Of a stretch of 64,000 nt of DNA, positions 1 through 64,000 are shown one piece after another. Positions within the stretch are counted from its first letter, which is position 1; every line of letters starts with the position of its first letter. The stretch covers positions 1-64,000 of the forward strand of contig NZ_FTNT01000011.1 in assembly GCF_900156495.1 (NCBI RefSeq), read 5' to 3'. This stretch comes from Williamsia sterculiae. Lineage in GTDB: Bacteria; Actinomycetota; Actinomycetes; Mycobacteriales; Mycobacteriaceae. Below the pieces are notes generated by a model that had not been told where the DNA came from, did no database searches, and saw nothing but the letters and a program-made list of their open reading frames with translations. The translations under genes and the position numbers were made by a program.

Positions 1-623
1 GTCCCCAACACCACATCACTGTTCTGGATCAACGACACCGTCTGCGGCAAACTGTCCAACCCGGCCTTCGACAAATCACTCAACGAATCCAACAACTTCC
101 GAAGATTCTCCCCCTGACCGTTCAACGCCTTGCCCAACTCGGTCACCACCGTGGACAAATCATTCACCGGCACCGAATCAGTCAGATCAACCGCGCTCTT
201 CAGCACATCCTGCAACGGAGTCGGAATCTGCGTATTCGTGATCACCGAATTCTGCTTGAGGTACGGACCCGCGGTGTTGGCCGGCCGCAGATCCACGAAC
301 TGCTCACCCACCGCCGACCGATCCGCCACCACCGCCACCGCCGAGGCCGGGATCTTCGGACCACTCGAATTGATCAGCAGATCGACCGCCACACCATCCT
401 GCTGCAACCGCAACGTCCCCACCTGACCCACAGGCACACCCTGATACGTCACCTCGGCGTTCTGGAAAATGCCACCCGAGTCAGGGAAAATCGCCTTCAC
501 CGTGTACGTACCCACACCCAGCAACCGATCCACCCGGGCATACGTGATCGCCGTATACACCAACGCAGCAATACCGACGATCGCAAAGATCACCAACTGC
601 CACTTCGCAACCCTGGGTATCAC
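1..623 (-). CDS. Mce-family protein (MceF-like), partial: C-terminus beyond window edge
   Basis: Mce proteins are the cell-envelope lipid-binding subunits of actinobacterial Mce lipid importers. The visible 207 codons show an N-terminal membrane helix (WQLVIFAIVGIAALVYTAI), then the MCE/MlaD domain with the typical stretches TYTVKAIFPDSGGIF, YQGVPVGQV and AVGEQFVDLRP, then the start of the helical region. The lack of a lipobox and the early helix resemble MceF. The only possible start is a GTG at 623-621; an in-frame TGA lies three codons upstream. No mceE-like gene precedes it, although mce genes normally sit in a six-gene series, so this copy is either isolated or cut at its 5' end. The family call is firm; the start is uncertain. 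Confidence 0.8.
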   Translation of the reverse strand, partial: MIPRVAKWQLVIFAIVGIAALVYTAITYARVDRLLGVGTYTVKAIFPDSGGIFQNAEVTYQGVPVGQVGTLRLQQDGVAVDLLINSSGPKIPASAVAVVADRSAVGEQFVDLRPANTAGPYLKQNSVITNTQIPTPLQDVLKSAVDLTDSVPVNDLSTVVTELGKALNGQGENLRKLLDSLSDLSKAGLDSLPQTVSLIQNSDVVLG

Positions 624-908
624 TTCATCTCAACCCGTCGTCGTAGCAATAGTGTGACACGCCGTCCAACTTAGTTTCAGTCGCCGTCGGGGGGGTGTCA
701 AGGTGGTGTCGGTATCGGTCTTGCACCTCGTTGATGCCTTCGCTGGGGAGCCTCACACGATCTGGGTTAAGCCACCTCGTGGGTCGCACGAAGCGGTACG
801 TTCCCCTGTATGAGGTCGAGTACGTGTCGCGGCTGGACAGTCGCCTAAAGATCAACTGTCACCGAAGGGGCCACCGCCCATCTATCGCAGCCGAATTTGT
901 GTTGACCG

Positions 909-1580
909 TCAACGTCCGAATGCCCACCCGACCATCAGCGGGAGTTCACTCCGCCAGAACGCGTCACCGTGCGACCCGATGCGCTCGGTCATGACGACCT
1001 GCACCCCGGCGACACGGAGCGCGTCCGCCCAGCGCACGGCGTTCTCGTGGAAGAACGGCTCCAGAGTGCCCGCGACGAGGTAGGTGCGCGGAACCGACTG
1101 CGGCATTGTCGAAGGCGGTCGGTAACCCGCGCCTGGTGAGGCACAGAAGACCGCACCGTAGACATCGGGATGCCTGAGCCCGAGGGCGAGCGCCAACTCT
1201 CCGCTTGCCGAAACGCCGAACACCGCGGTTCGTTCCACCGTCGGCACCACGCCAAATCGTGACGCCGTCCAGCGGCGCACGTCATCGACGAAGAACTTCT
1301 CGTGTCCCGCGAACCGGTCTGGATCGAAGGGTGGCGAGTACTCGTGGAGCCGGAGCGTCTCATCCGCGGACCGGTGGATGCCAACGATCATGGTCGAAGG
1401 GACATCAGCGTCTTCGAGGACGCCGCCCCAACGCGAGATCAACTGACCGTCACCGCTGAACACGATCGCCTCTGGTGGGTCCGGCGGGACATACACCGTG
1501 ACCTGCCGTCCACCGTCGTAGTCGAATGTCTCGGTGACGAAGTCTCCCGAGACTGCATGATGACTGCCCTGGACATCCAC
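909..1580 (-). CDS. Putative esterase, alpha/beta-hydrolase fold (esterase D / Fes-like)
   Basis: A protein of about 223 aa in the family that includes esterase D and enterochelin-esterase-like hydrolases, which cleave ester bonds in the cytoplasm. Visible landmarks are a beta-rich start (VTVYVPPDPPEAIVFSGDG), the nucleophile elbow GVSASGE (Gly-x-Ser-x-Gly), the LRHPDVYGAVFCASPGAG strand, and a C-terminal GSHGDAFW that supplies the probable catalytic His. The GTG at 1580 is chosen because homology-like sequence begins there; the reading frame stays open to 1796 with low-complexity sequence. It stands alone with no operon partners. The substrate cannot be predicted. Confidence 0.7.
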   Translation of the reverse strand: MDVQGSHHAVSGDFVTETFDYDGGRQVTVYVPPDPPEAIVFSGDGQLISRWGGVLEDADVPSTMIVGIHRSADETLRLHEYSPPFDPDRFAGHEKFFVDDVRRWTASRFGVVPTVERTAVFGVSASGELALALGLRHPDVYGAVFCASPGAGYRPPSTMPQSVPRTYLVAGTLEPFFHENAVRWADALRVAGVQVVMTERIGSHGDAFWRSELPLMVGWAFGR

Positions 1581-2062
1581 CGTCGAAACCCAATCCGAGT
1601 GAGACGGTGATGTCAACGGGTGCCGATCACCAACGCCCGTGGCGGGCCGCTGTCGATCTCGTGCGCATCCCCTGACGGACGGGTCGGCCTGCCACCCGGT
1701 TGTGGGGTGTTGGTCAGGCCGGTGGTGCGGGCAGGGCAACAGCGACGTCGGCGAAGGGGCCGATCGCATGCTGGACTGGGTGCGCGACGCGCTCAACCGC
1801 TGGAGGCTGGGAATGTGTCAGCATACAACCGGCGGGTCCGCCTCTTGATCACTTCATCCGACAGGACCGTACCCATCACGGTGCAACAGCGCTCGGCGTT
1901 GTCACCGCAGGATTCGATGGCTCTGATAGCGCCGATCGACCTGACGAGAGTATTTCACGCGGCGTGGCCATTCCCCAGGGTCGCCCGCCTAAAGTCAGCT
2001 GCGATCCACGTTGTCGCTCAAGACCGTCACAAACGGTGCGCCACAAGCGGTATTATGAACGC
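1581..2062. other. Intergenic stretch, no supportable gene
   Basis: This 480-base gap lies between two divergently oriented genes. The open frames in it have no recognisable domain or plausible start with ribosome-binding site. It should hold the promoters of the esterase and the methyltransferase; I cannot place them. Confidence 0.4.
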
Positions 2063-2704
2063 ATGGCCGCCCGGGACGCTCTCATGGCCGGTATCGCCAA
2101 GCAACTCGGCCATCCTCGTGGTGTGGGTGGCCAGGTCGTCGCGCTCGCCCTCAATCGCGGCAACCGGAGCCTGGTGGGCGCCGCGGTGGCCGAGTTGCAC
2201 GCCGGCAGAGACGCGATGCTGGCCGACATCGGATTTGGCGGTGGGGGCGGCCTGAAGTTGCTGCTGGACAACGTGGGGCGGGCGGGATGCGTCCACGGGG
2301 TGGAAGTCTCCGGGACAATGGTCGCACGCGCTTCCCGCCGGTATCCCCGTGACATTGCGTCCGGGCGGCTGGTGCTACACAACGGATCCATCACCCGACT
2401 TCCGTTCGCTGATGGCGCCCTCGACGGTGTCGTGACCGTCAACACCCTCTACTCCGTCTCCGATCTGACACAGGCCTGCCGCGAGTTGAGCAGAGTGGCG
2501 GCACCCGCTGCGCACATCGTCGTGGGTGTCGGCGATCCCGACACGATGGCCACACTGCCGTTCACACGTCACGGCTTCCGCCTTCGTCCAATACCAGAGG
2601 TGATCGACGCACTGCGAGGTGCCGGGTTGGCCGTGCAGCACCGCCGAGCCAGCGACAAGATGGGGGCACCCCACCTGTTGATCGGCACTCCGAAAGCGAC
2701 GTAA
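2063..2704 (+). CDS. Class I SAM-dependent methyltransferase (Methyltransf_11-like)
   Basis: A 213-aa protein predicted to transfer a methyl group from S-adenosylmethionine to an unknown small molecule. Motif I appears as DIGFGGGGGLKLLL, followed by the acidic end of strand 2 (GVEVS), motif II/III (NGSITRLPFADGALDGVVTVNTLYSV) and the post-motif helix CRELSRVAAPAAHIVVGV. The ATG at 2063 is chosen because the conserved N-terminal helix (RDALMAGIAKQLGHPRG) starts there. The frame is open much further upstream, but that sequence looks non-coding. Monocistronic; substrate unknown. Confidence 0.8.
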   Translation: MAARDALMAGIAKQLGHPRGVGGQVVALALNRGNRSLVGAAVAELHAGRDAMLADIGFGGGGGLKLLLDNVGRAGCVHGVEVSGTMVARASRRYPRDIASGRLVLHNGSITRLPFADGALDGVVTVNTLYSVSDLTQACRELSRVAAPAAHIVVGVGDPDTMATLPFTRHGFRLRPIPEVIDALRGAGLAVQHRRASDKMGAPHLLIGTPKAT

Positions 2705-2905
2705 AGGGCTCAGGCGTGAGAAGTTACGGCCGGCGCCAGGCCGAGCCTGAGCTCACTGAGACAGTGAGGACAGCGATCGCGCCTATCCGCGCAGGGTCGA
2801 CCGGCCCGGTGCCGAGACCTGCCCCGCGATCTCTGGCATCGGCGAGACCCAAGGTCCTCCGATGCCGGCGGACCAGTCGCGCTGGGATCTGCAGGGTCTT
2901 GTCAA

Positions 2906-3490
2906 TCATCGACGAACTTTGTATCGCAGGTGCAGCACTCGCTCGCTACGGATCACCACGTGTGGATCTTCGAGCAGGTGCTGGCTGTCGACGTCGCCAA
3001 AAAACCGTCGACCAGAACCGAACACGACGGGGACGATGTCCATCGCGACCTCATCGATAAGACCCGCGGCGAGGATTTGTCCCCCGACGACTCCGGCATT
3101 CACTGCGACTACTCGGTCGCCTGCGAGTCTCTGCGCCGTGTCCATCGCGGAGTTGAGGTCGTCGACGAAATAATACGATGCCTCCGGATGCCACCCATCC
3201 GGTTTTGGGCGGTGTGAGACCACGACAACGTGCTCCCCTGCGGGCGGGTGGCCCTCCCAACCGTTGGTCAAGTCGAACAATCGTCGTCCCATGACGATGA
3301 CTCCGAGAGAGGCCCAGGTCGACCCAACGTAACGGGCCGACGCTGCCGGCACCCTGAAATCCGAGTCCTCGGCGGGACCGATGGCGGTGTCGCCGCTGAA
3401 ATACCACTCGTGAAGCGGACCCACCTGGTCGTCGGGGTCGGCGATGAATCCGTCGACGGAAGCTACATTGTGCATGACCACAGTTCCCAT
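2906..3490 (-). CDS. Dihydrofolate reductase-fold family protein (RibD C-terminal type)
   Basis: A 194-aa protein of the RibD_C/DHFR-like family, which are small NADPH-dependent reductases usually not involved in folate metabolism. Typical features are the opening MGTVVMHNVASVDGFIAD, the IVMGRRLFDLTNGW segment (MGRxTxE-like) and the nucleotide-binding end (NAGVVGGQILAAGLIDEV and PVVFGSGRRFF). Length and order match the family. No operon partner lies close by, and the physiological substrate is not predictable. Confidence 0.85.
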   Translation of the reverse strand: MGTVVMHNVASVDGFIADPDDQVGPLHEWYFSGDTAIGPAEDSDFRVPAASARYVGSTWASLGVIVMGRRLFDLTNGWEGHPPAGEHVVVVSHRPKPDGWHPEASYYFVDDLNSAMDTAQRLAGDRVVAVNAGVVGGQILAAGLIDEVAMDIVPVVFGSGRRFFGDVDSQHLLEDPHVVIRSERVLHLRYKVRR

Positions 3491-3706
3491 TGCTCGGCCT
3501 TCCTGTTGTGCTGGTTGAGACTGCGAGGAGTCAGGAGTGCGTCCACATCACGACGTCTGAGTCGCGTGGCAATTCCGTCCCTCTCACAACCCCTCAAGTC
3601 ACGTGCGGCGGGTCGACCGGAGCCCGGATCTGCGCGTCCCCGGGCGTGCCGACACGTTCCTGAATAGGTTGCCCGAGACAGAACATTCAGGGCTTGTAAA
3701 AATTCA

Positions 3707-4546
3707 CTAGCCGGGCATTGGACCGTTGTCCGGCGGAAACCCGATCTGCGCAGGACAACGGCGACGCAGTGCGAGGTAGGCAGTCGGGGTGTGGCCGGTG
3801 AAGTTCTTGAACTCCTTACCGAAGTGGGCCTGATCGAAGTACCCGGCGGAATGAGCCACCTGTGACCAGTCGACGGAGTAACGCGTGTCGACGTCGAGAA
3901 TCACTCGCGCAAACCGGTAGACCCGCGCCACTCGCTTTGGCGTCAAGCCGATATGGGTCCTGAATTGAACCGTCAGCTGATTCCCGCTGACGCCGGCGGC
4001 CTCGGTGAGTGTGCTGACGCGTACCGAACCCCACGAGTCCTCAAGCTGCCCGGCCACGTGGTCGACGAGTTGAAAGCCCGACGACAGCTGCGGCACGAGC
4101 CGGGACCGCAGTTCGGTCTCCATTACCTGCAGCAGACTGCCGGCAGTCGGTGCGCCATCGAGCCGGTCGCGCAGACGATCCACAGATCCTGCCCAGATGG
4201 CGTCGGCCTGTACCGACCGGTCCTGCAGCTCGACCATCGGCATGCCGACAAACGGCGCCAGACCCCATGGCTTGAAATGCACACCGACCACGCGCACTGG
4301 TGCGTGGTGCTCAATGGTGAAACGTCGGCTCCACATTCCCATGAACCAGCCGTCGGTGAGCATTGCGGGCGGCGCTGCGGCGTCGGAGTCATACAGGCCG
4401 ACCGGCTCACCCAAGTTGATCATGAGGTGCGCCGAGGGCATCGGCGGCACGTTCAGTCGGCGATGTCGTGGCACACCTGTCATGCAGTAGATGTCATCGA
4501 TGAACCGGTCCAGCGGGGGAGCAGGTGCACGGCTGACATATCTCAT
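3707..4546 (-). CDS. AraC-family transcriptional regulator
   Basis: A DNA-binding regulator of about 279 aa. The N-terminal half (MRYVSRAPAPPLDRFID, then FTIEHHAPVRVVGVHFKPWGLAPF) is the DUF6597/AraC-like effector domain common in actinobacteria. The C-terminal 110 residues carry the double helix-turn-helix: RVSTLTEAAGVSGNQLTVQF, then the second HTH with the signature AGYFDQAHFGKEFKNFTGHTP. The ATG at 4546 is chosen because it begins the conserved MRYVSRAP segment; upstream in-frame sequence is unlike the family. The damaged VOC gene downstream on the opposite strand may once have been its target, since AraC/VOC neighbours are frequent; this is inference. Confidence 0.88.
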   Translation of the reverse strand: MRYVSRAPAPPLDRFIDDIYCMTGVPRHRRLNVPPMPSAHLMINLGEPVGLYDSDAAAPPAMLTDGWFMGMWSRRFTIEHHAPVRVVGVHFKPWGLAPFVGMPMVELQDRSVQADAIWAGSVDRLRDRLDGAPTAGSLLQVMETELRSRLVPQLSSGFQLVDHVAGQLEDSWGSVRVSTLTEAAGVSGNQLTVQFRTHIGLTPKRVARVYRFARVILDVDTRYSVDWSQVAHSAGYFDQAHFGKEFKNFTGHTPTAYLALRRRCPAQIGFPPDNGPMPG

Positions 4547-4859
4547 GACTTCAACTCCCGGTGTGGTCGACTGCACCGACAGGTGCCGCGACGCCTGTGA
4601 TGACGTGACCCCGGCGTGTCCGGCGGAACACGTTCGTTCTCGCGGTGGCGCCACTGGTCGACCACACACTCACGAATTCACCATGTTGCTCACGCTTCGC
4701 TCCTCGTCGACAACTGTCGGCTATCAGTGGGCAGACCTGCCGTTCCACCAAAACTCATCGACACGGCTCGGTCCCACCCGACGATGACGCCGGTTCGCCG
4801 ACCCGATCGTCCGGGAGCTTCTGAGAGTGTCGGGCGTGTCTCCGGTAGATACTGGGGGT
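4547..4859. other. Intergenic stretch with one TGAGAGTG repeat copy
   Basis: No gene is supportable in these 313 bases. Positions 4821-4834 carry CTGAGAGTGTCGGG, a motif repeated three more times or so near the accessory regions (12.3-12.5 kb and 23.0 kb). The promoters of the AraC gene and the VOC pseudogene should be here. Confidence 0.4.
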
Positions 4860-5085
4860 ATGGGCATAGCGGTCGACGCGATCGGTGTTGACTGCCACGA
4901 CTGGAGGATGGTTTCGACGTTCTGGAGGGAACTACCGAGCCACTGGGGCGACCCTAATGCCACTCAAGTTTGGTGCCCGGATCGTTGACGACCGCCGGGA
5001 ACCTTCCGGTCTCGGATGGGTTGTGATGGCAGATCCGGAGGGTAACGAGTTCTGTGTGGGGCGAGGTGTCCGAGAACGCTCCTGA
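4860..5085 (+). pseudogene. VOC/glyoxalase-like protein, internally deleted and frameshifted
   Basis: The frame from ATG 4860 opens like a VOC-superfamily protein (MGIAVDAIGVDCHDW, then FWRELP) but hits a stop at 4986. The following frame then reads the family's C-terminal part, GARIVDDRREPSGLGWVVMADPEGNEFCVGRG, ending at TGA 5083-5085. An intact glyoxalase_6-type protein is about 120-130 aa; here only about 35 N-terminal and 40 C-terminal residues survive, so roughly 50 central residues are missing and the two ends are out of frame. The gene is almost certainly non-functional. Confidence 0.75.
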
Positions 5086-5288
5086 TCGGCTCCACCCGCG
5101 GTATCACCTCTTCTCGGAACCGATGTTTGATCCAGAACCAGTCGTGGGGGTCAGATGGCTATCCGGTCATTGCCCTATGATCCGCGAATCACGCTGACAC
5201 AGTCCGCAGAGGACGCTGAATCTGTTGACCGGTTCCGGGATTGACAAATGTGAGCCCGGTTGTGGGTAGATCTGTTTACCGAGGTGCC

Positions 5289-6221
5289 TCAATGACGGAC
5301 GGTGGTGACGCCGGCGGTGGTGGTGTGGGCAGTGGATGCTGTGCGCTGCAGCATTTTCCGGAATTGGTCCACGGCATAGGTGGGTGGCCGCCGCGTCACC
5401 GCGGTGAGGGTGCGCGATCCGGGGCTCTGGTCCACGTCGAGCACGGTGATACCCGCCGTGGTCTGGTAGGCCAAGGTGAGATCGGGAACGAGCGCGGCGC
5501 CCAGGCCGGTAGCCACCAGCGCCAACATGGTGCGCGACTCGGTGCAGATGTGGTCGAGTCGCGGCTCGGCGACACCGTGGTCGGTCAGCATCCCGTCGAG
5601 TAGTTCCCTCGCCCGTTGCCCCGGAGCCGCGGCCACCCACACCCCGGCCATCAACTGTGCGAGAGTGCGTGTCGACCACGCGCGTGGCACAACGACGCGA
5701 TACCGGTCGCGGATGAGGTCATGCGAAGCCAGTCCCGCGCGCTGCCCGCGAGACAGGACGCGATCGGCTATCAGAAGATCGAGGGCATCTGCGCGGAGCA
5801 GTCGCAGACCCTCCTCGGTCTCGGTCTCGACGATCCGGATGTCCAGGCCGGAGTCGCTGACCGCGGTCTGCGCGATCGCCGGAACTGCGAGCCGCCCCAG
5901 CGCGGTGGCGAAACCGCCGATCCGGACCGTGGCCGCCGAGCCGTCGCGAAGTTGTTGCACCTCGCGGCCGGCCTCGGCCAACGCCACGGAGACGGCCTCC
6001 GCACGCTCGGCCAGCACATGGCCCGCGGCAGTGAGCCCCACCGCCCGGCCCCCGCCGCGCCGGGTGCGATCCACCAGAGCGAGTCCTGTCTCGGCCTCCA
6101 GTCGCGAGAGATGTTGCGACACCGCCGACGGAGTCAGATGTAGTGCGGCGGCCGCGTCTTGCATGCTCCCGGTGCGCCACAGCGCGCGAAGCACCAACAG
6201 TCGATGCGCATCAGGTGGCAT
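5289..6221 (-). CDS. LysR-family transcriptional regulator
   Basis: A 310-aa LysR-type regulator. The N-terminal winged helix (LLVLRALWRTGSMQDAAAAL, then LTPSAVSQHLSRLEAETGLALV) and linker helix are intact. The periplasmic-binding-like effector domain follows, including the GLGAALVPDLTLAY segment near the end. It is divergent from the TauE/SafE gene at 6362 with a 140-base gap, the usual arrangement for a LysR regulator and its target. It therefore likely controls that exporter, with sulfur compounds as a plausible signal (inference). Confidence 0.9.
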   Translation of the reverse strand: MPPDAHRLLVLRALWRTGSMQDAAAALHLTPSAVSQHLSRLEAETGLALVDRTRRGGGRAVGLTAAGHVLAERAEAVSVALAEAGREVQQLRDGSAATVRIGGFATALGRLAVPAIAQTAVSDSGLDIRIVETETEEGLRLLRADALDLLIADRVLSRGQRAGLASHDLIRDRYRVVVPRAWSTRTLAQLMAGVWVAAAPGQRARELLDGMLTDHGVAEPRLDHICTESRTMLALVATGLGAALVPDLTLAYQTTAGITVLDVDQSPGSRTLTAVTRRPPTYAVDQFRKMLQRTASTAHTTTAGVTTVRH

Positions 6222-6361
6222 GAAGTCAGACTAAACCAGAACCCAAGTGTAGGTCACTAGCGTTTAACCAACGACGCCGGTAGCTCTGAGTACATGCATG
6301 ACGACGCAGCCGACTTGCTCGGCATCCGCACGCAGACGGCTCACGACGACGGTGCGGTTCG

Positions 6362-7105
6362 GTGACCGACGTGGTGCTACTGGTCGGGGCGGGTGTCGTC
6401 GCGGGAGTTCTCGGCTCCGCGGGTGGGATGACGTCACTGGTCTCCTACTGGACGCTTCTGGCGATCGGCCTGCCCGCCATCTCGGCAAGCGTTGCAAATC
6501 TGGTCGCCTGCGCCGCCTGCGGTCCCGGCTCCGCTCTGGCCTCGCGGCAGGAATTACGTAGGGCGCGGCTGCCGCTGTCCGCGGGTCTGCCCGCTGTGAT
6601 GATCAGTGCCGGCGGTGGTGCGCTGCTCCTGCACCACACGTCGGCTGCGGTTTTCGGACGGGTGGCCCCGTGGCTCGTCGCATTCGCGAGTCTCGCGCTG
6701 CTGGTCCAACCGTGGTTGACCACGCTGGTCCGACGCCATTCGTTACGTTCCCCCATGGTGGCTTGGCTCGGCGTCGGGGTGGTGTCCGTCTATGGTGGCT
6801 ACTTCGGTGCCGGCTCGGGCATCATGCTTCTCACCCTGCTGCTGGCGTTCGTCGACGAACGGATGCCGCAGGCCAATGCGTTGAAGAATCTGCTCGCCGG
6901 TGCCGCGGCCATCGCCTCGGCCGTGATCATCGTGTCCACCGGACCGGTGCTGTGGCACATCGTGATACCGCTGGCCGTGGGATTGTTCCTCGGTTCCACC
7001 CTGGGGCCTCCCGTCACACGTCGGATCCCCGCCGGCGCGATCCGCTGGTGCGGCGTCGCCCTCGGCGCGGCGCTGACCGCCGAGCTGGCGTTGAGCGGCG
7101 GGTAG
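6362..7105 (+). CDS. Sulfite exporter TauE/SafE (TSUP) family membrane protein
   Basis: A 247-aa integral membrane protein of the TSUP family, which moves sulfite, sulfonates or other anions across the cytoplasmic membrane. Eight hydrophobic segments are visible. The two family repeats can be recognised: the first around VLLVGAGVVAGVLGSAGGM, the second around VYGGYFGAGSGIMLLTLLLAF with the following NALKNLLAG. The start is a GTG at 6362. It is divergent from a LysR gene. The transported anion is unknown. Confidence 0.88.
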   Translation: MTDVVLLVGAGVVAGVLGSAGGMTSLVSYWTLLAIGLPAISASVANLVACAACGPGSALASRQELRRARLPLSAGLPAVMISAGGGALLLHHTSAAVFGRVAPWLVAFASLALLVQPWLTTLVRRHSLRSPMVAWLGVGVVSVYGGYFGAGSGIMLLTLLLAFVDERMPQANALKNLLAGAAAIASAVIIVSTGPVLWHIVIPLAVGLFLGSTLGPPVTRRIPAGAIRWCGVALGAALTAELALSGG

Positions 7106-7207
7106 TCCCGATGGTGGTCCGAGGTGCGATGTCAGGTGACTCGTACGGGGGTAGAAGGATCGTGTCAGGATGGTGACCTACGGTGGTGAAGATCCGTTTG
7201 CTGGGAC

Positions 7208-7765
7208 CTATTCACCACTACCTCCCAAGCCACGACGGACCACCGCAAGCATGTGACCCGCCCGATCCGGATGCCCCGCGAACGTCGAGGCAATCGCATC
7301 GACCAGGGCCAGGAGTTCCTCCACCCTGAACTCGGCCGCAGACTCCGGTGCCGCCGCGTGAAGCGGTCGCGCTGCTTCGATGAGAGGCGCCCACAACTGC
7401 GCACCACCGCCTCCGGCCCGTATTGCGGCACCGAGCGCGTCGTCCGCCGCACAATCGCGCACGATTCTCTCGAGCCAACCCCAGTAACCGTTGGGCGAGT
7501 GCTCTGTCGCTGCGGCGTCCGCGACAAATCGGTCGACGGTCGCGGCAAACACGGCCGCCAGCAAGCTCTCACGCCCCGGAAAGTGTCGGTGCAACGTGGC
7601 CGAGCCGACGCCGGCGTCGCTCGCAATCCGTTCCAGCGACGCATTCGGGCCGTCGATGCGGAATGCGCGCTGCGCCGCACCGATGATCAGGTCGCGACTC
7701 CGTCGCGCATCGGCGCGCAAGGGCCGTCCATTCACCTCACTCGCACCGTCCTCGATGATCCTCAC
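7208..7765 (-). CDS. TetR/AcrR-family transcriptional regulator
   Basis: A 185-aa repressor-type protein. The N-terminal HTH is clear (RDLIIGAAQRAFRIDGPNA, then LERIASDAGVGSATLHRHFP), followed by the helical ligand-binding domain with the actinobacterial C-terminal pattern ending in RAGHMLAVVRRGL. It is divergent from the cupin gene at 7863 with about 100 bases between them, so it probably represses that gene and itself. Confidence 0.88.
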   Translation of the reverse strand: MRIIEDGASEVNGRPLRADARRSRDLIIGAAQRAFRIDGPNASLERIASDAGVGSATLHRHFPGRESLLAAVFAATVDRFVADAAATEHSPNGYWGWLERIVRDCAADDALGAAIRAGGGGAQLWAPLIEAARPLHAAAPESAAEFRVEELLALVDAIASTFAGHPDRAGHMLAVVRRGLGGSGE

Positions 7766-7862
7766 CTCCGCACACCGGAACCCTTGCAGTCACGATCGGA
7801 TCGTGCAAGCCTAAATGGGGGCCCACCCCGTTTAGCTCTGGACCGATGCGAAGGACAACGAC

Positions 7863-8411
7863 ATGGAAACGCCGATGCTCGTCCGCCCCAGCCAGCAGAA
7901 CCGTATCGCGTGGATCGGTGACAGCGAACACGACGTCGTTCTCTCCGGCAGGGAGACCGGAGGGCGGCTGAGCGTCTTCCGGTCAGTGCTGCGCGCGGGT
8001 ACCTCTGCCCCTGTACACCTACATCCAGCGGAGGACGAGACAATCGTGCTGTTGTCCGGAGAACTCGCGGTATGGGCCGGTGAGGAGTCTTTCCGAGCGC
8101 ATCCAGGCGACACTGTTTTCCTTCCTCGTGGGACGGCCCACACGTTCGCGGTGGTGCGGGACGCCGAGTTGGTGACCGTGTGCACGCCGGCAGGGATGGA
8201 GGAGTTCTTCCGCACAGCGGGATGGAATCTGGCCGACGGACCTGCCCCAAACGGCTGGACTCCGAGCCCGGAGGGCCTGCAGCGCGCGGCAGTGGCAGGC
8301 GGTCAGGAGATACTAGGTCCGCCGCTGAGTCCCGGCGAAACGATGCCGGCCTCAGCGCTCGCGGCGGCCTCGGCGCGAATGGCGTCCGGTGTCCGATTCG
8401 AGAAAGAGTGA
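7863..8411 (+). CDS. Cupin-domain protein (quercetin-dioxygenase-like)
   Basis: A 182-aa protein with one conserved cupin barrel. Motif 1 is PVHLHPAEDETIVLLSGELAV (His-x-His and Glu metal ligands) and motif 2 is HPGDTVFLPRGTAHTF (Pro-Gly and the fourth His). A C-terminal tail of about 60 residues (VCTPAGMEEFFRTAGW onward) matches quercetin 2,3-dioxygenase-like cupins. It probably binds a metal and acts on a small molecule. It is divergent from a TetR regulator, its likely controller. Confidence 0.85.
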   Translation: METPMLVRPSQQNRIAWIGDSEHDVVLSGRETGGRLSVFRSVLRAGTSAPVHLHPAEDETIVLLSGELAVWAGEESFRAHPGDTVFLPRGTAHTFAVVRDAELVTVCTPAGMEEFFRTAGWNLADGPAPNGWTPSPEGLQRAAVAGGQEILGPPLSPGETMPASALAAASARMASGVRFEKE

Positions 8412-8654
8412 GAGTCGTCTGCTGACGACGGTTTCCAAATACTAAGGCAGGGTTGGCGGTTGCGTGATAGCCACGTCGAGGCTGAGCTGGTCGCACGCGG
8501 TTGGGGCGGGCTGGCCTTGTCGTCGCTGACGACGAACGACTGGAGTTCTAGTGGCCACCGACAACGCCGAATGATTCGGCGATCTACCCAAGCCGGCCGA
8601 CGGAGCAGCGGAGTGCGCCGGTGATCCGGCGGTAGCACGTCGAACACCAGATGG

Positions 8655-9299
8655 GTGCATTCTGAAGTGATGAATCAGCGGGGACAGCCCTGGAGTGGAT
8701 CGCCGTCATCTCAGTCTGTCCCGGTCGAGTCAGAATTCCGGGCAGCTGCGCGGGGGGTAACCAGGCGCCGGCCGGGGTGCGGCACCGGACGATTGCCGCC
8801 CCAGCCGTTCAAGAACGATGCGTTCATGCCGGAAGACACGTGGGTATTCCACCCCGGCGCGAACACAGTTAGTGGACCCGAGAGCCCACCCGCCGTGTGG
8901 GCAGCAGCGATCGCGGCGGTGAGCCGGGATCTGCCGCTTATGCAGACAGGCGCTGATGCCGACGCCTGGAACGCCACGACTGCGCAGTGGACGCTGTCCA
9001 TTGCCGATGGCAACGTATCGGTCGAGGTGCGCGACTCCGGCGGGGTCGTACGTATCGACACAACACGACTGGGGCGGCTACAAAAAAGCGCCGCAAGTGC
9101 AACGGTATGGACTGCGCGGCTGGTCCAACACGGTCTCGCTGACACCTCAGATATCGCGTGGCCAACCCCCGGCGGCACGATACTTCTCATGCCACATGCC
9201 GTGTACGGCACTGCAACGTGGATGGTTAATGGAACCAGCATTTCGTTCGCACCCATCGGAGACTTGGGCGTGACGCCACTCGAAGGCTCGCTGGCCTGA
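8655..9299 (+). CDS. Hypothetical protein
   Basis: A protein of up to 214 aa that I do not recognise. GTG 8655 is the first start; ATG 8670 (preceded by GAAG) and ATG 8826 are alternatives, and the compositionally normal part starts near the last (MPEDTWVFHPGANTVSG). The C-terminal half is rich in beta-strand patterns (WTLSIADGNVSVEVRDSGGVVRID, WMVNGTSISFAPIGDLG). No signal peptide or membrane helix is seen. It is the first gene of an accessory block and is followed by a weak hairpin. Confidence 0.5.
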   Translation: MHSEVMNQRGQPWSGSPSSQSVPVESEFRAAARGVTRRRPGCGTGRLPPQPFKNDAFMPEDTWVFHPGANTVSGPESPPAVWAAAIAAVSRDLPLMQTGADADAWNATTAQWTLSIADGNVSVEVRDSGGVVRIDTTRLGRLQKSAASATVWTARLVQHGLADTSDIAWPTPGGTILLMPHAVYGTATWMVNGTSISFAPIGDLGVTPLEGSLA

Positions 9300-9329
9300 C
9301 GACACCGCTCAATGCACACCGACACGGCA

Positions 9330-9353
9330 ACCACACCAATCAGGGTGTGTGGT
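9330..9353 (+). terminator. Possible hairpin terminator after the 8655 gene
   Basis: ACCACAC and GTGTGGT form a 7-bp stem about 30 bases after the stop codon. There is no T-run, so support is weak. Confidence 0.3.
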
Positions 9354-9560
9354 GGTGAGCAACCCGCACCAGGGCCGGTACGCGCCAACCACGCCCGTGA
9401 CGTATTCGGATAAACTGTAATCCGTTGAGCAGCAACTCAACCTGGTGAGCACTCGCATCACTTTGTCTCGAGTTACTGGGATCGTGACGTGTCTTCGTGG
9501 ATCGGAGTGTTCGTTATGTAGCTGCCTAGCGGTGGGCACGCCCCCATTCAGGGTGCGTCT

Positions 9561-10274
9561 CTAGGTGATGTGGAGTGAGCCGGGTTCTGTGCGGAGGCCG
9601 AGGCTGTGGAGCATTCCGGTGAGGGTGTAAGTGCCTGGGGGAAGGCTTTCGGCGTTGGGGGTCTTGAGGTCGGCGGCGTAGAGGACCGTTGATTCGCCGG
9701 GTTCGAGATCGGGCAGGGTGCCTACCGAGCCCCAGGTCATGAAACCGCGTTCTGCGATCGGGGCTCCGTTGGTGTCGAGGATCCAGACGAGAACGGTGGG
9801 GGTGTCGTCGGCGACGTTGTGCCAGGCGGTGGTGCCTGTGTTGGTCAGAGTGGGATAGATCAACGGAGCCGTTCCAACTTGCGATGTGGTTTCACCGAGT
9901 TGTAGTCGCAGGTCGCGACGCCGATGGCTGCGTGTGGGCACGGCGGGGAAGGTCCAGCCCTCGCCACCGGTACTGATGATCCATCGGCCGTCACCGCCGC
10001 GAGTGGAGTAGAGAACGATCCAGGCACCGGGGGTGAGATGGGACGGCGCGGCGATCGTGTCGCGGCGCAGGTCGTTGTTGTCGCGATGTTGGATGAGGCG
10101 CCACCCCGTGGCGGGCATTGTGTGCAGGACTTCACTGAGGTGGGCGACGACGGCGTAGTCCCGGTCGGGGGGAAAGAAGTCACGTAACAGGTTTCCGGGT
10201 GCTGCGAGGACTTCACCGGGGATGTCGTCGATGGTTGCGAGCTGATAGGCGTCAGCGGAATCGGGACCCGTCAC
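9561..10274 (-). CDS. Hypothetical protein (orphan two-gene operon, second gene)
   Basis: A 237-aa protein of unknown function and no recognised domain. The N-terminal 120 residues read as a soluble mixed alpha/beta domain (PGNLLRDFFPPDRDYAVVAHLSE, then WIISTGGEGWTFPAVP). The last 100 have an Ig-like or cohesin-like beta-sandwich pattern (TAPLIYPTLTNTGTTAWHNV, VLVWILDTNGAPIAERGFMTW, LPPGTYTLTGML), which would suit a protein-binding module. No signal peptide is seen. It overlaps the upstream DUF6578-like gene by 4 nt, so the two are translationally coupled. Confidence 0.6.
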   Translation of the reverse strand: MTGPDSADAYQLATIDDIPGEVLAAPGNLLRDFFPPDRDYAVVAHLSEVLHTMPATGWRLIQHRDNNDLRRDTIAAPSHLTPGAWIVLYSTRGGDGRWIISTGGEGWTFPAVPTRSHRRRDLRLQLGETTSQVGTAPLIYPTLTNTGTTAWHNVADDTPTVLVWILDTNGAPIAERGFMTWGSVGTLPDLEPGESTVLYAADLKTPNAESLPPGTYTLTGMLHSLGLRTEPGSLHIT

Positions 10275-10999
10275 GGCTGCCGCGATGGGTCGTCGGTGAC
10301 GAAAGTGACGTGCAAGTGGTGTCCAATGGTCGCGGCCGGGGTGCCGGGCTCCACCGAAGTCAAAGCGGTGAACACGCCACGGGGGATGGCTACTTTCACG
10401 TCTGTGATGGTGCCGGTGACGAGTCCATGCTCACCGGGTGGACCATTTCTCACCGCGACTGCCGGGTCGGCGATGTCGATGGTGATGCGATCGCCGCAGT
10501 GTAATGTTGTGGAACCGAAAAACGTTGCGGCAGCGATGACGTACACGGTACGCCGCCGGATCTGCTGTTGGACGCGGAATGCAGCTACCTGTTTCGCGGT
10601 TGGCTCGACCAGTGTCAGGTCGGTCATGGTGACGTCGATGTCGCCCGAGTGACAGGCATCTGCCGTGGTGAGCGGGTCGGAAACCGTCTCGATGGCGGTG
10701 GCTGTCACGGCGACGCCGGGTGCGCCGTCGTCGTGCCAGGACAGACGTACAGCGATTGGTTGGGAGAACGGATCGCCGTGAGACGGGTCCCATCGTGCGG
10801 CAACGCCGTCGACAACGACGAGTTCGCGACCGCGGTCCCAGGCGGTGACATGATGTGCGATGGAGTGCGTGGCGGCTGGATAAGCGAATAAGAGCCCTGA
10901 GACGGGTGCGCCCACGGCGGGTGGGGTGCGGCAGCACGCGTACTCCCATGAGGCCACCTGAACAGTCAGCGGCCGTGGCGCGGGGGTGGTCACATCCAT
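10271..10999 (-). CDS. Hypothetical protein resembling DUF6578
   Basis: A protein of 242 aa from ATG 10999; a GTG at 11026 would add nine residues. The opening segment VASWEYACCRTPPAVGAPVSGLLF resembles DUF6578, a small family of actinobacterial proteins with a trp/tyr-cys-cys start. The middle and C-terminal regions are beta-rich. A second protein with the same general layout is encoded at 23465, on the far side of the recombinase genes. It is the first gene of a two-gene operon, with a 4-nt overlap to the next. Function unknown. Confidence 0.55.
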   Translation of the reverse strand: MDVTTPAPRPLTVQVASWEYACCRTPPAVGAPVSGLLFAYPAATHSIAHHVTAWDRGRELVVVDGVAARWDPSHGDPFSQPIAVRLSWHDDGAPGVAVTATAIETVSDPLTTADACHSGDIDVTMTDLTLVEPTAKQVAAFRVQQQIRRRTVYVIAAATFFGSTTLHCGDRITIDIADPAVAVRNGPPGEHGLVTGTITDVKVAIPRGVFTALTSVEPGTPAATIGHHLHVTFVTDDPSRQP

Positions 11000-11111
11000 C
11001 ACCGCCACGATATAGAAGGTGCGCACTCGTGCACCGCCGATCGGTGAATGGGCTCTGCCGGATCAGGTTGAGTGGCCTGGTGAATACGCGTTGTGGTGAC
11101 AGGATGCTTCC

Positions 11112-12056
11112 ATGGACAACCGGCGGTGGGGGATGACGACGCCACGTCGACTGTGGCAGGTCGTGCATGTGGCCGCGACCCTCGGTGCTCCCTGGGGGTT
11201 AGCGATCTATTACGTGGTGTCGCGGCCCCGCACGATTACCGCGGAGACTCGCCTCGTTGCCGATTTCCACACTATGGCCTCGGTCGCGGCGTATCTCTTG
11301 TTGCTCAGCACCGTTGTCCTGCGGTGTCGTGGCCGTGGGGTCGCGGTGAGTATTCCGTTCGCGGTCATGTGGGCACTGGCGCTGACGTTGTCCATTCTTC
11401 AAGTTCACCAATACAGTGGTCGAGACGTGTGCGGTGACATCGACCTGTGCATGCCCGACTTCGGGCTTTTCCTCACCGCCATGCCATTCGCGGTCATGAT
11501 CTCCATCGCCGTCGCCGGGTCAGCGATCACCAACCATCTCCTGCGGGGTGACGCCACGTCTCGCGGTGATGAGCAGACCCCTGACGAACCATCGATTTAC
11601 CGCACCCCATCCGGGCCACAACTGTTCGACAACACCGCATCCGATCCATCTAGCACTGCCCCGACACCGGGGTGGGACACGCATAATCTGCGACAGGACT
11701 TCGGTAACGAAATGAGCCCCGGCACACCCCACCAGATTCCACCACTGAGCGACTCGGACGCACAGATGCAGCCAGAGCCCATGCCCAGTCTGTGGTGGGG
11801 TGTACTGGCAGGTGTCCCTGTTGGCGTCCTCTGCGGTCTGTTGTGGTGGGTCCTCCCTGAGACCTTCAACATTCCCCGTTTCACAGAAGAGCGACCGTCG
11901 CTACCACTGTCCACATGGCTGCTATGGACAGCTATCGCCATCACACCCATCATCATCGTCGCCATCACATCTGCTCTCACCCGCAAGTACTGGCGACAAG
12001 CGGTGTCGTCGCTGACGACCGCACTGCCCATCATGTTCTTCCTCATCTCGTTCTAG
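11112..12056 (+). CDS. Predicted six-helix membrane protein with cytosolic or external loop
   Basis: A 314-aa membrane protein that I cannot assign to a family. Four hydrophobic helices lie in the first 150 residues (for example APWGLAIYYVV, ASVAAYLLLLSTVVL, VMWALALTLSILQV, FAVMISIAVAG). Next comes a Pro/Ser/Thr/Asp-rich loop of about 85 residues (DEQTPDEPSIYRTPSG and on). Then come three C-terminal helices (WWGVLAGVPVGVLCGLLWWVL, WLLWTAIAITPIIIVAI, LTTALPIMFFLISF). It is divergent from the DUF6578-like operon and lies in the accessory region. Confidence 0.6.
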   Translation: MDNRRWGMTTPRRLWQVVHVAATLGAPWGLAIYYVVSRPRTITAETRLVADFHTMASVAAYLLLLSTVVLRCRGRGVAVSIPFAVMWALALTLSILQVHQYSGRDVCGDIDLCMPDFGLFLTAMPFAVMISIAVAGSAITNHLLRGDATSRGDEQTPDEPSIYRTPSGPQLFDNTASDPSSTAPTPGWDTHNLRQDFGNEMSPGTPHQIPPLSDSDAQMQPEPMPSLWWGVLAGVPVGVLCGLLWWVLPETFNIPRFTEERPSLPLSTWLLWTAIAITPIIIVAITSALTRKYWRQAVSSLTTALPIMFFLISF

Positions 12057-12597
12057 ATGCCCCTTGGCGTCGGCGATCTGAGGCCCACATCAAACCCTTT
12101 GTCACAGTGACGGTCTGGCGAACGGGTGTGGCGCAGAGAAAGCAACTCGATACAAGACCAGAGTTCCTCATCACCAGTGCAGTCCACCAACACCCGTATT
12201 CGTGTGGTGCATGATCCGATCAGCTACCGACGTTTCTGCAGCTCCGGCCACGCATCAGTCAAAAGACATCCGGCGACCTTGTCGCCGAACGTGCAGATCA
12301 GCCCGCTTTATGTCCGATCCAAGAAGAGGTGAGAGTGGAAGAGTGCTCTGACCTGCTCACTCTCATTTCAGTCTGGACAATCGCCGACCTGGGCGTCCAA
12401 ACAAAGCTGAGAGTGTCGGATCTGTGTCCAGGAATAGGTGAGAGTGTCGGACCGGGGGGAAACAGGGGACGTTCTCTGAGATCGCCGCATTGCGGCGTGC
12501 TCACTGGCGTTACATGTGGACAACATCGCGCCTATTTCCGTAAGCGCCACAAGTACCACTTTCCACCAGCGTAAATACCGGAAGCGTCACGCTGCGG
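12057..12597. repeat. Gene-free stretch with repeated TGAGAGTG elements
   Basis: No gene is supportable in these 540 bases. Three direct copies of a short element lie at about 12311-12340, 12407-12420 and 12428-12451. All contain TGAGAGTG, mostly followed by TCGGA, and two are preceded by TGTCC...GA..AGG. An inverted copy (CACTCTCA) is at 12357-12364. Related sequences occur at 4821 and 22988-23020. They look like decayed transposon ends or protein-binding repeats. GTCACAGTGAC near 12101 is a small palindrome. Confidence 0.4.
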
Positions 12598-12660
12598 GTG
12601 GTAAAGTTGCAGGTCACGGCCGGTACAGCCCGGGGCGCAACCGGTGAGGGGGACGCAAAC

Positions 12661-13866
12661 ATGCCAAACGCAGGCCACGAACTGGCCCCGAACCACGGGC
12701 GGCCGGGTGCCGACTTGGCCGGTCGGCAGGGGAGTGCGTTCGAGCTGTCCGGGCACGCGCAGGACGTGATCACCGCGGCGCTGCAGGACAGCATCGCCCC
12801 GTCGACGCGGCGCAACTACGACCGGGAGTGGTCGCAGTTCACCGACTTCTGTGGACAGCGTGGGTACCCGGCGCTGCCCAGTACCGCCGACGTCGTATGT
12901 AGCTTCCTGCTCGATCTGGAACACCGTGTCGTCGACACCGACGGTGGCACCGGGGTCAGGCGGAGTACTCGGCCGCGCGCATCAACATCGCGCGGTCGGC
13001 GATCGTGCATTTCCACAAGCAACTCGCCGTCCTGGCCGCACCCGGACCTGACGGCATCCTCGAGCCACCGCTGTGGCAACACCCCCGCATTGCTCAGATG
13101 ATGCGCACTATTCGCATCCGCGACACCAGTACACCCCGCCAGGAATTACCGCTGCTGCTCGAGCACCTGCGAACCATGGTCGCCGCCGCCCGTACGGACG
13201 CCACCACCTGGCGTCAACGGTTGCACGAGCGTCGCGACAGTGCACTGCTCATCGTCGGTTGGGTCGCCGCATTACGCCGCTCAGAGATCATCGGCCTGTG
13301 TGTGAACGACGTGACCCTCGGCCCGAGCGGGTGGACCGTGCGGATCGGACGGTCCAAGACCGACCGCGAGGGCAAGGGTACGTTCAAGGCGCTCCCGACA
13401 GCGAGCAACATCGACTCGTGTGCGCCGTGCGCCTATCTGCGGTGGCGCGAATGCCTCAAGGCCTTCGACAACCAGGGCCGACCCGGACTGATACGACTAC
13501 TGGCCAAGAACAACACTTTGACCACGCACATGTGCGGCCATGCGCCGGCGGGACGCCCCCCCGAGGGTGACTTGTTCCGGTCGATTTTGCGTGGCTGCGA
13601 CCTGGGCGGCACCGCACCCCAGGGACAGCTGGTGCACAGGGTGGTCCGCCGGCGACTACACCCGGTGGCGGCCAGCCTGCACTGCGACACCACCAGCTTC
13701 GGTGCGCACAGCCTGCGGGCCGGGTTCGTCACCGAAGCACTCCGCCACGGAGCAAGCCCCGAAAAACATCACCCGCCAGACCGGGCAAAAGTCCTACGCC
13801 TGGCGTGAATACGTACGCGAGACCGACATCTACACCAGCAACGCCGCCGTCACGATAGGTCTCTGA
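12661..13866 (+). pseudogene. Tyrosine recombinase/integrase broken by two frameshifts
   Basis: An intact reading would be a site-specific recombinase of about 400 aa. The SAM-like core-binding domain is present (SIAPSTRRNYDREWSQFTDF), as is the catalytic domain with AALRRSEIIGL (Arg I), FGAHSLRAGF (His-x-x-Arg) and, in another frame, QTGQKSYAWREYVRETDIYT carrying the nucleophilic Tyr. Two frame changes are needed: near 12955 (one base missing within a G-rich stretch) and near 13760 (one extra base in an A-run). All catalytic residues remain encoded, so this is a recent loss or an assembly indel. It is followed after 2 bases by another broken gene of the same element. Confidence 0.75.
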
Positions 13867-13868
13867 CA

Positions 13869-14890
13869 GTGGCCAGTGACGCTGTCCCGGCGCGGTACAC
13901 CTATGAGTGGCGCGCATTCGCCGACTGGTGTGCCGCGTTCGGCCACACGGCGCTGCCCGCCGAACCCCTGACCGTGGCCCACTACCTGATGGATGACAAC
14001 CACGAGGTCAGTCCTCGCACGCTGCGCAGCCGAGTAGCGCAATCAACAAGGCTCATGTGCTGCAGCACCACCCGGCGCCCGGTACGACGACCGCGTTGCG
14101 GCGCCTGCTATCTCAGCGCGATCGGCAAACAAACCGCGCGCTGACAATGCTGGCGACACTGCCGGCCACCGGATGGACGGAAGGCCTCTTCGGTCGACGT
14201 GATGCACTGCTCCTGTACCTCCTGTGCATCGTCGGAATACCGTCCGCATCGGTTGCCGAACTCGCGTGCGGTGACCTCGCCTTCACCCCCGAGATGACGA
14301 TCATCATCGCCGGCGATGTGCAGGCAGAGATCCCCGTTGACCCTGACAACCCATGGGGGGTGCTGCCAATATGGCAGCGGTCGATGGCGGTACGCAACCT
14401 CCTCGTCGCCAGCGCGGGACCCACTCGACTCGCCGGACCATTGACCCAAGCACCATGTGTCACCGACCACACCGCAGTCCGACTCATCGCGCCGCCGGTG
14501 GCCGCACCCGACGCCGCACTGTTTCCTGCCTTTGACCGCTGGGGCAACCCGCGGGCCCTACGCGCACGGTCGGAGTCGGGACTGAGCGCGAGCGCGATCA
14601 GAGACGTGGCGGCGATCGTTCTCACCGGGCGCAGAGTGGCGAGCGACCGCGACGAGTGGGGCCGCGCCCAGGCGCGGACACCGCAGTCAGACGGGCTGAC
14701 TGAGCTGCACCACGACCACGTAATCGATCTTCCTGACAATCACGACGCAGGCATCCATGCCCGCCGCGCCGCACTGTCGGTCGTCAACGACGCAGACATC
14801 GCATACCTCGACATCGACAGACAAGCCGCCAAGCTACTAGAGCGCACCGAACGACTCCTGGCACGCTTCACAGACAGTGCAGTTACCTGA
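13869..14890 (+). pseudogene. Recombinase-like partner gene, frameshifted
   Basis: The first frame (VPARYTYEWRAFADWCAAFGHTALPAEPLTVAHYL) has the core-binding pattern of tyrosine recombinases. It runs out of frame near 14036, after RTLRSRVA, where one base appears to be missing. The next frame then continues as AINKAHVLQHHPAPGT to 14890. The second half has the helical DALLLYLLCIVGI segment that resembles the start of a catalytic domain. I cannot find an Arg-His-Arg-Tyr set, so the protein was probably a non-catalytic helper. It starts 2 bases after the integrase pseudogene, so the two formed a unit. Confidence 0.6.
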
Positions 14891-15074
14891 GTAGGTTCGC
14901 GACGGTCAGCCACGAGCGGGAGACGACGACGGTCAGGCCGAATATGCCGGTTTGCCAACAACCTTGACGAGTTGGGTGTATGAGAAGTTATATGCAGTGT
15001 TTGGCCACCGGCGGTATGCGGATTAGAAGCCGTATGAAAAGCGCTAATCGGTCGTGATTACACCTAGCGTAGGT

Positions 15075-15881
15075 ATGTCAGATGACCAACCTGAGATAGT
15101 TGGGGACCGCGCCTCACTTACTCAAATAGCGCAAGCATGCTTCAGTGCGTTAATGCAGAAAATCATGACCGGCAATGGAATCCACAAAGACTTACGGCCA
15201 ACATCGGTCCGAGTGAACGCTGAGACGCTGCAACTGGTGTTCAAATGGAGAAGCAATCCCAATTCCTTCGCCATCACCCGCCGACTTCCTCAAACCGCTG
15301 ACGAATTACGTTCACCTGCGGATACTCCTGCTGAGTGGGCCCTCTACATGACGCTTATGTGGCAAGAGGAGTTGAGCACGGGGTTACTAGTGCGGGGCAC
15401 TCGTCGACGGGTCGACGGCGTGATCTACATCGAAGAGCCTGCAAAGACAGCGCTTGACCCGGAACACGGGTACACCTACAGCTTCTACCACCAAGACATA
15501 TCGCCGGACGCAGATGGCTTGGTTCATATCACACACGGGCAATCCCCACATAATAGACGTGTGAGTACATATAACCCTGACCAGCTAATCGGGTGGGAGA
15601 TTGCGGCCCGGCACTCTGACGCAGAGTCGATGCGGTACGTCGGCAAGGCCGTCACGTCTTGGACAGGTTCCGACGGTGTGGCGTCACTCGACATCCTAGA
15701 TACGCGTCCGGGGACTCCTCCACACATTGTCGAAAGAATCGCATTCAAAGCAGTTCACGCTGCCGCCGACGCGGGGGCGCTCGAGGTCACGACGACTCTA
15801 GCGATTCCTGTCCTTGCCGCCGTGGGATTCGCTCCCGCATCCAGCAACCACCTCACCCTTGATGTGCGATCTATGCCATGA
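15075..15881 (+). CDS. Hypothetical protein (first gene of an orphan operon)
   Basis: A 268-aa soluble protein of unknown function; GTG 15054 is an alternative start. Codon use is less GC-biased than in the surrounding chromosome (for example GAATTACGT, GAGTTGAGCACG), suggesting transferred DNA. No transmembrane or signal sequence is visible. Segments such as TGLLVRGTRRRVDGVIYIEEPAK and HGYTYSFYHQDISPDADG look beta-rich. The next gene starts within a few bases of the stop. Function unknown. Confidence 0.55.
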   Translation: MSDDQPEIVGDRASLTQIAQACFSALMQKIMTGNGIHKDLRPTSVRVNAETLQLVFKWRSNPNSFAITRRLPQTADELRSPADTPAEWALYMTLMWQEELSTGLLVRGTRRRVDGVIYIEEPAKTALDPEHGYTYSFYHQDISPDADGLVHITHGQSPHNRRVSTYNPDQLIGWEIAARHSDAESMRYVGKAVTSWTGSDGVASLDILDTRPGTPPHIVERIAFKAVHAAADAGALEVTTTLAIPVLAAVGFAPASSNHLTLDVRSMP

Positions 15882-15884
15882 CGA

Positions 15885-16580
15885 GTGATCAAAACTCGCG
15901 TTGGGTGGCGATTACGCGGAGCTTCGCGAACCGCGCAGATCGGTGTGGCCCGGCGGGCGAAAATCTGTGCCGCGGCACGAGACGAATCGGTTCGGGAGAT
16001 GCTGGCGGCGAACGCACCCGTGGTCAATTACGTACGACGAGCGGTTTCAGAACCGCCGGCCTCGCAGATGCATCTGCACGATGTGCTGATCGACCGCACA
16101 AGCCGAGAGGTGGCGACAAGGGGAGTAACAAGGGCAGTGGGGTTCATTGGAGACGGGGATCGTCGAGACCGAGAGAAATATCTGCAGCAAGAGGAAAGAC
16201 GAGATATGGAAGCCCGTGCCCGCTTTGATGCAGCGTTTGCAGTCATGCGGCCGCGACTCGTCGAGGCAATCACTCGTAACGCCCGATTCCAATTTCGCAC
16301 AACCGGTGGGGTTTTTAGGGTGGAGTTTGAGATGAGCGAGGAAGGTCGAGGCGGGCCAATCAGCCGTCTCGACACCCAGGTCCTTGGCGATACTTACGTT
16401 TCTTCCGAATATTGCGAAGAGGAGTTCCATAACTTAACGGCCGAGGTACTACAAGCGCCAAGGAAACAGATATATCCGGACACGCCATCTCTAACGGTTC
16501 TGCCGCGACGAAATATCAAGCGAGAGATTGTAGGCTATGGTCTACGCTATCAGTGCATTGTCTGGGGAGGCTTACGCTAG
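15885..16580 (+). CDS. Hypothetical protein (second gene of an orphan operon)
   Basis: A 231-aa basic protein from GTG 15885, 3 bases after the upstream stop. Positively charged N-terminal sequence (WRLRGASRTAQIGVARRAKI) is followed by a charged helical segment (DREKYLQQEERRDMEARARFD) with coiled-coil character. A mixed C-terminal part (QFRTTGGVFRVEFEMSEEG) follows. An ATG overlapping the upstream TGA at 15878 opens a different, shorter frame; a frameshift near the start is therefore possible. No domain is recognised. Confidence 0.5.
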   Translation: MIKTRVGWRLRGASRTAQIGVARRAKICAAARDESVREMLAANAPVVNYVRRAVSEPPASQMHLHDVLIDRTSREVATRGVTRAVGFIGDGDRRDREKYLQQEERRDMEARARFDAAFAVMRPRLVEAITRNARFQFRTTGGVFRVEFEMSEEGRGGPISRLDTQVLGDTYVSSEYCEEEFHNLTAEVLQAPRKQIYPDTPSLTVLPRRNIKREIVGYGLRYQCIVWGGLR

Positions 16581-17331
16581 TCGCCCATCGGTGACTCGTG
16601 GAGGTGTTTGCCGCCGAGCATCGTCGCCGTGGCTCACTCCTGCACGGGGTGTGTCACCGTTCAGCGAACCAAGTCCAGGGGGGACTGCGTTGCGATGGAC
16701 CGGGCAGCGGATTCCTCCTCTCCCGAGCACCCCCGGTGAGCTCGGCGCGGGTATGCGGCTGCTGCGGACGGTGGGGCTACGTTTGCTGGTCACAAAACAG
16801 GACGTGGGGCGTCAGGGGTGCTACGGATACACCTACGAGCTGGCGCTCTCAAAGAGCACTCTCAATCGTTACGAGAATGGCACCCTGCCACCGTTGGAGC
16901 TGGCCGAGCACTTAGATCAGTTATACGAAGCAGATGGATGGATTGATGTGGGGTTGAGGACGTTGTGGCGGCCGAAGTGGGATCCTTGGGAACGCGAGGA
17001 CTCATGGCCGCAGCGCTATCACTTCGCTCGGTGGCCGGCGAGGTTCAGTGGCCTGGTTTGGATAAAAGTCGTTCCAGCCGCCACCTCGATCAACGAAGAT
17101 CACTCGCTGATGCTGGCGTGGGGCCCGTGGAACCGGACAGTGGAGCTACCGACTCTCGGACCCACTGGCGTTCTCCTCACCACAGGAAAAGCCAAGGACC
17201 CAGACGGGATCTCGCGAACCCTGAATTTCGTGTGTGACAAGCAAACGCATGTCTTGTTTGGTGCTGGCGAAGACTTCGGCGGCGAGAACGTCCTCGACAT
17301 CCATGAGGGTTGGACTCTGGCGCGTCCCTAA
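16537..17331 (+). CDS. XRE-like helix-turn-helix protein (third gene of an orphan operon)
   Basis: Up to 264 aa, overlapping the upstream gene by 44 bases; the true start may be further in. A degenerate XRE/Cro-type HTH is visible (ELGAGMRLLRTVGLRLLVTKQDVG, then ALSKSTLNRYENGTLPPLELAEHLDQLY). A 150-residue C-terminal domain with several Trp residues (LWRPKWDPWEREDSWPQRYHF) follows. The HTH is interrupted by an odd stretch (GRQGCYGYTYELAL), which may mark a small frameshift. This layout, an HTH plus a sensor-like domain, suggests the regulator of the operon (inference). Confidence 0.5.
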   Translation: MVYAISALSGEAYASRPSVTRGGVCRRASSPWLTPARGVSPFSEPSPGGTALRWTGQRIPPLPSTPGELGAGMRLLRTVGLRLLVTKQDVGRQGCYGYTYELALSKSTLNRYENGTLPPLELAEHLDQLYEADGWIDVGLRTLWRPKWDPWEREDSWPQRYHFARWPARFSGLVWIKVVPAATSINEDHSLMLAWGPWNRTVELPTLGPTGVLLTTGKAKDPDGISRTLNFVCDKQTHVLFGAGEDFGGENVLDIHEGWTLARP

Positions 17332-17439
17332 CCTGCGCTGTCCCAAATCCGTCCCATCACCTGAGTAGTTGCCCCAGTAGGTCCGACACTGAAGAAACGC
17401 CACCGCCGGCGGCAACCACCAGCACAGGGAGGACAGATC

Positions 17440-17622
17440 ATGGGTGACTATCAAAACAATCCGGGACAGCAAGTGGTCTGGGATGACGACGACAGCAAGC
17501 TTGTCATCTCCGACAACGGAAGTCGCGCCGACTACTACGAAGGCGCGACGCACAGCTACAGCACATACAACAAGGACGGTGACGTGACCACCCTCGGGGT
17601 GGGCGAGACCCACGAGCACTGA
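17440..17622 (+). CDS. Small acidic hypothetical protein (60 aa)
   Basis: A 60-aa acidic protein (MGDYQNNPGQQVVWDDDDSK, ending GVGETHEH) with a well-placed GGGAGGA ribosome-binding site before ATG 17440 and a strong hairpin terminator 30 bases after the stop. Those flanking signals argue that it is a real, expressed gene despite its size. It has no Cys and no membrane segment. Function unknown. Confidence 0.6.
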   Translation: MGDYQNNPGQQVVWDDDDSKLVISDNGSRADYYEGATHSYSTYNKDGDVTTLGVGETHEH

Positions 17623-17653
17623 CCGGTTTCCGTTCCCATCTGCTCACCACGAC

Positions 17654-17679
17654 GACCCCACCCGACTCGGGTGGGGTCG
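17654..17679 (+). terminator. Strong intrinsic terminator hairpin
   Basis: A perfect 13-base inverted repeat, arms CGACCCCACCCGA and TCGGGTGGGGTCG, with essentially no loop beyond the middle base. It lies just after the small acidic gene. Confidence 0.65.
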
Positions 17680-18284
17680 TTCGCTGTGGCAGGAACTCCG
17701 GCCGGCGGTGTCGGGCGGAACTCGCCACCGCACTGCGGACGAGCTTGACACTCGCGGTCGCGACGTTCCGGCCCACTGCGCATCGTCGCGATCGCTGACG
17801 TCGTCGCGTAGATGCTCGGCTCGCCCACTTACCCAATTCGAGTCGTCCCGATTGAAGACCGCGTACTAAGACACCGCTGGCGGTACTCTCACCGACCTCG
17901 CTGGCCACCTCGCCGCGTGACCATTGTGGTTCGGACGTTCTGGCCGGGTGACCGTGTGCAGCGTGTCGACGGCCCCGACCCCGGCAGCTCGCGAGTACAT
18001 ACCGGCGCACGAACTGCTCATACGGCGTGGGCCGACGATGCCAACCACCAGACGATCACCTTAAGCGAAGTGACATACCGCGGCTGCCTGAGCGAGTGAT
18101 AGCTGGCACTCTTCAATTCCACTCGATCGGGTTCCTGCGGCCGTCGACTGCTCGACTCATCGTCGGTCGACGGCACGTGTGATCGGGGTATAAAAAACCC
18201 TGGTCGATCGCTCGAGATCGAATACCGGGTTCTTCCGGAGCGTTAACCACGTCGCGTAGGCGACACTGGCCTTTACAGAACGAG
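17680..18284. other. Gene-free stretch
   Basis: About 600 bases with no supportable gene on either strand. Open frames are present, but none shows a domain, start signal or consistent composition. It probably consists of decayed accessory DNA. Confidence 0.35.
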
Positions 18285-18476
18285 TTGGCTGAGTCCAGCC
18301 CGGTTCGCGACCTGAAGTTGGCCGGCGGCAATCGGAAGCGCGCGTTGGACCTGCACGAATGGAGCACACGAACGAACGCGGCACTGTTGCACGATTTCGC
18401 ACACCTTGAGGTCGGTCTCCGCAACCTTTACGACATCTGTCGACAGAGTACGGAAAGCTGTTGCAGGATTTACTAA
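18285..18476 (+). pseudogene. Abi-like protein, N-terminal fragment
   Basis: The 63-codon frame contains LAGGNRKRALDLHEWSTRT, followed by AALLHDFAHLEVGLRNLYD. This is the typical start of actinobacterial Abi-like/HEPN-type proteins, in which an Arg-x-x-x-x-His-type RNase centre comes later. The reading frame stops right after this segment (QSTESCCRIY), so the C-terminal two thirds, including the catalytic part, are missing. Start may be the TTG at 18285. This is a fragment of an abortive-infection-type gene. Confidence 0.55.
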
Positions 18477-18543
18477 TATCGCTGATAACGGTTATTACGC
18501 CATTTTGGCTTCGTTGCGATGGTTTTCGCTCGAATGAGCAAAT

Positions 18544-18770
18544 TGTCGGGTGACAACGTTGTTGAGACTTTGCCACCCCAGATGAGACTCGATGACAGCT
18601 ACCTGGGGTCGACGAGCCCGCTGACCTCGCGGAACAGAAACGGTAAGTCCCACAACGATTGTCATCCGGGCGGCCTGAGTTCGCGAATCTAGAGAGTCTC
18701 ACATCCGATGACACTGACTGTGTGTTCCGCCGCCGAAACGCGCAGGTCAGGACTCCCAAGGAGGTGGCTT
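18544..18770. repeat. IS-end-like repeat, copy A (interrupted)
   Basis: TGTCGGGTGACA at 18544, GAGACTTTGCCACCC near 18566 and GAGACTCGATGACAGCT ending at 18600 match copy B at 28622-28680. The second half of copy B (TTCC.CC.CCGAAAC, then CTCCCAAG.AGGTG) recurs here only at about 18723-18768, after an insertion of about 120 bases. Repeated short TG/GACA motifs of this type are typical of IS21-family ends (knowledge of that family); no transposase gene remains. Confidence 0.5.
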
Positions 18771-18774
18771 CGCT

Positions 18775-19761
18775 CTAGCTGTTCAGCGACACAGGCGTTC
18801 CCCGGCCCTGTCCACGTGCCGCGGCGACGACGATTGCGGCGGTTGCGAGGTCCTGCAGTCCGACACCGGTCGAGTCGAACAGGGTGATCTCGTCGGCGCT
18901 GCGGCGACCCGGGCGGCGACCGGTGATGACGTCGCCGAGTTCGACGGAGACGTCGTCGGCGGTGATGGCGTTCTCAGCGATCGCGAGGACGGCGTCGCCC
19001 GACTTGGCCAGAGCGGTGGCCCGGCTGTCGACGACGATGCGGCTGCGGGCCATGGCTGCACCGTCGACCTCGCGCTCGCCGGGTCGTGGTGCGGCGCCGA
19101 CGACGTTGAGGTGCGTCCCCGGTCGCAGCGCGGCGCCGCGCAGCACGGGCGTGACCGACGGCGTGAGTGTGCAGATGATGTCGGCGCGGGCGGCAACGTC
19201 GTCGACCGACGCAGCGGTCCATACCGGGATCGCCATGTCAGACAGTGCACCTTGGAACTCGTCGACCCTCTTCGGTGATCGCGACCACACGACGACCTCG
19301 GTGAGGGTGCGCGTCGCCGCGATCGCCCGTGTGTGCTCGATGGCGAGATTGCCTGCACCGACGAGGCCCAGGATGTACGCGTCGGGGCGGGCGAGATGTG
19401 CTGTGGCGACGGCGCTGGTCGCGGCGGTGCGCATCGCGGTGATCGCCCGTCCGTCGAGGACGGCAACGCATTCGCCGGTGACGGTGGAGGTGACGACGAT
19501 CGTCGACCGCTGGCGGGGGAGGCCGCGGGTGCTATTGCACGGCAGGTCGGACAGGATCTTTACGCAGGCGAGGTCGCCGAGGGCGGCGACCATGGTGAGC
19601 ACTCGTCCGTCCTCTCCGTCCTCGCCTACCGGCAGCGAACCGGGTTCGGGATTCCGTGCGGCACCCGTGGCGAGGTCGGCATGAGCCTGCTCGACCGCGA
19701 CGCGTACGGCGTCGCGGTCGAGCAGGGCGGCGACCTCGGAATGCCGCAGTACCAGTGTCAT
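18775..19761 (-). CDS. Ornithine cyclodeaminase / mu-crystallin family protein
   Basis: A 328-aa NAD(P)-dependent enzyme of the OCD/mu-crystallin family, members of which are ornithine cyclodeaminases, alanine dehydrogenases or imine reductases. Visible parts are the N-terminal catalytic strand (LVLRHSEVAALLDRDAVRVAV), the substrate-site stretch DLACVKILSDLP with the conserved Lys, AVLDGRAITAMRTAATSAVA, the Rossmann motif GLVGAGNLAIEHTRAIAA, and the conserved DSTGVGLQDLATA at the end. It overlaps the binding-protein gene by the 4-nt ATGA, so they are coupled. The exact reaction is not predictable. Confidence 0.85.
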   Translation of the reverse strand: MTLVLRHSEVAALLDRDAVRVAVEQAHADLATGAARNPEPGSLPVGEDGEDGRVLTMVAALGDLACVKILSDLPCNSTRGLPRQRSTIVVTSTVTGECVAVLDGRAITAMRTAATSAVATAHLARPDAYILGLVGAGNLAIEHTRAIAATRTLTEVVVWSRSPKRVDEFQGALSDMAIPVWTAASVDDVAARADIICTLTPSVTPVLRGAALRPGTHLNVVGAAPRPGEREVDGAAMARSRIVVDSRATALAKSGDAVLAIAENAITADDVSVELGDVITGRRPGRRSADEITLFDSTGVGLQDLATAAIVVAAARGQGRGTPVSLNS

Positions 19762-20681
19762 CGGGTGCCGCCCACCGCCATCTCGATCGAGTCGATGATG
19801 CGCGTGTCGACGATGTCGTCGAACGATGGCGCCGTGTGGACCATCGACTCCTCGGCGAGGATGCGCATCCACCGGTCGGTGGCCGCGGGATCGATGCGTG
19901 GGGTCTCCCACGTGCGTGACGACTGGATACGACCACACGCGGCAGATAGGGTGGCCGGTGACATCGACGGCCAGTGCTCCACGAGCAGAGGCTCGAGCTC
20001 GGCGACCGGTGCCTGGTTTACCGCAGCCATGGCCTCGCCGAGTGCTGAGGTGAAGTCGACGAGGCGGTCCTGTAGTTCGTCGAATCGGTCGGAGCGGCAG
20101 TAATAGACGCTATTCGGTCCGAGTCCGCCGACCTTGGCGTATTCGACGGCGATGCAGCCGGTGCCGCGGTCGGACATCGACTGTGCCGTGGTGATGTCGA
20201 GGATGATCGCGTCGCCGAGACCGCTCTCGAACAACTCCACGAACATCGGGGTCGACAGGTCGCGAAGGAACGTCGTGTCGGCCGGATCGACGCCCGACTC
20301 GCGCATCATTCCTGCTGTGATGGCGTATGGTGCACTGCCGCCGATGCCGGGGGCGAGCACCACCGCCCCGTGGAGTGATGACCACGTGAACGTCCTGTCT
20401 GACGTCGTGCGTGTCACCAGCGCTTTGGGGAACTGGTGGTTGAGCTGGGTGAAGACGGTCAGCTCCCGGGGGGTGCCGTGGTACATGCCGGGTACCCAAA
20501 TGCCGCCGAGTGCGACATCGGCTGCGCCGCTGGCGAGGTCGTCGAGGACGCCGGTCCAGGGGTCGCATGCCTTGGCTGTCACCGTTAGTCCGCGGTCGGC
20601 GAACAGTCCGGCGTGATCGGCGTAGTACTCGGGCAGGTAGTTGAGACCGTGGGCAGTCGCGGAGATGGCCAGGTGTGCCAT
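19758..20681 (-). CDS. ABC-type substrate-binding protein (NMT1/SsuA-like), without signal peptide
   Basis: A 307-aa protein of the SsuA/THI5 NMT1 family, which bind nitrogen or sulfur compounds such as sulfonates or pyrimidines. Family features are the opening LAISATAHGLNYLPEYYADHAGLFADRG, VALGGIWVPGMYHGTP, and the second-lobe stretches ALVTRTTSDRTF and GGLGPNSVYYCR. The first residues (MAHLAISATAHG) are not a signal peptide, and no ABC permease or ATPase is nearby. It may therefore act in the cytoplasm as a sensor or enzyme. It is coupled to the OCD gene and lies downstream of an MFS gene. Confidence 0.8.
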   Translation of the reverse strand: MAHLAISATAHGLNYLPEYYADHAGLFADRGLTVTAKACDPWTGVLDDLASGAADVALGGIWVPGMYHGTPRELTVFTQLNHQFPKALVTRTTSDRTFTWSSLHGAVVLAPGIGGSAPYAITAGMMRESGVDPADTTFLRDLSTPMFVELFESGLGDAIILDITTAQSMSDRGTGCIAVEYAKVGGLGPNSVYYCRSDRFDELQDRLVDFTSALGEAMAAVNQAPVAELEPLLVEHWPSMSPATLSAACGRIQSSRTWETPRIDPAATDRWMRILAEESMVHTAPSFDDIVDTRIIDSIEMAVGGTR

Positions 20682-20725
20682 AGGTGTGTACCTCTCTGTG
20701 ATGATTCGTGTGCGTGTCGGGCGGT

Positions 20726-22150
20726 CTAGGCAGGGGCCTCACTGGCCTCCTCGAGCGACCGTCCGAATGTTTCGGGGCCGAAGCGGGCGGCGGCGACGAG
20801 CAGCCCATACATCACGGCGATCATGAAGAAGACGCCTGCGACACCGGCGATGTCGAAGAAGAACAGTGCGGCGAACGGCATCACCGCACCGGCGACGTTG
20901 CCGATCCCGTTGACCACCGAGGCGCCCATGGCGCGGATGGAGGTCGGGAACAGCTCCGGCGTCCACACCGATAACATCGTGTTCAGCAGCATAGTGAAGA
21001 ACTGAAAGATAGCTCCCAGCACCAGGATCAGGAAGACGTTCTGCGCGAAGACGGCGAAGCAGATGGCCGAGATGCAGCCGAGCACGGCGGCGGACATGAC
21101 GGTCGCCCGTCGGGGAGCGCGGCCGGCGAGATAGCAGGCGGTGCAGGCGCCGAACAGGCTGCCGATGTTCATGATCATCGTGAACAGCAGCGAATCCGAC
21201 AGCGAGTAGCCCCGGGACACCAGCAGGATCGGCATGAGGAACAGCAGGGTGACCTGCGCACCGAACGACATCCACGACGCGGAGCCGATGGCCGCGGTGC
21301 GACGCAGGTTGCGGCCCTTGAAGACCTCGGCATACGACGTTTTCACGTCGGGCAGGGCGTCGCCGGCGGTGACGAACGAGCCTGTCGGCCCGGGCTTGCG
21401 CAGCCCCTTGATCGAACCGCTCGCGAGTCGGGTCAGCGACACGTTCGCTTCGTCCACGCGACCCTTCGACAGTAGGAACCGCGGTGACTCGGGTAGGTAG
21501 CGGCGGAACGCGACGACCAGCACGGCCGGCAGTGCGAGGATGACGTAGGTCCAGCGCCACGAGTGGTCGTCACCGCCGAGCACACCCCCGAGGGGGCCGA
21601 GCACCAGGAGGAAGAAGCCGAACGAGGCGATGTTGCCGATGCCGCCCGAGGAGATGTTGAGCGTCGCGAGCAGGGAGCCGCGATGCCGGGTGGCCACCAC
21701 CTCGGCGAGGATCGCCAGTCCGACGGTGAACTCGCCGCCCAGGCCGATGCCGACGATGAAGCGGCTGGCCAGCAGCATCTCGTAGTTGACGGCGGCGGCG
21801 CTGATCAGCCCGCCGAGGGTGTAGACCAGCAAATTCAGGCTGAGAGCGACCCGTCGACCCCACCGGTCGGCGATGTACCCGCCGATCAGGCGGCCGACCA
21901 GCCCGCCGACGACTGTGACCGTGTTGATCAGGGTCAGCTGCGCGTTACCGATCCCCAAGGAGTCCTTGATAAGCGGTCCCATGGCGCCGGTCGAATTCTG
22001 CTCGAGGCTGTCGAAGAAGAGGCCTGCCATGAGCAGCGCGATGACCGCCGCCTGGACCCGCGTGAAGCCAATCTTGTCCAGGGCGGTAGTGAGTCCCGCG
22101 CCGGGCGGGGAGAGGGGGACGGTTTGTGCGATGGGTGCTGGGATGGCCAT
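20726..22150 (-). CDS. MFS transporter (aromatic acid/sugar-porter-like)
   Basis: A 474-aa twelve-helix major facilitator. The conserved loop-2 motif is GGYIADRWGRRVALSLN and the loop-8 motif is partly visible (LAGRAPRRATVMSA). The PESPRFLLSKGRVDEA sequence after helix 6 is typical of the SP/AAHS subfamilies. The ATG at 22150 is chosen because a GGAGA ribosome-binding site lies 9 bases before it. It is the first gene of an operon with the binding protein and the OCD enzyme, so it is presumably the importer for their common substrate (inference). Confidence 0.88.
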   Translation of the reverse strand: MAIPAPIAQTVPLSPPGAGLTTALDKIGFTRVQAAVIALLMAGLFFDSLEQNSTGAMGPLIKDSLGIGNAQLTLINTVTVVGGLVGRLIGGYIADRWGRRVALSLNLLVYTLGGLISAAAVNYEMLLASRFIVGIGLGGEFTVGLAILAEVVATRHRGSLLATLNISSGGIGNIASFGFFLLVLGPLGGVLGGDDHSWRWTYVILALPAVLVVAFRRYLPESPRFLLSKGRVDEANVSLTRLASGSIKGLRKPGPTGSFVTAGDALPDVKTSYAEVFKGRNLRRTAAIGSASWMSFGAQVTLLFLMPILLVSRGYSLSDSLLFTMIMNIGSLFGACTACYLAGRAPRRATVMSAAVLGCISAICFAVFAQNVFLILVLGAIFQFFTMLLNTMLSVWTPELFPTSIRAMGASVVNGIGNVAGAVMPFAALFFFDIAGVAGVFFMIAVMYGLLVAAARFGPETFGRSLEEASEAPA

Positions 22151-22233
22151 AGCCGTGTCTCCGAAGGAGCGAGGATGGCGCCGGTGGTATCGCCACGGGC
22201 GATCGCCGTCGGAAGTGTCTGGCGATGAGCAAG

Positions 22234-22320
22234 TTGTATACAAAAAAGGTGTCGTACGCGTTTCGTCTCGCAACTTCTATGTTACGAGCAGGCTATTAGC
22301 CAAGCAGTCGTATACAAAAA
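22234..22320. promoter_or_regulatory. Putative GntR operators between MFS and GntR genes
   Basis: TTGTATACAA at 22234-22243 is a perfect 10-bp palindrome, followed by AAAA. A second, related site TCGTATACAAAAA lies at 22308-22320, ending next to the gntR stop codon. VanR/FadR-type GntR proteins are known to bind such GTATAC-centred sites, and the pair sits upstream of the MFS operon, so autonomous control of that operon is likely. Confidence 0.6.
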
Positions 22321-22938
22321 TTAGTCAGCGGTCGCACGCCCCGGTTCGTCTCGCCGCAAGTGCTCGTCCATGAGGAAGCCGGCCTGCACGGAGGCGCCAT
22401 CGAGGATCGCGGCGGCGAGCACGGCGTGGTCGCGTCGTGAGGTCTCGGGGTCGTGGCCGAGACCCCACGCGACCCGCCTGCTGACCGACCCCAGGAGATC
22501 GCGGAGCTGGTCGTTGCCCGTCGCCTCGGCGACGAGTGCGTGGAAGCTGCGCCCGTCGGCGGATTGGTCGAGGTCTGCGTCGTCGGGCCGGGTGTAGCGG
22601 ACGAGCACGTCGGCGACAGCCCCGCCGCGCCGGTCGGCGGCGAGCCGTGCCGCAAACACCTCGAGTCCACGGCGAACCTCGAGCAGTTCACGGTTGTCTT
22701 TGCGCAACGACGAGGAGACCGTAGCCCCGCGGTAGCGAACGATCGTCACGAACCCCTCGGCCTGCAACTGGGCGAGTGCCTCACGCACCGGGACCCGGGA
22801 CACGCCGAACCGCTTGGCGAGCGCCTCCTCCACGAGCCGCTCGCCACCTTCGAGGCGGCCGGCCAGGATCTCCGCCCGCAGCAACCGGGCGATGACATCA
22901 CCGGGTGACTCGTCACTTCCCTGCGCCTCGGCACTCAC
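22321..22938 (-). CDS. GntR-family regulator with FCD domain
   Basis: A 205-aa regulator. The winged HTH is clear (IARLLRAEILAGRLEGGERL, then LAKRFGVSRVPVREALAQLQAEGFV). The all-helical FCD ligand domain follows (LLEVRRGLEVFAARLAADR, then FHALVAEATGNDQL and DHAVLAAAILDG). It reads in the same direction as the MFS operon and lies directly upstream of its promoter region, which carries TTGTATACAA-type sites. It probably represses the operon until an acid ligand binds. Confidence 0.9.
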   Translation of the reverse strand: MSAEAQGSDESPGDVIARLLRAEILAGRLEGGERLVEEALAKRFGVSRVPVREALAQLQAEGFVTIVRYRGATVSSSLRKDNRELLEVRRGLEVFAARLAADRRGGAVADVLVRYTRPDDADLDQSADGRSFHALVAEATGNDQLRDLLGSVSRRVAWGLGHDPETSRRDHAVLAAAILDGASVQAGFLMDEHLRRDEPGRATAD

Positions 22939-22987
22939 ATGAATAACTCTATCGACGTCGCGCGTATTGATTGGTTGCTGCGCAACC

Positions 22988-23020
22988 GTGTCCGATCCAG
23001 AACTAGTTGAGAGTGGGCGG
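22988..23020. repeat. TGAGAGTG-type repeat copy
   Basis: GTGTCCGATCCAGAAC followed by TAGTTGAGAGTGGG resembles the element at 12309-12340 (TGTCCGATCCA, then GGTGAGAGTGG). It lies between the GntR gene and the IS3 fragment at the left edge of the second accessory region. A partial relative, GATCCAGAACCAGT, is at about 5126. Confidence 0.4.
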
Positions 23021-23113
23021 CGGTCCTGACCAGGAAGCTCTCACCGATTGTTTTTCATTCGCATCGCTAAGCGGGGACTGCCCCGAGTTCAGTCGACTCG
23101 CGGGGTGTGAATT

Positions 23114-23336
23114 TCAAGCTGCGGTTGCGACTGGTGGGTGGAGCAGTTCGAACTCTATCGGGGTGAGCCTGCCGAGGGCGCGTTGCCGGCGACATCGGTG
23201 GTAGGTCCGCTCAATCCAGGACACGATTGCCAAGGCGTAATTCGGCACGCGCGGACCAGCGCCTGCGGTCGAGGACGTTGCGTTGCAGAAGGGCGAAGAA
23301 CGACTCCATGGCGGCGTTGTCCCCGCATGCTTTATT
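23114..23336 (-). pseudogene. IS3-family transposase (OrfB), C-terminal fragment
   Basis: The reverse strand encodes the end of an IS3-family DDE transposase: GDNAAMESFFALLQRNVLD, then in another frame AIVSWIERTYHRCRRQRALG and LTPIEFELLHPPVATAA, stop at 23116-23114. The frame changes near 23240. The catalytic Asp residues and the first two thirds of orfB are missing, as is orfA. The break is exactly where a palindrome begins (23331). Confidence 0.75.
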
Positions 23337-23358
23337 TCGTCACCCGTGACGAAATAAA
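23331..23358. repeat. Perfect 13-bp-arm palindrome at IS3-fragment junction
   Basis: Left arm TTTATTTCGTCAC, two-base centre CC, right arm GTGACGAAATAAA. It is AT-rich outside and begins exactly where the IS3 fragment ends. It could be an operator for the gene at 23465, an inverted target or end of a mobile element, or a recombination site. A sequence with the same CGTCAC/GTGACG core is at 28233-28245. Confidence 0.6.
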
Positions 23359-23464
23359 CGGATCATGTTGTGTGACAACGGCAGCTGGTAACGCTGCGTG
23401 TTAGTCAGGTGCGAGTTGTTTATCCTTGTGGTGAGAGGTGTCCGCTTTAGGAGGTTGTGGCCTG

Positions 23465-24079
23465 GTGATTGTGCCGGTGTTGATTGACGAGCATCGTTAC
23501 CGGCAGGGGATTGCACCGCAGGTCGGGGATGATGTTCGATGGCAACTGTTCTGGAATGAGCCTTTCGCGGGGTGGTGGCCTGGTCTTCGACCGGGGTGGT
23601 CGCTGACGGCGGCGTTGCGCCCCGCCGCATCAGAGCCGGTGACTCATCTGGGTGCCAGGCCCGAGGACAACACACTGATGCAGCCGGCCATCGGGACAGT
23701 CGGTGCTTTGCGTGTTCACTGCACCGCACAGATTCCGGTACCAGACACCGTGGTCCTCAGCGGTGCCGTACGCCTCAAGGCTGGGCTGCGACCCCGTGCT
23801 GACACGCCTCAGTCGCACCCTCTTGGCCGTCCTGGCGAGGTTGCGTACACCGAGGGCGTCATCGCCGGGATGCACCTGGTGTCGATCAAGCTCGACTACC
23901 GCGCGCACCCACAGTGGCCGGCGTGGCACCGACGGGAACCCATCGCAGGCAGCGAACGAATCTATGACCTCGACCAACCCCCGGCCGAACTGCATACCCA
24001 TTGGCCTGACGGTGACACCCAGGGCGCGGTCCGGGTAGAGGAACTGCTGGTGGACCTGGATCTGACTGGCAACCGGTGA
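23465..24079 (+). CDS. Hypothetical protein resembling DUF6578
   Basis: A 204-aa protein from GTG 23465, with AGGAGG about 10 bases before it. The N-terminal part (HRYRQGIAPQVGDDVRWQLF) and the C-terminal end (VRVEELLVDLDLTG) resemble DUF6578, and the length and layout are similar to the protein encoded at 10271-10999. No domain with known activity is visible and no signal peptide is present. The palindrome at 23331 lies 107 bases upstream, in the promoter region. Confidence 0.55.
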   Translation: MIVPVLIDEHRYRQGIAPQVGDDVRWQLFWNEPFAGWWPGLRPGWSLTAALRPAASEPVTHLGARPEDNTLMQPAIGTVGALRVHCTAQIPVPDTVVLSGAVRLKAGLRPRADTPQSHPLGRPGEVAYTEGVIAGMHLVSIKLDYRAHPQWPAWHRREPIAGSERIYDLDQPPAELHTHWPDGDTQGAVRVEELLVDLDLTGNR

Positions 24080-24112
24080 CGTTGTCGCAGCACACGTGGT
24101 AGCAGCGAGGGC

Positions 24113-24928
24113 CTACCTACGGTTGATGGTGTCGGCATCGTATTGCAGGGAGTCTTCGGGGCCGACGGGGTAGGCCTCAAGCTGGGCGTTGTCGAGGATT
24201 GTTGCCGCGACGTGGTCTGTGCAGCCTACGATGGTGGAGTCGAAGTCGATTTCTGAGGCGACGAACCAGGTGTGGTCGGCGGGCCACATGATGTTCGGGG
24301 ATGGCGGATTACCGTCGTTGCGGTCGAAGTAGCCGGCGATGTGCGGTGCGTGCAATAGGGAGCCGGACACCACTTCGAAATCGCGGCCGGGCACAGACAC
24401 GGTGCCGGTGGGTGTGCGCTGTATGTGGGTTGGTTGCTCGGTGGGCCACAGCGCGTGGGCGGCGTGTACCCAGGTATCGGCGCCGGTGTTGCCGGAGTAG
24501 CCGTTCCAGAACCCGAAGTAGACCGACTCCGGAGTACCTGTCACTCCGATGAGCAGCTCGTACAGGGCGAGGGCGTCGTGCAATGGCAGCTCGCCCATCA
24601 CCGGTTCGTCGTTACGCCACATGGTGCTGGTCGGATTCACCGGCTCGTCGGCGTCGATGAGCCTCCACCACTGCACCAGCGGATGAACCCGGCGTCCCGT
24701 GACCGCGGCCACGTCACGCCAGTGAATTCCCCATTCCGAGCCGCCGACGGAATGCAAGATCCGTACGTACGCGGTATACCCGGAGGGGCAGACCCCGGTC
24801 ACAGAACCCCACGGACCAGTGAGCCGAGGTCTGATCCATTCTCCCGCTGTGGGATCGACCCGTTTCATAGCAGCCGCGACACCAGGGCAGCGGTGAACGA
24901 CGTCACGTATGCCGCTCTTGGCCGCCAC
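24113..24928 (-). CDS. Conserved hypothetical protein
   Basis: A 271-aa soluble protein. The sequence recalls an unnamed actinobacterial family with segments RLTGPWGSVTGVCPSGYTAY, GYSGNTGADTW and a C-terminal WPADHTWFVASEIDFDSTIV followed by a short acidic tail. That last segment is well conserved in homologues I recall; no catalytic motif is evident. Convergent with the gene at 23465, with 33 bases between stops. Function unknown; toxin-immunity or surface-associated roles cannot be judged from sequence. Confidence 0.6.
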   Translation of the reverse strand: MAAKSGIRDVVHRCPGVAAAMKRVDPTAGEWIRPRLTGPWGSVTGVCPSGYTAYVRILHSVGGSEWGIHWRDVAAVTGRRVHPLVQWWRLIDADEPVNPTSTMWRNDEPVMGELPLHDALALYELLIGVTGTPESVYFGFWNGYSGNTGADTWVHAAHALWPTEQPTHIQRTPTGTVSVPGRDFEVVSGSLLHAPHIAGYFDRNDGNPPSPNIMWPADHTWFVASEIDFDSTIVGCTDHVAATILDNAQLEAYPVGPEDSLQYDADTINRR

Positions 24929-25320
24929 ATCCGGTCAACGTAACAGTGCCGAGACTGCCCAGTCCCGCGGTTTGTTGTCAGTAGGGCAGAGCGTGTATGT
25001 AGAGCCACGTACTACGGTCGCGGGCGTGTGGGTCGAACCACGCGTCGAGGTCTCCGCCCCGTTCGCCCGACGGTGCGGGCCCGGTGTTGTACGTGGGTCG
25101 CGGCCGAGTGCACGTCATCAAGCTCGGGGAGGGTGGGGGACCGTGATGTGACGGGTCTCGCCGGGTCACCGAGGTGCCGGAATCGGAGGACCCGCATCGA
25201 AACCCTGCCTGGCCAATAATGCTGTCTCGCATGGCAGCAGTGCCAGCGTCAATCACAAGGTACGCCGATGACGAGCCCTGGTACTGCGAGGTCACCTCAC
25301 CGTATTCGTGGTGCTGTGCT
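24929..25320. other. Gene-free stretch
   Basis: About 390 bases with no supportable gene. A minus-strand frame across it has no recognisable domain or start signal. It lies between a conserved hypothetical gene and the 3' end of the recombinase trio, so it may contain the end of that element. Confidence 0.35.
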
Positions 25321-26753
25321 CTACACGGACCCCCATGCTGCCGACGATCCGTTGGAGTGCTTCTAGTGTCGCGGGGTGGTATCCGAGGGTGTCGGCGAGT
25401 ATCGCGACGGGTGTTGTTTTCGACAGTCTGTCAGGGTGCCGAGGCGGGCGGCGAGTGCGGCGAAGAGGGGTTTGAGTCGTAGCCGCAGGTGTGCGGGGTC
25501 GATGTGGTTTCCGGGGGTGTAGCCGCGGAATACCCATGGTGAGTGGGGGTGGGCGGCGGTTTGTCCGTGGATGTTGTCCGCGGCCAGTGCCCGGACGGGT
25601 TCGTCGAGGGGTGGGGCAGGGTGATTGGGTAGCTGCCCAGTTGCAGGGTGACGCCGGTGTCGGTGACGATGATGTCGTTGCAGGTGAGGTTGCTGATTTT
25701 CTCGGCTCGTTGGCCGAACACGATGATCAGGATGGCTACGAGCCGGTCGCGGTCGGTCAGATCCTCGGTGTACACAACCTGCTGGACTGCTTCGGTTTGG
25801 GATTGAGTGTCGAGCCGGGTGGCGGTTCCGCGTCGGTGCTGTACGACGGTGAGGTCGGCGGGAACAATTCGTGTGGCGATCGCCCAGCGAATGAATCGGT
25901 AGACATGTCCGCGGGTGCTCGTGCCGCCGGGTTGCCAGGCGTCGATCTCGTGTTGGCCGGCTTGGGTGAGCGTGAGTCCGTGTTCGAGGGTCAACCAGTT
26001 GCAGTACTCGATGGCGACGGTGAATAATTGCTTGGCTCGCAGGAACGCGGAGTTGCTGATCGGGGACGAACTGCGCAGATGGCGCAGCAGTCCCCACCGG
26101 CGGAATTGATCGATGATTATCTGCTGTTCGGGATCGATCACCCGTTCCTGTTTATCGAGTGCCCACATCTCGAATCGTGCCAGCAGCTCGTCTCGTCGTG
26201 GGAGCACACCGTGTTCCACGAGCAGCGCCCTCATGTAGTTCGTCGTCTGGCCGGTGGGCAGCGCGTCGACTGTGTCATGGTCAATGTTGTTCTGCGCGGC
26301 GAGCTGTGTGAGGAACTGTTCGACATGTGGTTGGCGGATCCAGGTCAGGCCGCTGTTGGGTCGTTCCATCGCGCCGAGTGCATCGGCGATCACCGTCAGC
26401 TTCGGGTCCACGTTTCCGGTGTCGGGGTTGCGTAGTAGCTCGGTGGCGGTGTACTGCAGGATGCACCGCTGGCAGCGCCCGCCGCGGTACAACTCGGTTT
26501 CAGCGCCGCACTCGACGCAGTCCACGTTCAGGGTGATATCGCTACAGCGCGGGCAGGCCGGTGCACCATCGATAATTCCTGGCAGGACCCCTTCGTGTCC
26601 GCAGGCGCAGCGTCCCGTGGTGCGTTTAGCCGCTTGATAGCAGTTGCCGCACACCAGGCCTTCCGGCCACCACGCGGCCGGCCAATAGCATTTGCCGCAC
26701 CGATCACACGGTGAGTATTTGTCGGGTTCTTCGGGTTTACGTGGTCTGGCGAT
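25321..26753 (-). pseudogene. Zinc-ribbon tyrosine recombinase (third gene of a recombinase trio), frameshifted
   Basis: The N-terminal part has several Cys pairs (CDRCGKCYW, CGNCYQAAK, CACGHEG, CPRCSD, CVECGAE, CQRC), a multi-zinc-ribbon region, followed by recombinase sequence (LVAILIIVFGQRAEKISNLT). Later segments are in other frames: APPLDEPVRALAADNIHGQT, HLRLRLKPLFAALAARLG, then TTPVAILADTLGYHPATLE and HSNGSSAAWGSV. Frame changes are needed near 25600, 25415 and 25350. Translation probably began at the codon at 26753-26751, read as ATC: the expected start MARPRK appears as I-A-R-P-R-K. The gene is therefore inactive. Confidence 0.7.
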
Positions 26754-27102
26754 CGGGATCCTCCACTACGCGGATACGGTGAGCGATCGGCCCGCCCGGA
26801 GACGGGCGCAGGCCGAGAGCGCGGTCAGGCGGTGCGTGCGCGGTTTTGGCTGCTCGCATTTCCACGAACGGTTCGAATAGGTCGCCGGGGGAGCAGTCGA
26901 AGATGTCGCATAGCGCGGCCAGTGTCTGTGACGAAATGCGCTGTGGCTCCGTGGTCACGAGCCCATAGATTTGCGCATCAGAGAGGTGGATGCCACGCGA
27001 TTGCAGCAACGGTTTCAGGTCGGTCGATTTCCAGAGATTGTGGGTGGCCATGACAGTGCGCAGGTGCCAGTGGAACCCGATCCGGCGTTGTTCACCGCTC
27101 AT
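26737..27102 (-). CDS. XRE-family helix-turn-helix protein (second gene of a recombinase trio)
   Basis: A 121-aa protein whose HTH covers about residues 20-75 (LKPLLQSRGIHLSDAQIYGLV, then RISSQTLAALCDIFDCSPGDLFEP). ATG 27102 overlaps the upstream recombinase stop (ATGA), so translation is coupled. Its last codons overlap the start region of the third gene. It probably acts as regulator or accessory factor for the element's recombination. This gene is intact, unlike its two neighbours. Confidence 0.75.
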   Translation of the reverse strand: MSGEQRRIGFHWHLRTVMATHNLWKSTDLKPLLQSRGIHLSDAQIYGLVTTEPQRISSQTLAALCDIFDCSPGDLFEPFVEMRAAKTAHAPPDRALGLRPSPGGPIAHRIRVVEDPDRQTT

Positions 27103-28214
27103 GGTTGCCCTTCCTTCGCGGTCCGGCGGTTGATCATGTGCTGGATCTTGCGGTTCTTGAAGTCGTCACCCACCGATGAATACAACGCGGTCGTTGACGA
27201 GTTCAGGTGGGCGAGCTGCTGCTGAACGAACTGTTCTTTGTAGTCGGCTTCTAGCAGGTGGGTGGTGTACTAATGCCGAAGCGCGTGCAGACACAGTTCG
27301 GTGGGAAGCCCGGCCCGGTCGCGGTGAAAGGCGAACGAACGTCCCAAGGTGCCGAGAGTGATCCGCTCGCCGCGTTCGCTGGGCCATAACGCCCGTGATC
27401 GCTCGGCGGTGGTGAATATTTCGCGGCCGTCAGTGCACCAATACTCGAGCAGCTCGACCACCCAGGCGAAGCCGGGAACGGTGAGAACCGTCCGTCGCCG
27501 GGGGCCCGAGCCACGTGTTCCTTTGGCCCATCGCACGGTCAACGCACCGTAGCGTCTGTACTGCGGCACGTAGGGATTCGGCCCGAAATCGATGGTGTCG
27601 AGCATCGTCAGCTCGCGGCGGCGCAGCCCGTAGGCGTAGGCCACCTTGAATGCCATGGAGTCACGCATCACCGTGCGCCATTGTTTTCGGTTCCGGGCGT
27701 GCAGGTCGTCGACATAGTCGTCGATGCAGTCGAACACCTGTTGCAGCTCCGGTCTGGTAAAGGCCCGCCGCCGTGTCGGCATCGCATCATCGGCGCTGTG
27801 TCGCGGGGTGTTCCATTCGAACCGGATCTGGATGGGATGGGTGCCGAAGTACTTATCGCACACCTCGGTCCACATGTACCGCGGATCGGAGATGTACTCG
27901 CAGAACATCGCGATCGCATTGCTATACGTTCGCAACGTGCGCACCGTGATCGCTGAACTCGCCAGTCGTCGTTCGGCCATATAGTCATCGAGATCCTGCG
28001 GCCGCCAATGCCACGGATACTCGTTGGTGTAGGTGAAGAATCGGTCGACGAGCTGACAGCGTGGCGTGATCGTCGCCGGCACCAGCCCTCGAGCGAGCTG
28101 CTGCGAGCGCCAGCCGTCGAGCATCGCCTCATACACACGGTCCTCCGCGCGGATCACACCAACATCGCTGGTGGAAAACACCTTTGGTGCGAAACCAGGT
28201 AATTCCTCGGACAC
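27099..28214 (-). pseudogene. Tyrosine recombinase (first gene of a recombinase trio) with in-frame TAG
   Basis: A 371-codon recombinase interrupted once. The core-binding domain (YEAMLDGWRSQQLARGLVP, ITVRTLRTYSNAIAMFCEYI) and catalytic Arg I (AYGLRRRELTMLD) are intact. The His-x-x-Arg motif HALRH is followed directly by TAG (27272-27270), where homologues normally have Ser or a similar residue, and then by YTTHLLEADYKEQF, LAHLNSSTTALYSSV with the nucleophilic Tyr, and the end AKEGQP. Without readthrough the protein lacks the active Tyr. One base change would restore it. Adjacent genes overlap by 4 nt. Confidence 0.75.
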
Positions 28215-28232
28215 TTCCGGATCACCTCATAA

Positions 28233-28245
28233 CGTCACAGTGACG
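28233..28245. promoter_or_regulatory. CGTCAC-A-GTGACG palindrome upstream of the recombinase trio
   Basis: A perfect 13-base palindrome about 20 bases upstream of the first recombinase start, shared in core with the palindrome at 23337-23350 (CGTCAC-CC-GTGACG). It may be the operator of the element-encoded XRE protein. A core of this kind can occur by chance in high-GC DNA. Confidence 0.4.
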
Positions 28246-29199
28246 ATTAGCGAAGCGGCCCGGCCTCGCGCGCGGGCATGACGAATACCGGCCATGTGCG
28301 TAAGGAGGGGCAAGTGCGTCAGACGTCCAGGCCGGGCTCAACACTGGTCACACCTGGAAAGAACTCGATCAGCCTGTGCAGGAATCGATCATCTAACGAA
28401 TGAAACGTAGCCCGACCAGCGCGAAGCCAGCAACGCGTGCCACACAGTGTTTGACCCGATGCTCATCACATCCGTTGCACAGCAACGACTGCCGGAATAC
28501 TCACCGAGCTGCGAGTCCTTGCATCTACTGCAACTCGCTATGTTTGCTCGCCGATAAGAAACATTATGTCAGGTTAAGGCTGGAAAGCTTTCTCTTGGGT
28601 CTCTAGGTTTCTCTCAATGGGTGTCGGGTGACACCGCACCTGAGACTTTGCCACCCTAGATTGAGACTCGATGACAGCTGTTCCTCCACCGAAACTACGG
28701 GTCGGCGCTCCCAAGAAGGTGTCATCACTGCCAACTACGGTGTCATCCGACATGGTCCTGAGCATAATTGCGAAAATCACTGTCGGACAGCGGCATGGGA
28801 CACGAACATCATCTTCGGCCAGCGGTAGATGTCTGTGATGATGAACTGTTCGTGAGGATGATCGCTGACCGCATCAGTCGAGTTACACGACCACTGCGGC
28901 GGTTACGTGATCGAACAGAAACGGTGACCTCACCGATATCCCGACTGCGCTCGTCCGCATGGGGATCACCGAAGGCATCCGTTGTACACGGGAGCATCGA
29001 GCGGAAACGGGCTCAAAATCAATTGCCCGATATGACTTATTCGGCTCACGTTGATCACGCGCCCCAGATCGACCTCACCATTGCTCGGACACGGTCTCGA
29101 TGATGTATCCGGAGAGCGTTGATCAGCATGCTCCGTGCGGATCAATAGTCCGAGACGTACCACCTATGCGCGCAATACCGACGGATTCATGCGGGCGAT
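28246..29199. other. Gene-free stretch containing IS-end-like repeat copy B
   Basis: About 950 bases without a supportable gene. The only recognisable structure is the repeat at 28622-28735. Composition is less GC-rich than that of the flanking chromosome, in keeping with old accessory DNA. Confidence 0.4.
28622..28735. repeat. IS-end-like repeat, copy B
   Basis: It starts TGTCGGGTGACA, continues with TGAGACTTTGCCACCC and TGAGACTCGATGACAGCTG, and ends CTCCCAAGAAGGTGTC. Its first half matches copy A at 18544-18600 almost base for base; the second half matches copy A with an insertion between. A further GAACAGAAACGGT is shared (28914 and 18634). The repeated TGTCGGGTGACA/GGTGTCA motifs resemble IS21-family ends, so these are probably two remnants of one element type. 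Confidence 0.5.
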
Positions 29200-29227
29200 G
29201 CCTCCGACAAGGCCACGTGTCGGAGGC
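29200..29227 (-). terminator. Hairpin terminator after the PLDc_N gene
   Basis: GCCTCCGACA and TGTCGGAGGC form a perfect 10-bp stem with an 8-base loop, immediately downstream of the minus-strand gene that ends at 29229. Confidence 0.6.
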
Positions 29228-29228
29228 C

Positions 29229-29600
29229 TCATCCCTCCTGTTCGCGCCGACGGCGTTGGATCTCACCTTCGCGGCGCTGGGCCTCGGCGCGTTCACGAAC
29301 CTGCCGCAGAAATTCCGCGTCCGCCTCCGGGTCCTGAGGTATGAATCGACCTGGGTGGTCGTACTCGGGAAACCCCATCGCCGACGCACGACCCGGGGCG
29401 TCCCGCGACACGCGGCCGGAGAACGCAGCGGCGGGCCGTCCCGCGATGAACCACACAACCGAGCCGACCAGCGGCAACACGATCACCAGGAGCAACCACG
29501 CCCACCGCGGGATACCGCGCACCAGCGCCCCGTCGCTGGACACGATGTCGACCAGCGCCGCGATCATCACCAGCAGCACAATCGCACCCATGTACGGCAC
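29229..29600 (-). CDS. PLDc_N-domain small membrane protein
   Basis: A 123-aa protein with two helices in the N-terminal half (MGAIVLLVMIAALVDIVSS, then PRWAWLLLVIVLPLVGSVVWF). Together these form the PLD-nuclease N-terminal domain common in short actinobacterial membrane proteins, with the conserved GRP after the second helix. The C-terminal 60 residues are charged and helical (RQVRERAEAQRREGEIQRRR), probably a cytosolic coiled coil. The GTG at 29600 is preferred because GGGAG precedes it. Role unknown. Confidence 0.75.
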   Translation of the reverse strand: MPYMGAIVLLVMIAALVDIVSSDGALVRGIPRWAWLLLVIVLPLVGSVVWFIAGRPAAAFSGRVSRDAPGRASAMGFPEYDHPGRFIPQDPEADAEFLRQVRERAEAQRREGEIQRRRREQEG

Positions 29601-29874
29601 GTGATCACACTCCCGTCGGCCCCGTGCGGGCAGCAGCAACCCTAACCTGTGAATCAGCTGTATGCGTGCGGATTGAACTTCTCCCCGTCTCAACCGGGCT
29701 CACAGGGTTGCCCACATCAGATGACGCCGGATATCGGTCGGATCGATGACCGTGCACTAGCGAGCCATCGTGTCTCGTTATATGGTCGACCGCATACGAG
29801 TCACTGTGTCTCATTAATGTGTCATCCCGCCGAGCACGTCGAATCACGTGCTCTCGCCATCGAAAGGGCTGCCC

Positions 29875-30780
29875 ATGCGTGTGTTTGTCACCGGCGCGAC
29901 CGGTTGGATCGGCACTGCCACCGTTCACGAGCTCATCTCCGCGGGACATGATGTGGTCGGTCTCGCTCGTTCCGATTCGTCCGCAGATCGGCTGCGCACA
30001 GCCGGCGCCGCCGCGCTACCTGGCGACCTCGACGACCTCGAGTCGTTGCGTCGCGGTGCCGTCGGAGCAGACGCCATCATTCACCTGGCGAACAAGCACG
30101 ACTGGGCCGACCCCGGGGGAACCGATCGCGCCGAGCGCGCGGCAGTCGAGTCGATGCTGGAAGTCGTCAGCGGAACTGACAAGGCCTTTCTCGTTGCCAA
30201 TGGTCTGTCCGGCCTCGTCGTCGGGCGAGCAGCAGTCGAATCAGACCCGTCACCGGCGATCGGGCCGGGGGCCGACAGGGGCGGGTCGGAGAACCTGGTC
30301 TTGGATGCAGCGCACGACGGCGTGCGTGGCATGGCCATCCGCTTCGCGCCCTCAGTGCACGGACACGGCGACTGGGGTTTCGTGAGATTTCTGGCCGACA
30401 TCGCGGTCGAACGGGGAGTCAGCGGTTACATAGACGAGGGAACCACACTGTGGTCGGCCGTTCACCGGCACGACGCCGCGCGACTGATTCGGCTGGGCAT
30501 CGAGATCGCACCGAGCGGAGCGCGATTGCACGCGGTCGCCGAGCAGGAGATCAGCACCCGAGCGATCGCCGAAGCACTGGGCTCGGCGCTCGACGTGCCC
30601 ATCGTATCGATCGCCGGCGACGACGCGGACCAGCACTTCGGTTTCATGGCAGAATTCTTCGGCTCGTCGATGACCGGCACGAGTGCGACGACCCGTTCCC
30701 TGACGGGATGGGAACCGACGCAGCCGCGACTGATCGACGACATCCGGTCCGGCGCCTACTCAGGACGCGTGGACCGATGA
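29875..30780 (+). CDS. NAD(P)-dependent epimerase/SDR-family protein
   Basis: A 301-aa extended/atypical SDR. The N-terminal Rossmann motif is GATGWIGTATVHELI (TGxxGxxG), followed by LPGDLDDLESLRRGAVGADAIIHLAN. No clear Tyr-x-x-x-Lys active-site pair is seen at the usual place, as in many atypical SDRs. C-terminal sequence (SAVHRHDAARLIRLGIE) agrees with the NmrA/epimerase type. It overlaps the DHA2 transporter by 4 nt (ATGA), so the two are co-translated. The likely role is oxidation or reduction of a small compound that the transporter exports (inference). Confidence 0.85.
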   Translation: MRVFVTGATGWIGTATVHELISAGHDVVGLARSDSSADRLRTAGAAALPGDLDDLESLRRGAVGADAIIHLANKHDWADPGGTDRAERAAVESMLEVVSGTDKAFLVANGLSGLVVGRAAVESDPSPAIGPGADRGGSENLVLDAAHDGVRGMAIRFAPSVHGHGDWGFVRFLADIAVERGVSGYIDEGTTLWSAVHRHDAARLIRLGIEIAPSGARLHAVAEQEISTRAIAEALGSALDVPIVSIAGDDADQHFGFMAEFFGSSMTGTSATTRSLTGWEPTQPRLIDDIRSGAYSGRVDR

Positions 30781-32300
30781 CCGGTAGCGAACGCTCGACT
30801 ACGACCAGGACATCATCTCCGCGACCGACAACGGATGCGTCGTCGACCAGATCACGCGAGAACTCGGTTCTCGCGGTGGTCTGCGCCTGCACTGTGCTCG
30901 TTGTCGGCTTCGTCGCCTCGATCAACCTCGCTGTTCCCGAACTCGCGGCCAGTGGACTGCACCCGTCGTCGACCGAGCTCCTCTGGATAGTCGATGCGTA
31001 CGTCGTGCTGTTCGCATGCCTGGTGATCCCTGCGGGTGCTGCCGGCGACCGATGGGGGCGAAAAGGGGCACTGACCCTGGGCATGCTCGTCTTCGGTGTC
31101 GGTGCGTTGCTCTCCGCAATCGCACCCGACGTGACGGTCATGCTCGTCGGGCGCGTGATCAGCGGCGTAGGTGCGGCGGCGGTTCTGCCCAGCGGGCTGG
31201 CGGTGGTGGTGCATGCCGTCGGCGCGAAGCGACGACCGCGAGCGATCGCGGTGTGGGCGGCGATGTCCGGAGTCGGAGGAGTTGTCGGCAATGTCGGCGG
31301 TGGTGTGCTGCTCCAGATCGGTTCGTGGCGGTGGATGTTCGCGGCCGTGGTACCCGCCGCGGTTCTGAGTGCAGGCCTCGTCGCCTCGGTTGCGTCGAGA
31401 TCACCACGGCACGAGCGGAAGATCGCACCGCCGGCCGTCGCGCTGTTGACCCTGGGCACGCTCGCCCTGTTGGTCGGGGTCATCCAGGGTCCCGTCGACG
31501 GGTGGACGAGCCCGACGGTGACAGATGCCTTCGCGGCGTCCGCGCTGATGTTCGTATGCTGGACGGTGTACGAACTCCGCAGCGCGGAGCCCCTTCTCGA
31601 TCCGCGTGTCTTTCGAACCTCGGCGGTGGCCACCGCGTGTGTGGGCATGCTCGTGGTGTTCTTCGGGATGTTCGGCTTCTTCTTCCTCAACGCCTCACTG
31701 CTCCAGTACAGCCGAGAATTCACCGCATTGGAGGCAGGGTTGGGGATAGTTCCGATGACCGTCCCACTCATCGTCGGTGCACGGGCTGTACCACGTCTTG
31801 TTCACCGCGTGGGTGATCGGATCGTTCTCGGCAGCGCCTTCGTTGCCATCTCCGGAGGACTCGCCGGAGTGGCGTCGGCGATTCACCAACCGTACGTCGT
31901 CTATGCGGCCTGGCTGGTGGTGATGGGCATCGGAATGACCTTGGCACTGCCCACTCTCACCATCGCGATCTCCGCGGCACTTCCGCCACGTCACGCAGGT
32001 GTCGCCGGTGGACTACAGGCAACGACGCGAGAACTCGGTAGCGCTCTCGGCGTCGCCGTGATGGGGACGATCCTGACCGCTGGATTCGACCATCGGCTCG
32101 CCGGCGGCACGCACCGAACCGTCGCACAGGCATTGTCCGCATCGCCCACGATGCATACCGCTGTCGTCGACGCCTATACGGCGAGCGCCCGTACATCCAT
32201 CCTCACGCTCGCGGCGATCGTGACCGTGACCGGAGCCCTCCTGCTGACAGCAACGGCCTTGGGCAATCGCACCGGTAGCGGCGACGCACATGCGCGGTGA
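30777..32300 (+). CDS. MFS multidrug-efflux transporter, DHA2 (14-helix) family
   Basis: A 507-aa transporter with about fourteen hydrophobic segments. DHA2 marks are the helix-1 stretch INLAVPELAASGLHPSSTELLWIVDAYVV, the loop-2 motif GDRWGRKGALTLGMLVFGVG, motif C in helix 5 (GGVVGNVGGGVLLQIGSWRWMF) and the tail segment ATTRELGSALGVAVMGT. It uses the proton gradient to export drugs or metabolites. The start overlaps the SDR gene by 4 nt. Confidence 0.9.
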   Translation: MTGSERSTTTRTSSPRPTTDASSTRSRENSVLAVVCACTVLVVGFVASINLAVPELAASGLHPSSTELLWIVDAYVVLFACLVIPAGAAGDRWGRKGALTLGMLVFGVGALLSAIAPDVTVMLVGRVISGVGAAAVLPSGLAVVVHAVGAKRRPRAIAVWAAMSGVGGVVGNVGGGVLLQIGSWRWMFAAVVPAAVLSAGLVASVASRSPRHERKIAPPAVALLTLGTLALLVGVIQGPVDGWTSPTVTDAFAASALMFVCWTVYELRSAEPLLDPRVFRTSAVATACVGMLVVFFGMFGFFFLNASLLQYSREFTALEAGLGIVPMTVPLIVGARAVPRLVHRVGDRIVLGSAFVAISGGLAGVASAIHQPYVVYAAWLVVMGIGMTLALPTLTIAISAALPPRHAGVAGGLQATTRELGSALGVAVMGTILTAGFDHRLAGGTHRTVAQALSASPTMHTAVVDAYTASARTSILTLAAIVTVTGALLLTATALGNRTGSGDAHAR

Positions 32301-32311
32301 CCGTGGCCGGC

Positions 32312-32662
32312 TCAGGCGTGGGGCTCCTCCACGAGCTCCGACTCCACCGGAAATTTCACCTCGAACTCCGTGCCGACGTCACCGATCGCATCCGACATCG
32401 CGGTGGTGACGATGACCCGGTCGTCGTAGACCTGCCGAATGCGCACTCGATGTCCCCGATGGACGAATCGGCCGAGTAGGAGAGCGAGACCGAGGTCCTC
32501 GAGTGCCTCCTCGGCAAGGTGCCAGTCGTCGACCGCTGCGAGCGGTCGACCCAGACGATCGATCGGGACCAGCTTCGGTGCAGCGGTTTCCATATCGATC
32601 CACCCGACGATCTCACCATCGTCGCGCCGATGCGGAATCCAATGCTCAGGTAACCCGGTCAC
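32312..32662 (-). CDS. Conserved hypothetical protein
   Basis: A 116-aa acidic protein with no recognised domain. The opening GLPEHWIPHRRDDGEIVGWI and the middle RFVHRGHRVRIRQVYDDRVIVTTAMSDA have a beta-rich, TM2-free pattern, possibly a small barrel. Convergent with the DHA2 transporter, 11 bases away. Function unknown. Confidence 0.65.
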   Translation of the reverse strand: MTGLPEHWIPHRRDDGEIVGWIDMETAAPKLVPIDRLGRPLAAVDDWHLAEEALEDLGLALLLGRFVHRGHRVRIRQVYDDRVIVTTAMSDAIGDVGTEFEVKFPVESELVEEPHA

Positions 32663-32754
32663 GGTGAGTTCTCCGATGCGGCTCGATCACGATGCGACGG
32701 TGTCGGACCATCCGATCACAGGCCCAACGCATTCGGCGCGCCGACACCGGTGGG

Positions 32755-33369
32755 TCACACGTAATGACCGACGACCCAACCCCGCCGGGCGTCCGGGCCC
32801 ACCTCGTCCACCTCGACACCGTCTTGGAACAACCCCTTCTGGACGACAGTTCCGTCTGCGACCGCAGACTGCCACGCTCTGATCGGTCCCTCACCCCACG
32901 GCTTGTGCGGCAACATGTCATCGAGCACGATCACCGTGTCGGCGCGGCTCAGACGTTTCATGTTGCGGAGGTCGGCGATGGCGACCTCGTACGTGTGCCC
33001 GCCGTCGATGAAGATCAGGTCGAATGTGGCATTCTCTGCAGTGTCGGCGAATTCCGGAACCGTCCGCGTCGAGTCACCGACGATCAAGGTGTGCCGGCCG
33101 GGGAACTCGTCGTCGATGTGCCGTTTCGCCGGAGTCGAGTACTCGTGTGCGAGCAGATCGAACGACGTGACGTGTGCGCCGGGGTTCGCGCTGAGAAAAG
33201 CGTGCGCGGACAGACCGGCGTTGAAACCGATCTCGGCGATGCTCCTGATTTCCGCACCGCGACTCCGGGCTTGCAAGAAGTCGATCTCTTCGGCGCTGAC
33301 GGACCCTTCGACGAACTGACCCTGTGAACGGGCGTCCTCGACGACGGTCAACAGACGCTCAACGCCCAC
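32755..33369 (-). CDS. Class I methyltransferase (Methyltransf_24, O-methyltransferase-like)
   Basis: A 204-aa SAM-dependent methyltransferase. Motif I is IAEIGFNAGLSAHAFLS, followed by THVTSFD-like strand-2 sequence (AHVTSFDLL) and the DLIFIDGGHTYEVAIADLRNM segment with the Asp-Gly-Gly-His characteristic of the Methyltransf_24 clan. These often methylate hydroxyl groups of small metabolites. The adjacent glycosyltransferase suggests a role in tailoring a glycolipid or glycoside (inference). Confidence 0.85.
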   Translation of the reverse strand: MGVERLLTVVEDARSQGQFVEGSVSAEEIDFLQARSRGAEIRSIAEIGFNAGLSAHAFLSANPGAHVTSFDLLAHEYSTPAKRHIDDEFPGRHTLIVGDSTRTVPEFADTAENATFDLIFIDGGHTYEVAIADLRNMKRLSRADTVIVLDDMLPHKPWGEGPIRAWQSAVADGTVVQKGLFQDGVEVDEVGPDARRGWVVGHYV

Positions 33370-33497
33370 GTGTCATCTCCCACATCGTTCGAGCACTCGA
33401 TCGACCTCGTACAGCCGACAGACATCTGACGAACAGCTTTGCACAGCTGGAGGGGACACATGCGCGAAAGGCGGCGGATGAATGTCCGGATCCGATG

Positions 33498-34754
33498 TCA
33501 CGACGTGACCGTGTCGGTATCGTCCAACACCTGTTCCACCAGGTCCACCGCGTTCTGAGCCCCGTGCTCACTGTCGATCTCGTCCGCGGCGGCAGACGCG
33601 TTGTCCCGGTACTCGGGGGCGGTGATCGCCGCGGTGATCGCGTCTGCGAGACCCTCCGATGACAGCCGTGGACGCGGGATGGTCGCCGAGCAGGCACCCA
33701 TACGCGTCAGGCGCGTTGCCCAGAACGGTTGGTCCCCGCCCGGTGACGGAACGGCGACGCTCGGTCGCCCGGCACGAAGCGCTGCCGCTGTCGTCCCTGC
33801 TCCGCAGGAATGGACGATGGCGGCCATCCGCGGGAAGAGCCACTCATGCGGCATCGGACCGATCAGGCACAGCGAGTCGTCGTGGGGCTCGGGAAAGCGG
33901 GTACCTCCCGACTGGATGATTCCTCGGACACCAGCCAGCCGGAGTCCGCCGTATACCGCCTCGGCCAGTGCACCGGCGGCAGCATCGGGAAGGATGAGGC
34001 TGCCGAATCCGACGTATACCGGCGGCGGCCCGGCCGCGAGAAACTCGACGAGCTCGGGGGTTGGGCGCCAGCCCGGAACAGGACGTGGCCACCGGTAGCC
34101 CGTGACATCAAGTCCTTGCCGCCAGTCGGCGGGCCTCGCCAGCACTGTCGGTGAGAACCCGTGCAGGATGGGCCATTGGTGATCGGTTCGGCATCGACGC
34201 GAGGCACGGGCCGAACGCCGCGGCAGGCCCAGTTCGTCGCGGAATCCGGCGATCGTGCTGCTGTAGATGCGGTCGAACCACCGCGTGAGCGATGTCCCGA
34301 CTGCGCGGTTCACCACGGGGCCGCCGTTCCAACCGCCGACCAGAGCGGGCGGGAACTCGGCCGTGGTCGACAGCGGCTGCAGGCGTAAACCCATGCTGGG
34401 AACGTCGCGAGCCTCGGCCAGTGGATGTCCGGCCAGTTCCGCGAATGGGGTCATGAGGACGATGTCGGCAGGCACGTCCTCCACGGCCGCGAGAAGGTTA
34501 CGGCCGAGTTGCCGCATTCCGGCCGGCTTCACCATCTGCATGGCCAGCTTCATCGGGTCTTGTGTACTCCGATCCGCCGAGGTGTCGAGCGTGAAATCGA
34601 CCGGTATCGCGGCGAGATCCAGCTCGGTGACCTCGTCGGCCAGCTCCGTGTTGGTGGTCATGGTCACGTGGTGTCCGGCATCGGTGAGAGCGCATCCGAC
34701 ATCGGTGAGGGGCATGATGTCACCGCGGGATCCGTACGCGGCTATGAGGATCAC
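33498..34754 (-). CDS. Glycosyltransferase family 1 (UDP-glycosyltransferase/sterol-glucosyltransferase type)
   Basis: A 418-aa GT-B enzyme that transfers sugars to lipids or other hydrophobic acceptors. The N-terminal strand VILIAAYGSRGDIMPLTDVGCAL is typical. The C-terminal nucleotide-sugar domain has PVYVGFGSLILPDA, MPHEWLFPRMAAIVHSCGAGTTAAALRAGRPSVAVP and GGDQPFWATRL. GTG 34754, which has AGGTGG about 6 bases upstream, is preferred; GTG 34763 is an alternative. The upstream DNA is the antisense of a paralogous fragment on the plus strand, so the gene may have lost its original promoter. Confidence 0.85.
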   Translation of the reverse strand: MILIAAYGSRGDIMPLTDVGCALTDAGHHVTMTTNTELADEVTELDLAAIPVDFTLDTSADRSTQDPMKLAMQMVKPAGMRQLGRNLLAAVEDVPADIVLMTPFAELAGHPLAEARDVPSMGLRLQPLSTTAEFPPALVGGWNGGPVVNRAVGTSLTRWFDRIYSSTIAGFRDELGLPRRSARASRRCRTDHQWPILHGFSPTVLARPADWRQGLDVTGYRWPRPVPGWRPTPELVEFLAAGPPPVYVGFGSLILPDAAAGALAEAVYGGLRLAGVRGIIQSGGTRFPEPHDDSLCLIGPMPHEWLFPRMAAIVHSCGAGTTAAALRAGRPSVAVPSPGGDQPFWATRLTRMGACSATIPRPRLSSEGLADAITAAITAPEYRDNASAAADEIDSEHGAQNAVDLVEQVLDDTDTVTS

Positions 34755-35046
34755 TGCTGCCACCTTGCGTGCAGGACTTCCCAGCGTCGCGGTGCCGGGG
34801 ATCATGGATCAACCGTTCTGGGCGCGGCGCCTACATCACCTGGGTGTGAGCCCGCCCTCGCTGGCTCGGACAGCGCTCACCGCGGACGACCTCGCCGCCG
34901 CGATCACGACCGTGGTCACCGATCCGTCCCACGGTCGGAATGCTCAGGACCTCGCCGCTCGCATCGGGGCGGAGGACGGTCCGCGGCACGCGGTGGAGGT
35001 CATCGAACGGTTGTTGGACGGGTACGAGACCCCGACGACGAGGTGA
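34753..35046 (+). pseudogene. Glycosyltransferase family 1, C-terminal fragment (inverted paralogue)
   Basis: The plus strand encodes TAATLRAGLPSVAVPGIMDQPFWARRL, then ALTADDLAAAITTVVTDPSHG and PRHAVEVIERLLDGYETPTTR up to the stop at 35046. This matches the C-terminal 95 residues of the minus-strand glycosyltransferase's family (compare AALRAGRPSVAVP and GDQPFWATRL). The N-terminal 300 or so residues are absent, and the fragment begins at the exact start of the minus-strand gene. It is a leftover of a paralogue placed head-to-head. Confidence 0.75.
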
Positions 35047-35052
35047 CGAGAC

Positions 35053-35086
35053 ATCCCGGGGCCGGCATTGCCGCCGACCCCGGGAT
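35053..35086. terminator. Bidirectional terminator hairpin
   Basis: ATCCCGGGG and CCCCGGGAT form a 9-bp stem around a 16-base loop that can also pair. It lies between converging frames (the glycosyltransferase fragment and the secreted-protein gene). Confidence 0.5.
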
Positions 35087-35101
35087 CACGTCGCGGAGGG
35101 G

Positions 35102-35464
35102 TCAGTGCTTGGCCGGTTTGCAGGCCGCACGGTAGTCGTGAACCGGTTTTCTCGCCGCCCGCAACTCCTGGACCTCTTGCTTGTGTCCCTTGCGGAAGCT
35201 CTTCCATTCCGTCTTGCGCTGGTCCTTGGGCAGAGTGCGCACCTTGGCGATCTCCGCGGCCAGGTCCGGATGCTTGGCGAGCACGGCGGCGATTTGCGGC
35301 GCGGCTTGTGCCTTGGCTGCCGCCTTGGCCTGGGGATCACAGTGCGGGGTGTCCGCCGATGCCGTTGCCGGGATGATCCCGGCCAGGCCGATTCCGACAG
35401 CGATGGTCGCTGCCGCGCCGACGCGACGGGTCCAGGTCATCGTCGATGGATGGGTGATGGTCAT
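35102..35464 (-). CDS. Small secreted protein with signal peptide
   Basis: A 120-aa protein. The first 36 residues form a signal peptide (basic TWTRRVG, hydrophobic AAATIAVGIGLAGIIP, cleavage near ATASA-DT). The mature part of about 85 residues is helical and Ala/Lys-rich (DPQAKAAAKAQAAPQIAAVL, then RKGHKQEVQELRAARKPVHDYR) with two Cys that could form a disulfide. ATG 35464 is preceded by GAGGAGA. It is somewhat like haemophore-related small secreted proteins of this order, but I cannot confirm that. Confidence 0.65.
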   Translation of the reverse strand: MTITHPSTMTWTRRVGAAATIAVGIGLAGIIPATASADTPHCDPQAKAAAKAQAAPQIAAVLAKHPDLAAEIAKVRTLPKDQRKTEWKSFRKGHKQEVQELRAARKPVHDYRAACKPAKH

Positions 35465-35607
35465 CTGAGATCTCCTCGGTTCTGGTGTTCGGCGAAGGCG
35501 ATACCTCCGATGCACAACCTGCCGAGTGATTCTGAGAGACATCTGAAATAGAGGGACAGCGCAGACCATCTTCACCAAACCTTCAGGAGATCTCGCACCC
35601 GCCCGGC

Positions 35608-37032
35608 TCACACCACCAGATCGATCAGCAGGATCACCACCAGTGCTCCGACCGACAGGACCGTCTCCATCAGTGACCAACTCTTGATGGTCTGCGGGAC
35701 GCTCAGACCGAAGAATTCCTTGACCAGCCAGAACCCCGCGTCGTTGACGTGCGAGAAGAACAACGATCCGGCACCCACCGCCAGGACCACCAGCGCGGTC
35801 TCCGTGGTACCGAGATCAGCGACCACGCCGGTCATCAACGTCGATGCGGTGATGGTGGCGATGGTCGCGGATCCCGCCGCCACGCGGATCAGCATGGCCA
35901 ACACCCACGCCAGCAACACCGGAGGAATGCTGCCCTTGGCTGCGACCTCACCGAGCATCGTCCCGATCCCGGTGTCCACCAACACCTGTTTGAACGCACC
36001 GCCCGCTGCGACGATGAGAACGATGCCGGCGATCCCCGGCAACGACTGTTCGGCTGCGGTGGAGATCTGTTTGGCGTTCATCCCCGATCCCACGCCGAAG
36101 GTGAACATCGCGACCAACGTCGCGATGAGGAGCGCGACGATGGGCGAGCCGATCACGTCGAAGGTCTCGCGAACCGGTGACGTGTCGTCGGCGATCGCCA
36201 CATCGACGATCGCTTTCGCCATCATCAGCACGATCGGGAGCAGGACCGTGGCCAGGGTGACGGCGAAACCGGGTCGCTTGTCGGTGGAACCCGTGGCGTC
36301 GTCCGCTCGACGGTCGAAGCGATCTGGTGTGGGTACATCCACCCATCGCGCGGCCACACGTCCGAACAATGGACCGGCCAGGATGGTGGTGGGAATGGCG
36401 ACGATCACCCCGAACATCAGGGTGGTGCCCAGGTCGGCCTTGAGATAGTCGACCGCCAGCAACGGGCCCGGGTGCGGTGGGACCAACCCGTGCATCGCGC
36501 TGAGGCCAGCAAGCGTCGGGATCGCGATGCTGATCAACGACATCTGCGCCCTTTTGGCGACGAGGCAGATCACCGGCATCAACAACACCAGGCCGATCTC
36601 GAAGAACATGGGCAGGCCGATCACCGCGCCCACGAGCGCCATCGCCCACGGCAGCGTGCGACGTGAGGCGCGGTCGACGATGGTGGCGACCAGCCGGTCG
36701 GCACCTCCGGAGTCGGCCAACAGCTTTGCGAAGATCGCTCCCAGTGCCACCAGGATGCCGACGCTGGCCATCGTGTCGCCGAAGCCCTTGGAGATGGAGT
36801 CCAGCAACACTTTGCCGTTCTCGGGGGTTGCATCGGTCTTCACCAACGGCATGCCGGCGATGAGGCCCACCAACGCGGCACCCAACAGCAGCGAGATGAA
36901 CGGGTGCACCTTCAACCACAGGATCAGCACCACGATCACCACGATGCCGGCGACCGCACTGACCGCGAGCACCGCGTCGGATGCGATGGGAGCCGGCAGC
37001 GTGGATTCGGCAGCCAACGCGCGCGCGATCAC
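35608..37032 (-). CDS. gntP: Gluconate:H+ symporter (GntP family)
   Basis: A 474-aa GntP-type permease with about twelve to fourteen membrane helices. Typical sequence includes HPFISLLLGAALVGLIAGMP, LADSGGADRLVATIVDRASRR, LVPPHPGPLLAVDYLKAD (the conserved Pro-Pro-His-Pro-Gly-Pro stretch), FSHVNDAGFWLVKEFFGLS and IKSWSLMETVLSV. It takes up gluconate with protons. The gluconokinase gene overlaps its start by 4 nt and a GntR regulator is divergent, making a complete gluconate utilisation unit. Confidence 0.92.
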   Translation of the reverse strand: MIARALAAESTLPAPIASDAVLAVSAVAGIVVIVVLILWLKVHPFISLLLGAALVGLIAGMPLVKTDATPENGKVLLDSISKGFGDTMASVGILVALGAIFAKLLADSGGADRLVATIVDRASRRTLPWAMALVGAVIGLPMFFEIGLVLLMPVICLVAKRAQMSLISIAIPTLAGLSAMHGLVPPHPGPLLAVDYLKADLGTTLMFGVIVAIPTTILAGPLFGRVAARWVDVPTPDRFDRRADDATGSTDKRPGFAVTLATVLLPIVLMMAKAIVDVAIADDTSPVRETFDVIGSPIVALLIATLVAMFTFGVGSGMNAKQISTAAEQSLPGIAGIVLIVAAGGAFKQVLVDTGIGTMLGEVAAKGSIPPVLLAWVLAMLIRVAAGSATIATITASTLMTGVVADLGTTETALVVLAVGAGSLFFSHVNDAGFWLVKEFFGLSVPQTIKSWSLMETVLSVGALVVILLIDLVV

Positions 37033-37592
37033 GCCGTCACCTCAGCACCCTCGTCGCCGACACCGACATAACGGTCGACGATGTCGTTGATGGGCAGCGA
37101 CACGTCCACGGTCACGCCGGCCTCGGCATCGCCCAGCGGCTCCAGGGTGTCGAACTGCGAGTCCAGCAGCGCAGCGGGCATGAAGTGTCCCGGTCGCGAC
37201 GCCTGTCGAGCGGCGATCAGCTCGCGCGAACCGCTCAGATAGAGGAACTGCACCCCTGTGTCCGCGTCGACACCGCTCCGGAGGACATCGCGGTAGGACC
37301 TCTTGAGCGCCGAGCAGGCCACCACCCCACCGGTCGTCCTGTGCTCACGCAACCAGCCGGCGATCGTCTCCAACCAGGGGGTCCGATCCGCGTCGTCCAG
37401 CGGCACACCCGCGGCCATCTTGTCGATGTTGGCCTGCGGGTGCAGGTCGTCGGCGTCGGCGAAGGGAACCCGCAGACGCTGTGCGAGTGCAGCTCCGACG
37501 ACACTCTTGCCCGAACCGGAAACGCCCATCACCACGACCAGACGGTGATCTGGTCGGGTCGTCGACGCTGACGAGGTGGACTGTGATGACAT
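37029..37592 (-). CDS. gntK: Gluconokinase
   Basis: A 187-aa kinase that makes 6-phosphogluconate from gluconate and ATP. The P-loop is VMGVSGSGKSVVGAAL. Following segments are FADADDLHPQANIDKMAAGVPLDD and DADRTPWLETIAGWLREH, with CSALKRSYRDVLR and SRPGHFMPAALLDSQFDTLE, all close to GntK. It is the first gene of the gntK-gntP operon, overlapping gntP by ATGA, and the product feeds the pentose phosphate pathway; glucose-6-phosphate dehydrogenase is also encoded in this window (61904). Confidence 0.93.
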   Translation of the reverse strand: MSSQSTSSASTTRPDHRLVVVMGVSGSGKSVVGAALAQRLRVPFADADDLHPQANIDKMAAGVPLDDADRTPWLETIAGWLREHRTTGGVVACSALKRSYRDVLRSGVDADTGVQFLYLSGSRELIAARQASRPGHFMPAALLDSQFDTLEPLGDAEAGVTVDVSLPINDIVDRYVGVGDEGAEVTA

Positions 37593-37637
37593 GGATGTTC
37601 ACCGATCTGTGTAGTGACGTGTGACACACATGGTGGC

Positions 37638-37655
37638 TTAATCATCAGATTATTA
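37638..37655. promoter_or_regulatory. Candidate operator between gntK and gntR
   Basis: TTAATCATCAGATTATTA contains the inverted repeat AATC-4-GATT, the most AT-rich element of this 127-base divergent promoter region. It is a plausible site for the GntR regulator. Confidence 0.35.
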
Positions 37656-37719
37656 CAAGGGTTCGACGTATATCGTGCGATTCATATCCGATGCGTGCCG
37701 CTGATGACATGATGTGGAC

Positions 37720-38457
37720 ATGACCCGCGGAGATCGCAGTCACCCAGATCGACCCCGTGGCGCGCGCGCGACGGGGTTACACGACACCGTGACCAACACC
37801 TTCGGTCGACGCATAGTCTCCGGTGAGCTCGCGGCCGGGACGGTGCTCACGCTGGAATCCATCCAGGAATCCGCGGGGGTGTCGCTCGGTGTCGCGCGCG
37901 AGGCGGCGCGGGTGCTGACCTCGATGGGCCTGACGACGGCCCGACGCCGCGTGGGGCTCACGGTCCAGCCCCGCTCCTCGTGGAATGTGTTCGACCCGAT
38001 GCTGATCCGGTGGCGAATGGACTCGGGCGACCAGGTGGAGCAGTTGCTGTCGATGTCGGATCTGCGGCGCGGTATCGAACCTGCCGCGGCAGCCCTGGCC
38101 GCACAACGAGCCTCTCCCGAGGACTGCAGCGCACTGTCCGCGGCCGCGCTGGACATGATCGTCTTCGGTCGTGAAGGGGACCTGGAGAAGTATCTGCAGG
38201 CCGACATCCGGTTCCACCGGACCATCCTCGCCGCGACCGGCAACGAGATGTACCGCGCCCTCGGTCCGATCGTCGCCGAGGTACTGGCCGGTCGAACCCA
38301 TCACGGGATGATGCCCGCCGACCCCAACCCTCTCGCGATCGCCATGCACGAGGAGGTGGCCACCGCCATCCGGCTGGGCGACTCGGCGACCGCGGAGGCG
38401 ACGATGCGCAGGATCATCACCGAGGCTGCCGACGCCGTGGCGCACGAGTTCCGCTGA
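37720..38457 (+). CDS. GntR-family regulator with FCD domain, probable gluconate repressor
   Basis: A 245-aa FadR-subfamily regulator. The winged HTH reads GRRIVSGELAAGTVLTLESIQESAGVSLGVAREAARVL. The all-helical FCD domain contains LSMSDLRRGIEPAAAALAAQ, ADIRFHRTILAATGNEMYRAL and the metal-site His pattern (RFHRTI, MHEEVATAIRLGD). It is divergent from gntK-gntP and thus probably represses them, with gluconate or 6-phosphogluconate as inducer (inference from neighbourhood). Confidence 0.88.
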   Translation: MTRGDRSHPDRPRGARATGLHDTVTNTFGRRIVSGELAAGTVLTLESIQESAGVSLGVAREAARVLTSMGLTTARRRVGLTVQPRSSWNVFDPMLIRWRMDSGDQVEQLLSMSDLRRGIEPAAAALAAQRASPEDCSALSAAALDMIVFGREGDLEKYLQADIRFHRTILAATGNEMYRALGPIVAEVLAGRTHHGMMPADPNPLAIAMHEEVATAIRLGDSATAEATMRRIITEAADAVAHEFR

Positions 38458-38478
38458 TCACCCGGCCACGGGATGCGG

Positions 38479-38826
38479 TCAGATCGCCGCGTTCACCGCA
38501 CGCTCCACCGCTTGCGGGTCCGCAACCGTCAGCACCAGGCGGTCGAAACCCGCCGTCCCGTCGAGTTCGATCACCACGTTGTCGACCGGATCGCTCACGT
38601 TCCAGAACGTGGTCTCGCCGCCGGCGCGAAACGTTCCCGCATACTTCCCCGGAACGCGCAACCCCGGCCCCCGGCGACCCTTCGGCTCACGCCGCACGCC
38701 GGTGTCGGCGGTCGCGCCACGGACCGCTCGCAAGGGTGTGTCGATTCGTCGCCGGAAGCTCCACAGGCGGTCCAGACCGCCGGGTCGCACGATCAGCTGG
38801 TCGCCCTCTATGGTCACCGTGTTCAT
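38479..38826 (-). CDS. Conserved hypothetical protein, possibly bacterial PH-domain-like
   Basis: A 115-aa protein opening with the strand pattern TVTIEGDQLIVRPGGLDRLWSFRRRIDTPLRAV. It continues PGKYAGTFRAGGETTFWNVSDP and ends with a helix (VADPQAVERAVNAA). This arrangement is like the small bacterial PH-like domains. ATG 38826 overlaps the upstream TetR stop by 4 nt. No function is known; co-transcription with TetR suggests a regulated unit. Confidence 0.65.
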   Translation of the reverse strand: MNTVTIEGDQLIVRPGGLDRLWSFRRRIDTPLRAVRGATADTGVRREPKGRRGPGLRVPGKYAGTFRAGGETTFWNVSDPVDNVVIELDGTAGFDRLVLTVADPQAVERAVNAAI

Positions 38827-39176
38827 CCCTGGCCCCTTTCCTCGATCCCGGCTCGACGAAGCACGGCCTCGCCGAGTGCGTGCGCGTTCAGTCCTCGCGC
38901 GTCCAGCAATGCCGCGAGCTCGGCTCGTACCGCGGGATCGGCAGGCGCGAGGTCCATCAAAGCCACTACCACCAGATCAACGGGGACCGCGGCCGCCCGG
39001 AGTGCCGACAGGAACAGTCCCCGTTTGCTCCCGAACGCGTTGTAGAGGCTTGCCCGTCGGATCCCCGTAGCCGCGAGCAGCTGATCCATCGACGCCCCGT
39101 TGTACCCGTACTCGGTGAAGACCGTGGTTGCAGTCGTCACCACCGCGTCGGTGTCGAAGGCCCGAGGTCGAGGCAT
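38823..39176 (-). CDS. TetR-family regulator, unusually short
   Basis: A 117-aa protein starting at MPRPRAFD (ATG 39176). The N-terminal HTH is complete (VVTTATTVFTEYGYNGASMDQLLAATGIRRASLYNAFGSKRG). Usual TetR proteins have about 190 residues; here the ligand domain is cut to about 60 residues (LDARGLNAHALGEAVLRR) and the next gene begins by overlap. It is probably a functional short variant or a stable truncation. Divergent from the MHS transporter at 39261. Confidence 0.75.
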   Translation of the reverse strand: MPRPRAFDTDAVVTTATTVFTEYGYNGASMDQLLAATGIRRASLYNAFGSKRGLFLSALRAAAVPVDLVVVALMDLAPADPAVRAELAALLDARGLNAHALGEAVLRRAGIEERGQG

Positions 39177-39260
39177 GACACCGATATTAGACTGAATGGT
39201 CAAAAAGGCAACACCGGGGTGACGTCATCGCGGCCCGCGAAGTTTTAATAAGGTAATTTC

Positions 39261-40772
39261 ATGAGTTCCGATATTGACACCGACGTGTCGACCTTGCTTC
39301 CGCGCTGGGACCCCGAGGAAGTCAAGCGCTCGCGACTGAAGGCTCTGGGGCGCCTCATGCGCCGCAAGCCGCCACTGACCCAGTCGTCGATCACCGTGGT
39401 CGATCAACCGATGCTCAAGCGCGCCATCAGTGCCGCAGCGCTGGGCAACACCATGGAGTGGTTCGATTTCGGCGTCTACGGCTACCTCGCGGCCACGCTG
39501 GGAAAGGTGTTCTATCCGAGCGCGTCGAGCAGCGCCCAATTGCTGGCGACGTTCGCCACCTTCGCCGCCGCGTTCATCGTGCGCCCGCTCGGTGGCCTCT
39601 TCTTCGGGCCGCTGGGCGACAAGATCGGTCGTCAGAAGGTGCTGGCGGCCACCATGATCATGATGTCCATCGGCACCTTCGCGGTGGGCCTGATCCCCAG
39701 TTACGGATCCATCGGCATCTGGGCTCCGATCCTGCTGCTGGTCGCCCGGATGGTTCAGGGCTTCTCGACCGGTGGCGAATACGGCGGCGCGACCACCTTC
39801 ATCGCCGAGTACTCCCCCGACCGTCGACGCGGATTCCTCGGCAGCTGGCTCGACTTCGGCACGTTCATCGGCTACTCGCTGGGTTCGCTGATGGTGACTG
39901 TGCTCAATGCCGGCCTGGGCGAGGACACGATGATCGACTGGGGCTGGCGTATCCCGTTCTTCATCGCCGGGCCGATGGGTCTCATCGGCCTGTACCTGCG
40001 GTTGAAGCTCGAGGACACTCCGGCGTTCCGTCAGCAACTCGACGAACACGACAAGAAGGTGAAACAGAACGAGAGCAGCGGCCACAAGATCGGCGAGATC
40101 TTCGTCAAGTACTGGCGCGGGCTGCTCATCTGCATCGGCCTCGTGATCCTCTACAACGTCACCAACTACATGATCACGGCTTATCTGCCGACCTACTTCA
40201 CCGACGTGGTGGGACGTAGCCAGCTGACCAGCGACCTGCTGGTCTTGCTCTCCATGCTGATCGTCGTCGCCAGCATCGTGTTCATCGGACATCTCAGTGA
40301 CCGTTTCGGTCGGCGACCCATCTTCGCGGCCGCCGCGATCGCGCAGATCATCCTGGCGGTGCCGGCATTCTGGCTGTTGAGCATGCACTCGTTGTGGGCG
40401 CCGATCATCGCCTGTGTCGTCTTCGGTGTCATCCTGGCCTGCTTCGCCGCTCCCACCGCGTCGACACTGCCTGCCCTGTTCCCGACCGCGGTGCGCTACG
40501 GCGCACTCTCGATCGGGTTCAACATCGCCGTCTCGGCTTTCGGCGGCACCACGCCGCTGGTCACCTCGGCGTTGGTCAGTGGAACCGGCAACAATCTGAT
40601 GCCCGGGTTCTACCTGGTCATCAGCGGCGTGATCGGTCTGATCGCGGTGGTCTTCCTGCGCGAGACGGCCACTCACCCCTTGGAGGGGTCACCGCCACAG
40701 GTCGACGATCCCGAGGAAGCGGCCGAGGTGTACCGGGATGCGAAGGACTACGCCGATACCCACCCCGTCTAG
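39261..40772 (+). CDS. MFS transporter, metabolite:H+ symporter (MHS) family
   Basis: A 503-aa twelve-helix transporter with the MHS marks: AAALGNTMEWFDFGVYGYLA in helix 1, RPLGGLFFGPLGDKIGRQKVL in loop 2, RMVQGFSTGGEYGGATTFIAEYSP after helix 4, and FIGHLSDRFGRRPI in loop 8. ProP, ShiA and KgtP belong to this family. A long cytosolic N-terminal extension of about 50 residues (WDPEEVKRSRLKALGRLMRR) is somewhat unusual. Substrate is unknown; compatible solute or organic acid is likely. Divergent from TetR. Confidence 0.88.
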   Translation: MSSDIDTDVSTLLPRWDPEEVKRSRLKALGRLMRRKPPLTQSSITVVDQPMLKRAISAAALGNTMEWFDFGVYGYLAATLGKVFYPSASSSAQLLATFATFAAAFIVRPLGGLFFGPLGDKIGRQKVLAATMIMMSIGTFAVGLIPSYGSIGIWAPILLLVARMVQGFSTGGEYGGATTFIAEYSPDRRRGFLGSWLDFGTFIGYSLGSLMVTVLNAGLGEDTMIDWGWRIPFFIAGPMGLIGLYLRLKLEDTPAFRQQLDEHDKKVKQNESSGHKIGEIFVKYWRGLLICIGLVILYNVTNYMITAYLPTYFTDVVGRSQLTSDLLVLLSMLIVVASIVFIGHLSDRFGRRPIFAAAAIAQIILAVPAFWLLSMHSLWAPIIACVVFGVILACFAAPTASTLPALFPTAVRYGALSIGFNIAVSAFGGTTPLVTSALVSGTGNNLMPGFYLVISGVIGLIAVVFLRETATHPLEGSPPQVDDPEEAAEVYRDAKDYADTHPV

Positions 40773-40793
40773 GCCCGGATGGACGACCCCGGG

Positions 40794-41552
40794 TCACAAC
40801 ACCTGCGAGAGGAAGCTACGCAGGCGTTCGGAGGCTGCATCGGTGAAGAGCTGATCGGGTTCACCGGTCTCGACCACCGCCCCGTTGTCCATGAACAGCA
40901 CGTTGTCGGACACGTTGCGGGCATAGCTCATCTCGTGGGTCACCACCACCATGGTCATCCCCTGCTGGGCGAGGTCGGCCATCAGACCCAGCACGCCCTT
41001 CACAAGTTCGGGGTCGAGGGCCGACGTGGCCTCGTCGAAGAACATGACCTGCGGCTCCATCGCCAACGCCCTGGCGATGGCGACGCGCTGTTGCTGCCCG
41101 CCCGACAGCCGGCTCGGACGGGCGTCCGCCTTGGCGGTGAGACCGACGATCTCCAACTGTTGCAAGGCCAACGCCCGCGCCCGCTCCTTGTCGAGGCCTC
41201 GTAGCTTGCGCGGACCCAGCGCCACGTTCTCGGCCACGGTCTTGTGCGGGAAGAGGTTGAACTGCTGGAACACCATGCCGATTCGGCGGCGCAGGTCGTC
41301 GGGGTTGTCCTTGAGCACCGATCGCCCGTCGAGCAGGATGTCACCCGCATCCGGCTCGTGCAGCCGGTTCAAGACCCGCAACAGAGTCGATTTGCCCGAC
41401 CCGGACGGACCGATCACGGTCGTGGTGGTGCCCGCGTCGACCTGGATGTCGACTCCGCGCAACACCTTGTGGTCACCGAACGACAGGTGCAGATCGGTGC
41501 CCGTGAGCGACACGGCCTCGCGTGTGGTGGGTTCGGCGGACACGCCGATCAC
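40794..41552 (-). CDS. Polar amino acid ABC transporter, ATP-binding protein (GlnQ type)
   Basis: A 252-aa ATPase. Walker A is GPSGSGKST, followed by the Q-loop FQQFNLFPHKTV, the ABC signature LSGGQQQRVAIARAL, Walker B VMFFDEATSALDPE and the H-loop VVTHEMSYARNV. All match the polar-amino-acid PAAT subfamily. The gene overlaps the upstream permease gene by 4 nt and powers import through it. Confidence 0.92.
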   Translation of the reverse strand: MIGVSAEPTTREAVSLTGTDLHLSFGDHKVLRGVDIQVDAGTTTTVIGPSGSGKSTLLRVLNRLHEPDAGDILLDGRSVLKDNPDDLRRRIGMVFQQFNLFPHKTVAENVALGPRKLRGLDKERARALALQQLEIVGLTAKADARPSRLSGGQQQRVAIARALAMEPQVMFFDEATSALDPELVKGVLGLMADLAQQGMTMVVVTHEMSYARNVSDNVLFMDNGAVVETGEPDQLFTDAASERLRSFLSQVL

Positions 41553-43393
41553 CCCTTTCCTGGCGTCGCACCGGGAGTTCCGGCGGGCAGCGGTTCCGGC
41601 TCGGCCTGAGTGGGTCGCCCGGTACGGAGTCTGTGGTCGATGTAGTTCACCAGGTGTGTCAACGGGATGGTCAGCACCAGGTAGATCAGTCCGGCAGCGA
41701 CCAGCGGCGACAGGTTGCCGGTCTGTGCGTTGAGGTCACGACCCACGGCGAACAGCTCGCGCTGGCTGGCCAACAGACCCAGGAAGTACACCAGCGAGCT
41801 GTCCTTGATCAGGCTGATGAACTGGTTCATCAACGCGGGCAACACCCGCCGCACGCCCTGGGGCACCACCACCAGTCGCATGGACTGTCGGTAGCTGAAC
41901 CCGATGGCCCGCGACGCCTCCAGCTGTCCGTCGTCGACGCTCTGGATACCGGAACGGAATATCTCCCCGATGTACGCCGCGGCCAATAACGCCAGTGCCA
42001 CCGCACCCAACCAGTACGGATTGTTCCCGGTCAGATTCTTCACCACCGGTCCGATACCCAGACCGACAACCAGGATCACCACCACCGCGGGTAGACCACG
42101 GAAGATGTCGGTGTAGATGCGGGCGGGCCACCGCAGCCAGCGCGATCGGGAGATGCCCGCGACGGCCAGGACCATGCCGAGAATCGTGCCGAGAACCCCC
42201 GAGACCACCGACAGGATCAACGTGTTGGGCAGACCGGTCTTCAACAGATCGGGCAGAGCCTTGGCGTAGAGATCCCAGCTGAAAAAGGTGGTGCCGAGCT
42301 GTTGCAGAGTGCTCTTCGGCTTGGCCGCGTTGTCGGTCTTCGGAGCCTTCGCCTCGTTCTCTCGCGCGATGGCTGCGATGTCGGGTAGCCGTGGTGCGGG
42401 CGCGGCCTTGCTGCCCGGCTTCCAACCCTTGGGCAGCTCCCGCGGCACCCAGTCGGTGTAGAGCTTGGCGTAGGTACCGTCGGCGATGATCGCGTCGAGG
42501 CCGGAGTTGAGCGCCTCGGTGAGCTTCGGCTTGTTCTTGCCGACCGCCCACGCCACGAAATTGTTGACACTGAACGTGTTCTCGGCGATCGTCGTGCCGT
42601 CGCCCGGGCGGATCGCGCCCTCGGCCTGCTGCGAGGGCGCCACCCAGGCGTCGATCTGCCCGCTCTTGAGGTTGGCGTACGCGGTCGCGTAGTCGGGGAA
42701 CTTGACCGCCTCCAGGTGCAACGTGTTCTGCACGTAGTCGTCCTGCACGGTCCCCTGCACCACGCCGATGCGGGTCGACTTCGACAGGTTCGCGAATCCC
42801 TTGATCGACCCACCCGCGGGCGCGACCAACGAGAAATAACCGAAGTCGTAACCGTTGGTGAAATCGACGGTCTTGCGGCGCTCGTCGGTGGTGGTGATCG
42901 AGGACGACCCCACGTCGAAGCGGTTGTTGGCAACCTGCGAGAGGAGTCCGGAGAACTCCGTTCCGGAGAACTGGATACGCAGCTTCAACTTGGCGGCGAT
43001 CGCCTTGAGCAATTCGTTGTCGAATCCGGTGAAGGAACCCTTGCCGTTGACGCAGATGCTCGGTCCGGCATCGGACAACGTGCCCACCGAGATGGTGCCC
43101 GGATCCAGCAGACCCAACGCATCGACGTCTATCTGATCGACCGGCGTCGTCGTCGCGGTGGTGTACTTGTCCTCCCCGCCCTGTTCGGCCGCCGCGAGGT
43201 TGACCGGCGCGGCCGACGCGGACGCCAACCCCGCCGGGGCACAGCTGTCGGCAGCCGGTGCCGCGGATGCTCGAGATGCCGGCGCCCCGAGCACCGCGAC
43301 GGCGGCGAGCAGCGCTATGGCCAGGACCAACGCCGCGCAGCGAGCGATCGCGGACGTCGGCGAGCTGAGATCGGCGGATCGGCGTGACAGCAC
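41549..43393 (-). CDS. Substrate-binding domain fused to ABC permease (polar amino acid)
   Basis: A 614-aa fusion. A signal peptide (LVLAIALLAAVAVLGAPASRASA) leads into an SBP_bac_3 domain (IRIQFSGTEFSGLLSQV-like, SSITTTDERRKTVDFTNGYDF, GVVQGTVQDDYVQNT, DAWVAPSQQAEGAI). A linker follows, then the GlnP-type permease (TGLPNTLILSVVSGVLGTILG, GEIFRSGIQSVDDGQLEASRAIGFSYRQSMRLVVVPQGVRRVLPAL with the EAA loop). In one polypeptide it combines the receptor with the channel, and with the neighbouring ATPase forms a complete two-gene importer. Fusions are known in this family. Confidence 0.9.
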   Translation of the reverse strand: MLSRRSADLSSPTSAIARCAALVLAIALLAAVAVLGAPASRASAAPAADSCAPAGLASASAAPVNLAAAEQGGEDKYTTATTTPVDQIDVDALGLLDPGTISVGTLSDAGPSICVNGKGSFTGFDNELLKAIAAKLKLRIQFSGTEFSGLLSQVANNRFDVGSSSITTTDERRKTVDFTNGYDFGYFSLVAPAGGSIKGFANLSKSTRIGVVQGTVQDDYVQNTLHLEAVKFPDYATAYANLKSGQIDAWVAPSQQAEGAIRPGDGTTIAENTFSVNNFVAWAVGKNKPKLTEALNSGLDAIIADGTYAKLYTDWVPRELPKGWKPGSKAAPAPRLPDIAAIARENEAKAPKTDNAAKPKSTLQQLGTTFFSWDLYAKALPDLLKTGLPNTLILSVVSGVLGTILGMVLAVAGISRSRWLRWPARIYTDIFRGLPAVVVILVVGLGIGPVVKNLTGNNPYWLGAVALALLAAAYIGEIFRSGIQSVDDGQLEASRAIGFSYRQSMRLVVVPQGVRRVLPALMNQFISLIKDSSLVYFLGLLASQRELFAVGRDLNAQTGNLSPLVAAGLIYLVLTIPLTHLVNYIDHRLRTGRPTQAEPEPLPAGTPGATPGKG

Positions 43394-43612
43394 CGACGGA
43401 TATTAGCCACAGACGGGTAGCGGCAACCAACTTGCAATCAGTCCGAGCGCAACACCCGAACGCCGGTGTCGACGAACAGTACATGGCCGGAACCCACGAG
43501 AGGGTGGCCGCGCAATTCTCCGAACCGGGCACCCACTCATCGCTCGATCTTGTCGTGGATCTGCGATCATCACTGCGTCGGGTCACCATCGCAGAACCCG
43601 GGAGCAATCAGG

Positions 43613-45109
43613 GTGGACGAGACGACAGCCACGGATCGCACGACGGATTCGCCCGAATGGGTGCCCGCGATGGCGTGGGTGCCCGTCGGGGCGGCCGCCG
43701 TGGGATTCTGCGCGGTACTGCTGGCACTTTCCACCCGATACGGCTATCACCGCGACGAACTGTACTTCCGCGTCGCCGGGCGCCACCTGGCGTGGGGATA
43801 CGTCGATCAGCCACCCTGGACGCCTCTGCTGGCCCGGATCGGCGTCGATCTGTTCGGTGACACGGTCATCGGGCTGCGTGTTCTCCCGGCCGTCATCGCG
43901 GGCATCATCGTGGTGACCGCAGGGCTGCTCGCCCGGGAACTCGGCGCGACGAGGGGGGCCCAGGTGCTGGCCGCCGGAGCCGTCGGTAGCACGACGATGG
44001 TGCTGCAGGTGGGCCACATGTTGTCCACCCCCACCACCGACATCGCGATCTGGTTGGCGATCGCGGTGGTGTTCGCCCGTATGCTGCGCACCGGACAATC
44101 CCGTTGGTGGGTGGCCGTCGGGCTGATGGCCGGTCTGGGTGCGTTGAACAAGTTCACCGTGTTCCTGTTGGTGGCCACGTTGGTGATCGGAGTGATGATC
44201 GTCGGTCCGCGCGACGTCCTGCGCTCGTGGTGGGTGGCGGTCGGCGCGATACTGGCCGTCCTGATCATCAGCCCCACCCTGGGATGGCAGGCAGCGCAAG
44301 GATTTCCACAGTTTGCGGTGGCGTCGTCGATTGCCGACGACGCCACCACCAACCGAATCCTGTTCTTTCCCATGCAGATCCTGATCGTCGGCCCGCTGCT
44401 CGCCCCGATGTGGGTTGTCGGGTTGTTGGCACTGTGGCGTGATCCGGGGTTGCGCCGGTTTCGCGCGTTCGGTGTGGCCTATCCTGTCGCCGCGGTGGCG
44501 GTGATCATCGGGGCAGGCAAGTTCTACTACGTCTTCGGATTGCTGGCCGTGTTGCTGGTCACGGGGGCCGCGCCCACCCTGCGTTGGCTACGACGTGGTG
44601 GTGCACGTCTGGTGATGGCGTCGGCCGCGGTGGTGATCACCCTGATCACCAACGCGCTGATCGGACTACCGCTACTGCCGGCAACAGCGATCGGGGTGGT
44701 CAACGCGGCGGACAAGGAACAGGGCGAACAGATCGGTTGGCAGTCGTTCGCCGCGACGGTGGACGGTGTATGGCATCAGATACCGGAGAGCAGTAGGCCG
44801 ACGGCGGTGGTGTACTCGGACAACTACGGTGAGGCAGGAGCTCTGGATCGGTACGCCACCGACCTCATGCCGTACTCGGGACACATGAGTTTCGCGAACT
44901 GGGGACCACCCTCCGACCGGGAGACCGGCCCCGTCGTCGTGGTCGACGGTGGCCATCCGCACCGGGCGCCTGCATATTTCACCGACTGCCGGCACGCCGC
45001 CCGCATCGACAGTGGTGTCGACAACGACGAGCAGGGCACCGGCGTGTGGCTGTGCACCGGACCGCACCGTCCGTGGTCGGTGCTCTGGCCACACCTCCGC
45101 CGAACGTGA
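43613..45109 (+). CDS. GT39-type membrane glycosyltransferase (ArnT/PMT-like)
   Basis: A 498-aa protein with a dozen hydrophobic segments. GT39/83-family sequence includes YGYHRDELYFRVAGRHLAWGYVDQPPWTPLLARIG (the acidic DE catalytic pair in the first external loop), the second VGHMLSTPTTDIAIWLAI, and AGKFYYVFGLLAVLLVTGA. A soluble C-terminal domain of about 110 residues carries SYSDNYGEAGALDRY-like sequence (VVYSDNYGEAGALDRYATDL). It uses a polyprenyl-phosphate sugar outside the membrane to modify an envelope molecule. GTG 43613 has GGGAG 8 bases before it. Confidence 0.85.
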   Translation: MDETTATDRTTDSPEWVPAMAWVPVGAAAVGFCAVLLALSTRYGYHRDELYFRVAGRHLAWGYVDQPPWTPLLARIGVDLFGDTVIGLRVLPAVIAGIIVVTAGLLARELGATRGAQVLAAGAVGSTTMVLQVGHMLSTPTTDIAIWLAIAVVFARMLRTGQSRWWVAVGLMAGLGALNKFTVFLLVATLVIGVMIVGPRDVLRSWWVAVGAILAVLIISPTLGWQAAQGFPQFAVASSIADDATTNRILFFPMQILIVGPLLAPMWVVGLLALWRDPGLRRFRAFGVAYPVAAVAVIIGAGKFYYVFGLLAVLLVTGAAPTLRWLRRGGARLVMASAAVVITLITNALIGLPLLPATAIGVVNAADKEQGEQIGWQSFAATVDGVWHQIPESSRPTAVVYSDNYGEAGALDRYATDLMPYSGHMSFANWGPPSDRETGPVVVVDGGHPHRAPAYFTDCRHAARIDSGVDNDEQGTGVWLCTGPHRPWSVLWPHLRRT

Positions 45110-45180
45110 TCGTTCTGCTCCGCCGGCATCGACTCACCGCTCCCGACGACCGCCGAGGCCTGCTGTATATTCCCACCCGA

Positions 45181-45374
45181 CGTCGGTGTGCTCCGGGGCG
45201 ATTCGGGTCCGGAGCACCGAGAGAGGGAATCCGGTGCGAGTCCGGAACTGCCCCGCAGCGGTGATCGGGAACGACGCGACAGAGGTGCACTGGCTCCGGC
45301 CGGGAAGCAGTCGCCGGTAGGTGGCATCGGGTGTCCGATGCCGTGCCCGAGAGTCCGAAGACCTGCCGCCGTTG
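45181..45374 (+). promoter_or_regulatory. Cobalamin (AdoCbl) riboswitch
   Basis: The conserved core elements appear in order: GAGAGGGAATCCGGTG near 45220, CGAGTCCGGAACTGCCCCGC near 45238, AGCGGTGA near 45258, ACAGAGGTGCACTGG, GCCGGGAAG, and the B12-box region CGAGAGTCCGAAGACCTGCC near 45349. The spacing agrees with the family. It precedes btuC by about 110 bases and would turn off the btuCDF operon when cobalamin is plentiful. Confidence 0.92.
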
Positions 45375-45486
45375 GCCGCGGCGGATGCTGCGGCCACTCA
45401 TCGGCCTCGTGGGACATGGTCGGTGCGGTGCCCTTGTCGTCGGCTGGCATCCGCACACCGGTCTCACACGACGAAGGGACCTGCGG

Positions 45487-46527
45487 ATGCGGTTGCGGCG
45501 TCTGCACGTCACTGCTCTGCTGACCGCCGGCACGGTGGTGCTCGCCGGTGTCGGCGTCCTCGGCCTGGTGGTCGGCAGTGTTCCCATTCCAGCAGGAGAC
45601 GCCCTGCACTACCTCTGGGCCGAGGTGAGCGGTGGGCGGATCGCCGCCTCCGAACTGCCCGGATACCGCATCGTCGTCGAGTCGCGTCTTCCGCGGGTGC
45701 TGACGGCGATGCTCGTGGGCGCGGGCCTGAGTGTGGTGGGGGTGGTGGTCCAGGCCATCGTGCGCAACGCCTTGGCCGACCCCTATGTACTCGGCATCTC
45801 CTCCGGTGCATCCGTCGGAGCCACCGCGGTCGTACTGTTCGGCGCACTCAGCGGTCTCGGTGTCTACGCGCTGCCCTCGGCGGCCTTCCTCGGGGCACTG
45901 GTCGCCACGGTCGTCGTGTTCGCACTGGCCCGTACCCCGTCGGGTCTCGAACCGCTACGCCTGGTGTTGACGGGCACCGCTCTGGGTTACGGCTTCTCGG
46001 CCGTGACCACCGTTCTGGTGTTCCTGGCCCCTGCCGGTGACGCCGCACGCAACGTGATGTTCTGGCTGTTGGGCAGCCTGGCCGCGGCGACGTGGCAGTC
46101 GGTCTGGCTGGTCGGGGTGGTGGTGAGCATTGCCACGGTTCTGGCCTTGTGCACTGCTCGTCATCTGAACGCGCTGTCGATGGGTGACGACGTCTCGGCC
46201 AGCGTCGGCATCGACGCGGGTCGCTTTCGACTGCTGCTCTTCGCGGGAACGGCCGTGGTCGTCGGAGTCATCGTGTCGGTGTGCGGCGCCATCGGTTTCG
46301 TCGGATTGATCATGCCGCACGTGACCCGACTCCTGGTGGGTGCCGACCACCGCCGAGTACTGCTCGTCTGTCCGGTACTCGGCGCGGTGTTCGTGGTCGT
46401 CGCCGACACTCTGTCACGCACCACGGTTCCGCCCTACGAACTGCCGATCGGCGCCATCACCGCGGCTGTCGGCGTTCCCGCTTTCGTGCTCCTGATGCGA
46501 CGACGGCGACGGGTGATGGCACCGTGA
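45487..46527 (+). CDS. btuC: Cobalamin ABC transporter permease (FecCD family)
   Basis: A 346-aa FecCD-type permease with about ten helices. Typical sequence includes ESRLPRVLTAMLVGAGLSVVGVVVQAIVRNALADPYVLGISSGASVGA, RNVMFWLLGSLAAATWQSV, and the end GAIGFVGLIMPHVTRLLVGADHRRVL. ATG 45487 is the first suitable start after the riboswitch; the frame extends further upstream only through riboswitch sequence. Forms an importer with BtuD and BtuF. The riboswitch makes vitamin B12 the probable substrate. Confidence 0.9.
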   Translation: MRLRRLHVTALLTAGTVVLAGVGVLGLVVGSVPIPAGDALHYLWAEVSGGRIAASELPGYRIVVESRLPRVLTAMLVGAGLSVVGVVVQAIVRNALADPYVLGISSGASVGATAVVLFGALSGLGVYALPSAAFLGALVATVVVFALARTPSGLEPLRLVLTGTALGYGFSAVTTVLVFLAPAGDAARNVMFWLLGSLAAATWQSVWLVGVVVSIATVLALCTARHLNALSMGDDVSASVGIDAGRFRLLLFAGTAVVVGVIVSVCGAIGFVGLIMPHVTRLLVGADHRRVLLVCPVLGAVFVVVADTLSRTTVPPYELPIGAITAAVGVPAFVLLMRRRRRVMAP

Positions 46528-47312
46528 ACACCCCCGCGCCCGCGGTCGACTACCGGGAGGTGACCGTTCGCCTCGGTCACGTCGACATCGTGACCGACAT
46601 CCACCTCTCGGTCGGCGAGGGACGATTCTTCGGGCTGATCGGGCCCAACGGGGGTGGCAAGTCGACGATCCTCCGATGCCTGTATCGCGCCCTGACCCCC
46701 GTCACCGGTGCGATCACGCTGAACGGCAGGGACGTTGCCGCGAGTTCGTTGCGGGCCAACGCACGCCATGTCGCTGCCTTGACGCAGTCGTCGGAGATGT
46801 TCCTGGACTTCACGGTCGAGGACGTCGTACGAACCGGCCGGCTCCCCCACACCGGCCTGTTGCGTTCGACAACCACCGACGACACATGGGTCTGCGATCA
46901 GGCGATGGACGAGGCCGGGGTCGGCGGGCTGCGCGGACGGCTGTTCAGCGAGCTCTCCGGCGGCGAGTCGCAACGGGTACTGATCGCGCGTGCCTTCGCT
47001 CAGCAGACCCCTGTCCTGGTTCTCGACGAACCGACCAATCATCTCGATGTCAGGCATCAGTACGCGGTACTCGAGGCGGCCCGCAACCGCGGTACGACGG
47101 TTATCGCCGCGTTGCACGACCTCAACGTCGCCGCCCGGTTCTGCACCGACCTGGCCGTGGTCGCGGGCGGCCGCGTCGTCCGCACGGGCACGCCCGCGGA
47201 CGTGCTGACCGCCGCGTCCATCGGGCAGTGGTTCGGGATCGGCTGTCACGTCGTCCGACATCCACGTCTGTCGGTTCCTCAGATCATCTTCGACGAAGGA
47301 TTGTCCCCATGA
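46524..47312 (+). CDS. btuD: Cobalamin ABC transporter ATP-binding protein
   Basis: A 262-aa FepC/BtuD-type ATPase. Walker A is GPNGGGKST, the Q-loop ALTQSSEMFLDFTVEDVV, the signature LSGGESQRVLIARAF, Walker B VLVLDEPTNHLD and the H-loop VIAALHDLNVAARF. The GTG start overlaps the btuC stop (GTGA) and the gene overlaps btuF by 4 nt. It drives the B12 importer. Confidence 0.9.
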   Translation: MNTPAPAVDYREVTVRLGHVDIVTDIHLSVGEGRFFGLIGPNGGGKSTILRCLYRALTPVTGAITLNGRDVAASSLRANARHVAALTQSSEMFLDFTVEDVVRTGRLPHTGLLRSTTTDDTWVCDQAMDEAGVGGLRGRLFSELSGGESQRVLIARAFAQQTPVLVLDEPTNHLDVRHQYAVLEAARNRGTTVIAALHDLNVAARFCTDLAVVAGGRVVRTGTPADVLTAASIGQWFGIGCHVVRHPRLSVPQIIFDEGLSP

Positions 47313-48325
47313 ACACGAGATCGACCATTCTCGCGGCCGCGGTGTATGTCGCGACGGTACTGACGGTATCCGCTTGTGGCGCAACGGTCTCCGAGCCCAG
47401 CAGGTCGTCGGGTGCGAGCACAGCCACGGTGACCAACTGTCATGCCCCGCTGACGGTTCCGGGAACGCCGACGCGGGCGATGACCAACGACACCGGCATC
47501 ACGGAGATGATGTTCGCGCTGGGTCTGCAAGCCAGGATGGTCGGTTACACCACGTACGACAGCAAGAAGATCGACATCGACAGCTCACCGTGGCGGTCGG
47601 ACTTCGGGAGTGTGCGGTCACTGGGAACCGCCTTCACCCGTGAGGTGGTGCAGCATGCCGACCCCGATTTCGTGTTCGCCGGATGGAACTACGGATTCAA
47701 GGAGTCCACGGGCGTCACGCCCGACTGGATCCGCAGCATCGGGGCCACGCCCTACCAACTCACCGAGGCCTGTCGGCAACCCGGGACCACCCGTCGCGGC
47801 ATCGAGCGTCCGCTGGATGCGCTCTACGACGACCTCACCAATCTGGGCACCATCTTCGGGGTGCGGGCTCGGGCGACGACGCTGGTGCAGACCTACCGTG
47901 CGGAGGTCGCACGGGCGGCCGCGTCGGCACCGACCAAGGACGGACGCGCGCGGGTGCTCGTGTTCGACAGCGCCGACCCGGCGCCGTTCACCGCCGGTCA
48001 CAACGCGGCCCCCGACGAGATCATCTCGCAGGCCGGGGGCGACAACGTGTTCGCCGACCTCGACGATTCGTGGACCTCGGTGTCGTGGGAGGCCGCGGCG
48101 CGGGACGACCCGCAGGTGATCGTCATCGTGGACTATCCGACCGGACCGTCGAACACGGTGCAGTCGAAGATCGACACGCTGCGCGCACAGCCGCTCATGT
48201 CGCAGACCACCGCGGTCCGACAGGGAAACATCGTCGCGTTTCCCTACGCGGCACTGGTGGAGAGCCCGCGGAACCCGGCCACCATCACAGCGCTTGCCCA
48301 ATATCTCCGCAGCAAGGGTTTCTGA
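47309..48325 (+). CDS. btuF: Cobalamin-binding lipoprotein
   Basis: A 338-aa lipoprotein. The lipobox LTVSAC gives a lipidated Cys near residue 23. The mature part belongs to the FecB/TroA-like class III binding proteins: RAMTNDTGITEMMFALGLQARMVGYT, LGTAFTREVVQHADPDFVFAGWNYGFK, TLVQTYRAEVARAA, and NVFADLDDSWTSVSWEAAARDDPQVIVIVDY. It is the last gene of the riboswitch-controlled operon and would deliver B12 to BtuCD. Confidence 0.88.
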   Translation: MNTRSTILAAAVYVATVLTVSACGATVSEPSRSSGASTATVTNCHAPLTVPGTPTRAMTNDTGITEMMFALGLQARMVGYTTYDSKKIDIDSSPWRSDFGSVRSLGTAFTREVVQHADPDFVFAGWNYGFKESTGVTPDWIRSIGATPYQLTEACRQPGTTRRGIERPLDALYDDLTNLGTIFGVRARATTLVQTYRAEVARAAASAPTKDGRARVLVFDSADPAPFTAGHNAAPDEIISQAGGDNVFADLDDSWTSVSWEAAARDDPQVIVIVDYPTGPSNTVQSKIDTLRAQPLMSQTTAVRQGNIVAFPYAALVESPRNPATITALAQYLRSKGF

Positions 48326-48343
48326 CAGGTACGCCTATCCTTA
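48325..48343 (+). promoter_or_regulatory. IdeR/DtxR-like iron box
   Basis: ACAGGTACGCCTATCCTTA fits the 19-base consensus TWAGGTWAGSCTWACCTWA at about 15 positions. It overlaps the btuF stop and lies about 47 bases before the lipoprotein gene at 48390, which is of siderophore-binding type. Iron repression of that gene is predicted. Confidence 0.6.
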
Positions 48344-48389
48344 TCTGCGTCCATCTCCTACAGTCGGACCGGGACAAACGGAGGTGTTG

Positions 48390-49379
48390 ATGCGGAGACC
48401 AGTTCTCGGGATCCTGGTGTTGTTCGGTGTGCTGAGCGTGGCTCTCGCGGGGTGTCAGGCCCCCGCCGGCGACGACGGCGGTGCGTCCGGTCCGGCGGTC
48501 ACCGTGTCCGGCAAGCTGGGCACGGCCACGATCGCCGGCAAGCCGAAGCGGGTCGTGGCGATGTCGTGGACCGATGCCGACTTCCCCCTGGCCCTGGGTA
48601 TCAAACCCGTCGGGATGGCCCGCGTACCCACCCGGGAGGACGGAATCCAGCCGTGGACCAAAGAGGCGCTGGGTGCCACGCAGCCAACGCTGTTCGACGT
48701 CAACAAGGGCGATCCGATCGATCAGGTCGCCGCACTCAAACCGGATCTGATCGTCGCGACCAAGGATTACAACCTCAAGGACAGTTACGACCGATTGTCC
48801 AAGTTGGCGCCGGTCATCAGCTATGACACCGCACCGAATTCCGATTCCTGGCAGGACAGTCTGACCAAGGTCGGCACCGCGACCGGCAAGTCGGATCAGG
48901 CCGAGGCCGCGATCGCCGCAACCGACAAACGCATCGCCGATGCCGCCAAGGCGAATCCCGACCTTGCCGGTAAGACCTTCAGTTTCGGCGTGCAGCCCGG
49001 GAAAGAATCTCTGTACGTGGTCAATTCGACCGACGACGTCACCGCCCGACTGCTGGTGGCGCTGGGCATGCGGTTGAACCCGACGGTCACGTCGTTGCCG
49101 ACGTCGTCGATTCCCGGTCGCGCGCAACTCAGCTACGAGAACCTGCAGGCGATGGACGCCGATGTGGTACTCGTCACCGGCACCGGATCGACGTTGGCGA
49201 ACTTCTCCGAGAACCCGGTCGCCAAGAGTCTGAACGCCGTTCGCCGCGGCGCCTACATCCCACTCCAGCCCACTCCGGCGCAGGCGATGGCCTTCCCGTC
49301 GTCGGAGAGTCTGGACTGGGTGCTCGACACCGTGGTGCCCCAGTTGGTGACTGCCGCGAAACGCCCTGCTCAGCCGTGA
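48390..49379 (+). CDS. Iron-siderophore ABC transporter substrate-binding lipoprotein
   Basis: A 329-aa lipoprotein. The lipobox LSVALAGCQ predicts lipidation near residue 22. The FecB/FhuD-type fold follows: GTATIAGKPKRVVAMSWTDADFPLALGIKPVGMAR, AALKPDLIVATKDYNLKDSYDRLSKLAPVISY, the long middle helix, and the end LQAMDADVVLVTGTGST. No permease or ATPase genes accompany it, so it must share components encoded elsewhere. An IdeR-like box precedes it. Confidence 0.88.
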   Translation: MRRPVLGILVLFGVLSVALAGCQAPAGDDGGASGPAVTVSGKLGTATIAGKPKRVVAMSWTDADFPLALGIKPVGMARVPTREDGIQPWTKEALGATQPTLFDVNKGDPIDQVAALKPDLIVATKDYNLKDSYDRLSKLAPVISYDTAPNSDSWQDSLTKVGTATGKSDQAEAAIAATDKRIADAAKANPDLAGKTFSFGVQPGKESLYVVNSTDDVTARLLVALGMRLNPTVTSLPTSSIPGRAQLSYENLQAMDADVVLVTGTGSTLANFSENPVAKSLNAVRRGAYIPLQPTPAQAMAFPSSESLDWVLDTVVPQLVTAAKRPAQP

Positions 49380-49389
49380 GCATCAGTAC

Positions 49390-50454
49390 TCACAGTGGTG
49401 ACGCCGAGGTGGGCTGTCGTACGTAGAGCACCGCGTCGAACCCTGCCGCGTGAGGTCGCAGCGGTGAGTCCCGCCGCAGGTCGATGAGTATCGGTCCGTT
49501 CTCCGATGCCGGTAGCCACCGTGCGACTGCCGAGCTCAGCCGCGCGGTGTCCCGACTGGCGCGCGAGTCGGTCCCATCACCCCAGGCCGCGGCGACGAGT
49601 ACCGCACGGTCACCGTGTGCGGCGCGGATGGCGTGGCCCAGCGACACCGGGTTGTGCGGTTCCAGGTGTGAAACCTGCTCGAAGACCATCACCTTCCGCG
49701 GTGCGCACAGCCGGTTCAGCGTCCAGCGGAGGTTCTCGAACTGCGCGGCGTCGCGGATGCCCATCGACCATGTCGTGGGGTCGTGACGGAAGTTGGCGTC
49801 GTGGTGCGCGGCGATCGCACACTGCCGTAGTGCGATCGCGACGTCCGGATCGTGGGGGTCGAGGGATGCGAGCACCTCGGTGAGCTCGGTGATGACCGCG
49901 GTGATCGTGTCCGCTTGTCTCCCGGTGAGTCGTCGGTAATCGTCGGCGGTGAACAGCGGCAGCAGCGGCGCCACCTCGGTGCGCGCCCCGAGCGCCCGCG
50001 GCGAGATTCGCGCTGCCACCGCAAGCGCCTGACCGAGCCCGATGTGAGCGCGCGCGAATCGTCCGAACCGACCACCGCACATGTCGATCCCGACGAATCG
50101 CACCGCATCGGCGGGACGACGGCGGTTGTGGGCGTACATCCACTCGAGCAGATCCCTGTTCTGCGTCAGCGGCCGATCGTTCCAGATCCACATGCAATGC
50201 GTCGCCTCCGACAACGTCACGGCCGCATCATCGTCGAGGTACCGCTGGGTGACCAGCCCATCCGTGAAGCCGGTTTCGGCGGCCAGCACCTCGACACCGT
50301 GGTTCTGTACGAGCGCCCGGAACGCGATGTTCCGGGCGTCGAGAAACTCGGAGGTCCGGTGCGGACCCTCTGACCAGCCCACGACCGTGGCATCGGAGCA
50401 CAGATCGTCCAGCAACCCGTCACGGATCGCCGCGTCCTCCCAAGGTGTCGACAA
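49390..50454 (-). CDS. Erythromycin esterase family protein
   Basis: A 354-aa protein of the EreA/EreB-like family. Recognised segments are VGWSEGPHRTSEFLDARNIAFRAL (the Glu and His region near residue 30), LVQNHGVEVLAAETGFTDG, LEWMYAHNRRRPADAVRFVGIDMC, and RKVMVFEQVSHLEPHNPVSLGHAIR (His region of the active site). EreA hydrolyses the macrolide lactone, but most homologues in soil actinobacteria have other, often unknown, substrates; succinoglycan-biosynthesis-linked members exist. It is convergent with the iron-binding lipoprotein gene. Confidence 0.75.
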   Translation of the reverse strand: MSTPWEDAAIRDGLLDDLCSDATVVGWSEGPHRTSEFLDARNIAFRALVQNHGVEVLAAETGFTDGLVTQRYLDDDAAVTLSEATHCMWIWNDRPLTQNRDLLEWMYAHNRRRPADAVRFVGIDMCGGRFGRFARAHIGLGQALAVAARISPRALGARTEVAPLLPLFTADDYRRLTGRQADTITAVITELTEVLASLDPHDPDVAIALRQCAIAAHHDANFRHDPTTWSMGIRDAAQFENLRWTLNRLCAPRKVMVFEQVSHLEPHNPVSLGHAIRAAHGDRAVLVAAAWGDGTDSRASRDTARLSSAVARWLPASENGPILIDLRRDSPLRPHAAGFDAVLYVRQPTSASPL

Positions 50455-50460
50455 CAGCAG

Positions 50461-51171
50461 TCAGCCCATGAGTGCCGAGACCGCCGCCGCGACGATGACC
50501 GTGTTGAAGACGAAGGCGATGGTGGCAGCGACGGTGACGGTCCGCCGCATGGCTTTCGACGTCACAGTGACGTCGGTGGCACCGAATGTCGTCATCACCG
50601 CGAACGCGAAGTAGATGTAATCGCTCCAACCTGGATTGGAGTCGTCGGGGAAATCCAGGCTGGCGCCACGGTCGACGATGTTGTCGGCCATGAAGGTCAC
50701 CGAATAGGAACACACCACCGTGCTCCACGAGACGACCAGCAATACGACGGCGATCAGCGCGCGCCAGCCATGGCTGAGTCCACTGTTGCCGTTTCCCGGG
50801 AGCCACACGGTGGCCACCACCAGGGCCAATGCCGCCGCGCCGATCGAGATGCCCGGCCCGGGCGCGGTACCGAGCACATATCGCTCGACGAAGTTGCCGC
50901 GCTCTTCGCGGTCGGCCCACTGCTCCAGATTCGAATCCGTCGCCTGCGAGAAAGTGATCGCCGTGATGACGACGTAGGCCGCCAGGTAGCAGATCAGCGT
51001 CACCACCAGCGAGTCGGTGACCGAGATCGTCGTCACCGGCCGCACCGCCAAGCCCAAGACGACGCCGGCCGCCACGGCGAGAACGAGGGCCACCGTCGTC
51101 CGACGGTGTTCGGAGAGCCAGCGCGACCCGGGTACGGCCGTACCGGACGAACCGGAGGCGTCGCTGCTCAC
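50461..51171 (-). CDS. DUF1345 membrane protein
   Basis: A 236-aa protein with five or so helices. DUF1345 marks are LSEHRRTTVALVLAVAAGVV at the start and a C-terminal SDYIYFAFAVMTTFGATDVTVTSKAMRR, close to the pore-like loop of ion channels (YFAF...TFGATDV). The family is annotated as putative membrane proteins of unknown function. GTG 51171, preceded by GGGAG, is chosen as start; the frame is open further upstream. Confidence 0.8.
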   Translation of the reverse strand: MSSDASGSSGTAVPGSRWLSEHRRTTVALVLAVAAGVVLGLAVRPVTTISVTDSLVVTLICYLAAYVVITAITFSQATDSNLEQWADREERGNFVERYVLGTAPGPGISIGAAALALVVATVWLPGNGNSGLSHGWRALIAVVLLVVSWSTVVCSYSVTFMADNIVDRGASLDFPDDSNPGWSDYIYFAFAVMTTFGATDVTVTSKAMRRTVTVAATIAFVFNTVIVAAAVSALMG

Positions 51172-51214
51172 CTCGCTCCCGTCGCCACCGGAGGAAGGGT
51201 TCGACGGGGCCGGG

Positions 51215-51421
51215 TCACTCCTGTTCCTCGCGATTGGGCCGAGTCTCCTCGGTCCAGCCGCGGCCGTCGTGACGACGTTCGATCGTCGGGTCGTGCAGGT
51301 CCGGGTACCACCCCTCGGGAATCGGGGGTGGCTTCTGTTGGGAATACCGCCAGAGGCCGACCGCGGCACCCAGCGCGATGAGCACGGCGATGATCAGGAC
51401 GACGATGATCCAGGTCGGCAT
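51215..51421 (-). CDS. Small single-pass membrane protein (DUF2510-like C-terminus)
   Basis: A 68-aa protein: one helix (WIIVVLIIAVLIALGAAVGLW) then a cytosolic tail with PEGWYPDLHDPTIERRHDGRGWTEE, which resembles the DUF2510 motif (GWYPDP and WDG-type Trp). Start ATG 51421 or 51430. It is followed by the DUF1345 gene in the same direction. Role unknown. Confidence 0.6.
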   Translation of the reverse strand: MPTWIIVVLIIAVLIALGAAVGLWRYSQQKPPPIPEGWYPDLHDPTIERRHDGRGWTEETRPNREEQE

Positions 51422-51503
51422 GGGCCTCATTATGTGCGACGCCCAGCGGTCGGTCCATCACCCGCCCCGGATGGTGGACCAACCGACGTGCGATCGGGAA
51501 TCG

Positions 51504-52319
51504 TCAGATGCGAGCCGGCGCCGAGATGTTCGCCGGAGAACTGGTCTTCACCGGCGTACGGCGTCTGCCGATCACCACGCTGAACACCGCCGCCATGACC
51601 ACCCAGAGCACCAGCTGTACGCCGATCGCATGAAGCCGGAAGTCGGCCAGCGTCTCCGCCGGGAAGCCCGGGAACACGATGTCACCGGACGGTACGGTCA
51701 GCGGCCGTGGCACCTCGTCGAAACGTGGGAGCAGCGCGGCCGCGACCGCGACCACGGCCGTGTATCCGACCGCAGCACACGTCGCGGCCAGCAGGCCGTT
51801 GATCCGCGCCCTCAGCAACACCGCCGCCGTCACCGCGACCACCATCGCGATCACCGACACCACGGTGATGCCGAGATACGCGCCCGAACGGGCGTCGATG
51901 GTGTCGCCGTCGCCGACCGAGGGCGGGTTGGCCGGGTACACCGCGAACGGTGTCAGATATACAGCGACGAACAGGGCGGCAGCTGTCGCCGCGGCAACCC
52001 AGCGGGCATCGGTAGCGGGATACCGTTTGCCGAGGTAGGACCACAGCAAGGTGAACGCCACGGCGAACACCGCCCCCATGGCTGCAGCGAAGACGATCGT
52101 GCCCACCCCGGCTCCCACGTTCTCCTGTACGGCTCGGCTGAACACCTCGTGGTCGTGTTCATGTGCGCCGCTCAGGGCAGCGGCCGCGTGCGATCGGCCC
52201 CCCTCGTAGGCGATGGCCGTCCGCACCTGCGGCTCGACGAAGAGTCGGGCGTAGCAGAACGACACGATGCCGGCGACGAGTCCGGCCAGCAGTCCGGCGG
52301 CGATGTTCCTCTTCTCCAT
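51504..52319 (-). CDS. cbtA: Cobalt transporter subunit CbtA
   Basis: A 271-aa protein with six or so helices. CbtA family sequence includes AAGLLAGLVAGIVSFCYARLFVEPQV at the N-terminus, a His/Asp-rich loop (GAHEHDHEVFSRAVQENVGAG), RWVAAATAAALFVAVYLTPF and YPANPPSVGDGDTID. It is predicted to import cobalt with CbtB. Its position directly after nitrile hydratase genes suggests a dedicated cobalt supply for the cobalt-type enzyme. ATG 52319 starts at MEKRNIAAG. Confidence 0.85.
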   Translation of the reverse strand: MEKRNIAAGLLAGLVAGIVSFCYARLFVEPQVRTAIAYEGGRSHAAAALSGAHEHDHEVFSRAVQENVGAGVGTIVFAAAMGAVFAVAFTLLWSYLGKRYPATDARWVAAATAAALFVAVYLTPFAVYPANPPSVGDGDTIDARSGAYLGITVVSVIAMVVAVTAAVLLRARINGLLAATCAAVGYTAVVAVAAALLPRFDEVPRPLTVPSGDIVFPGFPAETLADFRLHAIGVQLVLWVVMAAVFSVVIGRRRTPVKTSSPANISAPARI

Positions 52320-52330
52320 GGCGGTATCCC

Positions 52331-52558
52331 TCAGTGGCAGGGGAAACCGAGGAAATGGCGGGCGTCGTGGACGAATTCGTGGACATGGGTGTCCTGTCCG
52401 AACACCGACACCGCGCCCTGGTCGTAGCCGACGAAGTAGTAGGCCATCGCCGCGAAGACGACGGTGAGGCTGAGCCACAACGCCGCGGTCGCGACGTCGA
52501 GGTCGGCTACTGCCCATTCACGCTGCGCGGTACGCGCAACCGGATCGGTCATGGTCAT
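52331..52558 (-). CDS. cbtB: Cobalt transporter subunit CbtB
   Basis: A 75-aa protein with one helix (WLSLTVVFAAMAYYFVGYD) and the His-rich motif THVHEFVHDARHFLGFPCH at the C-terminus, the metal-binding signature of CbtB. Three ATGs (52564, 52558, 52552) are possible; 52558 has the best spacing from AGGAGA. It is the partner of CbtA, 11 bases upstream of it. Confidence 0.85.
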   Translation of the reverse strand: MTMTDPVARTAQREWAVADLDVATAALWLSLTVVFAAMAYYFVGYDQGAVSVFGQDTHVHEFVHDARHFLGFPCH

Positions 52559-52598
52559 GGTCATTCTCCTGATCGGGGTTGTCTGGTGCACCGTTCGC

Positions 52599-53015
52599 TC
52601 ACGCGGCGCGGCGCGGATCCACTGCTACGGGTTCGAGGACTGCCCTGTGGTGGTTGCGATTCGGCGGGGTCGCGAGAACGTCCGCGGTGCGGTCGGCGAG
52701 TGTGGCGGCGTCCAGCGCACCAGAATCAGCCAACACCCGTTCCAGCGCCGCGACCCAGTGTTCGTAGTAGGACCACGACTCGTCGTCGAGTCGTGTTGCC
52801 CTCGAGTCCCACTCGGCGATCGAGTCGATCAGCGCGCCCTGGAACTGTTCCCACTGATAGTGGCCGGCCTTGTGCGCGGTCACGGCGAGCGCAAATGCTC
52901 TAATCTCCCAGGGACTGTCGAAGGAGAGCTCGTCGGGACGCCCTCCGGGCAGGTCACACACCAGATCCTCGACGGCGTCGCGCTGCGGGTTCACCGGCGT
53001 TGCCACGTCACTCAT
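52599..53015 (-). CDS. Nitrile hydratase accessory/activator protein
   Basis: A 138-aa protein homologous to the N-terminal part of the nitrile hydratase beta subunit (LSFDSPWEIRAFALAVTAHKAGHYQWEQFQGALIDSIAEW, then YYEHWVAALERVLADSGAL). Such P14K/NhlE-type activators deliver cobalt to the alpha subunit by swapping complexes. It begins with ATG 53015 (AGGAGG ahead of it) that shares its first base with the last base of the alpha-subunit stop (TGATG). Confidence 0.85.
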   Translation of the reverse strand: MSDVATPVNPQRDAVEDLVCDLPGGRPDELSFDSPWEIRAFALAVTAHKAGHYQWEQFQGALIDSIAEWDSRATRLDDESWSYYEHWVAALERVLADSGALDAATLADRTADVLATPPNRNHHRAVLEPVAVDPRRAA

Positions 53016-53614
53016 CACGCGACCTCCTTGACCGGCCCGACACCGATCATCGAGTCGCGGGTCACCAGCTCGGCGAGTTGATCCTCGGACCATCCCCCGG
53101 TACCTGCGGGACGCTGCGGCAGGACCCAGTAGCGCATCTCCGAACTGGAATCCCAGATGCGGATCTCGCGGTCGTCGGACACCGCGAAGCCGAAGTCCTC
53201 GGAGAGGACCTTGCGCGGTTCACGCACGATCCTGGCCCGGTACTGCGGATCCTTGTACCAGTTGGGCGGGAGTCCCAACACCGGCCACGGGTAGCAAGAG
53301 CAGAGAGTGCAGACGATCGCGTGGTGCACCTCGTCGGTGTCCTCGAGTACCACCATGTCCTCGCCCTGGAGACCGCCTATGCCGAGCTCCTTGCAGGCCT
53401 CGGTGGCGTCGTCGAGCAGCCGGGTACGGAAGTCCGGGTCCGCCCATGCCTTGGCCACCACCTTCGCTCCCAGCTGGGGACCCACCTCGTTCTCGTAGAT
53501 GTCGACGATGTGATCGACCATCGAGGTGGTCATCACCCCGCGTTCGATGAGCATGGACTCCAGGGCCTTGACGCGCGCCGCGATCTCCTCCTGGCTCGAC
53601 ACTCCGGTACTCAT
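53015..53614 (-). CDS. nthA: Nitrile hydratase subunit alpha, cobalt type
   Basis: A 199-aa catalytic subunit that hydrates nitriles to amides. The metal-binding motif is [21 protein letters not shown]; the Thr between the first two Cys residues marks the cobalt type rather than the iron type. Other family segments are [29 protein letters not shown] and [16 protein letters not shown] 53614 overlaps the beta-subunit stop by 4 nt. The downstream cobalt transporters agree with the motif. Confidence 0.95.
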
Positions 53615-54318
53615 GCGTTCGCTCCTTCTGTTGCGGAAACCAGTTCGATGTAGGGGTCCCAGACGTCGAAGTAGACCGAGCCCTTGGGGTCCGCGTACTC
53701 GGGACCCCACAGTTCGTCACTGGTGAACTTGACGGTGTAGACGTGTTCGGGGTTCTCCCCGAGGCCGTTGCCTGCCGCGTCCGGGTAGATGAACGAACCA
53801 CGATGGGCCGACACGGTGCCGGTCCTGCCGCGGATGTAGCGGGCCCGCCGGGTGTGCCCATGCGGGCTGTCATCACGCACCCGCACCACGTCACCGACCG
53901 AGAATCGCGGTTGCTTGTCCGTCGCTCGCTGTGCGGGGGCGCCTGCCGGGACCACCGCGTCGACGAAGTCGATGAGCTCCTGGTTCTGTTCGTGATCGGG
54001 TAGTGGCGCGTCCGGATTGTCGAGGTAGTACCGAGTCCGCCGATCGAGTTCATCCGGATCGATGGCGCCTGCGGCCACCGCGTGGTCCTCGATGGTGTGC
54101 AACCAGTGTTCGTAGTACGGCGACTGCAAGTAGGTCGCCGGGTCGATCTTCTCGATACCGTGACGAAACGAGTCGAGCCCGAAGTAACCGGCCCGGAAGC
54201 ACGCCGAGAACATCGTGAACATCGGTTTCTCCCACTCGGCGCGGAAGATGGGTTCGCTCTCGGGTGGGTCGACGGGACCCAGCCCATCGGTGCCGCCGAG
54301 GTCGAAGACGCCGTTCAT
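53611..54318 (-). CDS. nthB: Nitrile hydratase subunit beta
   Basis: A 235-aa subunit. The start [34 protein letters not shown] is typical. The middle includes [38 protein letters not shown], and the SH3-like C-terminal domain has [33 protein letters not shown]. In this gene order (beta before alpha) it agrees with the cobalt-type clusters of Rhodococcus rhodochrous J1. Confidence 0.95.
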
Positions 54319-54370
54319 ACGTTGCTCCTCATTACAGGTGATGTGATGACCCGACCGTTCGTGTTGCGAC

Positions 54371-55435
54371 TCATCGCGACGCCATCACCTTGGCGTCGCG
54401 CATCATCCCGGTCGACGGATGACAGTTGAGGTATTCGAAGATCTGGTTCGCACCATCGGATACCGAGACCTCGTGGTAGAGGCGGAGTTTGTCGAGGTCG
54501 GCGACGACCTTGAAGAAGGTGGTGAAGATACGGAGGTGGGTGGGATGCGATTCGGCCCACCGCTCCAGCTTCTCCAACGACCGCCAGTGACCGATGTTGT
54601 AGGTCTCGTCGAGCAGGTTGCCGTCGAGGTCGATGTTCTGCACCAACCGATTGCTGTAACAACCGACCGTCTCGCCGTTGTCGCGGAGGAAGTCCATGCC
54701 CGCCTGCAGCGTCGGCTGGATCTCCTCGAGGTAGAGCGCGCGCTCCTCCGGCCCGGCCTCGCGCCAGTCCTGCCCGGATCGGATGAGCGCGATGTTGTCG
54801 TGCCCCTGTACCACCACGCGCCCGCCATCGGCGGGATTGCCCGTGACGACGACGAGCTCACCCGACGACTCCATCCAATCCGTCTGGGACAGCGGGAAAC
54901 GTTCCCGCATCGAGCCCCAGTAGGCGTGTTCGTTGATCTCGCCGCTGATGTCGTCCATCACCGCGCCGACCCCGGGCAGGTTGTCGGTGAAGGCGTACAG
55001 GGTCTCGAACTGTTCGGCCCGCGGCGAGACGATCTCGCGGAAGTAACCGAGCTCTCCGGACAGACGTTCCGGAGAGTCCCACCAGCCGTTGACATCCGGC
55101 GATCGCAACCATCGACAGAACGCGGCCGGGTCGCGCCAGTACCCGACGACGATGAGGTTCACGTACCCCTCCTTGTCGGTGTGCCGGGTGATGTCGTTGT
55201 GGGCCGGACCATCGGCGATGTCGAAGGTTCCGACGATCTCGGCCACGGCCGCGAGAGCCGCGGTGCGCTGACCCCCATCGCGGTATTGCACACCGAGGTA
55301 GGCCATGGTGACCTGGTGCAGAGTCTCGTCGGCGCGCCCCACGAACATGGGGAACGGCGGCTGGTATGCGTCGGGTACACGGCGGGAGATGGTGCGCGGG
55401 CAGGCGGTCAGGTGTGTGTCGATTGCTGATTCCAT
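54371..55435 (-). CDS. oxd: Aldoxime dehydratase (phenylacetaldoxime dehydratase)
   Basis: A 354-aa haem enzyme that dehydrates aldoximes to nitriles. Family segments are CPRTISRRVPDAYQPPFPMFVGRADETLHQV, YWGSMRERFPLSQTDWMESSGELVV, CYSNRLVQNIDLDGNLLDETYNIGHWRSLEKLERWAESHPTHLRIFTTFF, with the His in SHPTHL as likely axial haem ligand, and LYHEVSVSDGANQIFEYLNCHPSTGMMRDA. It supplies the nitrile substrate to the nitrile hydratase encoded downstream. Confidence 0.93.
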   Translation of the reverse strand: MESAIDTHLTACPRTISRRVPDAYQPPFPMFVGRADETLHQVTMAYLGVQYRDGGQRTAALAAVAEIVGTFDIADGPAHNDITRHTDKEGYVNLIVVGYWRDPAAFCRWLRSPDVNGWWDSPERLSGELGYFREIVSPRAEQFETLYAFTDNLPGVGAVMDDISGEINEHAYWGSMRERFPLSQTDWMESSGELVVVTGNPADGGRVVVQGHDNIALIRSGQDWREAGPEERALYLEEIQPTLQAGMDFLRDNGETVGCYSNRLVQNIDLDGNLLDETYNIGHWRSLEKLERWAESHPTHLRIFTTFFKVVADLDKLRLYHEVSVSDGANQIFEYLNCHPSTGMMRDAKVMASR

Positions 55436-55541
55436 GGGTGTCCTCGCTGATCGGGTTCGGCGGTGAGGCTCGAGGGCTGCGAGCGAAGGTGCGCCGAACC
55501 GGGCTGTCGAATGGGCTGGATCTGGTGCGTGTTCGGGGGCG

Positions 55542-57104
55542 CTACTGTGCGGCGCTGAGCTCCGCGTGACGGTTCGCATCGGGGCTGGGGAACTCGCCAC
55601 GGAGCTTCTCGAAGGCCCGCCCGACACGCAGCACGGTGGCGTCGTCGAAAGCGCCGCCGACGATCATCATCCCGACGGGCAGGCCGCCGACGAGACCGGC
55701 AGGGACCGAGAGCGCCGGGTGCCCGGTGACGTCGAGCGGTGCGGTGTTGGCGATCATGCCAAGTGCCTTGGTCAGGTAGGTCGCGCGGTCCACGTCGGGT
55801 CCGGGCAGCTCGGATGCGACGTACGGCAGCGTGGGCATGACCAGGACGTCATAGTTCTCCAACGCCTCGTCGTAGGCCGCCTTGGCGGTCGGCACCAGGT
55901 TGCGTGCCTTGCCGTAACTCGCGGCACCGAGTTCCTTCACCCCGTGGTACCCGCACAGCGCCACGAGTTTCACGGTCTCGGAGAGGGCGTCGGCGTACTC
56001 GAGCCGCCGACGGGAGAAGTATTCCATCTGTTCCGGGTCGTAGAGCCCCTCGGCGTTGAGTCCGTACCCGTTGCCGTCGAGCATCTGGTACGCCGCGCCG
56101 TCGGTGGCGATCACATTCCAGACGTGGAAGGCATGCAGGTGCCAGGGGATGCTCACCTCCTCCACCGTCGCCCCTGACTCGGCGAAGCGGGCGGCGGCCG
56201 CGCGTACCGTCTCGTCGACCTCGGTCTGCGATGCGGGATGCCCGAAACCTTCGGTGACCACACCGATGCGGAGACCGTCCACTCCGCCTTCGAGACCATC
56301 GAGATAGTCGTCGACGGTGACGTCCGCGGGTTGCCGCGGATCGTTGCCGTCGCGGCCGGCGAGTACGGACAGCATGGTCGCGGCGTCCTCGACCGTCCGC
56401 GTGATGGGTCCGAGGTGGTCCACCGTGCGCTCGATGGGAAACGCGCCGGTGTACGGAACGAGACCGAAGGTGGGTTTGTGTCCCACGACGCCGCAGAAGG
56501 ACGCGGGGATCCGGATCGAGCCGCCCTGATCACCTCCGACAGCGAGGTCCACCACACCGGCCGCCACCAATGCCGCACTGCCACCGGACGATCCACCCGC
56601 TTCACGAGTGGGGTCCCACGGGTTGCGGACCGGTCCGCCGGCGGGTGTGAAGCTCGAACCCGAGAAGCAGAGGTCCTCGCACACCGACTTGCCCGTGATC
56701 TCCGCACCCGCGTCGAGCAACCGGGTGACGACCGTGGCGTCCCGGGTCGGGACGAATCCCTCCAGGGTTCTCGACCCGTTCGTCATCGGGACGCCGGCGA
56801 CCGCGACGTTGTCCTTGATGGCCACTCGCTTGCCCGACAGGGTGTCGGCGACCGGGTGGGTGTCGGTGATCCGGGTGGTGACGTACCACGCGCCGAGGGG
56901 ATTATCCTCCGCCGCCGGGATCGCGTGGGCACGAGCCGGAGCGACCGGCGCCTCGGCGGCGTACAAGTCGTCGACCACGTCGTAGGAACCCAGCGCGCCA
57001 TCGATCAACCCGACGAACTCGTTTCGAGCCGCCTCGTCGAGATTGAGTCCGAAATGCTCAGCAGCAGAACCGATCTGATCAGAGCTGGGACGTTCTACGG
57101 TCAT
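55542..57104 (-). CDS. Amidase (amidase-signature family)
   Basis: A 520-aa enzyme that hydrolyses the amide made by nitrile hydratase to the acid. The amidase signature is complete: catalytic Lys in KDNVAVAGVPMTNGS, Ser-cis-Ser-Ser in REAGGSSGGSAALVAAGVVDLAVGGDQGGSIRIPASFCGVVGHKPTFG. The C-terminal half has VMPTLPYVASELPG and HPALSVPAGLVGGLPVGMMIVG. GAGGAG precedes ATG 57104. Length and N-terminal extension are those of the aldoxime-nitrile amidases. Confidence 0.93.
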   Translation of the reverse strand: MTVERPSSDQIGSAAEHFGLNLDEAARNEFVGLIDGALGSYDVVDDLYAAEAPVAPARAHAIPAAEDNPLGAWYVTTRITDTHPVADTLSGKRVAIKDNVAVAGVPMTNGSRTLEGFVPTRDATVVTRLLDAGAEITGKSVCEDLCFSGSSFTPAGGPVRNPWDPTREAGGSSGGSAALVAAGVVDLAVGGDQGGSIRIPASFCGVVGHKPTFGLVPYTGAFPIERTVDHLGPITRTVEDAATMLSVLAGRDGNDPRQPADVTVDDYLDGLEGGVDGLRIGVVTEGFGHPASQTEVDETVRAAAARFAESGATVEEVSIPWHLHAFHVWNVIATDGAAYQMLDGNGYGLNAEGLYDPEQMEYFSRRRLEYADALSETVKLVALCGYHGVKELGAASYGKARNLVPTAKAAYDEALENYDVLVMPTLPYVASELPGPDVDRATYLTKALGMIANTAPLDVTGHPALSVPAGLVGGLPVGMMIVGGAFDDATVLRVGRAFEKLRGEFPSPDANRHAELSAAQ

Positions 57105-57144
57105 CGGTACGCACTCCTCGGATGGATCCTCGCCTGATGCGAGA

Positions 57145-57173
57145 ACAGTATGAACCAATTGTCGTCACGTCAA
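57145..57173 (-). promoter_or_regulatory. Putative promoter of the amidase-oxd-nitrile hydratase operon
   Basis: On the minus strand, TTGACG (57173-57168) and TACTGT (57150-57145) are separated by 17 bases, a good SigA-type promoter about 40 bases upstream of the amidase start. The half-site ATCGACATAT lies just upstream (57179-57188). Confidence 0.55.
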
Positions 57174-57178
57174 CACGT

Positions 57179-57188
57179 ATCGACATAT
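57179..57188. promoter_or_regulatory. Possible ArsR half-site upstream of the amidase promoter
   Basis: ATCGACATAT is repeated exactly at 59099-59108, where it is half of an inverted repeat by the ArsR gene. Its position just beyond the -35 element suits an activator or sensor-dependent regulator. Confidence 0.4.
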
Positions 57189-57227
57189 CCAAGTGTTAAA
57201 GCTGTGTTGCGGTTGCTACGGTGCAGG

Positions 57228-58628
57228 TCAGAGCTGTCGCAGGGTGCCGTGCCGCGACTCGGCGAGCAGGATGCGTCTGCGCGCCGGTGCGGCACCTTCC
57301 TGATCTGTCCCCGCGCCGGCGATGAGCCTGCCGCGGATGGCCGCACTGTCACCTGCCGCCGACATGGTCGCCGCTCTCGCGTACGCGATGATGGCCTCGT
57401 ACGTGGTCTCCGACAACGAACTCAGGGGCGGAGTGAGTCCTTGTGCACCGCTGCGATAACGGGTCTCGAGGTCGGAGTGGGTGTCGTCGAACCCTTGGAA
57501 ATACCCGAAAGCCGCCCAGACCCCGTCGGCGTCGGTGTCGCCGATCAACTGCTGGGTTGCCTCGTCGAGGACCAGCGCCAGCGTTCTGGTGTGTGAACGC
57601 AATCCCTGTCGGGCACATTGTCGCTCGAAGAAGACCTCGTCATGCCCCACCAACGACGACAGGATGAGCTCGGCGCCGGACGCCTCGATGGCGTCGAGGG
57701 TGGTCGAGAAGTCGGTGCTACCCAGAGACACGTAACGCTCCCCCACGACCGAACCACCGTTCTCCGCGACCACCCGACGGGCTGCCCAGTGCGCGCCGTA
57801 CGACCACGAGTACCGGTGCCCGACGAAGAACCATCGCACCGCGCCGGTGTCACGCATCACTGCCGGCACTCCGGCGCGCACCTGCTCCAACGGGCGTTCC
57901 CCGAGTCGCACGGTCCGCGGATTCGGCGGGCCACCCTCGTTGAGAACGGTGTGGATGACCATCACGTCGGTGTCCTGCAGGGCAGAGACCGCCGCGTTGA
58001 AGGTCGCCGACGTGACACAGGCGAAGATCACCCGACATCCGCTGCGGTACAGGCGCATCGCCGCATTCGAACCCATCAGGGAGTCCGACGCGTCGTCACC
58101 GACGAGCAGTTCCACCGGCGTTCCACCTATACCACCGTCAGCATTCACGTCGTCGACGGCGAGTGCGGCAAGGGATTCCGTGGCCTGCGCGAACACCGCC
58201 GCCGATCCCGACTTGCTGACCAACAGACCGATGCGGTGTCGATCCGACCGCGGCGCCACGGGTGGATCGAATCCACGTTTGCCTGCGAGCCAGGCGAGAC
58301 CGTCCTCGTCCAGACTCGATTCCAGGACGATGCGCGTGCCGCGGCCGTCCGGGAAGAACCTCACCATCAGCCGACCTCGCCACGGTTGATGATGAACCAC
58401 GAGAACGGAACGGCCATATTTCACGGCGGCGATGTGTCCGAGCAGGGTGATGGGCGCGCCCGCAGCACCGGGTTCCCCGGCACCGACCGGCAGCCGGATG
58501 GACACCGCACTACCGACGACCATCCGGTCACAGTCGAAGTCCAGCAGGTGACCGGAAGCGAGTCTCTCGAACGCCTGATCCGGCGGATCGGGGGCACCGA
58601 TCCGCGCGGTGACGGATAGCCCGGGCAT
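57228..58628 (-). CDS. AmiC/NhhC-type amide or nitrile sensor with SRPBCC-like N-terminal domain
   Basis: A 466-aa protein. Residues 1-115 look like an SRPBCC/START-type domain (LGHIAAVKYGRSVLVVHHQ, MVRFFPDGRGTRIVLESSLDEDGLAWLA). Residues 130-440 are a periplasmic-binding-like ligand domain of the AmiC/NhhC/UrtA class: HRIGLLVSKSGSAAVFAQAT, LAVDDVNADGGIGGTPVELLVGDD, YGAHWAARRVVAENGGSVVGERYVSLGSTDFSTTLDAI. No signal peptide exists, so it acts in the cytosol. J1-type NhhC/NhlC are regulators of nitrile hydratase genes; the same role is likely here. Confidence 0.8.
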   Translation of the reverse strand: MPGLSVTARIGAPDPPDQAFERLASGHLLDFDCDRMVVGSAVSIRLPVGAGEPGAAGAPITLLGHIAAVKYGRSVLVVHHQPWRGRLMVRFFPDGRGTRIVLESSLDEDGLAWLAGKRGFDPPVAPRSDRHRIGLLVSKSGSAAVFAQATESLAALAVDDVNADGGIGGTPVELLVGDDASDSLMGSNAAMRLYRSGCRVIFACVTSATFNAAVSALQDTDVMVIHTVLNEGGPPNPRTVRLGERPLEQVRAGVPAVMRDTGAVRWFFVGHRYSWSYGAHWAARRVVAENGGSVVGERYVSLGSTDFSTTLDAIEASGAELILSSLVGHDEVFFERQCARQGLRSHTRTLALVLDEATQQLIGDTDADGVWAAFGYFQGFDDTHSDLETRYRSGAQGLTPPLSSLSETTYEAIIAYARAATMSAAGDSAAIRGRLIAGAGTDQEGAAPARRRILLAESRHGTLRQL

Positions 58629-58667
58629 GGCAGTCAGTACACCGCGGAATGCAGAATCGGGAAGACG

Positions 58668-59045
58668 CTACGCGCGGCGCGGTTCGGGGCGGCTCGTCGA
58701 CCCGATCGGTGCGACCACCACGTCGCCCCCGGCCGACCGCTCACCGTCATCACCGGCGACCAGGGCGCGCTCGAGCACACCGCGCAGGAACTGCAATGCA
58801 TCGTTGGCCGGGCCCGCCGGGTCGACGGAGAAGTACCGGTGTCTGCCGTCACGGCGCTCTCGTATGACGCCGGACATGCGGAGCGACTTCAGATGAGTGG
58901 ACACCGTTGTCCGTCCGACCGAAGCGATCTGATCGCTGATGAAGCCCGCACTACACTCTCCGTGCGTGGCGAGGGTGTCGAGGATCTGCCGTCTGACCTG
59001 ATCGGCCAGAGCGGCGAACACCAACTCCTGATTCTGGTCCGTCAC
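58668..59045 (-). CDS. ArsR-family regulator (NhlD-like)
   Basis: A 125-aa winged-helix protein: FAALADQVRRQILDTLATHGECSAGFISDQIASVGRTTVSTHLKSLRMSGVIRERRDGRHRYFSVDP. The GTG at 59045 (VTDQNQEL) is preferred since ArsR proteins usually start near this point; a GTG at 59096 would add 17 residues. The C-terminal tail of about 35 residues is disordered. No cluster of Cys for metal sensing is present. It adjoins the AmiC-like sensor gene, as nhlD adjoins nhlC. Confidence 0.85.
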   Translation of the reverse strand: MTDQNQELVFAALADQVRRQILDTLATHGECSAGFISDQIASVGRTTVSTHLKSLRMSGVIRERRDGRHRYFSVDPAGPANDALQFLRGVLERALVAGDDGERSAGGDVVVAPIGSTSRPEPRRA

Positions 59046-59086
59046 CCGACTCTTCTCGCAGCCGCGCTCGCGCGCATGGTCATTCG

Positions 59087-59106
59087 ATGTCGACACTCAT
59101 CGACAT
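59087..59106. promoter_or_regulatory. Inverted repeat operator candidate at the ArsR promoter
   Basis: ATGTCGA-CACTCA-TCGACAT: two perfect 7-base arms with a 6-base spacer, 40 bases upstream of the ArsR start. Winged-helix ArsR dimers bind such repeats. The right arm is part of ATCGACATAT, which recurs at the amidase promoter. Confidence 0.55.
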
Positions 59107-59231
59107 ATGCTAGGCGTCTCACCGGACGATCAGCAACACACCACGGCGCTCGCGGTGTCCATCGGCGTCAGACACACACCGTTGCGAAACACTTACGGAA
59201 TTGTGTGTCAACTGTGGTTACAGTAACCGGC

Positions 59232-59702
59232 ATGGCCCATCTCAACGAGCAGATCCCCATCCCGATGTCGCTGGCGGCGGGGTGGAACTGCATCACCGAC
59301 CTCTCCCGCTTCCATGAGTGGCTGACCATTCATCAGAAGTGGAATGGGAGGATTCCGGCACGATCGGAACTGGTCACGGGCCTCGAGGTGTCGTCGGTGA
59401 TCCGATTGCGCGGTGCACCGGTGTCGTTCGACTGGCGTCTGGTCGAGATCGAACACGAGCACAAGGCGAAGCTGTCCGGAAAGGGACGGGGCGGCATCAA
59501 GGCCGAGATGACCCTGTCGGTGGCGGCCCAGGACGGTCACAACATCCTGGACGTGGACATCGATCTGTCCGGTTTGGCGATGAGCGGACCAGCAGGCAAA
59601 TTGACCGTGAAGGTGCTGCGCAGCGACATCCAGGACTCGCTGGCGGCGTTCAAACGGGTCTTCGCCGACGCGGACGACGCGTACGCCGCGGGAGCGCTCT
59701 AA
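59232..59702 (+). CDS. SRPBCC-family protein (carbon monoxide dehydrogenase subunit G/polyketide cyclase type)
   Basis: A 156-aa protein with the helix-grip fold pattern: AHLNEQIPIPMSLAAGWNCITDLSRFHEWLTIH, then VSSVIRLRGAPVSFDWRLVEIEHEHKAKLSGKGRGGIKAEMTLSVAAQDGHNILDVDIDLSGLAMSG and the long C-terminal helix. Such proteins hold hydrophobic ligands. It is divergent from the ArsR gene; convergent with the alpha/beta hydrolase, with 4-nt overlap of stops. Confidence 0.8.
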   Translation: MAHLNEQIPIPMSLAAGWNCITDLSRFHEWLTIHQKWNGRIPARSELVTGLEVSSVIRLRGAPVSFDWRLVEIEHEHKAKLSGKGRGGIKAEMTLSVAAQDGHNILDVDIDLSGLAMSGPAGKLTVKVLRSDIQDSLAAFKRVFADADDAYAAGAL

Positions 59703-60532
59703 CCGCTCACCCGCTCGAGAATCGCTGCCGCCGCCGACTCCGGCGCCTGCGTCTGGATCCAGTGCGTCACCCCGGGCAAGACGATCAGGTCGTACGGTGC
59801 GTCGACGTACTCGGCTGTCTTCGCGGGCGCGTCGCGACCCAGGAACAGATCCTTGTCGCTCCACACCATCGTGGTCGGTACCTGCACTCTCCGGCCGAAC
59901 GACCGCCGGTCGGCGAACGGCAGCGCGCGATACCAGTTGAGACCGCCGGTCAGCGCGCCGTAGTCGACGATTTCTTCGCGAACCCGCGCGAGTTCGTCGC
60001 GGCCGAGTCCGCCGCGCGACATCCAGTAGCGGGTCGGCGCCCACTGTCCGGACAGCGCGAGTTCCGGCACGAACGGCAGCTGGAAGAACCCCATGTACCA
60101 GGAATGCAGAGCCTGCGGCCCGAGCAGCGATCGGAGGAACGCGGCCGGATGCGCGACCGAGAACGCGGTGAGGTCGATGACCAGGTCGGGGTTCTGCATG
60201 GTGACGAACCAGGCGACGTTGGAACCCCAATCGTGTCCGACCAGATGAACGGGCCTGCCGATCGTCTCGATCAGTGCGACGACGTCGCCGACCAATTTGT
60301 CGATGGTGTAGTCGCGTCGTCGACGGGGTCGCGCGCCCGGTGAGTACCCGCGCTGATCCGGTGCGATGGTGCGATAACCCTGCTCATTCAGCAGCGTCGA
60401 CACCTGGGCCCAGGACGATGCCCGCTCGGGAAAACCGTGCAACAGCACGATGACCTCACCGTCGAGCGGGCCCGTGTCCAGTACGTCGAAGGTCAGGTTG
60501 TCGTGGGAGAACGTATCGATCCGATCGGCCAT
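59699..60532 (-). CDS. Alpha/beta hydrolase (epoxide-hydrolase-like)
   Basis: A 277-aa hydrolase. The oxyanion motif is LLHGFPERASSW, the nucleophile elbow VGHDWGSNVAW (Asp nucleophile, as in epoxide hydrolases and dehalogenases), and the His is in GVTHWIQ near the C-terminus. ALRP-like cap segment and DKDLFLG acid region fit. The gene lies next to IclR in the same direction. The natural substrate is unknown. Confidence 0.88.
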   Translation of the reverse strand: MADRIDTFSHDNLTFDVLDTGPLDGEVIVLLHGFPERASSWAQVSTLLNEQGYRTIAPDQRGYSPGARPRRRRDYTIDKLVGDVVALIETIGRPVHLVGHDWGSNVAWFVTMQNPDLVIDLTAFSVAHPAAFLRSLLGPQALHSWYMGFFQLPFVPELALSGQWAPTRYWMSRGGLGRDELARVREEIVDYGALTGGLNWYRALPFADRRSFGRRVQVPTTMVWSDKDLFLGRDAPAKTAEYVDAPYDLIVLPGVTHWIQTQAPESAAAAILERVSG

Positions 60533-60562
60533 GGCTTCAGCAAACCACACGCAGCTGAGGCC

Positions 60563-61363
60563 TCAGCCGCGTGACGGCTGCCGGATCAGCGCCCTGGACA
60601 ACCGGTGCGCCTCGTCGAGCAGCAATTTGCCCAGTTCCTCCTGCCGCTCCACTCGGAAACGGTTCTCGATACCAGTGATGGTGAGCGCCCATTTCGCCAC
60701 CCCGGTCTCGTCGAAGACGGCCGCGGCCATTCCCCAGTCACCCTCGACCACCAGACCGGGGTTGACCGCGTAACCCCGGCGTCGGGTCTGCTCCACCCGG
60801 GCGCATACCGCGTCCGAGGTGTAACTCGGCCCCCGGGTGGCGGCGAGATCCACGCGGGATAGGAACTCCTCGATCTCCGGGTCGGGAAGAAACGCGAGGA
60901 TGGCCAGACCCGAGGCGACCACGCCGAGCGGGAAACGAGCACCCTCGTAGAGGACGAAAGAGCGGATCGGAAAGCTGCCGTCCTCGCGAACCAGACAGAC
61001 CGACTCGTCACCACGTCGGGCGACGAAGAAGGCGCTCTCCCCTGTTGCCTCGGCCATCCGGAGGACCGAGGGCCGCGCCTGACTGCTGATCTCGTAACGG
61101 GCCGATGCGCTGGCCCCCAACAGGTACAGCTCGGGGCCGAGGAACCAGCGGCCCGAGGCGTTGTCGCGATCGACGAAACCCTCGCCGAGCAACGAGGTGA
61201 GCAATCGGTGGGCGGTGGGCCTCGCAAGTGACGACGACCGCGCGACCTCCGACGTGGTGGCACCGGTGTCATTGGCTGCCGACAACACCCGCAACGCGGT
61301 GCTGACCCGACCGATCAGCGTGCCGGAATCCGCATACGTGACCACCACACCTCCTGTGAGCAT
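60563..61363 (-). CDS. IclR-family transcriptional regulator
   Basis: A 266-aa regulator. The N-terminal winged helix is RVSTALRVLSAANDTGATTSEVARSSSLARPTAHRLLTSLLGEGFVDRD. The IclR effector domain reads GESAFFVARRGDESVCLVREDGSFPIRSFVLYEGARFPLGVVASGLAILAFLPDPEIEEFL. ATG 61363 is chosen; GTG 61378 is also possible. It probably controls the adjacent hydrolase gene 30 bases downstream. Confidence 0.88.
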   Translation of the reverse strand: MLTGGVVVTYADSGTLIGRVSTALRVLSAANDTGATTSEVARSSSLARPTAHRLLTSLLGEGFVDRDNASGRWFLGPELYLLGASASARYEISSQARPSVLRMAEATGESAFFVARRGDESVCLVREDGSFPIRSFVLYEGARFPLGVVASGLAILAFLPDPEIEEFLSRVDLAATRGPSYTSDAVCARVEQTRRRGYAVNPGLVVEGDWGMAAAVFDETGVAKWALTITGIENRFRVERQEELGKLLLDEAHRLSRALIRQPSRG

Positions 61364-61499
61364 CTGATCAGCGTCCACTCAATGAACGCACTCTACCGCC
61401 GGCGATCACTGACAGATAAATAGTGTTCGTGTGCGGTTATGACCCTTGACTCATTCAGCCCACCGACGTTGACTCGAACACGGCGTCCGATCAGTGGAC

Positions 61500-61880
61500 A
61501 TGTTTCGACCGAAGGGATCACCCAGTGCACCCCACGAACACCGAGCGAAATCGCCCGTGACCAATCGCCCTCGCGACAGCATCATCAACCAATACCAGCA
61601 CCGGCTGCCTTCGTTACCCAAACCGGTTGAGAGTTCGTGGAATTGGCAGCTGCAGGCATCGTGTCGCACGACCGGGGTCGACTTCTTCCCCGACCATCAC
61701 GGCCGTCGGCGTGATCGCGACGCCCAGGAGCGTGACGCCAAACAGATCTGTCGCGAATGTCCGGTGATGCGTGAGTGCCTGTCGTACGCGATACAGGCAG
61801 GCGAACCCCACGGGGTCTGGGGTGGGACCACGCCCCGTGAGCGCGCGTTGATGGAGGCCGGGGTACTGCGCACGGGCTGA
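61500..61880 (+). CDS. WhiB-family transcriptional regulator
   Basis: A 126-aa iron-sulfur protein. Four Cys residues coordinate the cluster: C in ASCRTTGVDFFP, then QICRECPVMREC. The WhiB signature GVWGGTTPRERAL and a basic C-terminal end follow. The N-terminal 45 residues are a longer extension than usual. WhiB proteins act with the SigA factor. Found only in Actinobacteria, it supports the taxonomic assignment. Confidence 0.92.
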   Translation: MFRPKGSPSAPHEHRAKSPVTNRPRDSIINQYQHRLPSLPKPVESSWNWQLQASCRTTGVDFFPDHHGRRRDRDAQERDAKQICRECPVMRECLSYAIQAGEPHGVWGGTTPRERALMEAGVLRTG

Positions 61881-61903
61881 CCGACGGGCCCGTTCGGCTG
61901 TAC

Positions 61904-63316
61904 TCAGCCCTTGGTGGCGTCCGCGCCGGTGAGGATCCATCCGGGAGGTCCGGGCAGTCGATCGGCCGCCCCCGGTCCCATCGAGCCCCGGGCATACGGT
62001 TGTGGCGTCGGCGGATTGTCGAGTACCGGTGCGGCAACGTGCCAGACGTGACTGAGTCCGTCGGGGCGGGTGAACAACGACCGGTCGCCGTGCAACGTGT
62101 CGAGGATGAGTCGGGAGTACGGCGAGAGCCCGTCGGCGATGGCATCGAGGTCCATCTCGGTGTGCCCGAGGGTGAGGTGGAGGCCAGGTCCCGGCTCTTT
62201 CACCGTCACGGTCAGGTCGACCGCGCCGTCGCCGCTGAGGTCGAACGTGAGGACGGTGCCGTCGGCGGGCAGATGGGTGATCGGGCCATCGTCGGGGCGT
62301 CGGAAGATCAGGCTCACCTGTTGGGCGCTGACACCGAGTTCCTTGCCGGTGCGGAGCACGAACGGCACCCCACGCCACCGGTCGGTGTCCACCCACAAGC
62401 GCATGGCGACGAAGGTGTCGGTGGCGGAGTCGTCGCTCACTCCGTCGGTGTCGCGGTAGCCCTCGTATTGGCCGAGGACCACGTCGTCCGGGTCGATCGG
62501 ACGGAACCCGGCGATCACCGACTCGCGCGCGGTCTGCAGATCGTCGGCGGACAGACTCAGCGGCGGCTCCATGGCCACCTCGGCGGCGACCTGGAACAGG
62601 TGCGTGACGATCATGTCGAGGAATGCGCCTGTGGAGTCGTAGAATTCGGCGCGGTCGTCGATGTCGAGCGTTTCCGGGATGTCGATCTGCACCTCCTCGA
62701 CATGTTCGCGATTCCACACACCGGAGACCATCCCGTTGGCGAATCGCAGCACATGGAGGTTCTGCGTGCTCTCCTTGCCGAGGAAGTGGTCGATGCGGTA
62801 GACCTGCGTTTCGTCGAAATAGCGGTGCACCACCTCATCGAGTTCCTCGAACGACTTCGGTGAGGTACCGAAGGGCTTCTCGTACACCACACGAGATCCC
62901 TTGGCCAGGTCGTGCGCACCGATGGCCTCGGTGTAGTCGACGAACACCGAGGGCGGCAGCGCCAGGTACAGGACGAGCTGGCGGTCGTCGCCCAACGTCC
63001 CGGTGAGATCAGCGATCACGTCGAGCAGGTCGCCCGGGTCGTCGGCTGTGAAACCCCCGCCCGCGAAGTACAGGTTCTTCGCAAACGGCTCCCACTCGTC
63101 GTCAGAGGGAGCGGTGTCGAACTCGTCGAGGGAATCGCGGACGTGCTGGCGGAAGTCGTCGTCGCTGCGATGGCCTCGACCGTTACCCACCAGCGCCCAG
63201 TGCGTGGGCAACAGACCTGCACGTTCGAGTTCGAAGAATGCTGGGAGCACCATTCGTTTGGCCAGGTCGCCGGTGGAGCCGAACAGCACGAAGATCGTCG
63301 CGGTGTCATCTGCCAT
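61904..63316 (-). CDS. zwf: Glucose-6-phosphate dehydrogenase
   Basis: A 470-aa enzyme converting glucose-6-phosphate and NADP+ to 6-phosphogluconolactone. The NADP site is FVLFGSTGDLAKRMVLPAFFEL, with KPFGTS and the catalytic RIDHFLGKESTQNLHVLRFAN (His-Asp dyad). The C-terminal RGVPFVLRTGKELG, with the conserved Arg and Lys, is also present. Beginning at MADDTATI (ATG 63316). It complements gluconate kinase in feeding the pentose phosphate pathway. Stands alone, without the usual opcA/tal neighbours, so it may be a second isozyme. Confidence 0.93.
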   Translation of the reverse strand: MADDTATIFVLFGSTGDLAKRMVLPAFFELERAGLLPTHWALVGNGRGHRSDDDFRQHVRDSLDEFDTAPSDDEWEPFAKNLYFAGGGFTADDPGDLLDVIADLTGTLGDDRQLVLYLALPPSVFVDYTEAIGAHDLAKGSRVVYEKPFGTSPKSFEELDEVVHRYFDETQVYRIDHFLGKESTQNLHVLRFANGMVSGVWNREHVEEVQIDIPETLDIDDRAEFYDSTGAFLDMIVTHLFQVAAEVAMEPPLSLSADDLQTARESVIAGFRPIDPDDVVLGQYEGYRDTDGVSDDSATDTFVAMRLWVDTDRWRGVPFVLRTGKELGVSAQQVSLIFRRPDDGPITHLPADGTVLTFDLSGDGAVDLTVTVKEPGPGLHLTLGHTEMDLDAIADGLSPYSRLILDTLHGDRSLFTRPDGLSHVWHVAAPVLDNPPTPQPYARGSMGPGAADRLPGPPGWILTGADATKG

Positions 63317-63485
63317 GACACCAGTATTACGCCGACCGGTGGCGGCGGCGTTCCGCGGCGCCTCAGGTCGCCGAGAAGACCCCGTCGGTTTGTTCCGTCC
63401 AGATCGGTGGACAAACCGCACTCGGGCGCAGAGACAACGTGGCGAGATTGCTGCGTGACTGCGCGGAAACGACGAAGCTGCAACC

Positions 63486-63956
63486 ATGATCACCACCCGA
63501 CGTGCTCACCCCGACGACGCAGCGACCGCTGCCACCCTGCTGCACGCCTTCAACACCGAGTTCGACGCCCCGGTCCCCGATGTGCCGACCCTGACCACCC
63601 GCTTCGCCGAACTCCTTCGCCGCGACGACATCCTCATCTGGTTCGCGATCGACGGGGATCGTCCCTTCGGCTTCGCGTTGGTGACCCTGCGCCCCTCGGT
63701 GTATTTCGACGGTCCCCTCGCCCAGCTCGAGGAGCTCTACGTCGAACCTCAGTCGCGTGGCCGTGGAGCCGGACAACAGATGGTGGCCGCGATGACCGCG
63801 GAATTGGTGAGACGCGATCACGGGGAGATCCACATCAACGTGGACGAGGTGGACGACGGTGCGCGGCGCTTCTACGAGCGGCACGGATTCACGAACTTCG
63901 AGAGCAACGGGTCGCGAATGCTCTGCTACGTCCGCGATGTCATCACCACCGCCTAG
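63486..63956 (+). CDS. GNAT-family N-acetyltransferase
   Basis: A 156-aa acetyltransferase using acetyl-CoA. The N-terminal ITTRRAHPDDAATAATLLHAF, the core strands FGFALVTLRPSVYFDGPLAQLEELYVEPQSRGRGAGQQMVAAM (with the acetyl-CoA loop RGRGAG) and NVDEVDDGARRFYERHGFTNFE are all typical. Substrate unknown. Confidence 0.88.
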   Translation: MITTRRAHPDDAATAATLLHAFNTEFDAPVPDVPTLTTRFAELLRRDDILIWFAIDGDRPFGFALVTLRPSVYFDGPLAQLEELYVEPQSRGRGAGQQMVAAMTAELVRRDHGEIHINVDEVDDGARRFYERHGFTNFESNGSRMLCYVRDVITTA

Positions 63957-63965
63957 TCTCGCAGC

Positions 63966-64000
63966 GTGACCGACACGAACGAATCGCCCGCACGCAACGC
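63966..64000 (+). CDS. Possible start of a further gene, cut by the window edge
   Basis: GTG at 63966 opens a frame of 11 complete codons (MTDTNESPARN when GTG is read as Met) with codon use typical of this genome. It is too short to identify. Confidence 0.3.
   Translation, partial: MTDTNESPARN

Follow-up and report, generated by a model that had tools for sequence, protein, structure and literature searches.

In the genome of Williamsia sterculiae, a stretch of 64,000 nucleotides (hereafter the window) contains three overlapping genes on its minus strand, which encode a tyrosine recombinase interrupted by an in-frame TAG, an XRE protein that is intact and a Cys-rich protein whose frame is broken. 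What did this trio once do, and does it matter that it lies next to dif, the site at which chromosome dimers are resolved? The analysis described below makes it very probable that the trio is a recently inactivated copy of the module by which a family of site-specific transposons of Actinomycetota recombines, with dif serving as the landing mark.

The original prediction for this region described three genes in one direction with short overlaps, and this arrangement was confirmed. Gene 1 (27099..28214, minus strand) is a tnpA-like tyrosine recombinase pseudogene that begins with GTG and ends with the stop codon at 27099-27101; with an X put at the TAG, its product matches PF00589 (E 6e-14). 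The TAG (27270..27272, minus strand) was rightly placed directly after the LHALRH motif and before the nucleophilic Tyr. The further statement that everything downstream of the TAG is intact holds for the 56 codons that remain open and span the GH and Tyr motif region, but not for the conserved GH itself, which has become AH in the window copy. Intact trios, which the prediction had proposed to seek, do exist elsewhere, and one of them, a sister copy in Jongsikchunia kroppenstedtii (L002) that is 81.5% identical to the window over 3.2 kb, has all three genes intact and a Ser codon at the TAG position. The stop of gene 1 and the start of the XRE gene overlap by 4 nt (ATGA, 27102-27099). The XRE gene (26737..27102, minus strand) is indeed undamaged, with an open frame of 121 aa that matches HTH_26 (Pfam E 7e-15), and it overlaps gene 3 by 17 nt. 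Gene 3 (about 25300..26753, minus strand) is a pseudogene. Comparison with the sister copy bears out both of the defects ascribed to it: the start codon reads ATC (26753-26751) where L002 has ATG, and one-base indels, as read from the draft assembly, are located near 25617, 25426 and 25340. Relative to L002, dN/dS is 0.08 for gene 1, 0.10 for the XRE gene and 0.17 for gene 3. These values suggest that the trio genes were selected until recently and therefore that the window copy lost its function only recently.

The residues R-K-H-R-H-Y of TnpA are kept in practically all of 53 relatives, and judged by its catalytic residues, gene 1 alone appears to be of the active recombinase type. The prediction of two tyrosine recombinases must accordingly be reduced to one. 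In the third protein 12 Cys are conserved, most of them paired as CxxC. Some family members give a weak integrase match, but the alignments indicate that the first Arg, His and Tyr of the catalytic set are missing. The best PDB matches of its structure model, which is of high confidence (pLDDT 88.6), are tyrosine recombinases, with XerH-difH first (E 2e-5, TM 0.37-0.48). The model and the sequence together indicate a protein that combines Zn ribbons with a tyrosine-recombinase fold from which the catalytic residues are absent. The XRE protein belongs to HTH_26 and not to DUF6262, which is the family of the TnpC-type partner in a Tn554-like pair that lies near a related trio (locus L133).

A pattern scan located dif, CTGACATAA-TGTTTC-TTATCGGCG, at 28549..28572 on the minus strand, 334 bp upstream of gene 1. 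The original prediction placed the trio within 25321-28214 but stopped short of this site, although the element reaches to about 28545 at its left and adjoins dif there; the defining feature was thus missed by a small distance. On the opposite strand TTATCGGCG reads as CGCCGATAA, the XerC arm, and the arms CGCCGATAA and TTATGTCAA surround a 6-bp spacer, with one mismatch at the outer base of one arm. These are the arms of the Frankia alni dif, CACGCCGATAATGCACATTATGTCAAGT (PMC3025954). The inner pattern has two exact matches in the 4.44-Mb genome, the window site with its spacer TGTTTC and a site on a 92.5-kb contig (C1) whose spacer is unlike those of chromosomal dif sites. Among the 61 genomes of our set, 52 contain a dif match with at most one mismatch; it is usually single and its spacer usually begins with TGT, as does that of the window site. 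The cumulative GC skew peaks at 24-28 kb, although in this draft assembly the change is weak, and intact XerC and XerD genes are present elsewhere in the genome. By its sequence the window site appears to be the chromosomal dif of the host. Contig C1 carries several dif-like sites (C1:89686-89707, C1:3201 and C1:9024), one of which, in the segment G000:C1:80000-92517 (L089), adjoins genes for an ArsR-type regulator and a heavy-metal P-type ATPase. These have the look of pdif-type modules in an actinobacterium.

Is this proximity to dif a property of related trios as well? The homology between relatives begins at TTGACATAA-N6-TTATCGGCG, at a distance of about 1.34 kb upstream from where the XRE gene starts. 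When trio loci with enough upstream sequence were scanned, a dif-like site (at most 3 mismatches) was found 1.1-1.75 kb upstream of the XRE gene in 33 of 50, whereas none occurred in 424 equally long control windows drawn from these loci. The 17 loci with no such site at this threshold fall mostly outside the two dif-associated clades described below, suggesting that dif is the target for only some members of the wider trio family. The trios outside these clades use other targets, and a motif scan gave none common to them. In L133 and L134, a related trio whose third protein has 806 aa interrupts, near position 7718, the very end of the coding sequence of another tyrosine recombinase, in its last codons and just past the catalytic Tyr, which looks like another conserved target.

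The position at which the element joins its target can be read from relatives that carry several copies. Frondihabitans sucicola harbors a 19.2-kb element bounded by 63-bp terminal inverted repeats that surround a palindromic motif, an inverted copy of which is present at the right end. Its chromosomal and plasmid copies are 99.96% identical and each is located at a different dif-like site. The two copies diverge in the spacer of dif, in its near arm and immediately beyond that arm; from there on they match as far as the right end, ...CCAGTA. This divergence through dif and the near arm implies that the whole of dif belongs to the target. A crossover within the spacer was rejected, since the copies also differ in and after the TTATCGGCG arm. 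In Rhodococcus qingshengii JCM 15477 four plasmids each carry a copy of one element, and the dif-like site beside it differs from plasmid to plasmid. In these copies the common sequence always begins at the same base, 3 nt outside TTATCGGC[GA], and the right end CCAGTT is constant despite the differing left flanks. The comparison of occupied and empty sites that had been suggested for defining the element could be made in these relatives, and for one R. qingshengii insertion the exact empty site, TTATCGGCGAAC^GTATGGGC, is known in four other plasmids. When the same site is occupied, TTATCGGCGAAC is followed by the element (AAGAAGG...CCAGTT) and then by GTATGGGC, the right junction being TTACCAGTT joined to GTATGGGC. 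In this resolved case nothing was duplicated, lost or left behind. The sequences thus place the insertion precisely 3 bp beyond the 9-bp arm of dif, or 1 bp beyond the 28-bp site. Together with the frequencies given above, the empty sites and the occurrence of four sites in a single strain argue from sequence that dif has been targeted by independent insertions. The earlier view of the trio as a mobile element that has decayed was right.

Three further arrangements were encountered in these loci. In L122 and L124 (plasmids pdjl-6-1 and pdjl-6-3), the element and more than 11 kb of right flank are common while the dif-like sites and left flanks differ, with the switch at the element's left boundary, which suggests one-ended recombination at the left end. 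Locus L135 contains, at position 12817 and 5 kb downstream of its first dif-like site, a second, degenerate one accompanied by the element left-end motif, apparently the remnant of a tandem insertion. Finally, on the Frondihabitans plasmid (L092/L093), what seems to be the left end of another, older element lies directly outside the right end, an arrangement that would follow if each new insertion were always placed beside dif.

Alignment of its left end with those of the relatives places the left end of the window element at about 28545. By the relatives' rule the insertion point would be 28546/28545, with a 3-nt gap (28546..28548, minus strand) between the dif arm and the element. The same alignment identifies the palindromic motif GCGAGTTGCAGTAGATGCAAGGACTCGC at 28511..28538 (minus strand), a likely protein-binding site. 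A search of the window for the inverted left end, for dif-like sites and for CCAGTN did not reveal the right end. A weak dif-like match at 18480-18503, with 4 mismatches and a spacer (TAACCG) shared with the weak match at C1:9024, was dropped as a candidate because the right ends of the relatives carry no dif. An empty site for the window copy was not found, and tblastx of the window flanks against twelve dif loci of relatives yielded noise. Our statements about movement rest on the relatives, the copy in the window being inactive. Because its right end was not located, the genes to the right of the trio in the window, an unassigned ORF followed by GntR, MFS and NMT1 genes, cannot be ascribed to the element. 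To the right of the trio in L002 there are genes for ArsR, an SBF-family transporter (the family to which Acr3 would belong) and arsenate-reductase-like proteins; in L016 a cadmium transporter is found in this position.

The related elements do not all lie on the same side of dif. In a TnpA tree, the elements on the XerC-arm side, including that of the window, form one clade (support 99/98) and those on the XerD-arm side another (100/99); shuffled side labels never cluster as well. In two loci, L013 and L123, a single dif-like site is flanked on one side by a trio of the first type and on the other by a trio of the second, and in L135 divergent recombinase-XRE pairs flank the dif-like site. 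The right end of the XerD-side element in L123 is again CCAGT. For this side the empty sites are taken from homologous rather than identical plasmids: in one element-free plasmid the homologue of the L123 right flank joins the dif-like site at TTATGTC..CCT^GTCGATG, and in a second it likewise joins 3 nt outside the arm. The two clades thus share one geometry and differ in the arm; the phylogeny of the recombinase predicts the side.

Constant spacing to dif would also be expected if the trio were no transposon at all but a resident dimer-resolution system linked to dif, as streptococcal XerS is genetically linked to difSL (PMC2731167), and the closest solved structures to the third protein are in fact Xer recombinases on dif. 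We nevertheless regard this as very unlikely. The host has its own XerC and XerD, and the trio is patchily distributed (an XRE match is found in 15 of the 61 genomes), occurs in several plasmid copies per cell, has terminal inverted repeats and cargo and may lie on both sides of one dif; a resident system is, moreover, contradicted by the occupied and empty sites. Those sites bear equally on the idea that the element is a pdif module or an IMEX, carried from one dif site to another by the XerCD of the host, the recombinase genes being passengers. IMEX such as LME-1 and GGI do integrate at the dimer-resolution site, and they carry a dif mimic, use the host Xer proteins and duplicate dif (PMC9765430, PMC5357621). 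Plasmids bear dif-like sites, and in the window genome a metal-resistance gene pair adjoins one. However, each trio element has a single dif and a right end with none, and the common sequence begins outside dif instead of in the spacer. The trio thus appears, from its boundaries, to fall outside the IMEX and pdif classes. For the resolved copies passive movement of this kind is refuted, and for the family as a whole it is very unlikely.

A somewhat less improbable alternative, though still an unlikely one, is that this is an element of the Tn554, SE or GInt type in which adjacency to dif has been inherited by ancestry and dif is not functionally recognised. The operon logic is similar, with a recombinase, a dead recombinase-fold protein and a small DNA-binding protein (PMC10214605). 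Against inheritance alone, adherence to dif is seen in two diverged clades, which occupy opposite sides at equal spacing, and within one strain each of the four separate targets on plasmids is dif-like. We retain the interpretation of the trio as part of a transposon that uses dif as a landing mark.

Comparison with described systems places the trio outside each of them. The SEs (strand-biased circularizing elements; PMC10214605) and GInts share with it a target-specific left-end operon with a catalytic tyrosine recombinase and a fold protein devoid of RHRY, Tfp or GinC (PMC10214605, PMC5385486), and the third protein may be regarded as similar in kind to these (PMC10214605). However, the SEs and GInts have two catalytic recombinases plus Srap or GinD and reside in proteobacteria (PMC10214605, PMC5385486), whereas the trio has one RHRY protein, an XRE protein and Zn ribbons. 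Further, Tn554 and SEs copy 6 bp from the left of the donor site to the right of the new one, a footprint that is absent from our resolved case. Tyrosine-recombinase transposons of the Tn554 type are found on actinobacterial plasmids and chromosomes, and they encode a short and a long (611-828 aa) recombinase plus TnpC (PMC3414803); in the trio the small gene is HTH_26 and occupies the central position, and a third protein predicted to be catalytically dead stands in place of a second active recombinase. RIT elements also consist of three overlapping genes in one direction, but all three encode recombinases (PMC3414803, PMC8138268), in contrast to the single trio protein with catalytic residues. 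The suggestion that the XRE gene and the Cys-rich third gene are distinctive relative to Tn554 and RIT has therefore held up. The closest parallel in target choice is provided by the IS1202 family (ISAjo2, ISAba71), known dif and pdif site hunters, which like the trio adjoin chromosomal dif and plasmid (p)dif in one orientation and leave dif intact (PMC10132070). These are 1.5-kb elements with a DDE transposase that insert 5 bp from the XerC site with a 5-bp target duplication (PMC10132070), whereas the trio element has a tyrosine recombinase, inserts 1 bp outside the 28-bp dif with no duplication and chooses its side by clade. A replicative element of Rhodococcus jostii (PMC12169178) looked unrelated. 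In the open-access literature we found no report of a tyrosine-recombinase element or trio with dif-adjacent insertion.

In the mechanism that we propose, TnpA would exchange strands between an element circle, the presumed intermediate, and DNA 3 bp outside one 9-bp dif arm, the arm itself most likely forming a half site for TnpA. The third protein would most likely serve as a DNA-binding partner or target selector, and the XRE protein would most likely bind the end palindromes and control direction or expression. By landing just outside dif with no duplication, the element would spare dimer resolution, and XerCD would be unable to excise it, a benefit shared with the DDE elements of the IS1202 family (PMC10132070). 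A more speculative extension, which we regard as possible but doubtful, is that TnpA or its Zn-ribbon partner docks on XerC in one clade and on XerD in the other, so that the Xer-dif complex itself serves as the address. If true, this would be a protein-guided mode of targeting for a tyrosine-recombinase transposon.

Insertion next to dif is already known for DDE elements of the IS1202 family. The elements described here would represent a second mechanistic class of mobile elements that hunt for dif, one in which insertion is conservative and sister clades use the two sides of dif. Their existence helps to explain the presence of metal-resistance cargo at dif-like sites on actinobacterial chromosomes and plasmids. 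The loci in which XerC-side and XerD-side trios are paired at one dif make the reading of a target by a tyrosine-recombinase transposon directly testable.
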